Virus record (IMG/VR): IMGVR_UViG_3300029448_000103
Coordinates: 1-42,323 of that record
Source of the DNA: a virus
Length of the DNA: 42,323 bases
Direction: 5' to 3' (one strand)
The notes beneath the pieces were generated by a model that had not been told where the DNA came from, did not search any database, and saw only the letters and a list, made by a program, of their open reading frames with translations. The position numbers and the translations under genes were made by a program. Shown piece by piece: positions 1-42,323 of this stretch (position 1 is the first letter of the stretch; the number at the start of each line of letters is the position of its first letter).

Positions 1-164
1 GCTCGTGCGTAACAATCTATAAGATGAGCTGTTTCTCGCTCGTCAATCGGTGATTGAGTGAAATCGCCTAATCGTACAGCGTAGAGTGGGTTTTTCACCT
101 CGACCGCACAGTCTCCATCAGGTCTGTTGATCTCTACCTCGCCAACCTTAGTCCATTCTTTCAT
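1..164 (-). CDS. Hypothetical protein, N-terminal part, cut by window edge
   Basis: A reading frame starts at an ATG at 164 and stays open to the left edge, giving 54 visible residues beginning MKEWTKVGEV. A strong ribosome binding site (AGAAAGGGAG) lies just upstream, the same kind used by most genes here. The residues are polar and acidic with no signal peptide or membrane segment. I do not recognise the family. It follows the 116-residue gene after 14 bases and so probably shares its transcript. Confidence 0.7.
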   Translation of the reverse strand, partial: MKEWTKVGEVEINRPDGDCAVEVKNPLYAVRLGDFTQSPIDERETAHLIDCYAR

Positions 165-178
165 ATCTTTCTCCCTTT

Positions 179-529
179 CTATAAATACTTTTTGTTAAAT
201 TGTGGTTCTCTCGACATAGTATATCCGTTACATCCATCAGCTATTGCCGTTTTCACATAATAAATATATTTGTCGTATACATAAGTCACTGTGCTCATAT
301 AATACGCTGAAGTGTAATCTTCCTCTTCCCATTGCATCTCTACATACATATGGTCCTTCGATTCAATATAATCTAAATTAGCCGCAGTCAGTTGTTCGCA
401 TAACTCGAAACTGTCTAATTCAGACATTGGTAGTGGGTCTACCGCCTCTCTAGTCAATACCTCAGTCCCAAACGGGCAACTGGTCTCGTCCCAGAGCTCG
501 TCGTTTGCGTATATTTCGTATATTTCCAT
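179..529 (-). CDS. Small acidic phage protein, unknown function
   Basis: A 116-residue protein starting MEIYEIYAND, with many Tyr, Glu and Asp and no membrane segment. It is the first gene after the promoter at 571-599 and has the ribosome binding site AGAAAGGAAG six bases before the ATG. Tyr-rich stretches near residues 75-92 suggest beta structure. I do not recognise the family. Its place at the head of a short promoter-driven unit fits the host-interaction genes that phages keep in this part of the genome, but that is inference. Confidence 0.75.
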   Translation of the reverse strand: MEIYEIYANDELWDETSCPFGTEVLTREAVDPLPMSELDSFELCEQLTAANLDYIESKDHMYVEMQWEEEDYTSAYYMSTVTYVYDKYIYYVKTAIADGCNGYTMSREPQFNKKYL

Positions 530-570
530 ATCTTTCTTCCTTTCTAGTATTTTTGTTTAAGTACCCCTAT

Positions 571-599
571 ATTATAAACCCCATAAAGGCGATTATAAA
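571..599 (-). promoter_or_regulatory. Phage promoter P1
   Basis: On the minus strand a TTTATA box (594-599) preceded by TGC, a 17-bp spacer and a perfect TATAAT (571-576). It continues ATAGGGGTAC, like P2. It lies about 41 bases before the start of the 116-residue gene and is one of ten similar elements in the window. Confidence 0.75.
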
Positions 600-612
600 G
601 CAGTACAAGAGC

Positions 613-1086
613 CTAGACATACTGCCCCTGCTCGTCTGTAGGGTTATCTAAGTCCCACTGAGCGAGTTCTTGGGCGAGTGGCTCAAATTTAGAATGGTAA
701 AAGATCCATTCCTTGTAGCCTTTCTCATATTCGGAGCGATTCCATAGATTAAATGAAATACTCCGAGAAATCCACCACATATATTTATCCCATAGGTAGA
801 TATACTCGATATCAGAGCCGTCGACTTGGTGCATATATTGGTCAAGTGTGCGAAAGCCTCTGTCTGATTCAAAACTAACCGAGCGCATTGTTTTCTCACG
901 AGTTTCTTCGACGGTAGGCTTTAAACTGGTAAAGTCACCTAGTTCGATAAGCGCCTCAACTTTATCCTCGCTGTTATAATGATCGAACAAAATTCGTCCG
1001 TTGTGGTCTAAATAACCGTCGTGATGACAGTAAACAGCCCTGACCGAGTCGCCCGTATCATATACTATATTACTTCGTGTGCTCAT
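613..1086 (-). CDS. Conserved phage protein of the MSTRS... type
   Basis: The likely product is 157 residues, starting MSTRSNIVYD at the ATG at 1086. That ATG follows a strong GAGGAGGTG site that also encodes the tail of the upstream gene; a frame reaching further upstream would overlap that gene heavily. The opening pattern, including VRAVYCHHDGYLDHNG, resembles a hypothetical family common in cyanophages and other tailed phages (MSTRS plus a His/Asp-Gly-Tyr segment), whose function I do not know. The C-terminal half is Trp/Tyr-rich. It is the last gene of a run of small coupled genes and ends just before P1. Confidence 0.75.
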   Translation of the reverse strand: MSTRSNIVYDTGDSVRAVYCHHDGYLDHNGRILFDHYNSEDKVEALIELGDFTSLKPTVEETREKTMRSVSFESDRGFRTLDQYMHQVDGSDIEYIYLWDKYMWWISRSISFNLWNRSEYEKGYKEWIFYHSKFEPLAQELAQWDLDNPTDEQGQYV

Positions 1087-1261
1087 CAGACACCTCCTCA
1101 ATAATTTCGTAGTTAATAGAATTAGTATCAAGTTCTGTTGATATTTCATCTCCCTCCCCAAGTTCTAATTCCATATCCATAGCATCTTCAAGACTATTTA
1201 CTTCAATAATCCTTTCTCTTTCTACTCTTTCAGTCCAAGTTTCTCTTACTTTAATTGTCAT
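1070..1261 (-). CDS. Small acidic protein ending in EEVSDEHTK
   Basis: A 63-residue, strongly acidic protein (start ATG 1261, MTIKVRETWT). A GGAGGTGTC site precedes the start. The 3' end overlaps the next gene by 17 bases, and the bases encoding its Glu-Glu-Val-Ser-Asp-Glu tail are the next gene's ribosome binding site and start. The central part, ERIIEVNSLEDAMDMELE, looks like the small beta/helix phage proteins with an acidic helix. No known function. Confidence 0.7.
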   Translation of the reverse strand: MTIKVRETWTERVERERIIEVNSLEDAMDMELELGEGDEISTELDTNSINYEIIEEVSDEHTK

Positions 1262-1445
1262 CTGACACCTCCTCTAGTTTTTCTAAAAATAAAATGACAT
1301 CAGATATTAAATCTCCGAGTGTATCTTCATTCTCTGTTCCACCATGAACTCTAGTAGTGTTCATAAGGTTGTGTGATTCAAGCGTTCCTTTTATATCTAA
1401 ACAATTAAACAAAGCATTACTGATTTCTTCGTGTTTATTACTCAT
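1251..1445 (-). CDS. Small acidic protein ending in EEVSDDN
   Basis: I place the start at ATG 1445 (MSNKHEEISN), giving 64 residues, because a GAGGAGGTG site lies directly upstream. The protein is helical and acidic and ends FLEKLEEVSDDN, where the last codons again double as the ribosome binding site of the next gene. No domain is recognised. With its two neighbours it forms a chain of small genes joined by nearly identical 17-base junctions. Confidence 0.7.
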   Translation of the reverse strand: MSNKHEEISNALFNCLDIKGTLESHNLMNTTRVHGGTENEDTLGDLISDVILFLEKLEEVSDDN

Positions 1446-1620
1446 CAGACACCTCCTCCCAATAAAATAAAACATCAATGCCTTGATAGGTTTTCAAAAT
1501 ACCTTGTGTTTCTATTCCTACTTTTTCTTGGTCAGACAATGTGCTAATAATTACCCAATTAGAATGTCCTAATTGCTCTATGCAAGCATCATCAATAACT
1601 TCTGTTATATCTCTACTCAT
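1438..1620 (-). CDS. Small protein ending in EEVSDE
   Basis: A 60-residue protein (MSRDITEVID, ATG 1620) preceded by GGGAG. It ends WEEVSDE and overlaps the next gene's start by eight bases. The middle part (VIISTLSDQEKVGIETQGILKT) looks like a small beta-rich fold. Function unknown. It is the first of the three genes with the shared EEVSD tail. Confidence 0.7.
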   Translation of the reverse strand: MSRDITEVIDDACIEQLGHSNWVIISTLSDQEKVGIETQGILKTYQGIDVLFYWEEVSDE

Positions 1621-1901
1621 TGTGAGTTCTCCCGTAATATTTCACCGAGTGTGCATACCCTCGCTATTTCAAGATGTGCCGCAAACCCCTCACCCGATCT
1701 AAAATACTTTCGTGTTTTTTCTCGGATATAGTTGTCCTCAGAACCCGTCTTATCGGTTTCGTAGATTCGCATCACTTGCTTTTCAGTGCCGTTATATCTT
1801 AAACGCTCGTATTCTGCACAGATTTCACCCACCAAACGATCTTTCTTTTGTTCGGTAAGCTGTGATTCATTTAATAATTGAGTTATTATAGATTCGCTCA
1901 T
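1617..1901 (-). CDS. Hypothetical helical protein, 94 residues
   Basis: Starts at ATG 1901 (MSESIITQLL) after an AGGAGG site and ends in an ATGA overlap with the next gene, so the two are translationally coupled. Mostly charged helices (residues 15-60), no Cys pairs and no membrane segment. Not recognised. It sits in a co-directional chain with four- to seventeen-base overlaps that runs from P2 to P1. Confidence 0.7.
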   Translation of the reverse strand: MSESIITQLLNESQLTEQKKDRLVGEICAEYERLRYNGTEKQVMRIYETDKTGSEDNYIREKTRKYFRSGEGFAAHLEIARVCTLGEILRENSQ

Positions 1902-2158
1902 GACTTCGCCTCCTGCCTGTTGAGGATAGGCTTGGCTCTTTGAGCGATTGCAGTACCGTCACCTTGCTCGTCCATTACTTTGACGATCGTGTTTAAGGTA
2001 AATGCCTGTGTCATTGCACAAAGGTACGCGTTTTCTTTACCGCCGTATTGAATCATGTAATCCATGACGTCATCCAGGGAATCATAGCTTGCAAAGAATC
2101 CGTTTTCTATTAGGGTTAGTGGTTGTTTTTCGTTATCTTTTGGCATGTTTGTCTCCAT
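1898..2158 (-). CDS. Hypothetical protein, 86 residues
   Basis: Starts METNMPKDNE at ATG 2158, which overlaps the TAA of the upstream gene (TAATG). A second ATG at 2146 (MPKDNE) has a GGAG seven bases upstream and may be the real start. The protein looks compact and helical (residues 28-65: DVMDYMIQYGGKENAYLCAM). No family recognised. It ends in an ATGA overlap with the following gene. Confidence 0.68.
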   Translation of the reverse strand: METNMPKDNEKQPLTLIENGFFASYDSLDDVMDYMIQYGGKENAYLCAMTQAFTLNTIVKVMDEQGDGTAIAQRAKPILNRQEAKS

Positions 2159-2322
2159 TATCGTCTCATGCGTGAGATTTCTATTGCTTGTTCTTTGGTG
2201 TCTTCGAACACTGGAACAAGGTTTGATTTATGCATCGGCATAATGCCTAGCAGTTTGCGTTCACCTGTATAAACCATCGGTTCTTTCTTAGGTGTAGGGT
2301 TTGTAAAGTTCTTACGACTCAT
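2158..2322 (-). CDS. Short basic protein, 54 residues
   Basis: A short frame read directly from the bases: ATG 2322 (MSRKNFTNPT) to a TAA at 2158-2160 that overlaps the next gene's ATG. The site GAAAGGAGAAAG lies just before the start and P2 lies about 40 bases upstream, so it is the first gene of its transcript. Basic ends flank a segment (YTGERKLLGIMPMHKSN) that could form a small beta hairpin. No homologue recalled. Confidence 0.7.
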   Translation of the reverse strand: MSRKNFTNPTPKKEPMVYTGERKLLGIMPMHKSNLVPVFEDTKEQAIEISRMRR

Positions 2323-2361
2323 ACTTTCTCCTTTCTAGTTTATTGTTTTAAGTACCCTTAT

Positions 2362-2390
2362 ATTATAAATAACAGCAAAGGGAATATAAA
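2362..2390 (-). promoter_or_regulatory. Phage promoter P2
   Basis: TTTATA (2385-2390), 17-bp spacer, perfect TATAAT (2362-2367), followed by ATAAGGGTACTT. The CTGC before the -35 box is shared with the other family members. It lies between dUTPase and the small-gene chain and should drive 2322 to about 613. Confidence 0.78.
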
Positions 2391-2394
2391 GCAG

Positions 2395-2847
2395 CTAGCG
2401 AGTACCCGTACTCCCGAAACCGCCGTCACCCCGTTCAGAGGAATAACTAAATTTATCAACGACTTCCCAAACCACAGGATGATATTGCAATACGATTAGT
2501 TGAGCAATCCGCTGACCTTCTTCAACGATATACGGTTCTGGATGCCTAGAGTTGTTTTTCAAATGAACAATAAGTTCACCTTGATAATCGCTGTCGATAA
2601 TACCTACCAGATTTGCCAGATGAATGCCACGAATACCTAAACTAGATCTGGGAGCGAGTAGAGCAAAACTCCCGAAAGGTAGAGCAATCGCGAAACCTAG
2701 ATTAAATGCGTGTTGGTCTCCCGATCCGAGCTCCACCCTTTCGAGTGCTCGCAGGTCTAGTCCTGCTGAACCTGTGGTCGCGAAGTTCGGCAACCCGTAC
2801 TGCTCAAGTCTTTGATCTTTAACGATAATTTCAACATGTGCCATCAT
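2395..2847 (-). CDS. dut: dUTP diphosphatase (dUTPase)
   Basis: Hydrolyses dUTP to dUMP and pyrophosphate, keeping uracil out of DNA and feeding dUMP to thymidylate synthesis. All five motifs of the trimeric dUTPase family are visible in order: AGLDLRA (28-34), PRSS (66-69), GIIDSDYQGE (82-91) with the catalytic Asp, GQRIAQL (111-117) and the C-terminal RGDGGFGSTG (139-148). At 150 residues it has the usual length. It begins right after the stop of the upstream gene with no clear ribosome binding site, so coupled translation is likely. Its dUMP product is the substrate of the thymidylate synthase homologue at 11743-12771. Confidence 0.95.
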   Translation of the reverse strand: MMAHVEIIVKDQRLEQYGLPNFATTGSAGLDLRALERVELGSGDQHAFNLGFAIALPFGSFALLAPRSSLGIRGIHLANLVGIIDSDYQGELIVHLKNNSRHPEPYIVEEGQRIAQLIVLQYHPVVWEVVDKFSYSSERGDGGFGSTGTR

Positions 2848-2848
2848 T

Positions 2849-3058
2849 TTATTCTGCCGTTATTTGTTGAATGTCACCATAGAATCTATGGTTAGCTAAA
2901 AGATAATTTACAAACTCTGTGAAGTTTTCAAAATTTCTGTCTTCTGAATTATTCCAGTTATCTATGATGTGTTCCTCCATTTCATCACATACGACGAAAT
3001 AATCTGATTCTTTCACTGATCCGTAACAGTCTATATTTTTTATAGTTGCTTTTTTCAT
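2849..3058 (-). CDS. Small hypothetical protein, 69 residues
   Basis: The preferred start is ATG 3058 (MKKATIKNID) because AGGGGTGAT lies in front of it; an upstream ATG at 3097 in the same frame has no such site and would overlap the preceding gene. The protein is acidic with aromatic residues (YFVVCDEMEEHIIDNW) and no membrane segment. Function unknown. It ends two bases before the dUTPase start. Confidence 0.65.
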   Translation of the reverse strand: MKKATIKNIDCYGSVKESDYFVVCDEMEEHIIDNWNNSEDRNFENFTEFVNYLLANHRFYGDIQQITAE

Positions 3059-3065
3059 TTTTATA

Positions 3066-3242
3066 TCACCCCTGTTTTTTCCCGTAATGTTCTTCATATT
3101 CTTTTTTCAAAAAATCGTCGTATTTTTCGTAATACTCTTCTTGAGTAAGATGGTTGCCGTTTCCTTCTCTGTGCATATGACTAGAAACATAGTCCATGTA
3201 CATATTGGTTCTAAACCTTTTAAAATCAATCACGGGTTTCAT
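3066..3242 (-). CDS. Small charged protein, 58 residues
   Basis: Read directly: ATG 3242 (MKPVIDFKRF) to a TGA at 3066-3068. It overlaps the preceding gene by 17 bases, and its 3' end lies over the ribosome binding site of the next gene. The C-terminal half (TQEEYYEKYDDFLKKEYEEHYGKK) is a strongly charged helix. Small phage proteins with such Tyr/Glu/Lys helices are common, but I cannot name a function. Confidence 0.65.
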   Translation of the reverse strand: MKPVIDFKRFRTNMYMDYVSSHMHREGNGNHLTQEEYYEKYDDFLKKEYEEHYGKKQG

Positions 3243-3423
3243 CGAGTTTTCCTGTAATACGAGCTACGGTGTTCATAACGTGGTTCTGTCCTTCGAGGAT
3301 GGTGATACGATCTTGTAGCGTTTTGACGCAGTTGTAGATCTCACGGTTGAGTTCTTGTTGCTCTTGGTTTCTTTTTACTAAGCTGTCGAGGATGCTTATT
3401 ATATCCTTTAATGGTTTTTCCAT
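3226..3423 (-). CDS. Small coiled-coil protein, 65 residues
   Basis: I place the start at ATG 3423 (MEKPLKDIIS) after AGAAAGGAGAAAA; a frame reading further up has no good start. Most of the chain is a predicted coiled coil (ILDSLVKRNQEQQELNREI, then CVKTLQDRITILEGQNHV), so it probably forms a dimer or small bundle. Function unknown. It has an unusually long leader (about 135 bases) with two possible hairpins, unlike the roughly 40-base leaders of the other promoter-driven genes. Confidence 0.72.
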   Translation of the reverse strand: MEKPLKDIISILDSLVKRNQEQQELNREIYNCVKTLQDRITILEGQNHVMNTVARITGKLDETRD

Positions 3424-3558
3424 AATTTTCTCCTTTCTAAAAAACTGGGGTGGTGCGATCTGGAATGAACAAACATCTACATTTAACATAGGAGCAGACC
3501 GCACCGATAAGTCAGGTAAACAATAATACAAAAAATCCTGACTTACCATAAAAACTTA
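3424..3558 (-). promoter_or_regulatory. Structured 5' leader with two hairpins
   Basis: Between P3 and the coiled-coil gene the leader contains a perfect 9-bp inverted repeat (3508-3516 with 3537-3545, 20-base loop) and an 11-bp repeat (3452-3462 with 3495-3505, 32-base loop). The second repeat has one imperfect pair that is a G-U wobble in the minus-strand RNA but an A-C mismatch in the plus-strand RNA, as expected if the minus transcript is what folds. Confidence 0.5.
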
Positions 3559-3565
3559 TAATTTA

Positions 3566-3594
3566 ATCTTAAACTACAAAAAAGCGAAAGTAAA
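3566..3594 (-). promoter_or_regulatory. Phage promoter P3
   Basis: GTGCTTTACTTTCG containing the -35 box TTTACT (3589-3594), a 17-bp spacer and TAAGAT (3566-3571). It belongs to the subgroup with the TTTACTTT element and a weaker -10 box. Confidence 0.65.
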
Positions 3595-3605
3595 GCACTA
3601 AACGA

Positions 3606-3782
3606 TTAGTCGTCTTCTCCTTGCACAAAACACCTTTCTTTTAGTTCTTTGTAAGTATTAAAAGCACTATGGTTTTCTGTACAGTCATTTATAAAATTCA
3701 TTAATCCTTCTCTACAAACTATTTGAAAACTCTCATTAGTGCTGTGATTAAAGAAATGTATCGGTTTAAAATCAGCTTTCAT
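3606..3782 (-). CDS. Small hypothetical protein, 58 residues
   Basis: Start chosen at ATG 3782 (MKADFKPIHF) behind GAAGGGACG; the frame continues upstream but would lie across the zinc-binding gene. It carries two Cys (22 and 49) and a Phe/His-rich start (HFFNHSTNESFQ). Not recognised. It overlaps the zinc-binding gene by 11 bases and is the last gene before P3. Confidence 0.6.
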   Translation of the reverse strand: MKADFKPIHFFNHSTNESFQIVCREGLMNFINDCTENHSAFNTYKELKERCFVQGEDD

Positions 3783-4149
3783 CGTCGTCCCTTCTCTTAA
3801 TTTCGTCAAAAACCATTTGCTGTAAATTTTCCGCAAACTGAATATCAAAATATTTGATAAGATTTTTGCGGTTCTCAGGTTCCATAATCTGTAACACATC
3901 TACAAACTGTTTCATAATGGTTAAATTATCACCGCCCATTCGAGAACGGATCACTACTCTGGCATTACAAGTATCGCACGCTTGACCGTCTTCTACGACA
4001 GGCTCTGCGTTATGACCTTTGTTCCAGTACACTTGACCGTTTTCATCTTTGTGGTGTTCTATCGGACCGTTGCAAATATCGCAAAGGTATGTTACTTTTT
4101 CAAGCTGTTCCGAAACCATTTCTGTTTCTCGATATACTTTCTTTCCCAT
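3772..4149 (-). CDS. Zinc-ribbon phage protein
   Basis: Start at ATG 4149 (MGKKVYRETE), nine bases after GAGGA; a TTG two codons upstream is too close to that site. The 125-residue protein has two CxxC pairs (C23-C26 and C58-C61), a zinc-ribbon pattern, between short beta-like stretches. A helical segment at about 75-115 (LTIMKQFVDVLQIMEPENRK) follows and the tail is acidic. Such ribbons bind nucleic acid or protein partners, but none can be named here. It lies in the P4 transcript. Confidence 0.7.
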   Translation of the reverse strand: MGKKVYRETEMVSEQLEKVTYLCDICNGPIEHHKDENGQVYWNKGHNAEPVVEDGQACDTCNARVVIRSRMGGDNLTIMKQFVDVLQIMEPENRKNLIKYFDIQFAENLQQMVFDEIKRRDDDES

Positions 4150-4151
4150 GA

Positions 4152-4340
4152 TCAAGCTTCCTCTTCAAAAGTTTTTGTCCAAGTCTTAAATATCTCACTT
4201 GCCTCGGATTTTTCTACACCGTAGTTGTCCATTAACCATCGGGGTGCGCCAAACATATTTATTTCGCCTGACTCTCTAAGGTCATTTAAGATTTGATTCC
4301 ACCTCTCGGTGTTCTGTTTTTTCCACTCATCTTGTTGCAT
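4152..4340 (-). CDS. Small hypothetical protein, 62 residues
   Basis: Begins MQQDEWKKQN at ATG 4340 with the strong site AGAAAGGAGAAAG and is the first gene after P4. Helical and charged, with several Trp (6, 14, 35, 54). No family recognised. Its stop lies two bases upstream of the zinc-ribbon gene's ATG. Confidence 0.7.
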   Translation of the reverse strand: MQQDEWKKQNTERWNQILNDLRESGEINMFGAPRWLMDNYGVEKSEASEIFKTWTKTFEEEA

Positions 4341-4373
4341 AACTTTCTCCTTTCTGTTTTAGTTATACTTAAT

Positions 4374-4402
4374 ATTATAAAGCCCATAAAAACGAATATA
4401 AA
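4374..4402 (-). promoter_or_regulatory. Phage promoter P4
   Basis: ACTGC followed by TTTATA (4397-4402), a 17-bp spacer and perfect TATAAT (4374-4379). The spacer shares TTTATGGG with P1. It is about 35 bases before the 62-residue gene. Confidence 0.78.
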
Positions 4403-4413
4403 GCAGTAAACTT

Positions 4414-4707
4414 TTAGTCTTCAAGCCCATAGAACTTGCGAGGACTATCGGGTAACTGCTCCCATTCTTTTTTAGAATACTTGCGACCTTCATAATAATA
4501 AATTTTTCGCCACGCTCCAGTAGAGACCACTTCATCAGTTGTTTTCTTAACCGTTTGGTCCGAGTCCAGGATCTCCTGCATAAACTCATGCACAATCGTT
4601 CTGAGTTCGTCTCGAGTGATCAGATGTTTATTCTGGGTGTCGTGATATTTTCTACCGAGATCGAGCCGTTCATCGTCGTCGATAATAATTTGTATATTGG
4701 TTTTCAT
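4414..4707 (-). CDS. Hypothetical protein, 97 residues
   Basis: Starts MKTNIQIIID at ATG 4707, four bases inside the end of the membrane protein gene (ATGA overlap), with no obvious site of its own, so it probably depends on coupled translation. The N-terminal half (IIIDDDERLDLGRK) is acidic and the C-terminal half basic and aromatic (RKIYYYEGRKYSKKEW). Function unknown. It ends just before P4. Confidence 0.68.
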   Translation of the reverse strand: MKTNIQIIIDDDERLDLGRKYHDTQNKHLITRDELRTIVHEFMQEILDSDQTVKKTTDEVVSTGAWRKIYYYEGRKYSKKEWEQLPDSPRKFYGLED

Positions 4708-4952
4708 CGTTGTCTAACCATGACACTGCCTGCATAACAGATCGCACAGCCCATCAGTATAAATATTGTGGACAGTATAGATTGAAAACTTGCTGTTCTG
4801 GGGTCTAGTGAAAACAACTGGTTGAAAAAACCCAGCACATCGAGTGCATAAAGGTCTTGTTTAAGGGGTAATGAGGCGAGATCTAAAAAGATCCAACCGC
4901 TCATAAACACAAACATCCCTGCTAGAAATGTTATTGCTCCTAATACTTTCAT
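4704..4952 (-). CDS. Small membrane protein with two transmembrane helices
   Basis: The 82-residue product has two clear membrane segments, residues 4-24 and 57-77, with a 30-residue polar loop between them and a short basic tail (VRQR). It starts at ATG 4952 with TTAGGAGACC upstream. The topology would fit a class II holin, but the gene sits among early accessory genes and not the virion block, and a more holin-like protein exists at 36624-37004. A role in superinfection exclusion or membrane-based takeover is equally possible. It directly follows the structured region 4953-5363, whose last hairpin (4974-4991) ends near its ribosome binding site. Confidence 0.72.
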   Translation of the reverse strand: MKVLGAITFLAGMFVFMSGWIFLDLASLPLKQDLYALDVLGFFNQLFSLDPRTASFQSILSTIFILMGCAICYAGSVMVRQR

Positions 4953-5363
4953 ATTGGTCTCCTAATTGAAGCTGAGGGGGTTATTCCCCTCAACCTACAT
5001 ATGAGCCATCCAACAACGCGCAAACATTTTTCTTCTTGGCTCATTATGTCTTTAAAGCTGAGGCGAGGGGATATTGTGCATTCAAGGCGCGACCTTGTTT
5101 GACTACATAATTACACACGCTAGTCAGTATTGTTTTGGTGCAACCCTCTATCTCAGCTGAGATTTAGTGGTAGCCAGTGGGCAGTTGGATTAACATTTAA
5201 GGATAGTTCATTAACTGCTAATTTCCCTATCAACCCTCGCACTGGCTACTGGTAGTTTTGATATAGCAGACTACCAACTGCTTCTTTGCTATTATATTTA
5301 TAGTCCAACTTAGCTTCTGGACTCGTAGGTCAGCAGTTTCCCACCCACCTACAGTGTGCAAAG
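4953..5363 (-). ncRNA. Candidate large structured RNA
   Basis: A 411-bp stretch without a plausible gene that contains a dense set of nested inverted repeats, all consistent with one minus-strand RNA. Domain I: stem 5358-5363/5284-5289 encloses hairpins 5347-5352/5325-5330 and 5318-5323/5302-5307. Then comes a hairpin 5270-5275/5251-5256. Domain II: perfect 10-bp stem 5240-5249/5170-5179 with inner stem 5213-5218/5181-5186. Domain III: two-part helix 5152-5157/5057-5062 and 5144-5148/5065-5069 enclosing hairpins 5121-5125/5101-5105 and 5093-5097/5083-5087. Then hairpins 5037-5042/5003-5008 and 4986-4991/4974-4979. A 7-base complementarity between the first hairpin loop (5332-5338) and 5276-5282 could form a pseudoknot. 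I cannot assign it to a known RNA class. Confidence 0.6.
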
Positions 5364-5756
5364 TTACACCTTTGTGAAGTAGCCTTCGGCAACAAGTCGC
5401 TTCGCATAGAATCTAAAGATTCTTAGCGGATCCTGACCTGTCGTCAAAGTACCGTTCTTCACGGCTAATGCCACTAGATCCTGTGCAGTGAAACTAGAGG
5501 AGTCAAGCTCCTTCTTTTTAGCTTCGGCTGCAGTTTGAATCAGCGCATACATCTGCGGTGTGAAACCTTTTTGCTCAGGGGTCTTGCCGTTGAACTTGTA
5601 TAAAGTTCTGGCGGCTCCTCGCCCTTTGCTCATAGGTTTTGGCACTGCAGTAACTTTTGCCTTGCTCAAAGGTTTCTTTGCTACTTTCTTAGTAGCTTTT
5701 TTAGTCACCTTTTGCACAGGTGCTCTTTTTACAGAGCCAACAGTTTGAGTTTGCAT
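5364..5756 (-). CDS. Histone H1-like basic DNA-binding protein
   Basis: A 130-residue protein with a Lys/Ala/Pro-rich tail (residues 9-48, with KKATKKVAKKP) like bacterial histone H1-type proteins. A compact C-terminal part (about 50-130) follows, with helices and the segment IFRFYAKRLVAEGYFTKV that resembles a winged-helix end. It probably binds DNA without much sequence preference. The start at ATG 5756 has AGAAAGGAGAAAG, and P5 lies upstream. It is followed directly by the structured RNA region, so both may share a transcript. The DNA-binding role is inferred from composition and not from a known family. Confidence 0.75.
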   Translation of the reverse strand: MQTQTVGSVKRAPVQKVTKKATKKVAKKPLSKAKVTAVPKPMSKGRGAARTLYKFNGKTPEQKGFTPQMYALIQTAAEAKKKELDSSSFTAQDLVALAVKNGTLTTGQDPLRIFRFYAKRLVAEGYFTKV

Positions 5757-5814
5757 AGCTTTCTCCTTTCTGTGTTGTTAATATTCCCGTTATTATTATA
5801 ACGAACCAGCCTTT

Positions 5815-5843
5815 ATTCTGCCTTAGACTATTACGAAAGTAAA
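5815..5843 (-). promoter_or_regulatory. Phage promoter P5
   Basis: TACTGCTTTACTTTCG with TTTACT at 5838-5843 matches the conserved upstream element exactly. At 17 bp the -10 box is a poor CAGAAT (5815-5820). A perfect TATAAT lies farther down at 5795-5800, out of normal spacing, so the exact start point is uncertain. Confidence 0.5.
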
Positions 5844-5867
5844 GCAGTAAAAGAATAAGGGAACACG

Positions 5868-6104
5868 TCAGTCTTGGTCAACGTAAGCACGAGTTGGACC
5901 CGCGATCAAGTTGTTGGCTTTATCTACCAGTTCGTATAGTTTCTCATCTAAAATATCTTCTTTCTCTATATAAGAAACCAACTCACCCAAGACTTTTGAA
6001 TGTTCCTCTAGCTCAGCAATATACCGATGTAGATCGTTTACCTGTTCTTCTTTTTCGGTAAACTTTTCGGCAATCCATGCAGCGATGTTTAATCCTTCCG
6101 CCAC
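5868..6104 (-). CDS. Small coiled-coil protein, 78 residues (GTG start)
   Basis: Starts with GTG at 6104 (MAEGLNIAAW) behind CAGGAG at good spacing and overlaps the upstream gene by 16 bases. Residues 14-65 form a charged coiled coil (EKFTEKEEQVNDLHRYIAEL). No family recognised. It is the last gene of its unit before P5. Confidence 0.68.
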   Translation of the reverse strand: MAEGLNIAAWIAEKFTEKEEQVNDLHRYIAELEEHSKVLGELVSYIEKEDILDEKLYELVDKANNLIAGPTRAYVDQD

Positions 6105-6349
6105 ACTCGCACTCCTGAGACTTCATCCTCGAGTCGATAACGTATCACAAAGTGACGCTCAGGCTCTTGTTTTTTGCCAAACGTTCGAGTAGCTTGTGAT
6201 AGACGGTTTTTCATCCGCGTTGCATTATCGCCTTCTAAAAGAGGGAAGAATATCGAGTCACCGACATTCATTTCCTTAAAAGGATAAATTGTTGTGCCTG
6301 ATCGTGTATCAGGCGGTAGGGGGATCCCCTTTTCGATTTTATACTCCAT
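6089..6349 (-). CDS. Conserved small marine-phage protein, 86 residues
   Basis: MEYKIEKGIPLPPDTRSG followed by a YPFKEMNVGDSIFFP segment is a pattern I recall from small proteins in many marine phages. They have a beta-rich N-terminal part and a basic helix (KNRLSQATRTFGKK) and no assigned function. The start (ATG 6349) has a strong GAGGAGGTG site that also encodes the C-terminus of the upstream gene. The conserved VGDS-aromatic element and basic helix could bind nucleic acid, but this is inference. Confidence 0.72.
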   Translation of the reverse strand: MEYKIEKGIPLPPDTRSGTTIYPFKEMNVGDSIFFPLLEGDNATRMKNRLSQATRTFGKKQEPERHFVIRYRLEDEVSGVRVWRKD

Positions 6350-6594
6350 TAGTGCACCTCCTCTGGTTCTTCATCATGGAATTTGATTATGCCTTGTTCT
6401 TCTAAATAATGTCGCCAAAAGTTTAAGATCAAAATGTTATCGTCGACACCCGTTATTTCTTGACAGCCTTGAGCAATCATAGAGGCGGAAACCTCTTGAG
6501 CCAGATCGTATTCTTCTGACTCAAATAAGGCAACCCATACTTTTGCTAAAGTTTCATCATCGATGAAATACTGCTTAGGATTTTCTTCAGCCAT
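6349..6594 (-). CDS. Small acidic protein, 81 residues
   Basis: Starts MAEENPKQYF at ATG 6594, overlapping the upstream TAA (TAATG), so translation is probably coupled to the DUF932 gene. Acidic and helical, it ends DEEPEEVH, where the last codons form the next gene's GAGGAGGTG ribosome binding site, as in the EEVSD genes near position 1000-1450. Function unknown. Confidence 0.68.
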   Translation of the reverse strand: MAEENPKQYFIDDETLAKVWVALFESEEYDLAQEVSASMIAQGCQEITGVDDNILILNFWRHYLEEQGIIKFHDEEPEEVH

Positions 6595-7625
6595 TATGCC
6601 GCCTTTGCATACCTGACAGCTAAGTCAAGTGCTCTGCTCTTGCGGTTTGCTGCTGCACCGAACCACGCACTGTGTAGGGTATTTCCAGGAATCTCAGACT
6701 CATGTAAATGATCCTCTACATAGGTGATCGCGTTAAGTGCACCCCACCAAGTACCTCTGGAAGACTTCAAACTTGCTCCAGGAGCATGTTTTAAAGCCTC
6801 AACTGCTAAGTTGGGGTACTTGTTAAAGTTCTCAACCAATGGCGGTAGCTCACCGATGAGTTTACCTTGAGCTTTTAACTCTTGGTCTCTACGGTAGTCT
6901 GCTATCATAGTAGGCTGATAAACTTCTCCGACGTATTCTAAAAAGTCAGAATGTTTAGCCTTTTTCTTGGTTAAGAAAGTTGCGGCTTCTTTAAACTCTG
7001 CCATACGCTCTCCAGATAGCCCTAGAGCCTCTTCTGCGGCGCGTATCGCTTCATCTCCGAACGCTTTAACGTGTGGTATACGGAAGGAAGCCCCTGCGGA
7101 TCCTAGAGCAAATGTAAGAGTATTATTACAAACAACACGAATCGGTGTAAGTTTAATAATCATCGATCTGCCTACGATGTGGGGTTGGTTAATTAAGAGA
7201 TAACCTTTGATCTGGTCTTCGCCAACAAGCTCGAAGTCTTCCGAGATTTTAGCTAAACCCCAGATCTCACCACCATTCTTCAAGCTACCTGCGGTTTCCA
7301 TAGTCATATGTCCCGCTTCAGTAAAACGCTTAAAGAATTTAAATACATCCTCATTTTGAATAGGGATATAATCCTTACCGCAATGACTTAGTATTTGGTT
7401 ATCACTATCACGAACAATGTGAAAAGTTTTATCCGCTTGGATAAGACCTACATCTTCGCTCCATTCGGGGGCATCGATCGTGTAACTGGGACGTTTACTA
7501 ACGGTCCAGTCAAGACTTGCTGCCTCCTGCATTTCCAATGGTGTAAGGGTTGCTGGAACTTCGACACCTAATCCGTGCCAAGGTTCATCGTTAGCCCATG
7601 CCATTGTTTCTACTTGATGTGCCAT
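6594..7625 (-). CDS. DUF932 phage/plasmid-like protein
   Basis: The preferred start is ATG 7625 (MAHQVETMAW) after AGAAAGGAGAA, giving 343 residues. The sequence MAWANDEPWHGLG, the later YIPIQNEDVFKFF and LTPIRVVCNNTL, and the C-terminal AWFGAAANRKSRALDLA match the DUF932 (phage/plasmid-like, TIGR03299) family as I know it. Members are common on phages and plasmids and their biochemical role is unsettled. As the first gene after P6 with a strong ribosome binding site it is probably well expressed. Confidence 0.9.
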   Translation of the reverse strand: MAHQVETMAWANDEPWHGLGVEVPATLTPLEMQEAASLDWTVSKRPSYTIDAPEWSEDVGLIQADKTFHIVRDSDNQILSHCGKDYIPIQNEDVFKFFKRFTEAGHMTMETAGSLKNGGEIWGLAKISEDFELVGEDQIKGYLLINQPHIVGRSMIIKLTPIRVVCNNTLTFALGSAGASFRIPHVKAFGDEAIRAAEEALGLSGERMAEFKEAATFLTKKKAKHSDFLEYVGEVYQPTMIADYRRDQELKAQGKLIGELPPLVENFNKYPNLAVEALKHAPGASLKSSRGTWWGALNAITYVEDHLHESEIPGNTLHSAWFGAAANRKSRALDLAVRYAKAA

Positions 7626-7690
7626 AATATTCTCCTTTCTAAAGTTATTTTGCACTGTTTAATGATCGTAGGTTTTTAAGCTACCCGTTT

Positions 7691-7719
7691 ATAGTAACCG
7701 CCAAAGCTACGAAAGTAAA
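7691..7719 (-). promoter_or_regulatory. Phage promoter P6
   Basis: TACTGCTTTACTTTCG with TTTACT at 7714-7719, a 17-bp spacer and TACTAT at 7691-7696. The -35 region lies inside the last codons of the nuclease gene, where the element itself encodes Ala-Leu-Leu-Ser. Confidence 0.68.
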
Positions 7720-8096
7720 GCAGTAGTTAGAGCTTCCCAGTCGTAGGGAATATTAAGAGTAAGCAGAGCATTAGACTTATATCCACCCTCTACCAACTGT
7801 TTTGCTCCTTCTAAACCGTCAACGTGAAACAACTTAATCTCGCCGTGTTTCCTTGCTAAAACAAATACTTGTCCGCCATGCATTGCTCGTTTAGCGATCC
7901 AGGAAACTTGCATTGGTCGTAGAGTAAGTTTGTTGCCTCCGTGGATCTCTTTTAGTTCTACCCAAAATTCTTTGCCTTTAGCACATCCGTTTACGTCAGG
8001 AACACCCGAACCCGTAAGTCCTGTCTCGATCCTTTGTAAATGTATATGAGGTAGGTTTTTCCTCATGAGTAGCCATAAGTTCTTTTCTTTAGCCAT
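7707..8096 (-). CDS. PD-(D/E)XK nuclease, VRR-NUC-like
   Basis: The 129-residue protein has the pattern ETG (24-26), SGVPDV (30-35), FWVELKE (44-50) and LRPMQ (59-63), the layout of small phage nucleases of the PD-(D/E)XK superfamily. Likely metal-binding residues are D34, E47 and K49, and Q63 is part of the family pattern. Relatives act on branched or structured DNA, such as Holliday junctions, in replication and packaging; the substrate here is unproven. The start (ATG 8096) overlaps the end of the preceding gene by 8 bases. Confidence 0.8.
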   Translation of the reverse strand: MAKEKNLWLLMRKNLPHIHLQRIETGLTGSGVPDVNGCAKGKEFWVELKEIHGGNKLTLRPMQVSWIAKRAMHGGQVFVLARKHGEIKLFHVDGLEGAKQLVEGGYKSNALLTLNIPYDWEALTTALLS

Positions 8097-8262
8097 CTAT
8101 GCTTGTGTATTTTTCATAAAGCCATTTAGGATATTTTTTATAATATTCAAAAACATCTTCAAACTCTTTTTGTCCATGTTCCCGTCTTTCTCTGCAATTA
8201 CTGTCATACATTTTTTTAACAAAATTATAAAAAATGGGGTTGTCCTGTAATTCCTTATCCAC
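8089..8262 (-). CDS. Small Tyr/Lys-rich protein, 57 residues (GTG start)
   Basis: Read directly from the bases. GTG 8262 overlaps the last codons of the zinc-finger gene, the frame is open for 57 residues (MDKELQDNPI to KYTSIDG), and the TAA at 8089-8091 overlaps the nuclease start by 8 bases. Both junctions are typical of coupled genes here, which supports it. The composition resembles the 58-residue protein at 3066-3242, with a final charged Tyr/Lys helix (FEYYKKYPKWLYEKY). An ATG at codon 18 is a possible alternative start. Function unknown. Confidence 0.6.
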   Translation of the reverse strand: MDKELQDNPIFYNFVKKMYDSNCRERREHGQKEFEDVFEYYKKYPKWLYEKYTSIDG

Positions 8263-8878
8263 TTACAAACTTTCTTTTCTTAAAATTATATTTCAAGCCT
8301 TTTTCCCAACCGAGTGATTTTCTAGCTCTTTGTATTCTGTTCCGCCTAACTTGCTTGGGTGATTTTCTAACTTTAACTCTGTATTTACTAAGTTCTTCGA
8401 TTATTACTTTATCAATTTCTTCCATATTTTCTTCTGTATAAGGTCCATCAGGTATTGAAGCAACAAGGTATCGAACATTGTCAGGGATATTGCCTACAAA
8501 ACTTCCGTCCATCCATGTAGGATCGCCTAAACCGTACCGTACTTCTTGCTTATGTTTTGCTTTCTTCTGTTTTTTCTTACCTTTGGTTCCATAAAGGCTT
8601 AAAGGATTGGAATGCCTCTGATTTTTGTTCTTTTCGTTACATTTTTTAGAACAATAAAACCCTGTTCCTATAAACTCAACACCACACTGAAGACAATTTC
8701 GGTCTTCAGGCTGATTGGGAAATTGATGATTTTCCCTATTAGCGGTTGTTCTGCACTCGGCACCACAGTATTTTGTTTGTCTGCCCCTTATTTGGTTCTT
8801 TTTACATACAGGGCAAATGCCCTTGCTTTCTACGTCTTCGAGTTGCTCATCTGTTAAATAATTGCTAAAATAATACAT
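8255..8878 (-). CDS. Double zinc-finger protein
   Basis: The 207-residue product has two Cys clusters: C22/C25/C38/C42 (CPVC...YCGAEC) and C62/C65/C76/C80 (CLQC...YCSKKC). Both look like treble-clef or zinc-ribbon fingers. A Lys-rich stretch (100-111) and a basic C-terminal end (RVKVRKSPKQVRRNRIQRA) point to binding of DNA or RNA. It is the first gene after P7. The start (ATG 8878) lies only six bases below the -10 box, so the message may be leaderless; no separate ribosome binding site is seen. Some HNH nucleases have such fingers, but I do not see the HNH core. Confidence 0.72.
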   Translation of the reverse strand: MYYFSNYLTDEQLEDVESKGICPVCKKNQIRGRQTKYCGAECRTTANRENHQFPNQPEDRNCLQCGVEFIGTGFYCSKKCNEKNKNQRHSNPLSLYGTKGKKKQKKAKHKQEVRYGLGDPTWMDGSFVGNIPDNVRYLVASIPDGPYTEENMEEIDKVIIEELSKYRVKVRKSPKQVRRNRIQRARKSLGWEKGLKYNFKKRKFVSG

Positions 8879-8884
8879 ACCCTT

Positions 8885-8913
8885 ATACTATATACCAAAA
8901 ACGGCAAAGTAAA
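8885..8913 (-). promoter_or_regulatory. Phage promoter P7 (possible leaderless start)
   Basis: TACTGCTTTACTTTGCC with TTTACT at 8908-8913, a 17-bp spacer and TAGTAT at 8885-8890, then AAGGGT and the ATG at 8878. With the usual 6-7 bp from -10 box to start point, transcription would begin at or next to the first base of the coding sequence. Confidence 0.65.
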
Positions 8914-8924
8914 GCAGTATACGA

Positions 8925-9266
8925 TTAGCTTAAATCCCAACCCGTGTGCGGTGCAGTTTTCTTATTATCTACAGCAACTTTAATTTCTTTACTCGCAAGC
9001 CATTCATTGAACGCTCGCTTAGTTTGTTCTGGATTTTGATAGGTAGAGTAGAGCTCCGTCCATTTGTTCCGAGCTAGATTAACTCCTCGATAGTAATCTC
9101 CCTCGGCAAGTTTACATCGAGTAACGATCTGCCACATTCTTTGTTTTGTAACTCCGTACTCGTTTCCAAGTTGCTCGAGCGTGATGTCTTCTTCAACCCA
9201 CCGATCGAAAATCTCACGGTATCGGATAGAGTTCTCTCTTGCTTTTGTTGCTGAAATTCCTTTCAT
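8925..9266 (-). CDS. HTH protein resembling sigma-70 region 4
   Basis: Residues 29-48 (TLEQLGNEYGVTKQRMWQI) match the helix-turn-helix of sigma-70 region 4, with the typical Leu, Gly and Val-Thr-x-x-Arg positions and the following Gln-Ile. No other sigma regions fit in 113 residues, so it is either a small DNA-binding regulator or a stand-alone region-4-like factor. The start is ATG 9266 with GAGGA 11 bases upstream. It follows PolA by two bases and ends before P7, so it is made from the PolA transcript. It could take part in recognising the phage promoter family; this is speculative. Confidence 0.7.
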   Translation of the reverse strand: MKGISATKARENSIRYREIFDRWVEEDITLEQLGNEYGVTKQRMWQIVTRCKLAEGDYYRGVNLARNKWTELYSTYQNPEQTKRAFNEWLASKEIKVAVDNKKTAPHTGWDLS

Positions 9267-9268
9267 AA

Positions 9269-11128
9269 TTATATTTCCTCTATTTCACCCCACGACTTAC
9301 CTAACTCTTTATCAACCAGTAGAGGAACTGCAAGTTCTACACAGTGCTCCATAATTTGCACTATCTTATCTGCTTGTTCTGTATTTTCTACTGAGATATC
9401 CACTTCATCGTGCACTTGTAGATGAGGAACAATTCCTTCCTCCCACAGTCCGAGCATCGCGAGCTTAGTCATGTCTGCCGCCGAGCCTTGTATTAAACGA
9501 TTCATTGCTTTATAGGTAAATGACCTTTTTAGGTCTTCACCATATTTTTGTTTTGCTTCCTCGAGTGGAAGCGGTGTAGTTTTTTCATAACGGCTTTCCC
9601 ATCGGTCGAACCGACAACGTCTGCCTGCAAAAGTTCTTATATATCCTCGATCCATCGCTACCCTTGCACATTGATCTTGTAGAGCACGAATAAACGGAAC
9701 CTTTTCGTGGTATTGTTTAAAGAGCTTTTCCGCTTCCGTATCGTCTAACCCTAGCTCCTTAATTAACTTTTCCTTACCCATCCCATAACTAAGCCCTAAG
9801 TTAATCATTTTAGCCTGTTTACGGGGTATCTTAGCCATGTCTGCTACGATCTGGTGAAAGTCTGCATTCTTTTCAGTATATTCCTTAACCGCTGACTTAG
9901 CCCCCGATAGATTCATACGGTTAGCGTAATGCACCGTAAGTCTAGGTTCTTGTTGGGAATAATCAAACACCCCCCACTGACAACCGTCTTCTGGAATAAA
10001 CAATGAACGAATTAAATTACCGATCTCTGGATCACGTGCAGGAACCTGTTGTAGATTAGGATTGCTATAACTAAATCGACCACTAACTGTCCCACCCCGA
10101 TCGTTACGCATAGGATGTGCCTCTGCATGTATGCGACCATTAAACGCATGCTCCATAATCATCTTATCAATAAACGTAGTTCTCGCTTTATTAAGTTTGC
10201 GAGCTCTGACGATCAGTTGAGGCAACTCGTGTTCGTGAGACTCGAGCCATTGTTTTTGGAAACTAGCCATGCCTTTTTCTGTTTGAGGGTACCATAGATC
10301 GTTGTTATCGAAAATAGACTGTAGAGAAGCGTTAGCCCAAAGGTTTACATCGGAACCATACTTGCGTTTAATTTCTACCTGAATCTTTTGTTCCTCTTTA
10401 GAAAGTTTTTCACTTACTTCCTCTGCTTTATTCTCATCAACTCGAACTCCTCTCCACCGCATTTCTAAAAGCAACGGGATAAGTCTCGACTCCATCTCTA
10501 AAATATTATTTAGGTCTTGATTGTCAATTTCTGTTTTGAGTTTACCCCAGAGTTTTAAAGTAAGTGCTGCGTCTTGTTCACCGTAAGGTCCAACGTATTT
10601 TGCAGGTAACTTATACATTTCTGACTTAGGGTTGATTCCGTAAGCGAGTGCTGCGTCTTGTAATAAAGATTCGTCTTTTGTTTCATTACAATAAGAAGCA
10701 CCTAGATTATCTAACGAATAAGAGAACCTGTTTTCATCGAGTAGAGGAGCAGCAATAATGGTATCTAATATTGTTCCTTTAATCTCGATCCCTTCTCGCC
10801 GTAACCAACCAACATCGTAAAGTGCGTTATGAAAAATAACCTTTCTGTTTTCAGAAGAGAGCAAATTTTTCAGCCACCGTAAAACAATGTCTTCGTCTAA
10901 ATTGCCACCGCCTTCGTGTCGAATAGGAAAATAACCACACCAGTCTTTAGTTGCTACACCTATACCAACCACATGACCCCGACCCGTAGCCCATCCTGGA
11001 CCACAAGTCGTGAGGTAAGGGTCATAGGTTTCTAGGTCGACTGCAACTGTCTCATCCTCCCCAAACTGAGGAAAAACAGGAGGCACCGACCAAGAACTCT
11101 CGGGACTTAGCATGGAGTGTTGTAACAC
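9269..11128 (-). CDS. polA: Family A DNA polymerase with 3'-5' exonuclease
   Basis: Replicates the phage genome. The N-terminal exonuclease is complete: DLE (31-33), FHNALYD with D105, and the YxxxD site with D186. There is no 5'-3' exonuclease domain. The polymerase core shows the SGRFSYSNPNLQQVP element (349-363), motif A DYSQQEPR (389-396), motif B RKQAKMINLGLSYG (436-449) and motif C HDEVD (573-577). The residue equivalent to Phe762 of E. coli Pol I is Leu444, a variant reported for environmental phages and linked by some to a slower or temperate lifestyle. The start is probably the GTG at 11128, overlapping the upstream stop; an ATG at 11113 is an alternative. Its neighbours are nucleotide-metabolism genes. 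Confidence 0.96.
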   Translation of the reverse strand: MLQHSMLSPESSWSVPPVFPQFGEDETVAVDLETYDPYLTTCGPGWATGRGHVVGIGVATKDWCGYFPIRHEGGGNLDEDIVLRWLKNLLSSENRKVIFHNALYDVGWLRREGIEIKGTILDTIIAAPLLDENRFSYSLDNLGASYCNETKDESLLQDAALAYGINPKSEMYKLPAKYVGPYGEQDAALTLKLWGKLKTEIDNQDLNNILEMESRLIPLLLEMRWRGVRVDENKAEEVSEKLSKEEQKIQVEIKRKYGSDVNLWANASLQSIFDNNDLWYPQTEKGMASFQKQWLESHEHELPQLIVRARKLNKARTTFIDKMIMEHAFNGRIHAEAHPMRNDRGGTVSGRFSYSNPNLQQVPARDPEIGNLIRSLFIPEDGCQWGVFDYSQQEPRLTVHYANRMNLSGAKSAVKEYTEKNADFHQIVADMAKIPRKQAKMINLGLSYGMGKEKLIKELGLDDTEAEKLFKQYHEKVPFIRALQDQCARVAMDRGYIRTFAGRRCRFDRWESRYEKTTPLPLEEAKQKYGEDLKRSFTYKAMNRLIQGSAADMTKLAMLGLWEEGIVPHLQVHDEVDISVENTEQADKIVQIMEHCVELAVPLLVDKELGKSWGEIEEI

Positions 11129-11451
11129 TACTTCTTCTTCTTTTTCTTAGACTTCTTAGCTTTTTTCTTAGGAGCCTTGCCACTAACCCATGCTTCATTG
11201 ACGTTAGGAGTAGACTTGTCGTCTCCTTTATATCGTCCTTTAACTGTTCTGGCTCTTTTAGGCTTATCCATAGGCAGTGCAACTTCTCCTGCAGGTTCTT
11301 CTTGAGGCTCAAATTTTCTCAATTTGACCTCTGCTTTTTTAGCTTGTTCCTTTTTAAGAACTGCTCTTTTTTCAGCTAATCGGGCTTCTTTCCTCTCAGG
11401 GTAAAATGCTTCCGATATTGCTTGTACTAATTGTGACCAATAACTTTTCAT
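11128..11451 (-). CDS. Lys-rich basic protein upstream of PolA
   Basis: A 107-residue protein (MKSYWSQLVQ, ATG 11451) with an Ala/Lys/Glu helix (about 20-50) and a very basic tail (KKKAKKSKKKKKK). GAGGAAGAATC lies before the start, which overlaps the upstream gene by four bases. It may bind DNA or RNA through its tail. I know no family. Its fixed place next to PolA suggests a replication-linked role, as inference. Confidence 0.65.
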   Translation of the reverse strand: MKSYWSQLVQAISEAFYPERKEARLAEKRAVLKKEQAKKAEVKLRKFEPQEEPAGEVALPMDKPKRARTVKGRYKGDDKSTPNVNEAWVSGKAPKKKAKKSKKKKKK

Positions 11452-11750
11452 GATTCTTCCTCATCTTTTAATTTAGTTAATATTTCTTGCTCGACTAAAA
11501 GCAAATACCTTCGCAAGTCGCGAATATCATCCAACAGACCATCTTCTCCCGAGTGTTCTATACCCGCTTTAAAGATGTCCCAGTTCTCGCCTCTGCTTTG
11601 GTTTTCGATCCTGTCGAACTTCCTAGCTAACATCATAAAGGCACCAACACCTCCACGACGTTTCCAAGAATCTCCATAAGACTCCTCTGCGATTTTAAGC
11701 GCTTGTAAATCGCTCTGAGCAATCTCTCTCATATCTTCCCACTTACTCAT
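11448..11750 (-). CDS. Possible nucleotide-modification-associated (DUF1599-like) protein
   Basis: Start at ATG 11750 (MSKWEDMREI) behind AAGGAGAACAAG, giving 100 residues. The core ESYGDSWKRRGGVG and ARKFDRIENQ, then WDIF and DDIRDLRRYLLLVE, match a phage protein type I recall with a YGxSW element, similar to DUF1599 / nucleotide modification associated domain 1. It is all-alpha with Asp/Glu-rich helices, like phage nucleotide-handling proteins. Position supports this: it overlaps the thymidylate synthase homologue by eight bases and is followed by PolA. The family assignment is tentative. Confidence 0.5.
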   Translation of the reverse strand: MSKWEDMREIAQSDLQALKIAEESYGDSWKRRGGVGAFMMLARKFDRIENQSRGENWDIFKAGIEHSGEDGLLDDIRDLRRYLLLVEQEILTKLKDEEES

Positions 11751-12771
11751 CTTGTTCTCCTTCGTATGTGTGGTCTCTTTTATTAACCCAACTGAAACAG
11801 GCTGTCTTCCAGTCGACGGGTTTAATATCTTGAATTGTTTTATAAACTGAATAATCTTTTTCTTTATGTTGTGCATAAGCTATTGCCATTGGTACAGCGA
11901 TATCTTTAAACGCGGGGTTTTCCCAACCATTCATGTCCATATCGCTAGGGTGAATACTAAAGAAACGGTCTAGTTCCCAGTGAAAGGAAGTCGTTTCGGT
12001 TATAAGTTTCGTAGGTTTGTAGTCGTCTGCGAACCCTTCATAAGGGTTTCTATAAGAGTGGTAGTTGTACGGATCGATTTTTAAATCTTTAACCCTCTGC
12101 CAAATATCTGTTTCTGTATAAACATGAAAACTATCACTAACTTGACGATAGGCTCCTATTTCGACTCCAATCATCGTTGCCATATATTCTTGTAAAATTG
12201 ACATATGAACTACGTTTGCTCCGTATGCTCCCCATAACATATCATTAGAACGGCAACACACCGTCATGTTTAGTTTGCCTTTCCTAACCTTAAAATAAAT
12301 ATTGGTATTGCACGGCACGTCTTTACCTTGTTTTGCAAGATCACCGATAGGATCCCACATCTGTAAAACAGCCCTGCGGTCATCTGGATTTTTCTTCAGT
12401 AAATCTATAACAACGGCTAATTGATCTTTATTAAAATATTTAGACCATCTCCAACCGTATGCTCCCCATAACGTTTCTCCATCGTCTGAAAAATCAGACA
12501 TAGATTTTACATAATACGTTAGTGGTTTAAGTTCATTACTTCCTGAAAGCATCCATAAACTTTCTATAAAATGAAAAAACGGATTAGCGTCTCGCTCCTC
12601 GATTAGACAAACACGTTCCCACGGACGAACATAAAAGGTTGTTACAGGTTCATTCGCCTCGTACGTTGTACCGTTACGGCTTTCTTGTACGTCATAATGT
12701 GACGTTTGATTAAATAAATCAATGCCGTGTAGTAACGCGTCGTTTACGTTTCTAGCCTGTATAACTTTCAT
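11743..12771 (-). CDS. Thymidylate synthase homologue (dUMP methylase or hydroxymethylase)
   Basis: The 342-residue protein has the fold markers of the ThyA superfamily: WDPIGDL before the catalytic Cys (DVPCNTNIYF, C154), RSNDMLWGAYGANVVH (174-189) with N186 at the position that reads the pyrimidine 4-position, and DSFHVYTE (213-220). Asn at the 186 site favours dUMP over dCMP. The enzyme therefore makes dTMP or 5-hydroxymethyl-dUMP; sequence alone does not settle which. The RSND-WGAYGAN form is typical of phage members. The start has GAGAGGAGCT, with an ATGA overlap upstream. dUTPase supplies its substrate. The DNA-modification-type gene at 13024-13929 favours the hydroxymethylase option. 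Confidence 0.88.
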   Translation of the reverse strand: MKVIQARNVNDALLHGIDLFNQTSHYDVQESRNGTTYEANEPVTTFYVRPWERVCLIEERDANPFFHFIESLWMLSGSNELKPLTYYVKSMSDFSDDGETLWGAYGWRWSKYFNKDQLAVVIDLLKKNPDDRRAVLQMWDPIGDLAKQGKDVPCNTNIYFKVRKGKLNMTVCCRSNDMLWGAYGANVVHMSILQEYMATMIGVEIGAYRQVSDSFHVYTETDIWQRVKDLKIDPYNYHSYRNPYEGFADDYKPTKLITETTSFHWELDRFFSIHPSDMDMNGWENPAFKDIAVPMAIAYAQHKEKDYSVYKTIQDIKPVDWKTACFSWVNKRDHTYEGEQDE

Positions 12772-13010
12772 AGCTCCTCTCGATATGCTTTTGTAAGTTC
12801 GTCTATTATAAAAAGAATATCCTCTTTATGCAGTTGGGGTAGTTTTCTTTTGATAAAAGCCACTGCCATCTTTTCTGATGCAGAAACTTTAAGAAAAAAT
12901 GCAACCTCTATAAATTGCGTGTAATACATGTCAACCATGTCTCCGTGATCTTCTAAAAGACCGACTTCTTTTTGTAATTGTTCTATTGCGTAATCGCTCA
13001 TTTTACCCAT
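12768..13010 (-). CDS. Small helical protein, 80 residues
   Basis: MGKMSDYAIEQLQKEVG starts at ATG 13010 with GAAAGGAGAAAG. The protein is amphipathic helix throughout, with an inner hydrophobic part (TQFIEVAFFLKVSASEKMAVAF) too short and charged to be a membrane span. It overlaps the thymidylate synthase homologue by four bases (ATGA) and sits between it and the hypermodification-type gene. Unknown function; perhaps an accessory subunit. Confidence 0.66.
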   Translation of the reverse strand: MGKMSDYAIEQLQKEVGLLEDHGDMVDMYYTQFIEVAFFLKVSASEKMAVAFIKRKLPQLHKEDILFIIDELTKAYREEL

Positions 13011-13023
13011 GTTCTTTCTCCTT

Positions 13024-13929
13024 TCATAAATCTTCTATTAGTGGAAGATCATTGTGTTTATAAACAGACCTTGTTCGCCCTTCTTTCTTAAATATCCTAG
13101 AATACTTATCGAACTCACAAAGTCCTCCCTCTATTTCTCTCATTTCATACTCATGTGGTCCTCTTATAGATGCCCTGCCATATTCAATCCTAGTTATAAC
13201 AGCTTCATATAGATCACACATTTCTTTATTCCAATCGTGGCTTCTTCTTGCGAAATCTAAATCTCTACCTGTTAAACGATTGAGTCCTCGCATCGCTCCT
13301 GGTCCAGCATTAGCCCACGACATAATATCCTTGGCTTTATCCAATAAACAAGTGTGTCTTAAATCTGTAACAACTTCGTAAGCCATAAACGGTCCCATAT
13401 AAGGATAGTCTCTTAACATATGCCAAGTTTTTTCTAGCGAGGCTTTTTCTTTCTCAACATCTTCTAATAAAACATCCATTAAATAATTTCGATCTTTCCA
13501 CATATGACTAACGCACTCTGCTACTCCTGTAACTTTGTCCATCCCGTTAGGAGTCTTTACGATGTAAGCCCCAGTAACCCACTTAGGCTGTTTAGTAATT
13601 TCTTCTATGGCTTTTTTCCTATCCCAGTTTAAAAGTAAATCGTGCTCTTTTAACGTTCTGCCCGTTTCTATTAGATTAAACCATCTAAAAATAACCGTAG
13701 CCATTAGAACTTTCGGATCATCGCTCAAAGGTTCTCTAATATGTGTAGCGAACCATCGTGTAGTGCGGTCATCCTCACGAAAGACTTGACAGAATTTAAA
13801 CTCTTGAAGAATAGGATCTTTCGTCCAAGGAGCAGGTATTTTTAGTTCCTCCTTCTTCCAACGAATAACCTCTCGCTCTGTCTGCCAGTAGCAATAGCGA
13901 TCTAATTCTTCTTTTATAAACTCGGTCAT
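13024..13929 (-). CDS. DNA base hypermodification-type protein (5-hmdU kinase helical domain / alpha-GPT pyrophosphorylase family)
   Basis: Start at ATG 13929 (MTEFIKEELD) behind AAGGAAAAA, in an ATGA overlap with the methyltransferase; 301 residues. The N-terminal block, with PAPWTKDPILQEF (33-45) and FREDDRTTRWF (50-60), matches the pattern I know from phage proteins called 5-hmdU DNA kinase helical domain or alpha-glutamyl/putrescinyl thymidine pyrophosphorylase. Later blocks GPFMAYEVVTDL (179-190) and ANAGPGAMRGLNR (206-218) fit the helix-hairpin-helix, glycosylase-like part of those proteins. No P-loop kinase is fused. In known phages such proteins activate or replace groups on 5-hydroxymethyluracil in DNA. 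Its neighbours are the thymidylate synthase homologue and a methyltransferase. Confidence 0.72.
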   Translation of the reverse strand: MTEFIKEELDRYCYWQTEREVIRWKKEELKIPAPWTKDPILQEFKFCQVFREDDRTTRWFATHIREPLSDDPKVLMATVIFRWFNLIETGRTLKEHDLLLNWDRKKAIEEITKQPKWVTGAYIVKTPNGMDKVTGVAECVSHMWKDRNYLMDVLLEDVEKEKASLEKTWHMLRDYPYMGPFMAYEVVTDLRHTCLLDKAKDIMSWANAGPGAMRGLNRLTGRDLDFARRSHDWNKEMCDLYEAVITRIEYGRASIRGPHEYEMREIEGGLCEFDKYSRIFKKEGRTRSVYKHNDLPLIEDL

Positions 13930-14765
13930 TTTTTCCTTAAAACCCAAGCACAATTATTAGCGACTTCTGGATAAAATACAGCAGAGGTCATTCTTAAAAA
14001 CTGTCTACCGTAACGTTGCTCCATCATCTTATACTGTTCAAAAGTCCATCCGTTAGGGTCCTCTCTAAGAGCCTTACGAAGTTTTGGTATTTGTATAAAC
14101 GTTCCAACTACCGATTCAATAACAAAATTTCTCTCTAGTTCTTCTTTTAACTCTTGAAAGCCCCACTCATATACATGATCTTCTGGCAACTTGTCATTAG
14201 ACCCGTCGTGGTTAGGTGTGGAAACATATCCTAGAGCACCCTTTCGCATAACTCTAGCGACATCATCTAACCACGCAGGCACAAACTCTCTACCCATATG
14301 TTCTATTACTTCTGTTGACCAGAAAAAATCTATGCTCTCATCGTCTAAGGCGAACACAGGGTTTACTGTAAGGTCTTGGATCCGTATTTCTCCGTTAAAG
14401 TTCTTAAACCATGTAGAATCCTTTAATAAACCGCCCGCATTAGACCAGAAAGGGTTTTCTAGTTCACACGCAGGGTCTATATCGTAGCCATAATAAGAAC
14501 GTATAACGTCGGATTTCTTTATTACATAGGCTTTATATAGATTACGAAGTGTCCAACACTCGCCGCAACCCACCTCAAAACTGTCGATTGGTCGATCTAA
14601 ATATTTCGCTTCTTCTATACAAAGAGTAGCTATCTTATCAAAACGGCTCATGTGAGCTAGTTCGTCAGGTCGCCAGTTGGCTAATACTCCAGCACTAGCA
14701 ATATTCATTCGTGTGTTTTTACTGTCGTTTTCGTTAACGGTTAATTTCTTTCTTATAGAGCTCAT
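13926..14765 (-). CDS. Class I SAM-dependent methyltransferase
   Basis: Start at ATG 14765 (MSSIRKKLTV) following GGGAGG, overlapping the upstream stop by four bases; 279 residues. The Rossmann motif I FEVGCGECW (63-71), the acidic end of strand 2 GYDID (93-97) and a STEVIEHM segment (150-157) show the SAM-binding fold. A VMRKGALGYVSTPNHDG segment follows. The VIEHM form is typical of small-molecule or peptide-like methyltransferases rather than DPPY-type DNA methylases, so the substrate is open. In this operon it may act on a modified nucleotide; this is inference. Confidence 0.82.
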   Translation of the reverse strand: MSSIRKKLTVNENDSKNTRMNIASAGVLANWRPDELAHMSRFDKIATLCIEEAKYLDRPIDSFEVGCGECWTLRNLYKAYVIKKSDVIRSYYGYDIDPACELENPFWSNAGGLLKDSTWFKNFNGEIRIQDLTVNPVFALDDESIDFFWSTEVIEHMGREFVPAWLDDVARVMRKGALGYVSTPNHDGSNDKLPEDHVYEWGFQELKEELERNFVIESVVGTFIQIPKLRKALREDPNGWTFEQYKMMEQRYGRQFLRMTSAVFYPEVANNCAWVLRKK

Positions 14766-15253
14766 TGTGTAGCCTCCCACCAGGATGGTTTAGTTCTTCC
14801 GTTGCTCCACTTAGCATAATGTTTTTCGTTTACCACGTAATTACGATAAGCAGTTATCGGATCTTGATTTTTATATTCATCAGGCATAGCCTGTGCGACA
14901 GGGGTCATTAGACCTCTGGTAATATTTTCTGGCATTGTGTATAAAACATCTGCAAGTTTTTCTATACTCAAATGTGTTCTTTTATAGCGATACTCGTATT
15001 CTCTGCCGAGAGCTAAAAAGTGTTTATAAAGCCACCAATAGTTGCCACTGCATTCTCTAGCCCAAACCGTGCAGGGATGGTTCTTGTGTGTTGCTTTATA
15101 TAGACCCACGCTATCTGCGTTTTCATCTCCGTCTAATATACGGTGGGCGGTACATAACATCTGTGCGCTTTCTAATATCATTTTTACAAGCATCTTATCG
15201 GGTTGTAGTTGTGCGGCTGTCTTAGGACTCTTACTTAAATAAAATATATTCAT
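14762..15253 (-). CDS. Conserved phage protein of the MNIFYLS...KMILES type
   Basis: A 163-residue protein whose opening MNIFYLSKSPKTAAQ and following DKMLVKMILESAQMLCTAHR recall a protein family common in cyanophages and other T4-like and marine phages (MNIFYL-x-DP-x-AA-x-DKH). Its C-terminal NYVVNEKHYAKWSNG and PSWW resemble that family too. Published function is uncertain as far as I know; a pyrimidine-dimer glycosylase-like reading has been suggested for similar segments but is not proven. It is the first gene after P8 with AGAAAGGAGAAA and overlaps the methyltransferase by four bases. Confidence 0.75.
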   Translation of the reverse strand: MNIFYLSKSPKTAAQLQPDKMLVKMILESAQMLCTAHRILDGDENADSVGLYKATHKNHPCTVWARECSGNYWWLYKHFLALGREYEYRYKRTHLSIEKLADVLYTMPENITRGLMTPVAQAMPDEYKNQDPITAYRNYVVNEKHYAKWSNGRTKPSWWEATQ

Positions 15254-15285
15254 AATTTCTCCTTTCTAAAAAGTTTACCCTTATA

Positions 15286-15314
15286 TTATTATTTACAAAG
15301 CTATACAAAGTAAA
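15286..15314 (-). promoter_or_regulatory. Phage promoter P8
   Basis: AGTGCTTTACTTTGTA with TTTACT at 15309-15314, a 17-bp spacer and TAATAA at 15286-15291; the sequence goes on TATAAGGGTAAAC, as at P1, P2 and P7. It precedes the DNA-modification operon. Confidence 0.7.
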
Positions 15315-15319
15315 GCACT

Positions 15320-16816
15320 TTATACCACATAGCAGCGAGTGGTTTTTGGCTCTATTAGATATAGATTTTCCTTAGTTCTCGTTACACCCACATAAAACAC
15401 CCTGTTCTCGTCATCGGGGTTTTGTTGGTAATTTTTATACACACGGTTTGTAATATCGGTCAGCAACACCACATTAGTTGCCTCTCCTCCTTTTGCCGCA
15501 TGTATCGTCGATAGTTTTATTCTAGGTTCTTTTGTTATCTTTTCTCCTCTACGAAGCATCGCTCGTATGTACGATATTTCTTTGGGTCGAAGTAGAGTAA
15601 AAACATCATACCAATGTCCATCTGGTAAGTCTGGAAAGTGGCTCTTTAAATCTTGATACTGTAGAGTTAGTCCTGTTTCTAAAAGATCTAATTTCTTTGC
15701 TTCTTTTACTTTAATGTATTTTAGTATGTTTGCACACTCTACAAGAGACACTTCCTTACCTTTTTGTAATCGTTCCCAATTAATAACGGCTTTTACCTTC
15801 TTTTCTGGAATACTGGGTCTCCCTTTTACCTCAAAAAACCACCCCTCGTTTCTGCAATGTTCATCTATTTCCTCTAACAAATAATTTGTTCTAGCTAACA
15901 CGAGCCATTGACCTTCTTCCATATTTACTGACTCTATTGTTGGCTCCCACCGAACCACTCCTTGTTCTTTTCTAGGGTTCCATTCTTTATAAACTCTAGA
16001 TCTGACCTGACCGATACATTGACTGGCAACTTTATGAACTGCTGCGGGAACACGATAAGACTGTTTTAAAACAAGTGCGTTTTTAGAATTTTGGATTAGA
16101 TAGTCAACGTCTGCTCCCGCCCATTTATATATTGCTTGATCATCATCACCAGCAACGTAGATTCTTTCAGCTCTGTCAGCTAATTTTCGAACAACTCTCC
16201 ACTGCAGGGGAGAAAGATCTTGTGCTTCGTCTACAAACATAACGTCTAATTTAGGTGTACGACCACTCTCTACAAAATTTAACAACATATCGGTGTAGTC
16301 AACTAACAGTCGATCTTGTTTAAAAAGTTTCAGTCCTCTAGCGAAACGCTCTAGCTCAAACCAGCCAACGGCATCTTCAACTTCATGCCACTGTTCTTCT
16401 AGTGGAACGTCTCGCATCCTAGCAAGATTTTCTATAAACGCTAAACGATCATCATGGGTCATGCCGAAGATATGTCCCTCATCGGATGTGGTTCTTCCCG
16501 TTAGTCTTAAATTTAATTTTTCATTTAAGTCTGCTATGTCAGAAAAACTAATAACACTTTCTCTTGTTAGACCTAGTTGTCTGAACGCGAGTGAATGAAG
16601 TGTTCTAAAAAACGGTAAATCTTTATTTGGAATATTAAACTTATCCATTGCTCTTTCTTTACCTTCATTTACTGCCTTTTTAGTGAATGTAAAAAACCCT
16701 ATACGATCAGGAGAAGTGCCTTTTTCGAGTTCGTCTTCGATCAAACCTAACAAGGTACTTGTCTTTCCCGTTCCTGGAGGTCCAAGAATAACTTGTGTAT
16801 GTGAAGGTAACGTCAC
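15320..16816 (-). CDS. UvrD/PcrA-like superfamily 1 helicase
   Basis: 498 residues with the full SF1A set: Walker A GPPGTGKT (12-19), motif Ia FFTFTKKAVNEGKERA (41-56), Walker B FVDEAQD (194-200), motif III GDDDQAIYKWAGA (223-235), the SYR segment near residue 262, STIHAAKGGEATNVVLL and VGVTRTKENLYL near the end. It unwinds DNA 3' to 5' or strips proteins. It lacks the large inserts of full-length UvrD and so is shorter. The GTG start at 16816 overlaps the small zinc ribbon's stop (GTGA). No DnaB-type helicase is visible here, so this protein and the SNF2 protein may cover phage needs. The gene is followed by P8. Confidence 0.95.
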   Translation of the reverse strand: MTLPSHTQVILGPPGTGKTSTLLGLIEDELEKGTSPDRIGFFTFTKKAVNEGKERAMDKFNIPNKDLPFFRTLHSLAFRQLGLTRESVISFSDIADLNEKLNLRLTGRTTSDEGHIFGMTHDDRLAFIENLARMRDVPLEEQWHEVEDAVGWFELERFARGLKLFKQDRLLVDYTDMLLNFVESGRTPKLDVMFVDEAQDLSPLQWRVVRKLADRAERIYVAGDDDQAIYKWAGADVDYLIQNSKNALVLKQSYRVPAAVHKVASQCIGQVRSRVYKEWNPRKEQGVVRWEPTIESVNMEEGQWLVLARTNYLLEEIDEHCRNEGWFFEVKGRPSIPEKKVKAVINWERLQKGKEVSLVECANILKYIKVKEAKKLDLLETGLTLQYQDLKSHFPDLPDGHWYDVFTLLRPKEISYIRAMLRRGEKITKEPRIKLSTIHAAKGGEATNVVLLTDITNRVYKNYQQNPDDENRVFYVGVTRTKENLYLIEPKTTRCYVV

Positions 16817-16989
16817 TCTTTTATGCCTTCCCTTCTTATTTTTTCCTCAAAAACTCTAGCATAAACTAAAACAAAAGCCTCACACTTAGGACAAGACAAG
16901 TTTGTTTCTATCAGTTCATTTCCCTCGTCATCTTCTACATCGTGATCGCCTCCCCAAATTAGTTCTTCATTACAGTGCCAACATTTCAT
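16813..16989 (-). CDS. Small zinc-ribbon protein, 58 residues
   Basis: Read directly: ATG 16989 to a TGA at 16813-16815. CWHC (3-6) and CPKC (33-36) make a rubredoxin-like or zinc-ribbon knuckle with an acidic Trp-rich loop (ELIWGGDHDVEDDEGN). Closely similar MKCWHC...IWGGDHD proteins occur in many tailed phages, as I recall, without a known role. ATGA and GTGA overlaps on both sides bind it into the replication operon. Confidence 0.82.
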   Translation of the reverse strand: MKCWHCNEELIWGGDHDVEDDEGNELIETNLSCPKCEAFVLVYARVFEEKIRREGIKE

Positions 16990-17570
16990 AAGCCACTCCT
17001 AAACGTTAAACTGATTCTTTTTCTTGTCCCTTCTAGTGCTGGAATTGAATGAGTGCTTTTCATTTGTGAATGCCCGTCGAACAAATAAGCATCTCCATCT
17101 TCCAGTAAAATTCTTCGTGTTTCAGATTTTAAAAAATAGCCATCTAAATGAATTTTGCTAGTATTGGTTTTCTTCTTAATTAAATCACTATAGTTCGTCC
17201 ACTCTAATATTCTAGGCGCTCCAAAAGAGATTCCTAAAACATGATCTGTTAAATTAGGAACAGTGTCTGAATGATGAGGAATCGTATCTTCTCCTGTTTC
17301 GTATAGTCCACATAAACAAAAGGTAAATTTAATCTTGCGACCTATTATCTCTGACGACCATGCCTCAGCTTTTTCTTTAATGATTTGAATTTCTTCAGTC
17401 CAAGGTTCTGGTTTATATAGTTTTCCTGCATAATTAAACTCAGCTGTGCCATAGCCTTTTGTAGGTCGTCCCTCAACTATTTCTCCATTAAACTTTCTAA
17501 CATTTGGAACGTCCCAATTAGTTATCGTAGGAGCTTGTCCTTCGAAAACACCTTTAGCGTACATCATCAT
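16986..17570 (-). CDS. AlkB-like 2-oxoglutarate/Fe(II) dioxygenase
   Basis: The 194-residue protein has the AlkB signature: the GLYETGEDTIPHHSD segment (88-102) with the metal ligands H100 and D102, SFGAPRILEW (115-124), the distal ligand H174 in KSTHSIP, and R185/R191 of KRISLTFR, which bind 2-oxoglutarate. AlkB proteins remove alkyl groups from bases by oxidation; phage versions may repair damage or act on modified bases. Here it lies between primase and helicase genes with ATGA overlaps. No nucleotide target can be named from sequence alone. Confidence 0.88.
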   Translation of the reverse strand: MMMYAKGVFEGQAPTITNWDVPNVRKFNGEIVEGRPTKGYGTAEFNYAGKLYKPEPWTEEIQIIKEKAEAWSSEIIGRKIKFTFCLCGLYETGEDTIPHHSDTVPNLTDHVLGISFGAPRILEWTNYSDLIKKKTNTSKIHLDGYFLKSETRRILLEDGDAYLFDGHSQMKSTHSIPALEGTRKRISLTFRSGL

Positions 17571-19090
17571 AACAAATTATCCTTAAACTCAGGTAGATCG
17601 TGCGGTTCTTCTTGAATTTTAAATTCTTCAATAAACCAAACATTGACACCCTTACCTTTTATATTGAAAAAGTGTGGCTCTCCGTGTAGCTGTTTCAGCT
17701 TAGACGTTAATTTATTTCTTTGATACTCTTTAAAATTATGTCTGTGTAAATACTCCATCAAATCTGCAAGTCTAAAATAAGTCTTGCCGTTATCTGTCCA
17801 AGGTTTATGTAGCAATAACTCATCTCGTTCTCTAGCGGGTCTCTCTGTGCAGAAAGACTCTAACAGTTCCATAAAATGCCCCTCTGTAGAACTTTCTTTA
17901 GGTACTTCTACTATTGTAAGCGCATCGAGCAACTGTTGGATAATCTGTCGCCATACGTTTTCTTTAACCTTTTGTGGTATTTTGTTTAAAGCATCCATAC
18001 ACTTACGTTGAAACCTGTTTTGATTTAATAAGTCATCGGTCTCTAACTCTAGTCGACCACCTTCTACGTCTAAAAACCAAATCGGAGGGTCACTGTCCTG
18101 TTTAGTTAGATTACTAAACAGAGGTGTTCCACCGTTTGCTCCTATGCCAAACTTACGGGTCCGACATAAAGGACTGTTGCAATGACTAGCGATCGGTTGA
18201 TCATTACACTTATAGAAATAGTCTTTTCTCTGCACCTGTTTACCAACGGTTAGCACCTCTTGAGCACCTAAAGGCGGTTGCATGTATTTAATATTCATGT
18301 TCTCTAGCCTTTTTTCCCAATCATCTGGGAACTTTTTCCTGAGAAAAACACCTAGATTAAACAGCCCAGAGTTTCTAGTGCCTTCAGGAAAACCCTGCAC
18401 AACTAAATGCTGTAAACAAGGCGGCGATTGATCTAACCACTGCACAGATTCTGTTAAAGGACTAGCCTCTAAAGACTCTAATGCTTTAGGGTCTAGTGCA
18501 ATCGACTCACAATGGTCTAAAAAATCATCGGGTGTTAATGCCTTTCCATCGAGCCCGTAAGCGTATCGAGTAGAATTTTCTCCACCAAAATAAGGCATGT
18601 TTAACGTGCTGCCTCGGTCTCCTCGTTCTAATAACAACTGAGTTTGTTTAGGAAATATCTCAGCCTGTCCATAACCGATTGCTGCTGCCAGTTGTCTTAA
18701 CTTTCGTTGTAACATCGACGCTGCAACAGGTTCTTTTAAAAATATATAAATATGAGCTCCTCCGCTTTTGCTCCTACAAATAACAAGAGGAAGTTTTTGT
18801 TTAGCGATCTTTATCGCTAAATCTTTTAAATCTAAGTGATACTCGTCTACGTCTATCGCGCCCCAGACACACTTGTTGTTTTCATCTATCGCAACAATCC
18901 CTACACTCTGACGACCAGACAAGTGGTTCTCCCATAATTTCAAAAGATCTTTATCAGAAAGCTCTTTCGATATGGTAATGTTTTTACCACTTGCCTTGCC
19001 ATCTTCTCTAGTTTCATTGTTAGCTGTAAATGTCCCGTATGCTTTTCGTAGTCCAGCATATCGCTTAGAAAATTTCTCCGCTAACGACAT
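17567..19090 (-). CDS. AEP-type DNA primase (TOTE/Prim-Pol-like)
   Basis: 507 residues. The N-terminal primase-polymerase domain has the acidic catalytic GAIDVDEY (78-84) and SKSGGAHIYIFL (107-118), the DxD and SxH pair of archaeo-eukaryotic primases. The layout resembles the AEP domain seen in TOTE conflict systems and in phage and plasmid primases. A Cys/His cluster (CNDQPIASHCNSPLC) in the middle looks like a zinc-binding primase C-terminal element. The rest (about 330-507) is helical. It should lay down primers for PolA. The start is ATG 19090, four bases after the upstream stop, with a weak ribosome binding site. Confidence 0.88.
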   Translation of the reverse strand: MSLAEKFSKRYAGLRKAYGTFTANNETREDGKASGKNITISKELSDKDLLKLWENHLSGRQSVGIVAIDENNKCVWGAIDVDEYHLDLKDLAIKIAKQKLPLVICRSKSGGAHIYIFLKEPVAASMLQRKLRQLAAAIGYGQAEIFPKQTQLLLERGDRGSTLNMPYFGGENSTRYAYGLDGKALTPDDFLDHCESIALDPKALESLEASPLTESVQWLDQSPPCLQHLVVQGFPEGTRNSGLFNLGVFLRKKFPDDWEKRLENMNIKYMQPPLGAQEVLTVGKQVQRKDYFYKCNDQPIASHCNSPLCRTRKFGIGANGGTPLFSNLTKQDSDPPIWFLDVEGGRLELETDDLLNQNRFQRKCMDALNKIPQKVKENVWRQIIQQLLDALTIVEVPKESSTEGHFMELLESFCTERPARERDELLLHKPWTDNGKTYFRLADLMEYLHRHNFKEYQRNKLTSKLKQLHGEPHFFNIKGKGVNVWFIEEFKIQEEPHDLPEFKDNLL

Positions 19091-19094
19091 GAAA

Positions 19095-19880
19095 CTAAAT
19101 CACTTCATCTGTATCAAACGTAGTTGAAGTGTTGTCTCGCTGTTGTTCTTCTTTAACCTCGACATCGCCCGCTCTAGCCGCCGACATGAAGTCTTTAGCG
19201 ATTCTGGCGGTAGCTAAATCTGTAGCACCTTCTTGGTTAATCGAATAACTGTTCCACGTGCCTTTGTCATTAGACTGTGTAGTGGTGCTAAGTTTGTATG
19301 TAAAAGCGAACATAGGAGCATCTACTGCCTCTCCTTTGCTGTTTTGTACTTTAGCCATCCTTAACATTGTTAGCCACTTCCTAGACACACCAAGACCAGT
19401 AGACGTAAATGCGACTACGGCTTGTTGTGGTGTAGGAGTTAAAGCGAGAACGAAAAACTGAGCCGTTTCTACGATCTCATTTCCATCAGGTGTGTAAAAC
19501 CGTCTGTTATCGTCATCTCTTGTGCACTTAGATAATATAGAGATATCGTGATTAGGGTTGACTAACCCTCCACCTTTTTCTCTAGGAATCCATTCGATGA
19601 ACTTCTTATTATAAGCACAAGGAACTACGGAAATGCCTTCTTCTCCAGCATAAACTTCGTTGGTGACTGTGTTATACAGATCACCTGCGCTTGCTCCTGG
19701 GATGTGTTTTCCGTCTGCTTTTTGTAGTTGTGGTGACGTAGGTTGTAGAACTCTAATAAAAGGGATTGCAAAATCCTCAGTTGTAGTGTCCTCTAACCCC
19801 GTACCGCCTGTCAATAGACTATCATCAAATGTAGCTATTGCTGTAGCTTCTTTTTCAGCTACTTCTTTCTTTTCTGCCAT
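19095..19880 (-). CDS. Conserved marine-phage protein, possible ssDNA-binding protein
   Basis: Start at ATG 19880 (MAEKKEVAEK), with AAAGGA upstream; 261 residues. IPFIRVLQPTSPQL, then GDLYNTVTNEVYAGEEGISVVPCAYNKKFIEW is a pattern found in many marine podovirus proteins beside the primase. The later part (FVLALTPTPQQAVVAFTSTGLGVSRKW) has beta-strand character. Position between primase and a coiled-coil protein, predicted beta content and an acidic, disordered tail fit a single-strand DNA-binding protein. This is inference; I do not see a defined OB-fold signature. Confidence 0.55.
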   Translation of the reverse strand: MAEKKEVAEKEATAIATFDDSLLTGGTGLEDTTTEDFAIPFIRVLQPTSPQLQKADGKHIPGASAGDLYNTVTNEVYAGEEGISVVPCAYNKKFIEWIPREKGGGLVNPNHDISILSKCTRDDDNRRFYTPDGNEIVETAQFFVLALTPTPQQAVVAFTSTGLGVSRKWLTMLRMAKVQNSKGEAVDAPMFAFTYKLSTTTQSNDKGTWNSYSINQEGATDLATARIAKDFMSAARAGDVEVKEEQQRDNTSTTFDTDEVI

Positions 19881-19882
19881 AA

Positions 19883-20458
19883 TCAATCCTTTTTAATAAT
19901 TGCTTTAGAACCTATATAGATTCCAAAAGGCTCGGTTGGAATATCGTTCCCCGCAGTAAACTGTTCCTTAACAAAGGCTTTCAGTGAACTGTGATGAACA
20001 CTCTGACGTACCTCTGGATCTAGTCCTCGGGATTTCAAAGCTAAGACGGTTTGGTCAACCTTCTCAGCTTCTCCACGATCAAACTTTAAAAGAACATCGT
20101 TCTTTATAAGCGCTTCGTGTCCGTTGTCTACTAGCCATTTGTACGCTACTGCTTGGTTTGCTTTCGAAATGTGAGCGTTATAAAACTCTTTCACAGAAAT
20201 TTTTTCTCCTGTGCTGAGTATTATCTCGGTCAGTCCTACCTCTTGCATCGCATCGGGTAGTTCTTGCTCCGAAGTCAAACGAAGTTCTTCTTTTTTAGCT
20301 TTCAAATTTGCTTCTAGCTCTGCGACTTCGTTCGCGAGTAAAAGTTGTTTGTTAGCTAAAACAGAAACTTTTGAGAGTTCTCCATCGGAAACTTCGTTCG
20401 TCCATTCCTGAACGTCTTCTGTTCCGATTAACTCCTCGAATGTGGGTTTATCAGCCAT
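19883..20458 (-). CDS. Coiled-coil protein of replication operon
   Basis: 191 residues starting MADKPTFEEL at ATG 20458 with AGAAAGGAGAAT. Residues 28-62 form a coiled coil (VLANKQLLLANEVAELEANL). A conserved-looking LPDAMQEVGLTEIILSTGEK and ISKANQAVAYKWLVDNGHE follow, a pattern I remember from T7-like and other phage proteins next to recombination or ssDNA-binding genes, without a known function. It overlaps the upstream gene by eight bases and has the same spacing to the next gene as a coupled pair. Confidence 0.7.
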   Translation of the reverse strand: MADKPTFEELIGTEDVQEWTNEVSDGELSKVSVLANKQLLLANEVAELEANLKAKKEELRLTSEQELPDAMQEVGLTEIILSTGEKISVKEFYNAHISKANQAVAYKWLVDNGHEALIKNDVLLKFDRGEAEKVDQTVLALKSRGLDPEVRQSVHHSSLKAFVKEQFTAGNDIPTEPFGIYIGSKAIIKKD

Positions 20459-20777
20459 CTAATTCTCCTTTCTGATAGAGGTCGATTTCAACAGGATAAT
20501 AGATACCCTCCTGACGATCCCATTTAAGGATGTTATATCGACCATTGTTATATTGAGCGGCAATCGAACACGCAACACCTATTGCGGCGGGATCACCAAT
20601 TAATAGTAAGTAATCTTCCTCTGTATAGCCTCGCAGAAGTTTTTTCATCCTACGAACTGACGGGGAAGCACTTAGCATTATTTGTGCGTTAGAGGGAAGC
20701 AGTAGCTCGAACTCTCCATACTGTCTAGCAGAAGCGATATTGCGTCCTGGAACCTCTTGTACAACATATACTGTCAC
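20451..20777 (-). CDS. First gene of replication operon, hypothetical (GTG start)
   Basis: A 108-residue protein starting at GTG 20777 (MTVYVVQEVP) with a strong AAGGAG ten bases upstream. SASPSVRRMKKLLRGYTEEDYLLLIGDPAAIGVA looks like a small alpha/beta fold. A segment NGRYNILKWDRQEGIYYPVEIDL recalls proteins of unknown function common in phages at the head of early operons. It is the first gene after P9 and is likely to be made early. Confidence 0.72.
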   Translation of the reverse strand: MTVYVVQEVPGRNIASARQYGEFELLLPSNAQIMLSASPSVRRMKKLLRGYTEEDYLLLIGDPAAIGVACSIAAQYNNGRYNILKWDRQEGIYYPVEIDLYQKGELDG

Positions 20778-20803
20778 TTTTCTCTCCTTTCTGATTTCTA
20801 AGC

Positions 20804-20848
20804 TATAGCGTCTATCGGGTGGTTGTCTCAGATAGATTAGACGCTATA
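20804..20848 (-). repeat. 11-bp inverted repeat in leader of replication operon
   Basis: TATAGCGTCTA at 20804-20814 and its exact reverse complement at 20838-20848, 23 bp apart. It lies between the P9 -10 box and the operon's first gene, so it can be a hairpin in the leader RNA or a paired operator. Confidence 0.6.
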
Positions 20849-20866
20849 ACTCGTTAGCGTTTTTAA

Positions 20867-20895
20867 AATATATCCTCCAATTACGTCAAAGTAAA
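20867..20895 (-). promoter_or_regulatory. Phage promoter P9 (replication operon)
   Basis: CCCTTTACTTTGACG with TTTACT at 20890-20895, a 17-bp spacer and TATATT at 20867-20872. It carries the TTTACTTT core, but the bases before it differ from the other copies. Confidence 0.68.
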
Positions 20896-20986
20896 GGGTT
20901 ATTTATTTATTAAAAACTATAGTGTTTTTGAGAAATAAAAATTTTATAATAAAAACTTTTCAAAAACTACTAATATCGCTAATAAT

Positions 20987-21078
20987 CTAATAGATTTTTA
21001 ACGAAACACAGTGTTTTAGAGGTTTGTACTCTATTAGTTTTCAAACAAAATCTATTAGAAATCGTTAAATCTATTAGA
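20987..21078. repeat. Repeated AATCTATTAGA motif (iteron-like)
   Basis: CTAATAGATTTTTAACGA (20987-21004) is a near-perfect reverse complement of TCGTTAAATCTATTAG (21062-21077). AAATCTATTAGA occurs twice directly, at 21048-21059 and 21067-21078, and ACTCTATTAG at 21029-21037. Spacing of the two direct copies is 19 bp. Confidence 0.6.
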
Positions 21079-21105
21079 GGGCACGAGGAATTTATTACTT
21101 TGGGC

Positions 21106-21135
21106 TTTATTTTATATCCTTTTGTAAGATATAAT
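21106..21135 (+). promoter_or_regulatory. Phage promoter P10 (rightward, SNF2 helicase)
   Basis: GGGCTTTATTTTATATCC with TTTATT (21106-21111), an 18-bp spacer and TATAAT (21130-21135), followed by GGG. It is the only rightward member of the family. The coding start at 21163 is 28 bases beyond the -10 box, with only a weak AGAAAG as ribosome binding site. Confidence 0.6.
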
Positions 21136-21162
21136 GGGATTTAGAAATTAGAAAGTATCACA

Positions 21163-22605
21163 ATGAAATATAAATTTAAAACAAAACCTTACACACATCA
21201 GTTAGAAGCATTAAAGCGTTCTTGGAATAAAGAAGAATACGCTTATTTTATGGAAATGGGAACAGGTAAATCCAAAGTTCTCATTGACAATATTGCTATC
21301 CTTTACGATAAAGGAGGCATTGACGCAGCGATCATTGTCGCACCTAAAGGGGTTTATAGAAACTGGTCAGAAAAAGAGATCCCTGCCCACATGCCAGATC
21401 ATGTGGTGAGGCACGTTGGGGTATGGAACCCTGCACCAAATCGAAAACAGAAAAAAGATTTGGTAAAGTTATTCGAACCCGATCACGATTTAAAAATACT
21501 CGTTATAAACGTTGAAGCATTCAGCACCAAGAAAGGTGTTGCTTTTGTGGAACGGTTTATCCTTGCTCATAACGCACTTCTAGCAATAGATGAGTCAACA
21601 ACAATTAAGAATCCCAAAGCACAGCGGACCAAGAACCTGTTAAAACTTTCTATTAATACAAAATACAAGAGAATTTTAACGGGTTTCCCTGTGACTCGAT
21701 CACCGCTTGATTTATACAGTCAATGCACGTTCTTGTCCCCTCATCTGTTGGGCTATACTTCTTATTACACATTCCAAAACAGATACGCTCAGTTACTAAA
21801 CCGCAAGATGGGTGCTCGGTCGTTTAGACAGGTAGTTGGGTATCAAAATTTAGAAGAATTAACGGAAAGTGTAGGGAAGTTTTCCTATCGTGTACTAAAG
21901 AAAGAGTGTTTAGATCTTCCTGACAAGGTTTACCAACGCAGAGAAGTAGAACTAACTCCCGAACAAAAGAAAGTATATAACGAATTAAAAGAATACGCGA
22001 TGGCTGAACTTGATTCACATGAGATTGTCAGCGTTACTTCAGTTCTTACACAGATTTTAAGACTACATCAGGTGGTTTGTGGTTTCGTTAAGCATGACAA
22101 CGGCGAAGAAGTCGAGATTAAAAACAATCGTTTAGACGAACTTGTAAACGTATTGCAAGAAGTACAAGGTAAAACAATTATCTGGGCGAACTACCAGTAC
22201 GATATTAAAAGAATATTAAAAACCTTACAGGAAATTACAGGAACCGATAGCGTTGCGACGTATTACGGCGAAACACCTGACGAAGAAAGACAAGAAATTA
22301 TCAGACGGTTCCAGGACCCTAATTCAGAACTACAATATTTAATCAGTAATGTGCAAACAGGGGGTTATGGCATTACACTGACAGAAGCAAGCACCGTTAT
22401 TTATTATTCCAATAATTATGACCTTGAAAAACGATTACAGTCTGAAGACCGTGCTCATCGTATTGGTCAAACGAATAAAGTAACGTATATTGATCTTGTT
22501 TCTAAGGGAACTGTGGATGAAAAGATCGTAAAAGCGTTACGAAAGAAATTAAACCTCGCCCAAGAAGTATTAGGAGATGAAAAGTGGAAAGATTGGATTA
22601 CCTAG
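21163..22605 (+). CDS. SNF2-family DNA helicase/translocase
   Basis: 480 residues and the only rightward gene. Motifs in order: Walker A MGTGKSK (32-38), a DEST box in place of DEAH (143-146), a helicase C-terminal part with QTGGYGITLTEASTVIYY, and the motif VI region RLQSEDRAHRIGQTNKV. This is the phage SNF2 type with a short N-terminal lobe. SNF2 enzymes track along duplex DNA and displace proteins; they do not unwind it as a true replicative helicase does. Its end overlaps the end of the converging virion gene by eight bases, with no obvious terminator between them. Confidence 0.95.
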   Translation: MKYKFKTKPYTHQLEALKRSWNKEEYAYFMEMGTGKSKVLIDNIAILYDKGGIDAAIIVAPKGVYRNWSEKEIPAHMPDHVVRHVGVWNPAPNRKQKKDLVKLFEPDHDLKILVINVEAFSTKKGVAFVERFILAHNALLAIDESTTIKNPKAQRTKNLLKLSINTKYKRILTGFPVTRSPLDLYSQCTFLSPHLLGYTSYYTFQNRYAQLLNRKMGARSFRQVVGYQNLEELTESVGKFSYRVLKKECLDLPDKVYQRREVELTPEQKKVYNELKEYAMAELDSHEIVSVTSVLTQILRLHQVVCGFVKHDNGEEVEIKNNRLDELVNVLQEVQGKTIIWANYQYDIKRILKTLQEITGTDSVATYYGETPDEERQEIIRRFQDPNSELQYLISNVQTGGYGITLTEASTVIYYSNNYDLEKRLQSEDRAHRIGQTNKVTYIDLVSKGTVDEKIVKALRKKLNLAQEVLGDEKWKDWIT

Positions 22606-23506
22606 AACGATATAATTTTGCTCGTTCAGCTGCTCTCTTTCGCTCGTCTTCAAGTTCGTTGTAATACTGAGCGTCTAAACCCATATCAAGTCTAAGGTCT
22701 TTATCAGCTTCTGTCATAGAATCCATTAGCATTTGTTTGTGAAATTCTAGGTCTTTATCACTGATAGTTCTACCTTGTTGAGCGTTTGCTTGTGCCAATA
22801 GTTTAGCTAATTGTTCTAAATTAGCATCAACCCTAGTTTTATCAACACCACCCATACCCATCAGATCGCCTTCGTTAAGGATCATTCCTTGACCACGAGT
22901 TACGTCAAACATATCTAATCCATTCATGATCATCTGACGTAAGGTATCGCTTTGTTGTTCTAAATTTTGTTCCTCTAACCCCTCTGAAGTTAAAGGTCTG
23001 CCACTAGCCGCATACATATATTTGCCACCCATCGCTTTTTCAGGGTCCATATATTTACCACCCATCGCGTACATCGGACCACCCTGTGCCATCATCATTG
23101 GATCTTGTTCCATCATCATTGGATCTTGTTCCATCATCATAGGGTCTTGTTGAGTGCTTTCCACTAACAGTGCTTTTGCAGTGTCTAAAATTGCTACAGC
23201 CGCACCAATATCGCCTTGTGCTCGACCGACAACCGCTTCAGCAAGAGCTCCAGCATCTTCTTCAATAGATCCTTGTTCTTCTTCCATAGGCATTTGTTCA
23301 GCCATCATCATATCGGGGGACATTCCACCCATATCAGAAGGCATTCCGCCCATATCAGAAGGTATTCTACCCGTATCAGGAGGGGACATAGGAGGTGTTT
23401 GTGGAGGCATCATTCCTCCAAGACCTCCACCCATCATAGGTTGAGGAACATCCTCTCTGCCGCCTTGCATCATTATGCTCGTTAAATCTTGTATGCCATT
23501 TGCCAT
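22598..23506 (-). CDS. Met-rich virion candidate with GRTISDKD element
   Basis: 302 residues, with a Met/Pro/Gly-rich N-terminal half holding a 21-base tandem repeat encoding QDPMMME (23089-23151) and a DMGGMPS repeat (23328-23369). The C-terminal half is helical and contains QGRTISDKDLEFHKQML, similar to GRTLSDKDLAYHLEM in the protein at 28106-29737. Both start MANGI. The position at the end of the virion block, composition and low-complexity region suggest an internal or ejection protein; function unproven. Confidence 0.68.
   Translation of the reverse strand: MANGIQDLTSIMMQGGREDVPQPMMGGGLGGMMPPQTPPMSPPDTGRIPSDMGGMPSDMGGMSPDMMMAEQMPMEEEQGSIEEDAGALAEAVVGRAQGDIGAAVAILDTAKALLVESTQQDPMMMEQDPMMMEQDPMMMAQGGPMYAMGGKYMDPEKAMGGKYMYAASGRPLTSEGLEEQNLEQQSDTLRQMIMNGLDMFDVTRGQGMILNEGDLMGMGGVDKTRVDANLEQLAKLLAQANAQQGRTISDKDLEFHKQMLMDSMTEADKDLRLDMGLDAQYYNELEDERKRAAERAKLYRSR
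23089..23151 (-). repeat. 21-bp coding tandem repeat (QDPMMME)
   Basis: Three copies of CCATCATCATTGGATCTTGTT at 23089-23109, 23110-23130 and 23131-23151, the last with two changes, encoding three nearly identical heptapeptides. A second 21-bp pair lies at 23328-23348 and 23349-23369. Confidence 0.85.
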
Positions 23507-23508
23507 TA

Positions 23509-24807
23509 TTATCTCCTTGGTCGGAATCCCGCTTGGAATACCTGTGTGGTTAGTGTATCGTTTTGTCCGTTCATCGGCAACTGCGATAACCCTTTATTTA
23601 AAAAACTGTCCCCTAAATACATTCCGCCTTTTGCTCCTGGAGGTGTTTGATCATCTATAAATGTCCTTGGCGGTCTTTTAGGTGGAGGAGCTATTGGACG
23701 AGGAAGTGGTGTATAAACAGGCTCAAATCCTGGAGCTGTTCCAAATTTTTTCGGAGTCATTGCTCTAACAAGCGCAGGTGCTCCGCTTTCAAAAGACGTT
23801 GGTCTTTTATACATTTCAGGCGCGGGCTGTGGCGGTGGAGCTACTGGTGGAGCTACTGGTGGAGCTACTGGTGGAGCTACTGGTGGCGATGGAGTATAAG
23901 GACCCCGTCCTCCTGTTCCTGGACCTCTGCCTCTGCCTCTGTTTACAGGTGTGCCTGAATCAAAAACTCCTCGATAAAAATTTCCTGGAGTTGACTGTTT
24001 TGGTTCCGTATTATAGGGAACTTGAACGTCTCCTGGTTCTATATCGATCATTCCTATAAGTTCTTCAATCGAAAGATCATTTGGATTACCCATACCGCTG
24101 TTAAGATAATCAAAAGTAGTTTGATCAAACGGTCTATTAATATTGTCCGTTCCTCCGCCCGCTATTGTTTGTGCTAAGCCTCTTTCAATTTCTTCCATAG
24201 TTGGAATATTAGCAATATTGTTAGTAATATCTACTGTTGGTAAAGGCATTTCTTCTTCAATAAATTTGCGATCAGGACCTTTATATCGTTGCATATTGCC
24301 TTCATCATCTAAATAAAATGGATCATAACGAATTACATTTTCATTCTTTCGAGGATCCTCTTTAATCGAACGCACAAGATTTGGATCTGCAAAAATTTCA
24401 ACAGGACTTGTCACTGGCGGACTAGCAACAGAAGCTACAGGTGTATTCATTATTGGATTTTCAATTCTCGGACCGCTTGGTGGTCTTTGTCGAGGTGTAA
24501 AAACATCTTTCTTAAAATCAACATTAGGCAACGACGCAATACCTTGTTCCGCTTCTTTTGCCATTATATTTTTATAATCAGCCACATCTGCTTCGTATTG
24601 ATCTGTTGCGTTTCTGTTCGCAGTTACGGCTTCTTTTCGTAAATTAAGGGCATCAAGTATCTCAGGAGTAAGCCCCGCAACAGGTGAATAATTAGGAACC
24701 GCTACAGGCGGTGCTGTAACAGGTGAATAAGTTGGGGCAGGTTCTCCTATAAAAGTTCGCTCTGCTCCTCCAAATCTAGGTCCTCGTGCTCCTCTGCCTC
24801 TAGCCAT
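23509..24807 (-). CDS. Pro/Gly-rich virion candidate with PPVA repeats
   Basis: 432 residues starting MARGRGARGPRF at ATG 24807 with GGAGCACCATA. It is Pro, Gly and Arg rich with a four-copy PPVA repeat (12-bp unit at 23834-23881) around residues 309-325. A middle segment (IPTMEEIERGLAQ, DLSIEELIGMIDIE) is more ordered. Mostly disordered by composition. It is coupled to the 1099-residue gene through TAATG. I do not recognise it; an internal or tail-associated virion protein is the likeliest reading. Confidence 0.62.
   Translation of the reverse strand: MARGRGARGPRFGGAERTFIGEPAPTYSPVTAPPVAVPNYSPVAGLTPEILDALNLRKEAVTANRNATDQYEADVADYKNIMAKEAEQGIASLPNVDFKKDVFTPRQRPPSGPRIENPIMNTPVASVASPPVTSPVEIFADPNLVRSIKEDPRKNENVIRYDPFYLDDEGNMQRYKGPDRKFIEEEMPLPTVDITNNIANIPTMEEIERGLAQTIAGGGTDNINRPFDQTTFDYLNSGMGNPNDLSIEELIGMIDIEPGDVQVPYNTEPKQSTPGNFYRGVFDSGTPVNRGRGRGPGTGGRGPYTPSPPVAPPVAPPVAPPVAPPPQPAPEMYKRPTSFESGAPALVRAMTPKKFGTAPGFEPVYTPLPRPIAPPPKRPPRTFIDDQTPPGAKGGMYLGDSFLNKGLSQLPMNGQNDTLTTQVFQAGFRPRR
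23834..23881 (-). repeat. 12-bp tandem repeat (four copies) in coding sequence
   Basis: Four copies of GGTGGAGCTACT on the plus strand, encoding Pro-Val-Ala-Pro repeats in the Pro-rich virion candidate. Exact copies suggest recent slippage. Confidence 0.85.
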
Positions 24808-27800
24808 TATGGTGCTCCTTGATTAGTTCCTAATATTCCAGGAACTAAGTCTCCTACTGTTCTCGGGGAATAAAAAGGAATATCTTCTTCTACAAATTCT
24901 TTTCTGTTTTTATCGTAATCTTTTAATGTATTACCAACATCCACATACATTGGAATGCCCGTACTGATTAAAGTCCGTGCAAAATTATTTAATTTTTTCC
25001 TTCCTGTTATTGCAGCAACGTAATCATTAAAAAGTTTTTCGTCTTTTAAAATATTTCCAACAAAACTTAAATTTCTTTCACCAATTAATTTTTCAAAAGC
25101 TGTTACTCGTCTACCAAATTGAGTTAAAGGTGGAATAAAGAAACGTTTTAAATAATTAATTCCTGGATCCGTTATCTGTTGTTCTAGTTCTCTACGAGTT
25201 AATGAAGAAGTTGTTAAGTCTGTTGTTTGTCGTAAACCCATGTCCCTTAAAACATTTAAGTTTTTAAGAAAAGCATCTGCGTCATCTCCCAATAAACGTT
25301 TATAAACTCCTGCAAAACTAAGATCAGCTCCAACTAAATCTTCGGGTCCAAAACCCTCATCCATTATTCGATTTAATTTTCTAACATCAAAAAATCCATC
25401 TGTTGTAGAAAAAGTAATTAAATATTTTTTAGTTGCATCACCAAGTTGCTGTTGTAGAATTTTTCTTTCTTTATCTGTTGCTGTTTTTAAAATTTCATCA
25501 AGTAAATCTAAGTCATCAATTAATTCCCCAGACGCTTTCTTTGTTTGACCTGTTCCCAATATTCTTGTAACAATATTGAACGGGTTACTTTCTCCAAAAG
25601 CTCTTTCCATTAAATTAATTCTCTTCTCTAAGCCCTCTAACGGTTCGATAACGTTTTTATTAAAAGATTGTGGACTATCGAATATTTTTCCAAACTGTTC
25701 TTCTGGAAAAAGTTCTCGCAAAGTGCCCCTATTATTTCGTAAAAATTTTCTATAATCAGAAGCTAGTTTTAAAGACGATGTTCCTTCAACGTCTAAATAA
25801 TTTCTTTTTATATAATCGATTGTTTCGTTTCTAAGAGTATTTATTTCAGGTTGTGCCCCTGATTCTTCTAAAAAATTCATAAAGTTGCGAACCTTAGTAT
25901 TTCTTCCCGCTCTAGGTGTGTTAGTAGAAAACAAATAATTTATTACAGACTCTGGTTGTTGTCTTCCTAAGTCTCTAGTAACAATATTGTTCGCTAATTC
26001 CATACCGTATTTTTGAGCCATAAATAAATCGACAAGCTCATCTGCTTCGTCTCTAGGGAGTGCTTTACGAACTTGTTGTATCATTTGATCTTCAATATCG
26101 TTTTGTAAATCTCTAGCTAAATTAAAAATTTTAGTAGAGGCTGCGTCTTTCGAAGGGTCTATACTGCTCGCGTATGCGTTTAAATCCATTCTTAAATTAT
26201 TTATCTCAGGAAGTGTCAAATCACCTTCTGAATATCTAAGCAATCGTTCTTGCGCTTCTTCATTAAAAAATTTTCTAAATTCAACAGAAGCCTCTTTGCC
26301 ACCAACATTCATTAAACCATCGCCTTGCGAAGCATTTTTAAATTTTAAAAGACTTTTTCTAAATAATCGTCCACTAAACAAATCTTGCAATCGTTCATCT
26401 TTTAATGCTTCGTCTATGTCGTTTCCTAACTGTTCTTTATATTCTCGTGAAAGATTATTAATTCGAGAAGTAAAACGAGTGTATAAATTTGATGAGGCTT
26501 TTTTATCCACAACCTCATCTAATAAACCTTTATCACCCGCTTTTTTAAAATCATCTAAACTACCACGAAGTCTTGAAATAATAGCTTCTCCTTCTGCAAC
26601 AAAATCACCGCGTTGTCTGCCGAATAAATTAGTGATTTCTTTTCCAACTGTTTGAGCGGTTACGCCAGCATCTAAATTACCGTATAAAGCGTTAAAAAAT
26701 CTTTGAATTGTTTCTTCATTTCCTGCCATTAGCTCGTCATAAAAGTTTTTATATTGAGGGTTTGCTCCTGATTCAATAAGCAACCTTTCTATATCTGCGA
26801 TCCTAGAATCTTTAGACGCTTGAGCCATTGTAGGGTTATACGCAGGTATTTTTTCTCCAATTTCAGAACTAAGCTGAGTTATCGCTTCATCTATGTCTAA
26901 TAAACTAACAGCTTCTTCTCTGCCGCCAACACCTTTAACTTTTACACCTTCTTTGCTTTCTCGTATTCGTTTTATTGCTGCTCTTATTTCTGTTAATTCT
27001 GCAGCCTCGATGTCTTTACCTCTTGCAATTCGATATAGTTTAGGAACTCCGTTTAAAAAAGCATCTACTGTTTGATTACCTGCGTAAGCTAAAAGGAATA
27101 ACCAACCAGACTCTGTAACCAGATCGAGCAGTCCTCTATCATGAGCCCCATAAGCAAGTCCTATAAACCTTTGCAATAAATTTGTAGTAGCCGCGCCGCC
27201 AGACAATAAAACGTTGCCTGCAACACTGTCCATAATTCTATTAACTTTAGTTACTTCGGACCTTGGAACAGCTTTTAAGAAATCATCGAATTTATTTAAC
27301 CCTTTTGCACCTATGAAAACTTCTGCAGCGACTACAGGACCTTCTTGTAAAGCAAACTCTGCTACGTCCATACCTCCAACTAAAGGAGAATCAAACATAA
27401 CAGGTTCTTTACCTTCTTCAAAATAAGCTATACCAAGTTCTGGTCGAGAAGGATCAATATACGCAAAATCTCCAGGAAGTTCTTTTGAAAAATTACTTCT
27501 TATATCAGGATTTTTTCGAGCAAGAGGACCTAAACCTAAATTTTCTTTTGCATAATTTAAATCTTTAGGGGTTACATTTCTTGGAGCTCCGAAAGCTATT
27601 GCATTTCTAAACTTAACAATATTTTCTGTATCTAATTCTTTTTCTGGATCAATACCTAAACTTGCTATTGTTTTTGCATTTTCGTAACCAAATTTAAAAG
27701 GCTCGATTCTTTCAGGAACAGGCATACCCGCAGTGCCTGCTAACATAGCTTCTCTAGTTGGTCCAAGTTCTTCTTTAACAGCTCTCATTCTTTCTTGATC

Positions 27801-28106
27801 TGCCTTATATGTTTCCCGAGCTTTTTCAAAAACTGGATCACTATAATCAATCGGAGGAAGATTATACCTTGATAACCGTGTTTTAGGATCAAAACTACTA
27901 ACGTATTGGTTATATACGTCAGGACTCATCATTCTTTGTGCCATTGTATTTAGCTCTGGACTAGAAAGAACAGCTAAAACACCAAGCTCATCTTGATTTA
28001 AAACACTGCCGTATGTACGATTACTGTTATCAGTAAGAGTTCTTTTTGACAGTTCATCAGCAAGAGCTGAACGTTGTTCTAAAAATATGTCTTGGGAGGT
28101 CGCCAT
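24807..28106 (-). CDS. Large helical virion protein, ejection-protein candidate
   Basis: 1099 residues, the largest protein here. It is mostly helical and charged, with long heptad-like stretches (for example LSREYKEQLGNDIDEALKDE). A more hydrophobic region at roughly residues 285-355 (VLLSGGAATTNLLQRF, GWLFLLAYAGNQTVDAFL) might enter a membrane. Such size, helix content and a hydrophobic patch fit internal core or ejection proteins of podoviruses (T7 gp15/gp16-like role). No lysozyme or transglycosylase motif is seen. Start ATG 28106 overlaps the upstream stop; function is inferred from position and composition. Confidence 0.62.
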   Translation of the reverse strand: MATSQDIFLEQRSALADELSKRTLTDNSNRTYGSVLNQDELGVLAVLSSPELNTMAQRMMSPDVYNQYVSSFDPKTRLSRYNLPPIDYSDPVFEKARETYKADQERMRAVKEELGPTREAMLAGTAGMPVPERIEPFKFGYENAKTIASLGIDPEKELDTENIVKFRNAIAFGAPRNVTPKDLNYAKENLGLGPLARKNPDIRSNFSKELPGDFAYIDPSRPELGIAYFEEGKEPVMFDSPLVGGMDVAEFALQEGPVVAAEVFIGAKGLNKFDDFLKAVPRSEVTKVNRIMDSVAGNVLLSGGAATTNLLQRFIGLAYGAHDRGLLDLVTESGWLFLLAYAGNQTVDAFLNGVPKLYRIARGKDIEAAELTEIRAAIKRIRESKEGVKVKGVGGREEAVSLLDIDEAITQLSSEIGEKIPAYNPTMAQASKDSRIADIERLLIESGANPQYKNFYDELMAGNEETIQRFFNALYGNLDAGVTAQTVGKEITNLFGRQRGDFVAEGEAIISRLRGSLDDFKKAGDKGLLDEVVDKKASSNLYTRFTSRINNLSREYKEQLGNDIDEALKDERLQDLFSGRLFRKSLLKFKNASQGDGLMNVGGKEASVEFRKFFNEEAQERLLRYSEGDLTLPEINNLRMDLNAYASSIDPSKDAASTKIFNLARDLQNDIEDQMIQQVRKALPRDEADELVDLFMAQKYGMELANNIVTRDLGRQQPESVINYLFSTNTPRAGRNTKVRNFMNFLEESGAQPEINTLRNETIDYIKRNYLDVEGTSSLKLASDYRKFLRNNRGTLRELFPEEQFGKIFDSPQSFNKNVIEPLEGLEKRINLMERAFGESNPFNIVTRILGTGQTKKASGELIDDLDLLDEILKTATDKERKILQQQLGDATKKYLITFSTTDGFFDVRKLNRIMDEGFGPEDLVGADLSFAGVYKRLLGDDADAFLKNLNVLRDMGLRQTTDLTTSSLTRRELEQQITDPGINYLKRFFIPPLTQFGRRVTAFEKLIGERNLSFVGNILKDEKLFNDYVAAITGRKKLNNFARTLISTGIPMYVDVGNTLKDYDKNRKEFVEEDIPFYSPRTVGDLVPGILGTNQGAP

Positions 28107-29737
28107 TATTGTCTACTTAATTCTTCTAAAATAGTCTCATCTAGCGAAGCTGTTCCTTTTTTATCGTCTGAAACATTTGTTCCTGATTTCGCAGATGGTG
28201 TTTTTCCATAAGTAGCGTACCAGTTTGTAAGATTTGGGTCTTGACGATGCCTAGTTAAAATATTTTTAAATTGATAATTGTCTGTATTTTTATAATTTTT
28301 TCCATCAACATCATAAAGCACGTTTATGAAACCCTGAAGCTGTTCATCTTTTTGCAAAGTATCTAAGGAACCATACCTACCCGCGTCTATCGTATTTATA
28401 GGAAGACTAGATCGTGCATAAGTATCTGTGTCTTCAAGAATTTGATTAACCAGTCCGATTAAGTTCTTTTTAACTACTTGGGGATTGTCTGAAGCTCCAA
28501 AACCAACCATTTCTAAATGGTAAGCTAAATCTTTATCTGAAAGCGTTCGACCTGTTTGACCATTTGCAGCTGCCGCAAGATATGCCATTTGTAACATAAG
28601 AGAACGAACTCTTACGTTTTCATAAGCTCTATCACCTAAAATTTCTCTAAAATTAACTGTAGAATTTTCTTTTTCAAAAGCAGTCATTGCCGCTTGTTGT
28701 TGTTCATCATTTCCTGATTTTAAAGCATCGTAAAGTTGTGAAGATAAGGCTCCTGTTCCAGAGTCTATTCCTAGTCTAACATCGTCTGTAGTTGCGAAAG
28801 GAACTCCAAACCTATTCATTAATTGATCAACGTTTACTAAAACACTATCTAATGCCCTTTCTACGTTAGCAACGGTACTTATCGTTGAATCAGGATTATC
28901 TAAAAATTCAATAGTTTGTCCTGCAATATTTACAAATTGCATCGCTGACCTATCTTTATTTAAAACTTCTGTTTCAATAGTAGCTAGTGTTTGGTAATTT
29001 TTATCTATAAACGAACTAGGATCAACCCCCTTAGCTAGGAGAGCTTCAAGACTTACATAATTTCTATTTTTAAAACTCGGATCTAATATGTCTGTGTACC
29101 CACTTTTATCGTCTGAAACAACCGTTGTTATACCTGTGTCTGGATCTTCTATAGCGTCACGAGGATCCCAAATACCTTGTTTTAAAGCGTTAAAATCAAT
29201 ATAGGTGTCCTTTTTTAAGTTCGCATCTGTCCTAGATTTAATAAAATCTGCTCGGCTTATTTCTTTAGTTGCTTCTTTAGCTTTTGCATCTTTTTTCAAG
29301 GCTAAATAAGTCTTCACGTAATCACCTGCACCTCTGTCCATCATAGAAGCAGCGGCAATATTAGCAATTTCATCAAAACCAAAACCATCTTTTGGAGCTG
29401 GCTCACCGTAAATTCGATAAGCATCTAATTGAGCTTGCTGAAATTTATTTAAGTCTCCGTCTTTGAGCTGCTGTTCTGTTAAACCAAGTTGATCCATAGC
29501 GTATTGTTCAGGGGTGCGTGGAGTATCTTCTCCGCCGAAGCGGTTAATGAGAGCTTCTATGCCAAGGGGAGCGAGACCGCCTAATTTTTCAAAAATATCA
29601 GGCTCAGGAGCTCGTCTGTTAATTGATCGAGGTCTAGGAAAATTAGGAGCCATAGGCTGTAATTTCACAGGAGTAACTCCTGGACTTTTTTCACCACCAA
29701 AAGTTGGAAAGGGCAATCCTGCAATACCGTTAGCCAT
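28106..29737 (-). CDS. Virion candidate with GRTLSDKD element
   Basis: 543 residues starting MANGIAGLPF at ATG 29737 (TAATG coupling). The first 70 residues are Pro/Gly rich. The rest is helical, with MLQMAYLAAAANGQTGRTLSDKDLAYHLEM around residue 400. A (G/A)-x-GR-x-(L/I)SDKD motif of this kind is familiar from phage internal or tail-tip proteins, though I cannot name the family. It shares the start and the motif with the protein at 22598-23506, which may be a shortened relative. Confidence 0.65.
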   Translation of the reverse strand: MANGIAGLPFPTFGGEKSPGVTPVKLQPMAPNFPRPRSINRRAPEPDIFEKLGGLAPLGIEALINRFGGEDTPRTPEQYAMDQLGLTEQQLKDGDLNKFQQAQLDAYRIYGEPAPKDGFGFDEIANIAAASMMDRGAGDYVKTYLALKKDAKAKEATKEISRADFIKSRTDANLKKDTYIDFNALKQGIWDPRDAIEDPDTGITTVVSDDKSGYTDILDPSFKNRNYVSLEALLAKGVDPSSFIDKNYQTLATIETEVLNKDRSAMQFVNIAGQTIEFLDNPDSTISTVANVERALDSVLVNVDQLMNRFGVPFATTDDVRLGIDSGTGALSSQLYDALKSGNDEQQQAAMTAFEKENSTVNFREILGDRAYENVRVRSLMLQMAYLAAAANGQTGRTLSDKDLAYHLEMVGFGASDNPQVVKKNLIGLVNQILEDTDTYARSSLPINTIDAGRYGSLDTLQKDEQLQGFINVLYDVDGKNYKNTDNYQFKNILTRHRQDPNLTNWYATYGKTPSAKSGTNVSDDKKGTASLDETILEELSRQ

Positions 29738-30720
29738 TAGAACAACGAGCCTCCCGTCATACTATTAAAATTGAAGTTGCCCATATTATAAGCTCCAGGA
29801 ATCCCTACATTAGGAGCGCCCATAACTCCGCCCGTTGGAGCGTAAGCACTTCCGTAAGGTGCGGCAGTGGCGCCAGCATAACCGTAACCACCTGCCAACG
29901 GTCCAAGAGCTGCGGTAATCGAACCAACGTTTTGTAATGTTTGCATCGGTAAATTATATTGACCGACGAAGTTTTGATAACCGAGATCCATAAGCGACTG
30001 GCTTCTTCCTCGACCAAGTCCACCCATGCCCATCATGCGTTGAACATCTTGTCCTTGTAGTCCTTGAAGTGCTGGAGCCATACCACCGTACAGACCCCCG
30101 ACACCTCCAAACATTTGTCCGCCCTGTAATCGTCTATTTTGCTGTGCTTCAAATGCTTGTTGTGCGGCTCCTCTCGCGCCTTGATAACCTGCGGACCGTA
30201 TTCCGCCAACTGCTTCTGCAGCTCCTCGAGCCGTATCTGCGGCTAAATCTTCACGTCTAAGCCTAGAACGTGCAGAACCAAACGCTCCACCTTGAACCGC
30301 TTGATCACGCATTCCCATATCACCTTTAGCCAACCCTTCGCTAACATCCCGAAGTGTTTGTTGTACAACTTGATCTTCGTAAGGATCGTAAAAACCGCTA
30401 ATTGATCCAGGATCAAATTGTCCTAATCCTTGACCAATAGTTTGTCGTGCTTGCCCCAGTGTATCGGCTTGTGCTCGTAGATAAGGTCGGTAACTGCCAA
30501 TAGCGGAATCAGAAAGCTGCATTGCATAACGTTCACGAGGATCGAAATCAGCAACTCTTTGCCCTGTATAAGTAAAGGGGCTTGAGTCTGCTTGACCCAT
30601 TTGATCGAACTGCTCAGTTAAAAAATTACGCGCACGGGGGAAGATATCTTGTTGTAAGAATCCCCCTATATAAGGCGCGGGTGCCTGACTCGAATATTCG
30701 TAATCTTCTCTACTAGCCAT
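29737..30720 (-). CDS. Gly/Gln/Ala-rich virion protein
   Basis: 327 residues. The N-terminal half has DSSPFTYTGQRVADFDPRE and FYDPYEDQVVQQTLRD with QGGAFGSARSRLRRED, a pattern I remember from uncultured marine phage structural proteins. The C-terminal half is Gly/Met/Tyr rich and low in charge (MMGMGGLGRGRSQS, GGYGYAGATAAPYGSAY), likely flexible. It overlaps the preceding gene by eight bases. The function is unknown; position between ejection candidates and tail genes suggests a virion or core role. Confidence 0.68.
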   Translation of the reverse strand: MASREDYEYSSQAPAPYIGGFLQQDIFPRARNFLTEQFDQMGQADSSPFTYTGQRVADFDPRERYAMQLSDSAIGSYRPYLRAQADTLGQARQTIGQGLGQFDPGSISGFYDPYEDQVVQQTLRDVSEGLAKGDMGMRDQAVQGGAFGSARSRLRREDLAADTARGAAEAVGGIRSAGYQGARGAAQQAFEAQQNRRLQGGQMFGGVGGLYGGMAPALQGLQGQDVQRMMGMGGLGRGRSQSLMDLGYQNFVGQYNLPMQTLQNVGSITAALGPLAGGYGYAGATAAPYGSAYAPTGGVMGAPNVGIPGAYNMGNFNFNSMTGGSLF

Positions 30721-31771
30721 ATCTCATATTTCCTAATGCGTTAAAAGCCTCTAGTGCCGCAACACCTTTCGCGTGATTGCCTTGTCCCGCTTGGTCTACT
30801 GCTGCTTTAGAAAGCATATACTCCCCGTTACTAGCCATAACAGGTATTAAATCATCTTTCGGTCCTCCTGGACCTGTAATATCTCCGCCGTCAGGCATGA
30901 AATTTTGAGCAAACATTTTTCTATCTAAAACTCCACCATCCGCTGCTCTAACAGACCCTTGTATTGGTTTTATATCCATTTGTGCCGCCCTTCTTCTTGC
31001 TGAATTTCCAGGAAGGGTTTGTGTCATAACTTGACTGCCTTTTCGTTCAGGAGGAAAAAGTAAATTACTCAATAGCTGTCCTCCTTGACTAATTAAAGTT
31101 GACTGTAATGTTGGATCTAAATTATTAAATTTTTCCATTAATCCAGGACCCTGTGCTGCGGCTACTTCAGGTACTTCAGGTATTTCTATTTCAGGTACTT
31201 CAGCTTCAAAAGACGAGATATCTGCAATCACTTCAGGAGGAGAATTTGTTTCAAAACCTGAAAAAGGTCCCATTTGATCAGGAACACTTGGTTTCGGTAA
31301 GTCTATTTTGTAATCTTTTGTCAATAACATATCAACTACATCGTTTTGATATGGTCCAGGATTATCCAAGGAAGGAGGTTTAAGTCCTAAAAGATCAGAT
31401 ATACTTGTGAGATCTAAATTTGATAAATCAATAAGAGATTCCAGTCCTCCTCCGTTTGCTCGATAAACAGGACCCCCGAAAGCAAGTCCTGCAATACCTA
31501 ATTCTTCAAGATTATATCCTGCATCCATTAATTTTTGCAAAAGTGCTTGTTGTTGTTCTTGTTGATCTATTTCAGGTTCCGCGAAAGATTCTGAACTAAA
31601 ATCCTCAAAATCTAAAACTTCTGTTCCCTCTACGGGTGCAATTTCTGGCGCGGGACCTGCCTCAACTTGAGGAACAGTGCCGCTTCCTATAGCTCCTTTT
31701 TGTCCTCGATTAGAGGCTATTTTGCCTGAAAGAAGCTGACCTCCTACAACCGCAGTAGCTACCCAAGTCAT
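30713..31771 (-). CDS. Virion candidate with GGPKDDLIPVMASNGE element
   Basis: 352 residues. A hydrophobic segment at the N-terminus (WVATAVVGGQLLSG) may be a signal or membrane anchor, and acidic and Pro-rich stretches follow. The C-terminal part has GGDITGPGGPKDDLIPVMAS and GEYMLSKAAVDQAGQGNH, a pattern widely seen in marine phage virion proteins, as I recall. The gene overlaps the cupin gene's stop (TAATG). No enzymatic motif is visible. Confidence 0.68.
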   Translation of the reverse strand: MTWVATAVVGGQLLSGKIASNRGQKGAIGSGTVPQVEAGPAPEIAPVEGTEVLDFEDFSSESFAEPEIDQQEQQQALLQKLMDAGYNLEELGIAGLAFGGPVYRANGGGLESLIDLSNLDLTSISDLLGLKPPSLDNPGPYQNDVVDMLLTKDYKIDLPKPSVPDQMGPFSGFETNSPPEVIADISSFEAEVPEIEIPEVPEVAAAQGPGLMEKFNNLDPTLQSTLISQGGQLLSNLLFPPERKGSQVMTQTLPGNSARRRAAQMDIKPIQGSVRAADGGVLDRKMFAQNFMPDGGDITGPGGPKDDLIPVMASNGEYMLSKAAVDQAGQGNHAKGVAALEAFNALGNMRYG

Positions 31772-32325
31772 TAGTTACTCTCCGCTTGTGCAATAAGTTT
31801 ATCTATTTGTTTAGTATCAACATTTAAAAAATTTCCTTCATCAAAATCTTTAGCGATACATTGATTTTCAATTTCTTCAAGAGTTAATTTATCTGTACAA
31901 TGAACCGTCACCCAAGTACATTCTTCATGGATATATAGAAGTCTTTTAGTCCCTGCCTCTGTTATTCCATGGTAAGGGGCTTTGATTCGCTGCATACCTT
32001 TTTCAGTATAAACAGAACATTCCCCTTTCATGACGAAAAAAGGATGATTTTGGTTATGTATTTTAGTTGCTATAACTAAATCCTTTGGCATCACAATAGT
32101 TCTAACATATTGACCATCAGCAAAATCATGGTTAACATGCCCTTCCTCATACCCTTGAAGTGCTGGAAGATTTTTATCCTGATCTGTTTTTGTACAATGT
32201 TCTGCTAATGCTTTTTCAAATTCTTTTATTTTATTTTGAAAATTAAGTTTATTTTCTTTATAATCAAAAAACTCACAAGCCTCTTGATAAGTAAGTTCTG
32301 TCGTTTTCAACGAGGGAAGTGCCAT
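31771..32325 (-). CDS. Cupin-fold protein
   Basis: 184 residues. The central part (HNQNHPFFVMKGECSVY, then HGITEAGTKRLLYIHEECTW) shows a cupin beta-barrel pattern: the segment before FFVMKG with His, Gly turns, and a second set ending in VTVHCT. Metal-binding His residues are plausible near 94-97 and 118. Many phages of this type carry a similar cupin in the virion block, but the substrate is unknown. The ends are coupled by TAATG to both neighbours, so it is part of the transcript. It may be a structural or sugar-recognition domain rather than an enzyme. Confidence 0.72.
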   Translation of the reverse strand: MALPSLKTTELTYQEACEFFDYKENKLNFQNKIKEFEKALAEHCTKTDQDKNLPALQGYEEGHVNHDFADGQYVRTIVMPKDLVIATKIHNQNHPFFVMKGECSVYTEKGMQRIKAPYHGITEAGTKRLLYIHEECTWVTVHCTDKLTLEEIENQCIAKDFDEGNFLNVDTKQIDKLIAQAESN

Positions 32326-32432
32326 TAGAATCGGCTCCTTGTCTTTTGCTTTTTGCCGTTGGCGAAATAACGAACAAAAGCAGAACGACGTTCCGCTTTT
32401 TTAGAATATGCTTTTTTATCTACTCCAAACAT
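32325..32432 (-). CDS. Very small basic protein, 35 residues
   Basis: Read directly: ATG 32432 (MFGVDKKAYS) with GTAGGAGACTC upstream, to a TAA at 32325-32327 that overlaps the cupin start. Net positive charge of about +11, with a KKAERRSAFVRYF segment. The strong ribosome binding site and TAATG junction support it as real. Function unknown; perhaps a nucleic-acid binder or virion peptide. Confidence 0.6.
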   Translation of the reverse strand: MFGVDKKAYSKKAERRSAFVRYFANGKKQKTRSRF

Positions 32433-32529
32433 GAGTCTCCTACAGCGTTATATATAAACGTTTTTGCGAGTTAAAGCCCTTCCCGTAAGCTGCAGTACAT
32501 GCCTGATTTCTTGATTATATAACAAAATA

Positions 32530-32895
32530 TCAGTTAGCTAAAGGGTTATCATTCTTGTTTTTCAGGGCTTGTACGTCATCGTACATCGAATCAATACTCG
32601 AATTTATGCCCGCAACGCTTGTTTGAATAGCGATAATGTCCGCTTTTATCGGGCTTAAATCTTCCGTTTCGATATTTAAAGACTTAATTTGTTCGCCCAC
32701 AGCAACAACATTTTTATCTAAACCCGTTACTTGATCTGATAAAGCGTCTATCTCATTAATATAACGAGTCATTTTAGACTCAAGGTTTTCGATGCGATTA
32801 ACATACGTTGCACCTGTATAACCAAATCCAGCCAGTGTGCTGACGATCCCTGCAAGAGCGATAAGTTGTGTTGTTTTATTCTGAAACCAGTCCAT
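32530..32895 (-). CDS. Membrane-anchored coiled-coil protein
   Basis: 121 residues: a short polar start (MDWFQNKTTQ), a membrane helix (about 10-30) and then a coiled coil to the end (NRIENLESKMTRYINEIDAL). A GAGGAATAAT site precedes the ATG. The pattern fits a lysis accessory (spanin-like) protein or an inner-membrane anchor, and similar MDWFxNKTTQLI proteins occur in marine phages. It lies 97 bases upstream of the small basic gene. The coiled coil has no lipobox. Confidence 0.65.
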   Translation of the reverse strand: MDWFQNKTTQLIALAGIVSTLAGFGYTGATYVNRIENLESKMTRYINEIDALSDQVTGLDKNVVAVGEQIKSLNIETEDLSPIKADIIAIQTSVAGINSSIDSMYDDVQALKNKNDNPLAN

Positions 32896-32904
32896 ATTAT
32901 TCCT

Positions 32905-35280
32905 CTATAAGTTAGGTTGCATGTTCATTATATCATTCATCCCAGTTAAACTTTCACCGTATAGTCCCCGAAAGGCTGAGTTATTATCTGGAATATTAAC
33001 ATTAGTATATATTAACTCAGGCTCATACCAAACACTAGGCTGTGGCACCTCTACTTGACTATACGCACTAAACCCAGGAACAAAACCCATATAAGCGATC
33101 AGTTGTGCTTCATCACCATACTCGCCTGTTTCTTGTTGCTGTTGTTCTAGTTCTTCTTGTTGGTTTTCTATGTTTTGAGCAACGATTTGATCGGCAATTA
33201 AATCAGCTTCTGAAGCAGGCATTTCAGACATCGCCGTATCAATCTCTAACTCCATTGAACCAACTGCGGTATTTTGAGAACCACTAGTGTTTGAGTCGTT
33301 TTGACCAACTGCTACGTTTTGTGAACCAGTAGTATTGCCTGAAGCCCCTGTATTTGTTGAGGTGTTAGAAGCAACACTCGTTGAACTGCCAACTGCGGTA
33401 TTATTGTTACCCATAGTATTTGAATCGTTTTGACCAACTGCGGTATTATTGTTGCCTATAGCAGTATTATTAACACTCATTGATAAAACTTGTTGTGTTT
33501 GTATTGCGGAACTTGCAACTTGAGCAGAGATACTGGGGGAGTTACTGATGCTAACCGTTCCTCCAGACACAGAAGAAGTCACTGCATTTGCTTGCGAAGA
33601 CGTTGTTGTAGAAAAAGAACCGCCTGAAGATGCAGACATTCCTGTTGCTTGTGACGAAGTTCCTGCAGTTGTTCCGCTTACACTATTACTTGCTGCACGA
33701 ATAGAATTAGCCACAACATTTAGCTGTTCTGCTCTTTTGTTGTCTTTTTTCTCTTTATTCTCCGCGACAACAAGGTCGATATTTTCTTCTCGGTCTTGTA
33801 TTTCTTCTTCAACTGTCTCCGAATTCTCCAAGTCTCCATCTTCATCATCAGATAAAACAGCAAGTTCCTCAAGTATTTCTTCCGTTTCCTCTTGTTCAAT
33901 CCACTCCTCCAGTTCTTCTATTGTTTCAAATTCTAAAAATTCTACAGGTTCTTCTTCAAAAGTTTCTTCAATAAATTCTTCATGTTCAAAATGATCTAAT
34001 AAAATATCTTCCAATACTGGAAGATCGTAGTCTGTTTGATAAAAATCTTCCACCAATAATATTTCTTCATATATCTGTTCTATATAAGGCTCTTCTTCGA
34101 TATAACTTAAAGGAATAAAGATTTCTTCGGGCAATGCATCAAATTCTTCTACAAAAGGTTCAAGGTATTCTTCTTCAAAATACAGTGTTTCTTCGTAATA
34201 CAATTCTTCTTCGTAATACAGTTCTTCAAAATAAAGATCTTCTTGGTAATGTTCTATCCCTTGTAGCTCAGTAGTGTATAAAGGTTCTTCTTCAAAGAAA
34301 TAATCGTCTTCGTAATACGGGTCAGTATATCCATACTGATCTTCTTCATAGTCATCATAACCATACATATCGTTTTGATAATAACTATCTTCGACAAAAG
34401 TTTCGACCATATATCCAGCACACGCAGGAGAATATTGCGAATCCAAAGCACATTCATAATCAAATAAATCGTCCCAATAGTTAGGACACTGAGTAGAATA
34501 CAATCCATCTAAGTCACATTGTTGGTTTAAAAACGCTGCTTGATAGCCAGTACATGCGGTATTGTTTAATGGATTGCTACAATCCAGTCCATTCCCAGCA
34601 CCTACACCGTATAGACTCCCACCATTTTCCAATAAAGTATTAAAAGAAGTGTCGTTCCAATTAGTGTTGACACAAGTGCCTGCAACATTAGTCGAGCCTG
34701 TACTGCATTCATCGTGGTACAAATAAGTATAAGATTCACTTGAACTGCCTTGTTCGCCAATTAATACATCGTGATTAATAATATTCAGCCCACCGTATCG
34801 AAACTCAAAGCTATCATCGGACTTCCAAAGTATTACTTCAAAACTATTGTCAGAACCACTGCGGTTGTATTCTCGTAGGTTGTACCACCCAAAAACAGCT
34901 TTATCTGTAAAGTTCCTAGCTAATACGCTAGAACCATTGTCTCTTATTAAGTCAGTCCAAAAAGGATATAAAGTGTATGTATGTTGCCCTACTAAGGGAT
35001 CTGGTGTGTAATCATTACAATAAGAACCGCTTGTTTTAAAATGTAAACAACCGTTTGTTGCCATTCGAGCAGATGTAAAATCTTCTCCATAAAAAGTAAA
35101 AGTAAAATCTAAGTTAAAAGCACTTGAAACCCGATCATCTCCAACACCTAGATTGTGGGAAGTAGCTATATAGTTTGTTTTTAAATCAATAAGAGATTGA
35201 TTTGCTTCATAAATATATCCTGCATTTAATGTAGGTATAAATAAAACAAAAACTAAACTAACTGCCCTTATCAAACTCAC
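32905..35280 (-). CDS. Secreted or envelope protein with acidic repeats and TAVG repeats
   Basis: 791 residues with a signal-peptide-like start (MSLIRAVSLVFVLFIPTLNAG), then a beta-rich domain (about 25-190: FTFYGEDFTSARMATNGC, PFWTDL). A Cys-rich part follows with two copies of a CxLDxxYSxxCxxY pattern, then a very acidic Tyr/Glu region (about 300-500) and a Ser/Thr/Asn region with NNTAVGQNDSN-type repeats (33250-33480). The GTG start (35280) lies inside the end of the upstream gene. I do not know the family; secretion through the membrane or virion surface are both possible. Confidence 0.62.
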   Translation of the reverse strand: MSLIRAVSLVFVLFIPTLNAGYIYEANQSLIDLKTNYIATSHNLGVGDDRVSSAFNLDFTFTFYGEDFTSARMATNGCLHFKTSGSYCNDYTPDPLVGQHTYTLYPFWTDLIRDNGSSVLARNFTDKAVFGWYNLREYNRSGSDNSFEVILWKSDDSFEFRYGGLNIINHDVLIGEQGSSSESYTYLYHDECSTGSTNVAGTCVNTNWNDTSFNTLLENGGSLYGVGAGNGLDCSNPLNNTACTGYQAAFLNQQCDLDGLYSTQCPNYWDDLFDYECALDSQYSPACAGYMVETFVEDSYYQNDMYGYDDYEEDQYGYTDPYYEDDYFFEEEPLYTTELQGIEHYQEDLYFEELYYEEELYYEETLYFEEEYLEPFVEEFDALPEEIFIPLSYIEEEPYIEQIYEEILLVEDFYQTDYDLPVLEDILLDHFEHEEFIEETFEEEPVEFLEFETIEELEEWIEQEETEEILEELAVLSDDEDGDLENSETVEEEIQDREENIDLVVAENKEKKDNKRAEQLNVVANSIRAASNSVSGTTAGTSSQATGMSASSGGSFSTTTSSQANAVTSSVSGGTVSISNSPSISAQVASSAIQTQQVLSMSVNNTAIGNNNTAVGQNDSNTMGNNNTAVGSSTSVASNTSTNTGASGNTTGSQNVAVGQNDSNTSGSQNTAVGSMELEIDTAMSEMPASEADLIADQIVAQNIENQQEELEQQQQETGEYGDEAQLIAYMGFVPGFSAYSQVEVPQPSVWYEPELIYTNVNIPDNNSAFRGLYGESLTGMNDIMNMQPNL
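33250..33480 (-). repeat. NTAVG repeats like those of the tail fibre
   Basis: Repeats of the type NNTAVGQNDSN, GNTTGSQNVAVGQN and SQNTAVGS are in the C-terminal part of the 791-residue protein. The fibre at 41382-42323 has NTTGTQNVAVG, so the two proteins share this unit. The pattern is close to the beta-roll repeats of YadA-type heads. Confidence 0.7.
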
Positions 35281-36448
35281 GTTTACAAGTTAACCTTGAC
35301 TTATTTTGACCAGCAGAGTTTTCGGTTCTAGCACATTTAGCAACATAACTGGCTTTTGCTTCTTTATAGTCGGGTCGGTCTTTAGGGTTGGCAGCCCATG
35401 CTGCTCTAGCTTCTTCCCCTATCTTCCCTTCATACGGACAAGGGGTGCCTGCCATGTACATAGCACTAAATACTCTTACATCCTGGCACATAATAGCAAC
35501 TGCTGCCACTTTCATTCCCATATCGTATAAATACTTTCCTAATTTTAATCGTTCACAGTTTGTATCTCTAACGGTTCTGCCCGCAGATAAACCAAATACT
35601 TGCCCCTGGAACGCACCCGACCGACCTACAGTACAAAGATCTTGGCTATAGCTCATTATTGACGGAGCAATCGCAGAAGCAGGCGGTGCTTTAGTCGTGA
35701 TGTTTTGATTAATCGTTTGTTCAGATTTTGACTCATTAATGTTTCGATTGGTATTATCAGAAGTGCTTGTGTTTTCGTTTACGTTTTTATTGTCTGTTTT
35801 TACGTTTGAGTTTGAGTTCGACTCGTTTTTATTTACGTTCGTATTATTAGAAGTCGAAGTGTTGTTATTGTTGTTTGTATTGGTATTGGTGTTCGTGCTT
35901 GTCGACGTGTTGTTATTGTTGTTTGTGTTGGTAGATGTGCTGGTATTGTTGTTGTTGTTTGTATTGGTATTGGTCGACGTACTGGTATTGTTGTTGTTAT
36001 TGTTGTTTGTATTAGTGCTTGTTGAAGTGTTGTTGTTTGTGTTCGTTGCTGTTGATGTCGAAGTATTGTTGTTTGTATTGGTATTTGTTCCAGTTGATGT
36101 CGAAGTGTTGGTGTTTGTGTTGGTGTTTGTGTTGGTATTTGTTCCAGTTGATGTCGAAGTGTTGGTGTTCGTGTTATTGTTTGTGTTTGTGTTGGTATTG
36201 GTGTTCGTGTTTGTTGCAGTAGTTGTGTTGGTGTTATTATTTGTATTGGTATTGGTATTGGTGTTCGTGTTCGTGTTGGTGTTTGTGTTTGTATTCGTGT
36301 TTGTTGTAGTTGTAGCCGATGTCGTAGTCATCGAATTTTGTTCACAATACTGAGAACCCGCTGTGCAATCGCCAGTTTGATCTGCGTAAGACGGTTGCGT
36401 CAAACTTACTAGAAATAAAAAAGGAATGTATTTAATATAGTTAATCAA
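35258..36448 (-). CDS. Secreted Asn/Thr-repeat protein
   Basis: 396 residues beginning with a signal peptide (MINYIKYIPFLFLVSLTQPSYA), so secreted or periplasmic. Residues about 40-215 are Asn-Thr-Ser repeats of a TNTN type with no order, and a C-terminal part (about 250-396) has spaced Cys and an ordered look (VGRSGAFQGQVFGLSAGRTV, KVAAVAIMCQDVRVF). The start is probably a TTG at 36448 in a TTGA overlap with the previous stop; no ATG gives a signal peptide. The low-complexity part has microsatellite-like DNA and is likely to vary in length between strains. Confidence 0.6.
   Translation of the reverse strand: MINYIKYIPFLFLVSLTQPSYADQTGDCTAGSQYCEQNSMTTTSATTTTNTNTNTNTNTNTNTNTNTNTNNNTNTTTATNTNTNTNTNTNNNTNTNTSTSTGTNTNTNTNTNTNTSTSTGTNTNTNNNTSTSTATNTNNNTSTSTNTNNNNNNNTSTSTNTNTNNNNNTSTSTNTNNNNNTSTSTNTNTNTNNNNNTSTSNNTNVNKNESNSNSNVKTDNKNVNENTSTSDNTNRNINESKSEQTINQNITTKAPPASAIAPSIMSYSQDLCTVGRSGAFQGQVFGLSAGRTVRDTNCERLKLGKYLYDMGMKVAAVAIMCQDVRVFSAMYMAGTPCPYEGKIGEEARAAWAANPKDRPDYKEAKASYVAKCARTENSAGQNKSRLTCKREFDKGS
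35840..36310 (-). repeat. Asn/Thr-coding microsatellite-like region
   Basis: A run of about 470 bp of GTGTTG, GTATTG and TTTGTG-type units encoding Asn and Thr (and some Ser) in the secreted protein. Copies differ by single bases. On the plus strand the same DNA gives a long false frame rich in Val, Leu and Phe. Confidence 0.82.
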
Positions 36449-36627
36449 TGCAATACTCTATCCATACTCGTTTCTGAAGGTTCTAAAACATAAACATCTA
36501 ACATACCAACAACTATCAAATTATAAACTTGAGCCTCTTCTTCGGCTTCTTCAAAAGAATCTGCCGCGATAACAGGACCGTCAATTATTTCTTTTCCTAT
36601 TTTGTATTCGGTTAAAAATATTTTCAT
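36445..36627 (-). CDS. Small acidic protein, 60 residues
   Basis: MKIFLTEYKI at ATG 36627, overlapping the holin candidate by four bases (ATGA). Acidic middle (DSFEEAEEEAQVY) between small beta segments (GPVIAAD, NLIVVGMLDVYVL), like the compact beta-alpha-beta proteins common in phages. Function unknown. Confidence 0.7.
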   Translation of the reverse strand: MKIFLTEYKIGKEIIDGPVIAADSFEEAEEEAQVYNLIVVGMLDVYVLEPSETSMDRVLH

Positions 36628-37004
36628 TTTTTACCCTTATGTGAATTTGTATAGAGTCCGAACCATGCCGCACCTGCGCCAACAACAATAGAAATTAAAC
36701 CTGATTGTTCAAAGCTAGGATCTGGTAAATCCATAAACCAAAAAGTTGTGTAATAAAGCAAATACATATACACCGCTAAAAAAGCTCTGGGGATAATTCT
36801 CCAAGAATCTATAGCTTGTGCAACAAAAATAAATTTTTGAAAAGGGTTGTCGTTTTTCTTATCTTCTAAATCTCGAATTTTATCTTTTAAAGCCCCGATT
36901 TCTTCAACCATTGCCATAAACTTGCTGAGATCCATTTCAACTTCATTGCGATCCATATCGCCTCCGAATCTTCCGCTAGGGTGATAATCTCTTTCATCGT
37001 TCAT
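36624..37004 (-). CDS. Holin candidate
   Basis: 126 residues: a coiled-coil N-terminus (about 21-50), two membrane segments (about 70-91 with AFLAVYMYLLYYTTFWF and 102-118 with GLISIVVGAGAAWFGLY) and a short basic tail (SHKGKK). This two-helix plan, the C-terminal VVGAGAAWFGLY, and its place in the late region fit phage holins. No endolysin is identifiable nearby, which weakens the case. Confidence 0.65.
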   Translation of the reverse strand: MNDERDYHPSGRFGGDMDRNEVEMDLSKFMAMVEEIGALKDKIRDLEDKKNDNPFQKFIFVAQAIDSWRIIPRAFLAVYMYLLYYTTFWFMDLPDPSFEQSGLISIVVGAGAAWFGLYTNSHKGKK

Positions 37005-37006
37005 AA

Positions 37007-37435
37007 CTACTCCTTTTCTACCGTTTCTGGATCAAACTTGCCTTTTTCTATTAACACATTTCTGTTAACAATATGTTCTTCTTCAATTTCTTTTTTATTT
37101 TGTCCCTTATATTCTACCGCCATATGATCGTCAACCATCATTAGGTTTATATTTTTATCACCAACATACATTTCGCCCAACACTCTTCCAAACTTGCCTT
37201 TTTTATCTTTATGAGTTTTTATAACAACCTGTCCTTTTTCTAACTCATCTATTAAATACTGTTTACTCATCAGTCCTCTAACTTTTTCATCTTTGTTTCT
37301 AGTTCTAGACTCAGGTGTATCAATACCATATAAACGAACTCGACTTTTGTAAAATATATCGAAACCCAGATCAATAATTACATCAACAGTATCGCCGTCA
37401 ACGACTCGTTTAATTTCACAGTTATATTCGTACAT
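37007..37435 (-). CDS. SNase-like (thermonuclease-type) nuclease
   Basis: 142 residues matching the staphylococcal nuclease fold: VVDGDTV (11-17) with D15, RLYGIDTPESR (34-44) with the catalytic R34, D39, T40 and E42, and FGRVLG (82-87) with R84. The Ca2+-type active site residues are all there. No signal peptide is visible, so it may act in the cytoplasm or in the virion. Marine phages often carry such genes near the late block, possibly to break down host DNA. The start follows the basic gene's stop directly. Confidence 0.93.
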   Translation of the reverse strand: MYEYNCEIKRVVDGDTVDVIIDLGFDIFYKSRVRLYGIDTPESRTRNKDEKVRGLMSKQYLIDELEKGQVVIKTHKDKKGKFGRVLGEMYVGDKNINLMMVDDHMAVEYKGQNKKEIEEEHIVNRNVLIEKGKFDPETVEKE

Positions 37436-37708
37436 TTAACATTTCCATCTTCTTCTAGCAGCTTTGCCTCTTTTGCCCGTCCAACCTTTTGATCTTGCAC
37501 AAAAAGACTTACGTCGTTTTGCGGCTTTACTGCCTTTTTTAACTTTACCTGTAACAGGAGCTTTTAAATTACTTTTATTTTTCTTATTATATCTTTTTCT
37601 ACCTTTAGCGGTCATTCCTGCGCCAGACTTAGTTGAACGATAATTAGCGTTTTTCCCTTTAGTCGTTCTTCTTATCGGCTTAGTTTTTTTACGTTTTTTC
37701 GCAGGCAT
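37436..37708 (-). CDS. Arg/Lys-rich DNA-binding protein
   Basis: 90 residues, strongly basic, with SGAGMTAKGRKRYNKKN, VKKGSKAAKRRKSFCARSKGW and a Cys at the very end. This pattern (SGAGMTAKG, then KAAKRRKSFCARS) is shared by small basic phage proteins I have seen described as DUF6321-like. It probably binds DNA or RNA. TAATG coupling to the preceding gene is visible. Confidence 0.75.
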   Translation of the reverse strand: MPAKKRKKTKPIRRTTKGKNANYRSTKSGAGMTAKGRKRYNKKNKSNLKAPVTGKVKKGSKAAKRRKSFCARSKGWTGKRGKAARRRWKC

Positions 37709-37908
37709 TACTTCTTCTTTTTCTTCTTGGCTGTCTTAGCGGATTTTCTAAAAGCAGCCGCCGTAGGAGCGCCTTTAGCGCCTTTTTTACGCATTTTCTT
37801 ACCAGACTTCCTCTTTTTATTTATATTATAATAAAGACCCCTTTTAGCCCGTCTGCCGTCTTTTGTAGTGTGGTACTTCTTACCGCTTTTTTTCTTTTTC
37901 TTTGGCAT
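37708..37908 (-). CDS. Lys/Arg-rich small protein
   Basis: 66 residues, almost half Lys and Arg (MPKKKKKSGKKYHTTKDGRR at the start, AKTAKKKKKK at the end). The YHTTKDGRRAKRGLYYNI part recalls ribosomal-protein-like nucleic-acid binding. AAGAGAT precedes the ATG at 37908. Together with the next gene it may compact the phage DNA or bind RNA. It is not a known ribosomal protein. Confidence 0.7.
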   Translation of the reverse strand: MPKKKKKSGKKYHTTKDGRRAKRGLYYNINKKRKSGKKMRKKGAKGAPTAAAFRKSAKTAKKKKKK

Positions 37909-37917
37909 CTTATCTCT

Positions 37918-38241
37918 TTATAAAGATATTACAGTTGCCCCATTGGTTGAAACCGTGAGTGACCCAACTTCCCCAGAAGCCTGAAGTCCTTCTTCTGAGC
38001 CTGCATAAATATCCACCCATTTCGATCCTGTCCATAGTTGTAACTGACTTGTGGATAAATTCCAAATTAAATCACCAGCATTAAATTTATTTTCGTTTCT
38101 TTGTGTTTCATTAACATTTAAAGTCGCATCTACGTCCTTTGTATTTAAACTAAGTTCTAAAACCCTAACTAAACGATTAAATATTTCTGGAGATATTTCT
38201 CCATAAGCTACAGGAAGTTTTGTTTCTAATAGTCTAGCCAC
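37918..38241 (-). CDS. Small virion-region protein, 107 residues (GTG start)
   Basis: Starts at GTG 38241 (MARLLETKLP), coupled to the stabilisation protein stop through TAGTG. The pattern LQLWTGSKWVDIY and VSTNGATVISL is typical for small beta-rich phage proteins placed next to the stabilisation protein in marine phages. Likely a tail or head-tail accessory; unproven. Confidence 0.7.
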   Translation of the reverse strand: MARLLETKLPVAYGEISPEIFNRLVRVLELSLNTKDVDATLNVNETQRNENKFNAGDLIWNLSTSQLQLWTGSKWVDIYAGSEEGLQASGEVGSLTVSTNGATVISL

Positions 38242-40142
38242 TAGCGCATACCATCGGGTTTAACATCTAAACGCATTGCGCCTACCCTAAAACTCATACC
38301 TGTTTTTGTTGTATCGTCGTCGTTAGACTGTATCCGTAAAACAGCTTGTCGTCCTCTTACTCGAGTATCTATTTTAGTTGTATTAGAAGTGCAAGAACTC
38401 GTTGTTGCTGTTGTTAAATCTTCCCCAGGATAATTTCGTTTTTTCAAAACAACCTCTGCGGTTTGTCCTCCTGTTCCTGTTGAGCCAGAACCTGTAAATT
38501 TAATATCTGGAATTATTTTACTAATAAATTGAAATTGTTCTCCTGCAGGATCAATATCAAAATCACTAGACTCAATAAATACGTCAGTCATTGCAGAGCC
38601 GTCGGCATCGTTTCCTGTTTCATGATCGTATAAGTAACCAACATCGGAACTAGAATGAGTTGCTTTTGGCACTGGAAAAATACCTTCATCTAACCAACAG
38701 GTTCTTGTAAGGTTTCCTATAACCCATGTTCCTTCTTCATAATTATAAACAACATAGCGGTCTAATACCGTACTATTTCCTGAACAATAAAACCAACCGA
38801 CCTCGTCAAAAGCCTTATTTAAAAAACCAAAAATTTGATAATTTTGTGTTTGATTTAAATCACTAAACACATAAGCGTCTACACTACAAGGAAGCTGTTG
38901 GATGTTTCCGCCGTAAGAATAAAAACCTTTTTTATCCATCCAAAACACTCCTTTGGGAGTATTAATCATTGCCTTTGGTCCAACTAACCCAACACCTTCA
39001 TTAACTAAATTAACACTAAAAGTAAACGGTTGACCTACAAAACTCATGGCATATAGAGAAGTATCGGTCCAAATTAATGTTTCTTGTCTAGCTCGAACAG
39101 CCCCAACAATAGCTGAACCCGCTGAAAGTCTAAAAGAACCTGCAGTATTTGTTGCTTTGGGCTCCCATTCGGTAATGTTTTCTTGGTCTGACCAAGCGAT
39201 AAACATAGGATCAATCGTTCCTGTTCTTGCTGTTCCTCCATCGTTTAAAGGATCTGCACCAAAACAAATAACATGTCGGTCAATATCACTTACTAATACT
39301 TGAAGTGCTTTTGTAGGTGCTAAATTAGCCCCTGATAAGTCACTTAAAGCTACGGCTCTGTCTGTCCCTAATGTTTTCGCACTAGTGTCCCAATAATAAA
39401 TGCCCCCCATTCTAGGGTTAATAACTAAATCTTCACCAAAATTATCATGAGACCAAAGTCTTAGCTGATTTGTAAGTCCTAATGTTCCTGCACTACCAAA
39501 AGTACCAGACCCCCATGTTCCTATTCCCCACCCTGTAGAAGGGACATAAACATCTAGTCCTACGCTAATTTGATATGCGCCAACCACACTTGACCCACCG
39601 TTTCCTGAATCACTTGCGTTTGCTGTAACGGTTGCGCCATCAGTGTCTTTCGCTTCAACGGTATAACTATTCGCGTTTACAATCGTTGCTATTTGATATT
39701 CTTGGTTTAGAACACTGGCAGTAATCAACCCGCCTAAAGTAGCGGCACCACTAAAAGTAACGAAATCATTTTGTACTGCGCCGTGAGCTGTGTCTGCTAC
39801 AGTAATAGTCGCATCACCATTAGTGGCTGAGAAGGTCACATCACCAGCAGACGTTGTAGATCGTATTGGTGTTATATCATAAAATCCAGCGCCTTCTAAT
39901 ATGTAATATTTCCAAGTTGCGCCTAATCCAATAAATTTAGTCCCTGCTAAACTAACCCAAGCGTGAAGTGCTCTGCCCGTTGATTTAAAACTAGAAGTAG
40001 TGCTTTTTTGCCACCCACCAATTTTTTCAGGTAAACCTTTACGAAAACGAACAAGGTTAGAATTAAACCAACCTCCCTCATTAGAATAGTCCGTGCCTTC
40101 TCTATTGATTCCTGGTCTGAAAATAATTTTTTGTAAAGCCAA
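38241..40142 (-). CDS. Phage stabilisation-protein-like (P22 gp10-type) tail accessory
   Basis: 633 residues starting at a TTG at 40142 with a strong AAAGGAGAAAA; no ATG lies close. The opening ALQKIIFRPGINREGTDYSN, then GGWFNSNLVRFRKGLPEKIGGWQ is a pattern I recognise in podovirus tail proteins of the P22 gp10 (stabilisation) kind, where the repeated beta structures form a needle or hub below the portal. It contains long beta-rich stretches and Gly-rich turns. The role (closing the neck and stopping DNA leakage) is by analogy. Confidence 0.78.
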   Translation of the reverse strand: MALQKIIFRPGINREGTDYSNEGGWFNSNLVRFRKGLPEKIGGWQKSTTSSFKSTGRALHAWVSLAGTKFIGLGATWKYYILEGAGFYDITPIRSTTSAGDVTFSATNGDATITVADTAHGAVQNDFVTFSGAATLGGLITASVLNQEYQIATIVNANSYTVEAKDTDGATVTANASDSGNGGSSVVGAYQISVGLDVYVPSTGWGIGTWGSGTFGSAGTLGLTNQLRLWSHDNFGEDLVINPRMGGIYYWDTSAKTLGTDRAVALSDLSGANLAPTKALQVLVSDIDRHVICFGADPLNDGGTARTGTIDPMFIAWSDQENITEWEPKATNTAGSFRLSAGSAIVGAVRARQETLIWTDTSLYAMSFVGQPFTFSVNLVNEGVGLVGPKAMINTPKGVFWMDKKGFYSYGGNIQQLPCSVDAYVFSDLNQTQNYQIFGFLNKAFDEVGWFYCSGNSTVLDRYVVYNYEEGTWVIGNLTRTCWLDEGIFPVPKATHSSSDVGYLYDHETGNDADGSAMTDVFIESSDFDIDPAGEQFQFISKIIPDIKFTGSGSTGTGGQTAEVVLKKRNYPGEDLTTATTSSCTSNTTKIDTRVRGRQAVLRIQSNDDDTTKTGMSFRVGAMRLDVKPDGMR

Positions 40143-40158
40143 TTATTTTCTCCTTTAA

Positions 40159-40326
40159 TTATCCAAAAATTATTCCAGCCATACCAACGACCAAAGTAAT
40201 CAGTGTAGCCACTATAAAATGTTCGAGTCGTTTAACTCTATTAATAACTTCAAGCCAACGCTCTGCACAGACCGCCTCATGGCTTTCTATTTTATTATTA
40301 ACACTAGCTACAGTCATTTTGCTCAT
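40159..40326 (-). CDS. Small tail-anchored membrane protein
   Basis: 55 residues from ATG 40326 (MSKMTVASVN), with GGAGGCAGC upstream; an upstream frame start would overlap the preceding gene. An amphipathic helix (10-35) with a Cys at 20 is followed by a membrane helix at the C-terminus (36-54: HFIVATLITLVVGMAGIIF). Such MSKMTV...HEAVCAERW proteins recur in marine phages, with unknown role. Possible lysis accessory. Confidence 0.68.
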   Translation of the reverse strand: MSKMTVASVNNKIESHEAVCAERWLEVINRVKRLEHFIVATLITLVVGMAGIIFG

Positions 40327-41045
40327 GCTGCCTCCACTTCCCAACAATTAAGGTTGGAAGCCACTGTTCGTCTTTCGCCTTCGCCTTTAAATGGGTAAAC
40401 CATGTGAGACAACCAAGATGGAAATAAATACAGCTTTCCAACTTCGGGCTGTACTTCAAAACTTTGTGGCGGTCTTAATCGTTCTACATTCATAATTTCG
40501 TTTCTGCCGTAGTTAAAAGCTAAATACCCATCACATACACCAGACGATTCATACTTGTTGTATAAAGGACTGCCCGCAGCAGGTTGATCCAATATTTGTT
40601 GTGGTACTTTTGTCCAAGCAGTTGTGCTAATTCCCATAATCGTTTTAGTGCCATGATCGTGTATTGGGTTGTAATCGCCAGCATAACTGTGTACCGACCA
40701 CGTTTCGTCTACGGCTACTTGCCGATTCTTTTTAAGGTTACTGCCTGTGCTTTTCATAAAATGATTGATGTACTCAGCCCCTAGACTGGTTACAAACTTA
40801 GAATACTGCTTAACCATTTCGTGTTCTGGGTCCATATTCAGTTGCTCACCATGAGCAATTTGACCCACCAATGAATTGGCTAAAGATTCTTTGTCGTCTT
40901 GTTTTCTTAAATCGTCTAAGTATGAATTTAAGTCCTCGACCATTCCATCGGGCATCCGAGTCTCCAATACGAAAACAGAAGGCATTGTCCAGATATTAAC
41001 ATTAATATCCGATTCCTCTAAAGGCACTGCCTCTTTGTCAGCCAT
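40323..41045 (-). CDS. 2-oxoglutarate/Fe(II) oxygenase-like protein
   Basis: 240 residues. NPIHDHG (127-132 region, H129 and H131), a FPSWLSHMVYPF segment with the distal H214, and ERRTVASNL (224-232) with R226 show the double-stranded beta-helix oxygenase pattern of the 2OG-FeII_Oxy_5-like family common in marine phages and bacteria. Substrate unknown; it may hydroxylate a protein or sugar on the virion, or small molecules. It lies between fibre-end and stabilisation genes, not in the replication block, so its target is probably not DNA. Overlaps the next gene by four bases. Confidence 0.82.
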   Translation of the reverse strand: MADKEAVPLEESDINVNIWTMPSVFVLETRMPDGMVEDLNSYLDDLRKQDDKESLANSLVGQIAHGEQLNMDPEHEMVKQYSKFVTSLGAEYINHFMKSTGSNLKKNRQVAVDETWSVHSYAGDYNPIHDHGTKTIMGISTTAWTKVPQQILDQPAAGSPLYNKYESSGVCDGYLAFNYGRNEIMNVERLRPPQSFEVQPEVGKLYLFPSWLSHMVYPFKGEGERRTVASNLNCWEVEAA

Positions 41046-41047
41046 GC

Positions 41048-41368
41048 TTAACTAGAAGGTACTGTAAACGCTTGGTCTGGTACAGGATCAACCACAGGAC
41101 TTGTAATCACTGACTCTACTTGACTTGCAAATATTGTATCCCAATGTGATACAGGACACATTGCGGTCAATGCTGCCAAATTAAACGAACCTTTTGCTGC
41201 TTTGGTAAAATCACCATCGGCTGCGACTGCTTGGTGATAAAATACAGACTTGTAATACGTTGCATCGCCTTCGCTGTCGTTTTCGTAAGTCATTTCTAAA
41301 TCCCATTTTTCAGCCTTGCTTGACTTCACATGGGGAATAGATTTCGTTAGTGTTTTTGTTACTGCCAT
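41048..41368 (-). CDS. Small conserved virion-region protein, 106 residues
   Basis: MAVTKTLTKSIPHVKSSKAE starts at ATG 41368 (GAGGAATAAAAA upstream). WDLEMTYENDSEGDATYYKS looks like a beta-rich repeat of a virion decoration or fibre-associated protein. I recall it as a common hypothetical of uncultured marine phages. No motif for an enzyme. Confidence 0.7.
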   Translation of the reverse strand: MAVTKTLTKSIPHVKSSKAEKWDLEMTYENDSEGDATYYKSVFYHQAVAADGDFTKAAKGSFNLAALTAMCPVSHWDTIFASQVESVITSPVVDPVPDQAFTVPSS

Positions 41369-41381
41369 TTTTTATTCCTCG

Positions 41382-42323
41382 TTATTTGTCACACTTCTCA
41401 TGTGATTTAGATTTTAATTCCTCAACTTGTGCTGAGAGTTCTTGGATTGCTTTTACTAGCATTGTTATTAGACCGCCTTTTGAAATCATTTGTGTTTTAT
41501 CAGTTCCACATTTCCAAATATTCTGACCATCTTTAACATCATCGTACTTGTCTATAACTGCTTTAACTTCTTGTGCAATAAACCCATGATGCTGTGTTCC
41601 ATACTTAAAGCCGACACTTGGTTCGTTTGAACCTTTTTTGTACTGTCGCATATCCGTTGGAACATCTTTCTTTTTCTTCCATTGATATGTAACTGGTCTA
41701 AGTTCATTAATAAAAGCAAGACCAACAGTTGACTCTTGCACATTTTCTTTCAATCTTTCATCCGAAGCTGCTGCCCATGATTCATCTGAACCATCTAATG
41801 TTAGTGAAGCAGTATTTCCATTATAACCAATAGTACAAGTAGCATCGTCTGTTCCTGTAATTGCTGAACCAAGAACTACCTGACCTCCTGCATTAGTCTT
41901 ACTAACATCTGAAGTCGATCCTACAACTACATTACCATTCGCACCAGAAACCTGTGTGTCTCCTGCTCTTTTACCAATAAAAGTATTGTCGGTGCTGGTA
42001 GTTACTGCATCTCCTGCTTCATATCCAACAAAAGTGTTACCATCGCCAGTTGTAACTGCTTTTCCAGAAAAAGTACCTACTGCGGTGTTTGCTGCTGAAA
42101 TACAAGCAGTCAATGAATCATATCCTATAGCAGTACATGCGTTAGTAGTGGTATTTGCATCTAGTGCCATAGCACCTACTGCTACATTCTGCGTTCCAGT
42201 TGTATTTTTTGTACCTGCTTTATTTCCAATAAATGTGTTGTATTCTGCGGTGGTGTTGTCGTTTCCTGCTTCGTGTCCAACGAATACATTTTCAGCACCT
42301 GTGCAAGCAGCACCTGCGCCTTT
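41382..42323 (-). CDS. Tail fibre/spike with S74 chaperone domain, C-terminal part, cut by window edge
   Basis: The frame is open to the right edge, so only the last 313 residues are seen. The visible N-terminal part is a chain of YadA-like head repeats (NTTGTQNVAVG, NTFIGNKAG, NTFVGYEAG), which make a trimeric beta roll. The C-terminal part carries the intramolecular chaperone of the peptidase S74 family: SDERLKENV (about 41748-41765), with the self-cleavage Ser and the Lys two residues past Arg, then HHGFIAQEV and a coiled coil (VKAIQELSAQVEELKSK). Such fibres trimerise with their chaperone, which then cuts itself off. The receptor-binding part lies upstream. Confidence 0.9.
   Translation of the reverse strand, partial: KGAGAACTGAENVFVGHEAGNDNTTAEYNTFIGNKAGTKNTTGTQNVAVGAMALDANTTTNACTAIGYDSLTACISAANTAVGTFSGKAVTTGDGNTFVGYEAGDAVTTSTDNTFIGKRAGDTQVSGANGNVVVGSTSDVSKTNAGGQVVLGSAITGTDDATCTIGYNGNTASLTLDGSDESWAAASDERLKENVQESTVGLAFINELRPVTYQWKKKKDVPTDMRQYKKGSNEPSVGFKYGTQHHGFIAQEVKAVIDKYDDVKDGQNIWKCGTDKTQMISKGGLITMLVKAIQELSAQVEELKSKSHEKCDK

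Follow-up and report, generated by a model that had tools for sequence, protein, structure and literature searches.

Phages of the T4 type carry mobile regulatory cassettes known as PeSLs, small promoter-bearing stem-loops that are shuffled between intergenic sites. Searches of the open-access literature for stem-loop cassettes returned just papers citing these T4-type cassettes, and no description of phage structured RNA of the kind reported below was found there. Larger structures are represented by the ornate large RNAs GOLLD, ROOL, and OLE, some of which occur in phages or metagenomes (PMC2864571, PMC12286853). At the other end of the size range, small self-cleaving ribozymes of the hammerhead type combine a conserved core with variable stems and are found circularly permuted in nature (PMC3088659). 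For the marine habitat, candidate structured RNAs are reported to have been obtained by comparative discovery in 'Candidatus Pelagibacter ubique' and marine metagenomes (PMC2704228).

Here, we analyzed a 411-nt intergenic gap (4953-5363) in a 42,323-nt stretch of viral DNA, hereafter the window. The gap is a row of separate folded modules that are exchanged as units, an account of its anatomy and exchange in which we have high confidence. In behavior, the T4-type mobile cassettes are the nearest described system, since the stem-loop modules of the window are likewise exchanged between intergenic sites. Unlike PeSLs, the modules comprise many families of pseudoknotted RNA, and a consensus scan of the array strand (minus strand, 4953-5363; sigma-70 only and thus weak evidence) gave no sigma-70-like promoter match. 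The gap resembles GOLLD, ROOL, and OLE in being a large structured noncoding region, but it has no Rfam match and consists of separable modules, not of one RNA conserved as a unit. The resemblance to self-cleaving ribozymes lies in the conserved core, the variable stems, and the apparent circular permutation, but the modules match no known class. The habitat is that of the Pelagibacter candidates; our modules, however, are carried by phages and match no Rfam family.

An earlier note had read the gap as possibly one structured minus-strand RNA of about 400 nt, free of reading frames and similar in size and complexity to GOLLD or ROOL. Much of its description was borne out. No ORF of at least 50 amino acids lies inside 4953-5363 on either strand, and the stems it singled out are all present in the window, namely the helix that we now call P1 of module C (10/10 pairs), the two helix parts P0 and P1 of module D (6/6 and 5/5 pairs), and a closing stem at 5358-5363/5284-5289 (6/6 pairs). 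The minus-strand fold has an energy of -136.7 kcal/mol, whereas dinucleotide shuffles average -105.2 ± 5.9 (z = -5.36, or 5.4 SD better; 0/100 as good), whereas the plus-strand fold is weaker (z = -2.48). Single hairpins and modules of the gap also beat their shuffles, with z from -1.7 (module B) to -6.7. This folding energy, together with the compensatory changes in the module families described below, upholds the view of a structured minus-strand RNA region. The structure is also more than a terminator, as the note had argued; no intrinsic terminator (a G+C-rich hairpin followed by a T run) was matched on the minus strand within 4600-6000. The parts of the array are listed in Table 1.

Table 1. 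Parts of the module array and flanking genes in the window
Feature	Position	Strand	Evidence or remark
Upstream gene, basic 130-aa protein	5364..5756	-	stop codon abuts array
Empty "socket" stem GTAGGT.../...ACCTAC	5325..5352	-	alignment of four contigs; hairpin z = -6.7
Small hairpin AGTCC/GGACT, loop AGAAGCTAAGTT	5302..5324	-	kept in all four close relatives; z = -2.9
Module B, hairpin GTTGGTAG...AAAACTACC	5250..5282	-	weak on energy alone, z = -1.7
Module C	5170..5249	-	covariance model E = 3.9e-21; covariation in all four helices; z = -3.7
Module C helices	P1 5240-5249/5170-5179; P2 5232-5236/5187-5191; P3 5227-5231/5202-5206; pseudoknot 5213-5218/5181-5186	-	
Module D	5057..5157	-	covariance model E = 2.6e-23; covariation in P1 and P3; z = -3.5
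Module D helices	P0 5152-5157/5057-5062; P1 5144-5148/5065-5069; P2 5121-5125/5101-5105; P3 5093-5097/5083-5087	-	
Module D, possible pseudoknot	5138-5143/5111-5116	-	no both-sided changes
Hairpin module GAGCC...GGCTC	4996..5049	-	in L001, not L002/L054; z = -3.1
G+C-rich hairpin GGTTGAGGGG/CCCCCTCAGC, no T run	4970..4995	-	in L001, not L002/L054; z = -4.6
Downstream gene, 82-aa hydrophobic protein	4704..4952	-	just two relatives found

Relatives of the upstream protein were found at 73 loci, and the protein has no Pfam or PHROG match; the downstream product is probably a membrane protein. The loop AGAAGCTAAGTT of the small hairpin recurs in module I (L008, 4035-4088), and the hairpin is a possible remnant of that module, judging by this common loop. 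Module B occurs in L001, L002, L054, L077, L092, L093, L114, and L184, and its stem reads TAG/CTA or CAG/CTG among unrelated contigs.

The exchange is best seen when the window is compared with L001, L002, and L054, three contigs in which the gap lies between the same pair of genes. The four gaps measure 411, 307, 297, and 339 nt, respectively, and the alignment shows whole blocks present or absent, with no gradual divergence. In the interval from CTTTGCACA to CGAGTCC, the stem GTAGGT/ACCTAC of the window is bare; L002 has module E at this site, L054 has module F, and L001 has the same stem around a larger core, which is module G. Module C is found in the window and L002 and is absent from L001 and L054, module D is found in the window and L054 and is absent from L001 and L002, and the two 3' hairpins (4970-5049) are restricted to the window and L001 among the four. 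Relatives also have a second such site, where flanks and a closing stem GTGGY...RCCAC are constant around a core of the G, I, or F type, which suggests that cores are swapped within a constant closing stem.

Empty and filled sites could be compared precisely for C, D, F, H, J, and K. Some junctions carry direct repeats of 5-10 bp, such as GAACATG around J (L095), CTCAGCT around a D-containing block in the window, and CTACCA flanking module C in the window. These repeats vary in length, and some comparisons of empty and filled sites show none; insertion, exchange through microhomology, or deletion by slippage could each have produced them.

Compensatory changes were found in three families, C, D, and H. 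For module C, 96.2% of cells were paired across 13 sequences, compared with 25-43% when slid; 12 pairs had changed on both sides, and none of 500 shuffles reached the covariation score. P1 accounted for both-sided changes in 9 of its 10 pairs in this set. When 15 sequences were considered, P2, P3, and the pseudoknot each had at least one compensated pair, with a total of 4 versus 0.5 in shuffles. Examples are the change of P3 from GATAG/CTATC to GGTAG/CTACC in L213 and that of the pseudoknot from GCAGTT/AACTGC to ACAATT/AATTGT in L170. One further copy (L182, 620-745) has the order TTTAGTAG...TATCCAACTGT, L hairpin, GAGGGTAGCGAG...ACAGTT...CTTGC...CTACTAAA, in which the L hairpin sits in place of P1 and all three core helices are compensated. 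The C covariance model matches part of this copy independently (E = 0.0055; covariance-model E-values here and in Table 1 are rough), and from its order of elements, it is apparently a circularly permuted C.

Module D paired in 99.2% of cells over 17 sequences, with compensated pairs in P1 and P3. Its suspected pseudoknot showed one-sided changes only in these 17 sequences; an alternative, GTGTGT/ATGCAC, was dropped, being broken in L114. The loop-to-tail pseudoknot of module H had three compensated pairs and none unpaired among 13 sequences, and the closing stems of J, F, and K appear by eye to vary in step. Sense-strand G-U pairs occur in C P2 and in the D pseudoknot. Of the stems listed in the earlier note, only those inside modules C and D are conserved, whereas the helices and pseudoknot that would tie the region together are not. 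The 7-base loop complementarity taken for a pseudoknot (5332-5338/5276-5282) exists in full (7/7), but its 5' arm is absent as such from L001, L002, and L054, other modules standing in its place in the latter two, and L001 is without the 3' arm (5284-5289) of the closing stem.

Families were delineated by grouping short matches between loci with non-matching flanks, which gave about ten: B, C, D, E/F, G/G2, H, I, J, K, and a short core, L. This number is approximate, as E and F have their 3' part in common and G2 appears to be a relative of G. Across the collected loci, profile searches yielded 96 distinct copies in intergenic gaps, frequently in tandem sets (K-H-D, H-G2-D, B-C, and F-B-D) and sometimes one within another, with K in the P4 arm of C (L079), J within F (L102), and L within C or G. 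The copies fall into 15 flank clusters without DNA similarity, with C in 8 and D in 7, although two of these clusters supply 65 of the 96, so that related phages account for most copies. Exact-core scans of the whole database retrieved viral stretches for C (16), D (23), H (23), and L (22). Because C and D were collected by exact core patterns, the near-identity of their cores is partly a selection effect; nevertheless, a relaxed C pattern with nine free positions brought just two more contigs, L213 and L214, and the C core does seem conserved given these few additions.

Some contigs that bear C or D show no resemblance to the window at the protein level over the stretch compared. The DNA polymerase of the window shares 54.5% identity with the enzyme of phage 023Pt_psg01 and 48.7% with that of Pelagibacter phage HTVC023P. 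The portal protein of L090 is 60.8% identical to that of HTVC115P, the L080 portal is near those of HTVC027P and HTVC023P, and the nearest relative of the L113 DNA polymerase is in Pseudomonas phage KPP25 (34.9%). Contig stretches with C, D, or L have G+C contents of 30 to 42%. Other genes of the window include one for a protein with the helical domain of 5-hmdU DNA kinase (13024-13953; PF18723) and one whose product reads like a thymidylate synthase family member (11743-12771); from these two predicted proteins, the phage may carry a hypermodified thymine. A further protein (17567-19090) has the archaeo-eukaryotic primase domain of TOTE conflict systems (PF22548), and a predicted 396-aa protein (35258-36448) contains a long Asn-Thr repeat tract and matches phrog_20531, whose function is unassigned.

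The orientation of the modules was compared with that of neighboring ORFs of at least 75 amino acids. Among the 96 copies, 88 had co-directional neighbors only, 7 had one of two co-directional, and 1 had opposite neighbors only; the neighbor in this last case is a 79-aa ORF that may be spurious. In L080, modules lie on both strands, each following its own neighboring gene. As the 15 flank clusters have no DNA similarity, the strand bias is not one inherited event, and the fact that the strand follows local transcription argues that the modules act as RNA. With no promoter or terminator match on its strand, the array is probably co-transcribed with the upstream phage gene. Elsewhere on the minus strand of the window, TACTGCTTTA occurs exactly five times (596-605, 4399-4408, 5840-5849, 7716-7725, and 8910-8919) and 13 times with at most one mismatch, compared with 4.6 expected; it sits ahead of genes within a longer repeated upstream element and is perhaps a phage promoter.

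Copy number was assessed by searching 46 whole virus records with covariance models, which found D in 12 and C in 11, with one match each; the other families were seen once per locus. A transposon would usually be present several times, whereas a cargo gene would occur once, as C and D do. Likewise, MITEs and insertion sequences differ from C and D in occurring in several copies per genome. As to a constant target-site duplication, the direct repeats described here vary in length and lie at some junctions only.

The Rfam covariance-model scan of the window was empty at gathering score. A lax search of 4600-5900 revealed no GOLLD or ROOL, and the lax matches TUSC7, Y_RNA, SNORD75, and Vax2os1_2 were rejected as below their gathering scores. 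Rfam gave no known ribozyme match for the modules, and ARAGORN found no tRNA or tmRNA. Distant blastn of the whole region and of ten modules joined against 50,697 named phage genomes gave no real match, model C found nothing credible in the cultured pelagiphages HTVC023P and HTVC115P or in phage 023Pt_psg01, and the exact D and L core patterns were absent from 84,980 prokaryote genomes. The individual modules are new structured RNA families.

Several other explanations have to be weighed against these data. A single large ornate RNA, as the earlier note proposed, agrees with the whole-region fold energy, but modules of about 30-130 nt come and go singly, stand alone in unrelated phages, and differ block by block among contigs with the same flanking genes, so that the 400-nt RNA is not the conserved unit; with its tying stems and pseudoknot not conserved either, we give this proposal next to no credence. 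Scarcely more credible is the view that the modules are DNA hairpins serving as recombination or replication sites. Their palindromic ends and their gain and loss at short repeats would suit it, whereas the strand tracks local transcription and the sense-strand G-U pairs suit RNA. Selfish mobile cassettes, hairpins that propagate to their own advantage and persist because their folding in intergenic RNA does no harm, would account for the presence/absence pattern, the nesting, and the direct repeats at some junctions. We consider them unlikely, given the one copy per record, a strand fixed relative to transcription, compensatory changes that preserve the RNA fold, and no identified mobility protein; moreover, repeats of varying length could equally arise by slippage deletion.

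Two further possibilities retain a function in RNA. Cis-acting elements that shield polycistronic phage mRNA, direct its processing, or divide it into parts, such as pseudoknots that block exonucleases or sites of the RNase III type, would be expected between cistrons on the sense strand, with no promoter or terminator match of their own, and the loop-to-tail pseudoknots of C and H would be at home among them. Such elements should be reused in several operons per genome, yet C and D occur once per record, and many families are in use rather than one, making this option unlikely. New classes of self-cleaving ribozymes that cut the transcript would explain the conserved core with variable peripheral stems, the pseudoknot, and the apparent circular permutation of C, all of which are common features in small ribozymes; nonetheless, none matches an Rfam ribozyme, the co-occurrence of about ten unrelated classes would lack precedent, and we judge this improbable. 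Jointly, cis-acting elements and ribozymes make up a minority possibility.

We favor the reading that the gap holds an array of horizontally exchanged accessory RNA cassettes with a trans-acting cargo role, and we assign to this reading as a whole a probability of roughly 55%. Each main cassette is an RNA of 60-130 nt with a conserved core, pseudoknotted where this is well testable (C and H), and a closing stem free to vary in sequence. The array would be transcribed within the mRNA of a phage gene, and its cassettes would fold independently of one another. Whole cassettes are acquired, lost, and traded between phages, probably by recombination via shared closing stems and short direct repeats. 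The cargo RNA would then act in trans, binding or decoying a host, defense, or rival-phage factor. One family copy per genome, mixed sets, unrelated phages, no constant neighbor gene, and placement on the transcribed strand all point to cargo; the trans-acting role itself, by analogy with exchangeable counter-defense protein genes, is put forward tentatively, at somewhat less than even odds. With more reserve still, we propose that marine phages may draw on a common pool of small pseudoknotted RNA genes with interchangeable cores in constant closing stems, which would be the RNA counterpart of exchangeable counter-defense gene islands. To our knowledge, the open-access literature describes no system in which an array of exchangeable, nestable, and partly permutable RNA cores is set in constant stems.

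If this reading is true, about ten families without an Rfam relative would introduce exchangeable RNA cargo as a class into phage biology, in which accessory function has so far been sought almost only in proteins. That compact phage genomes keep several hundred nucleotides of folded RNA hints at some benefit. Given their small size, the families can be synthesized and probed directly, and RNA-based host takeover or counter-defense in marine phages would thereby become testable.
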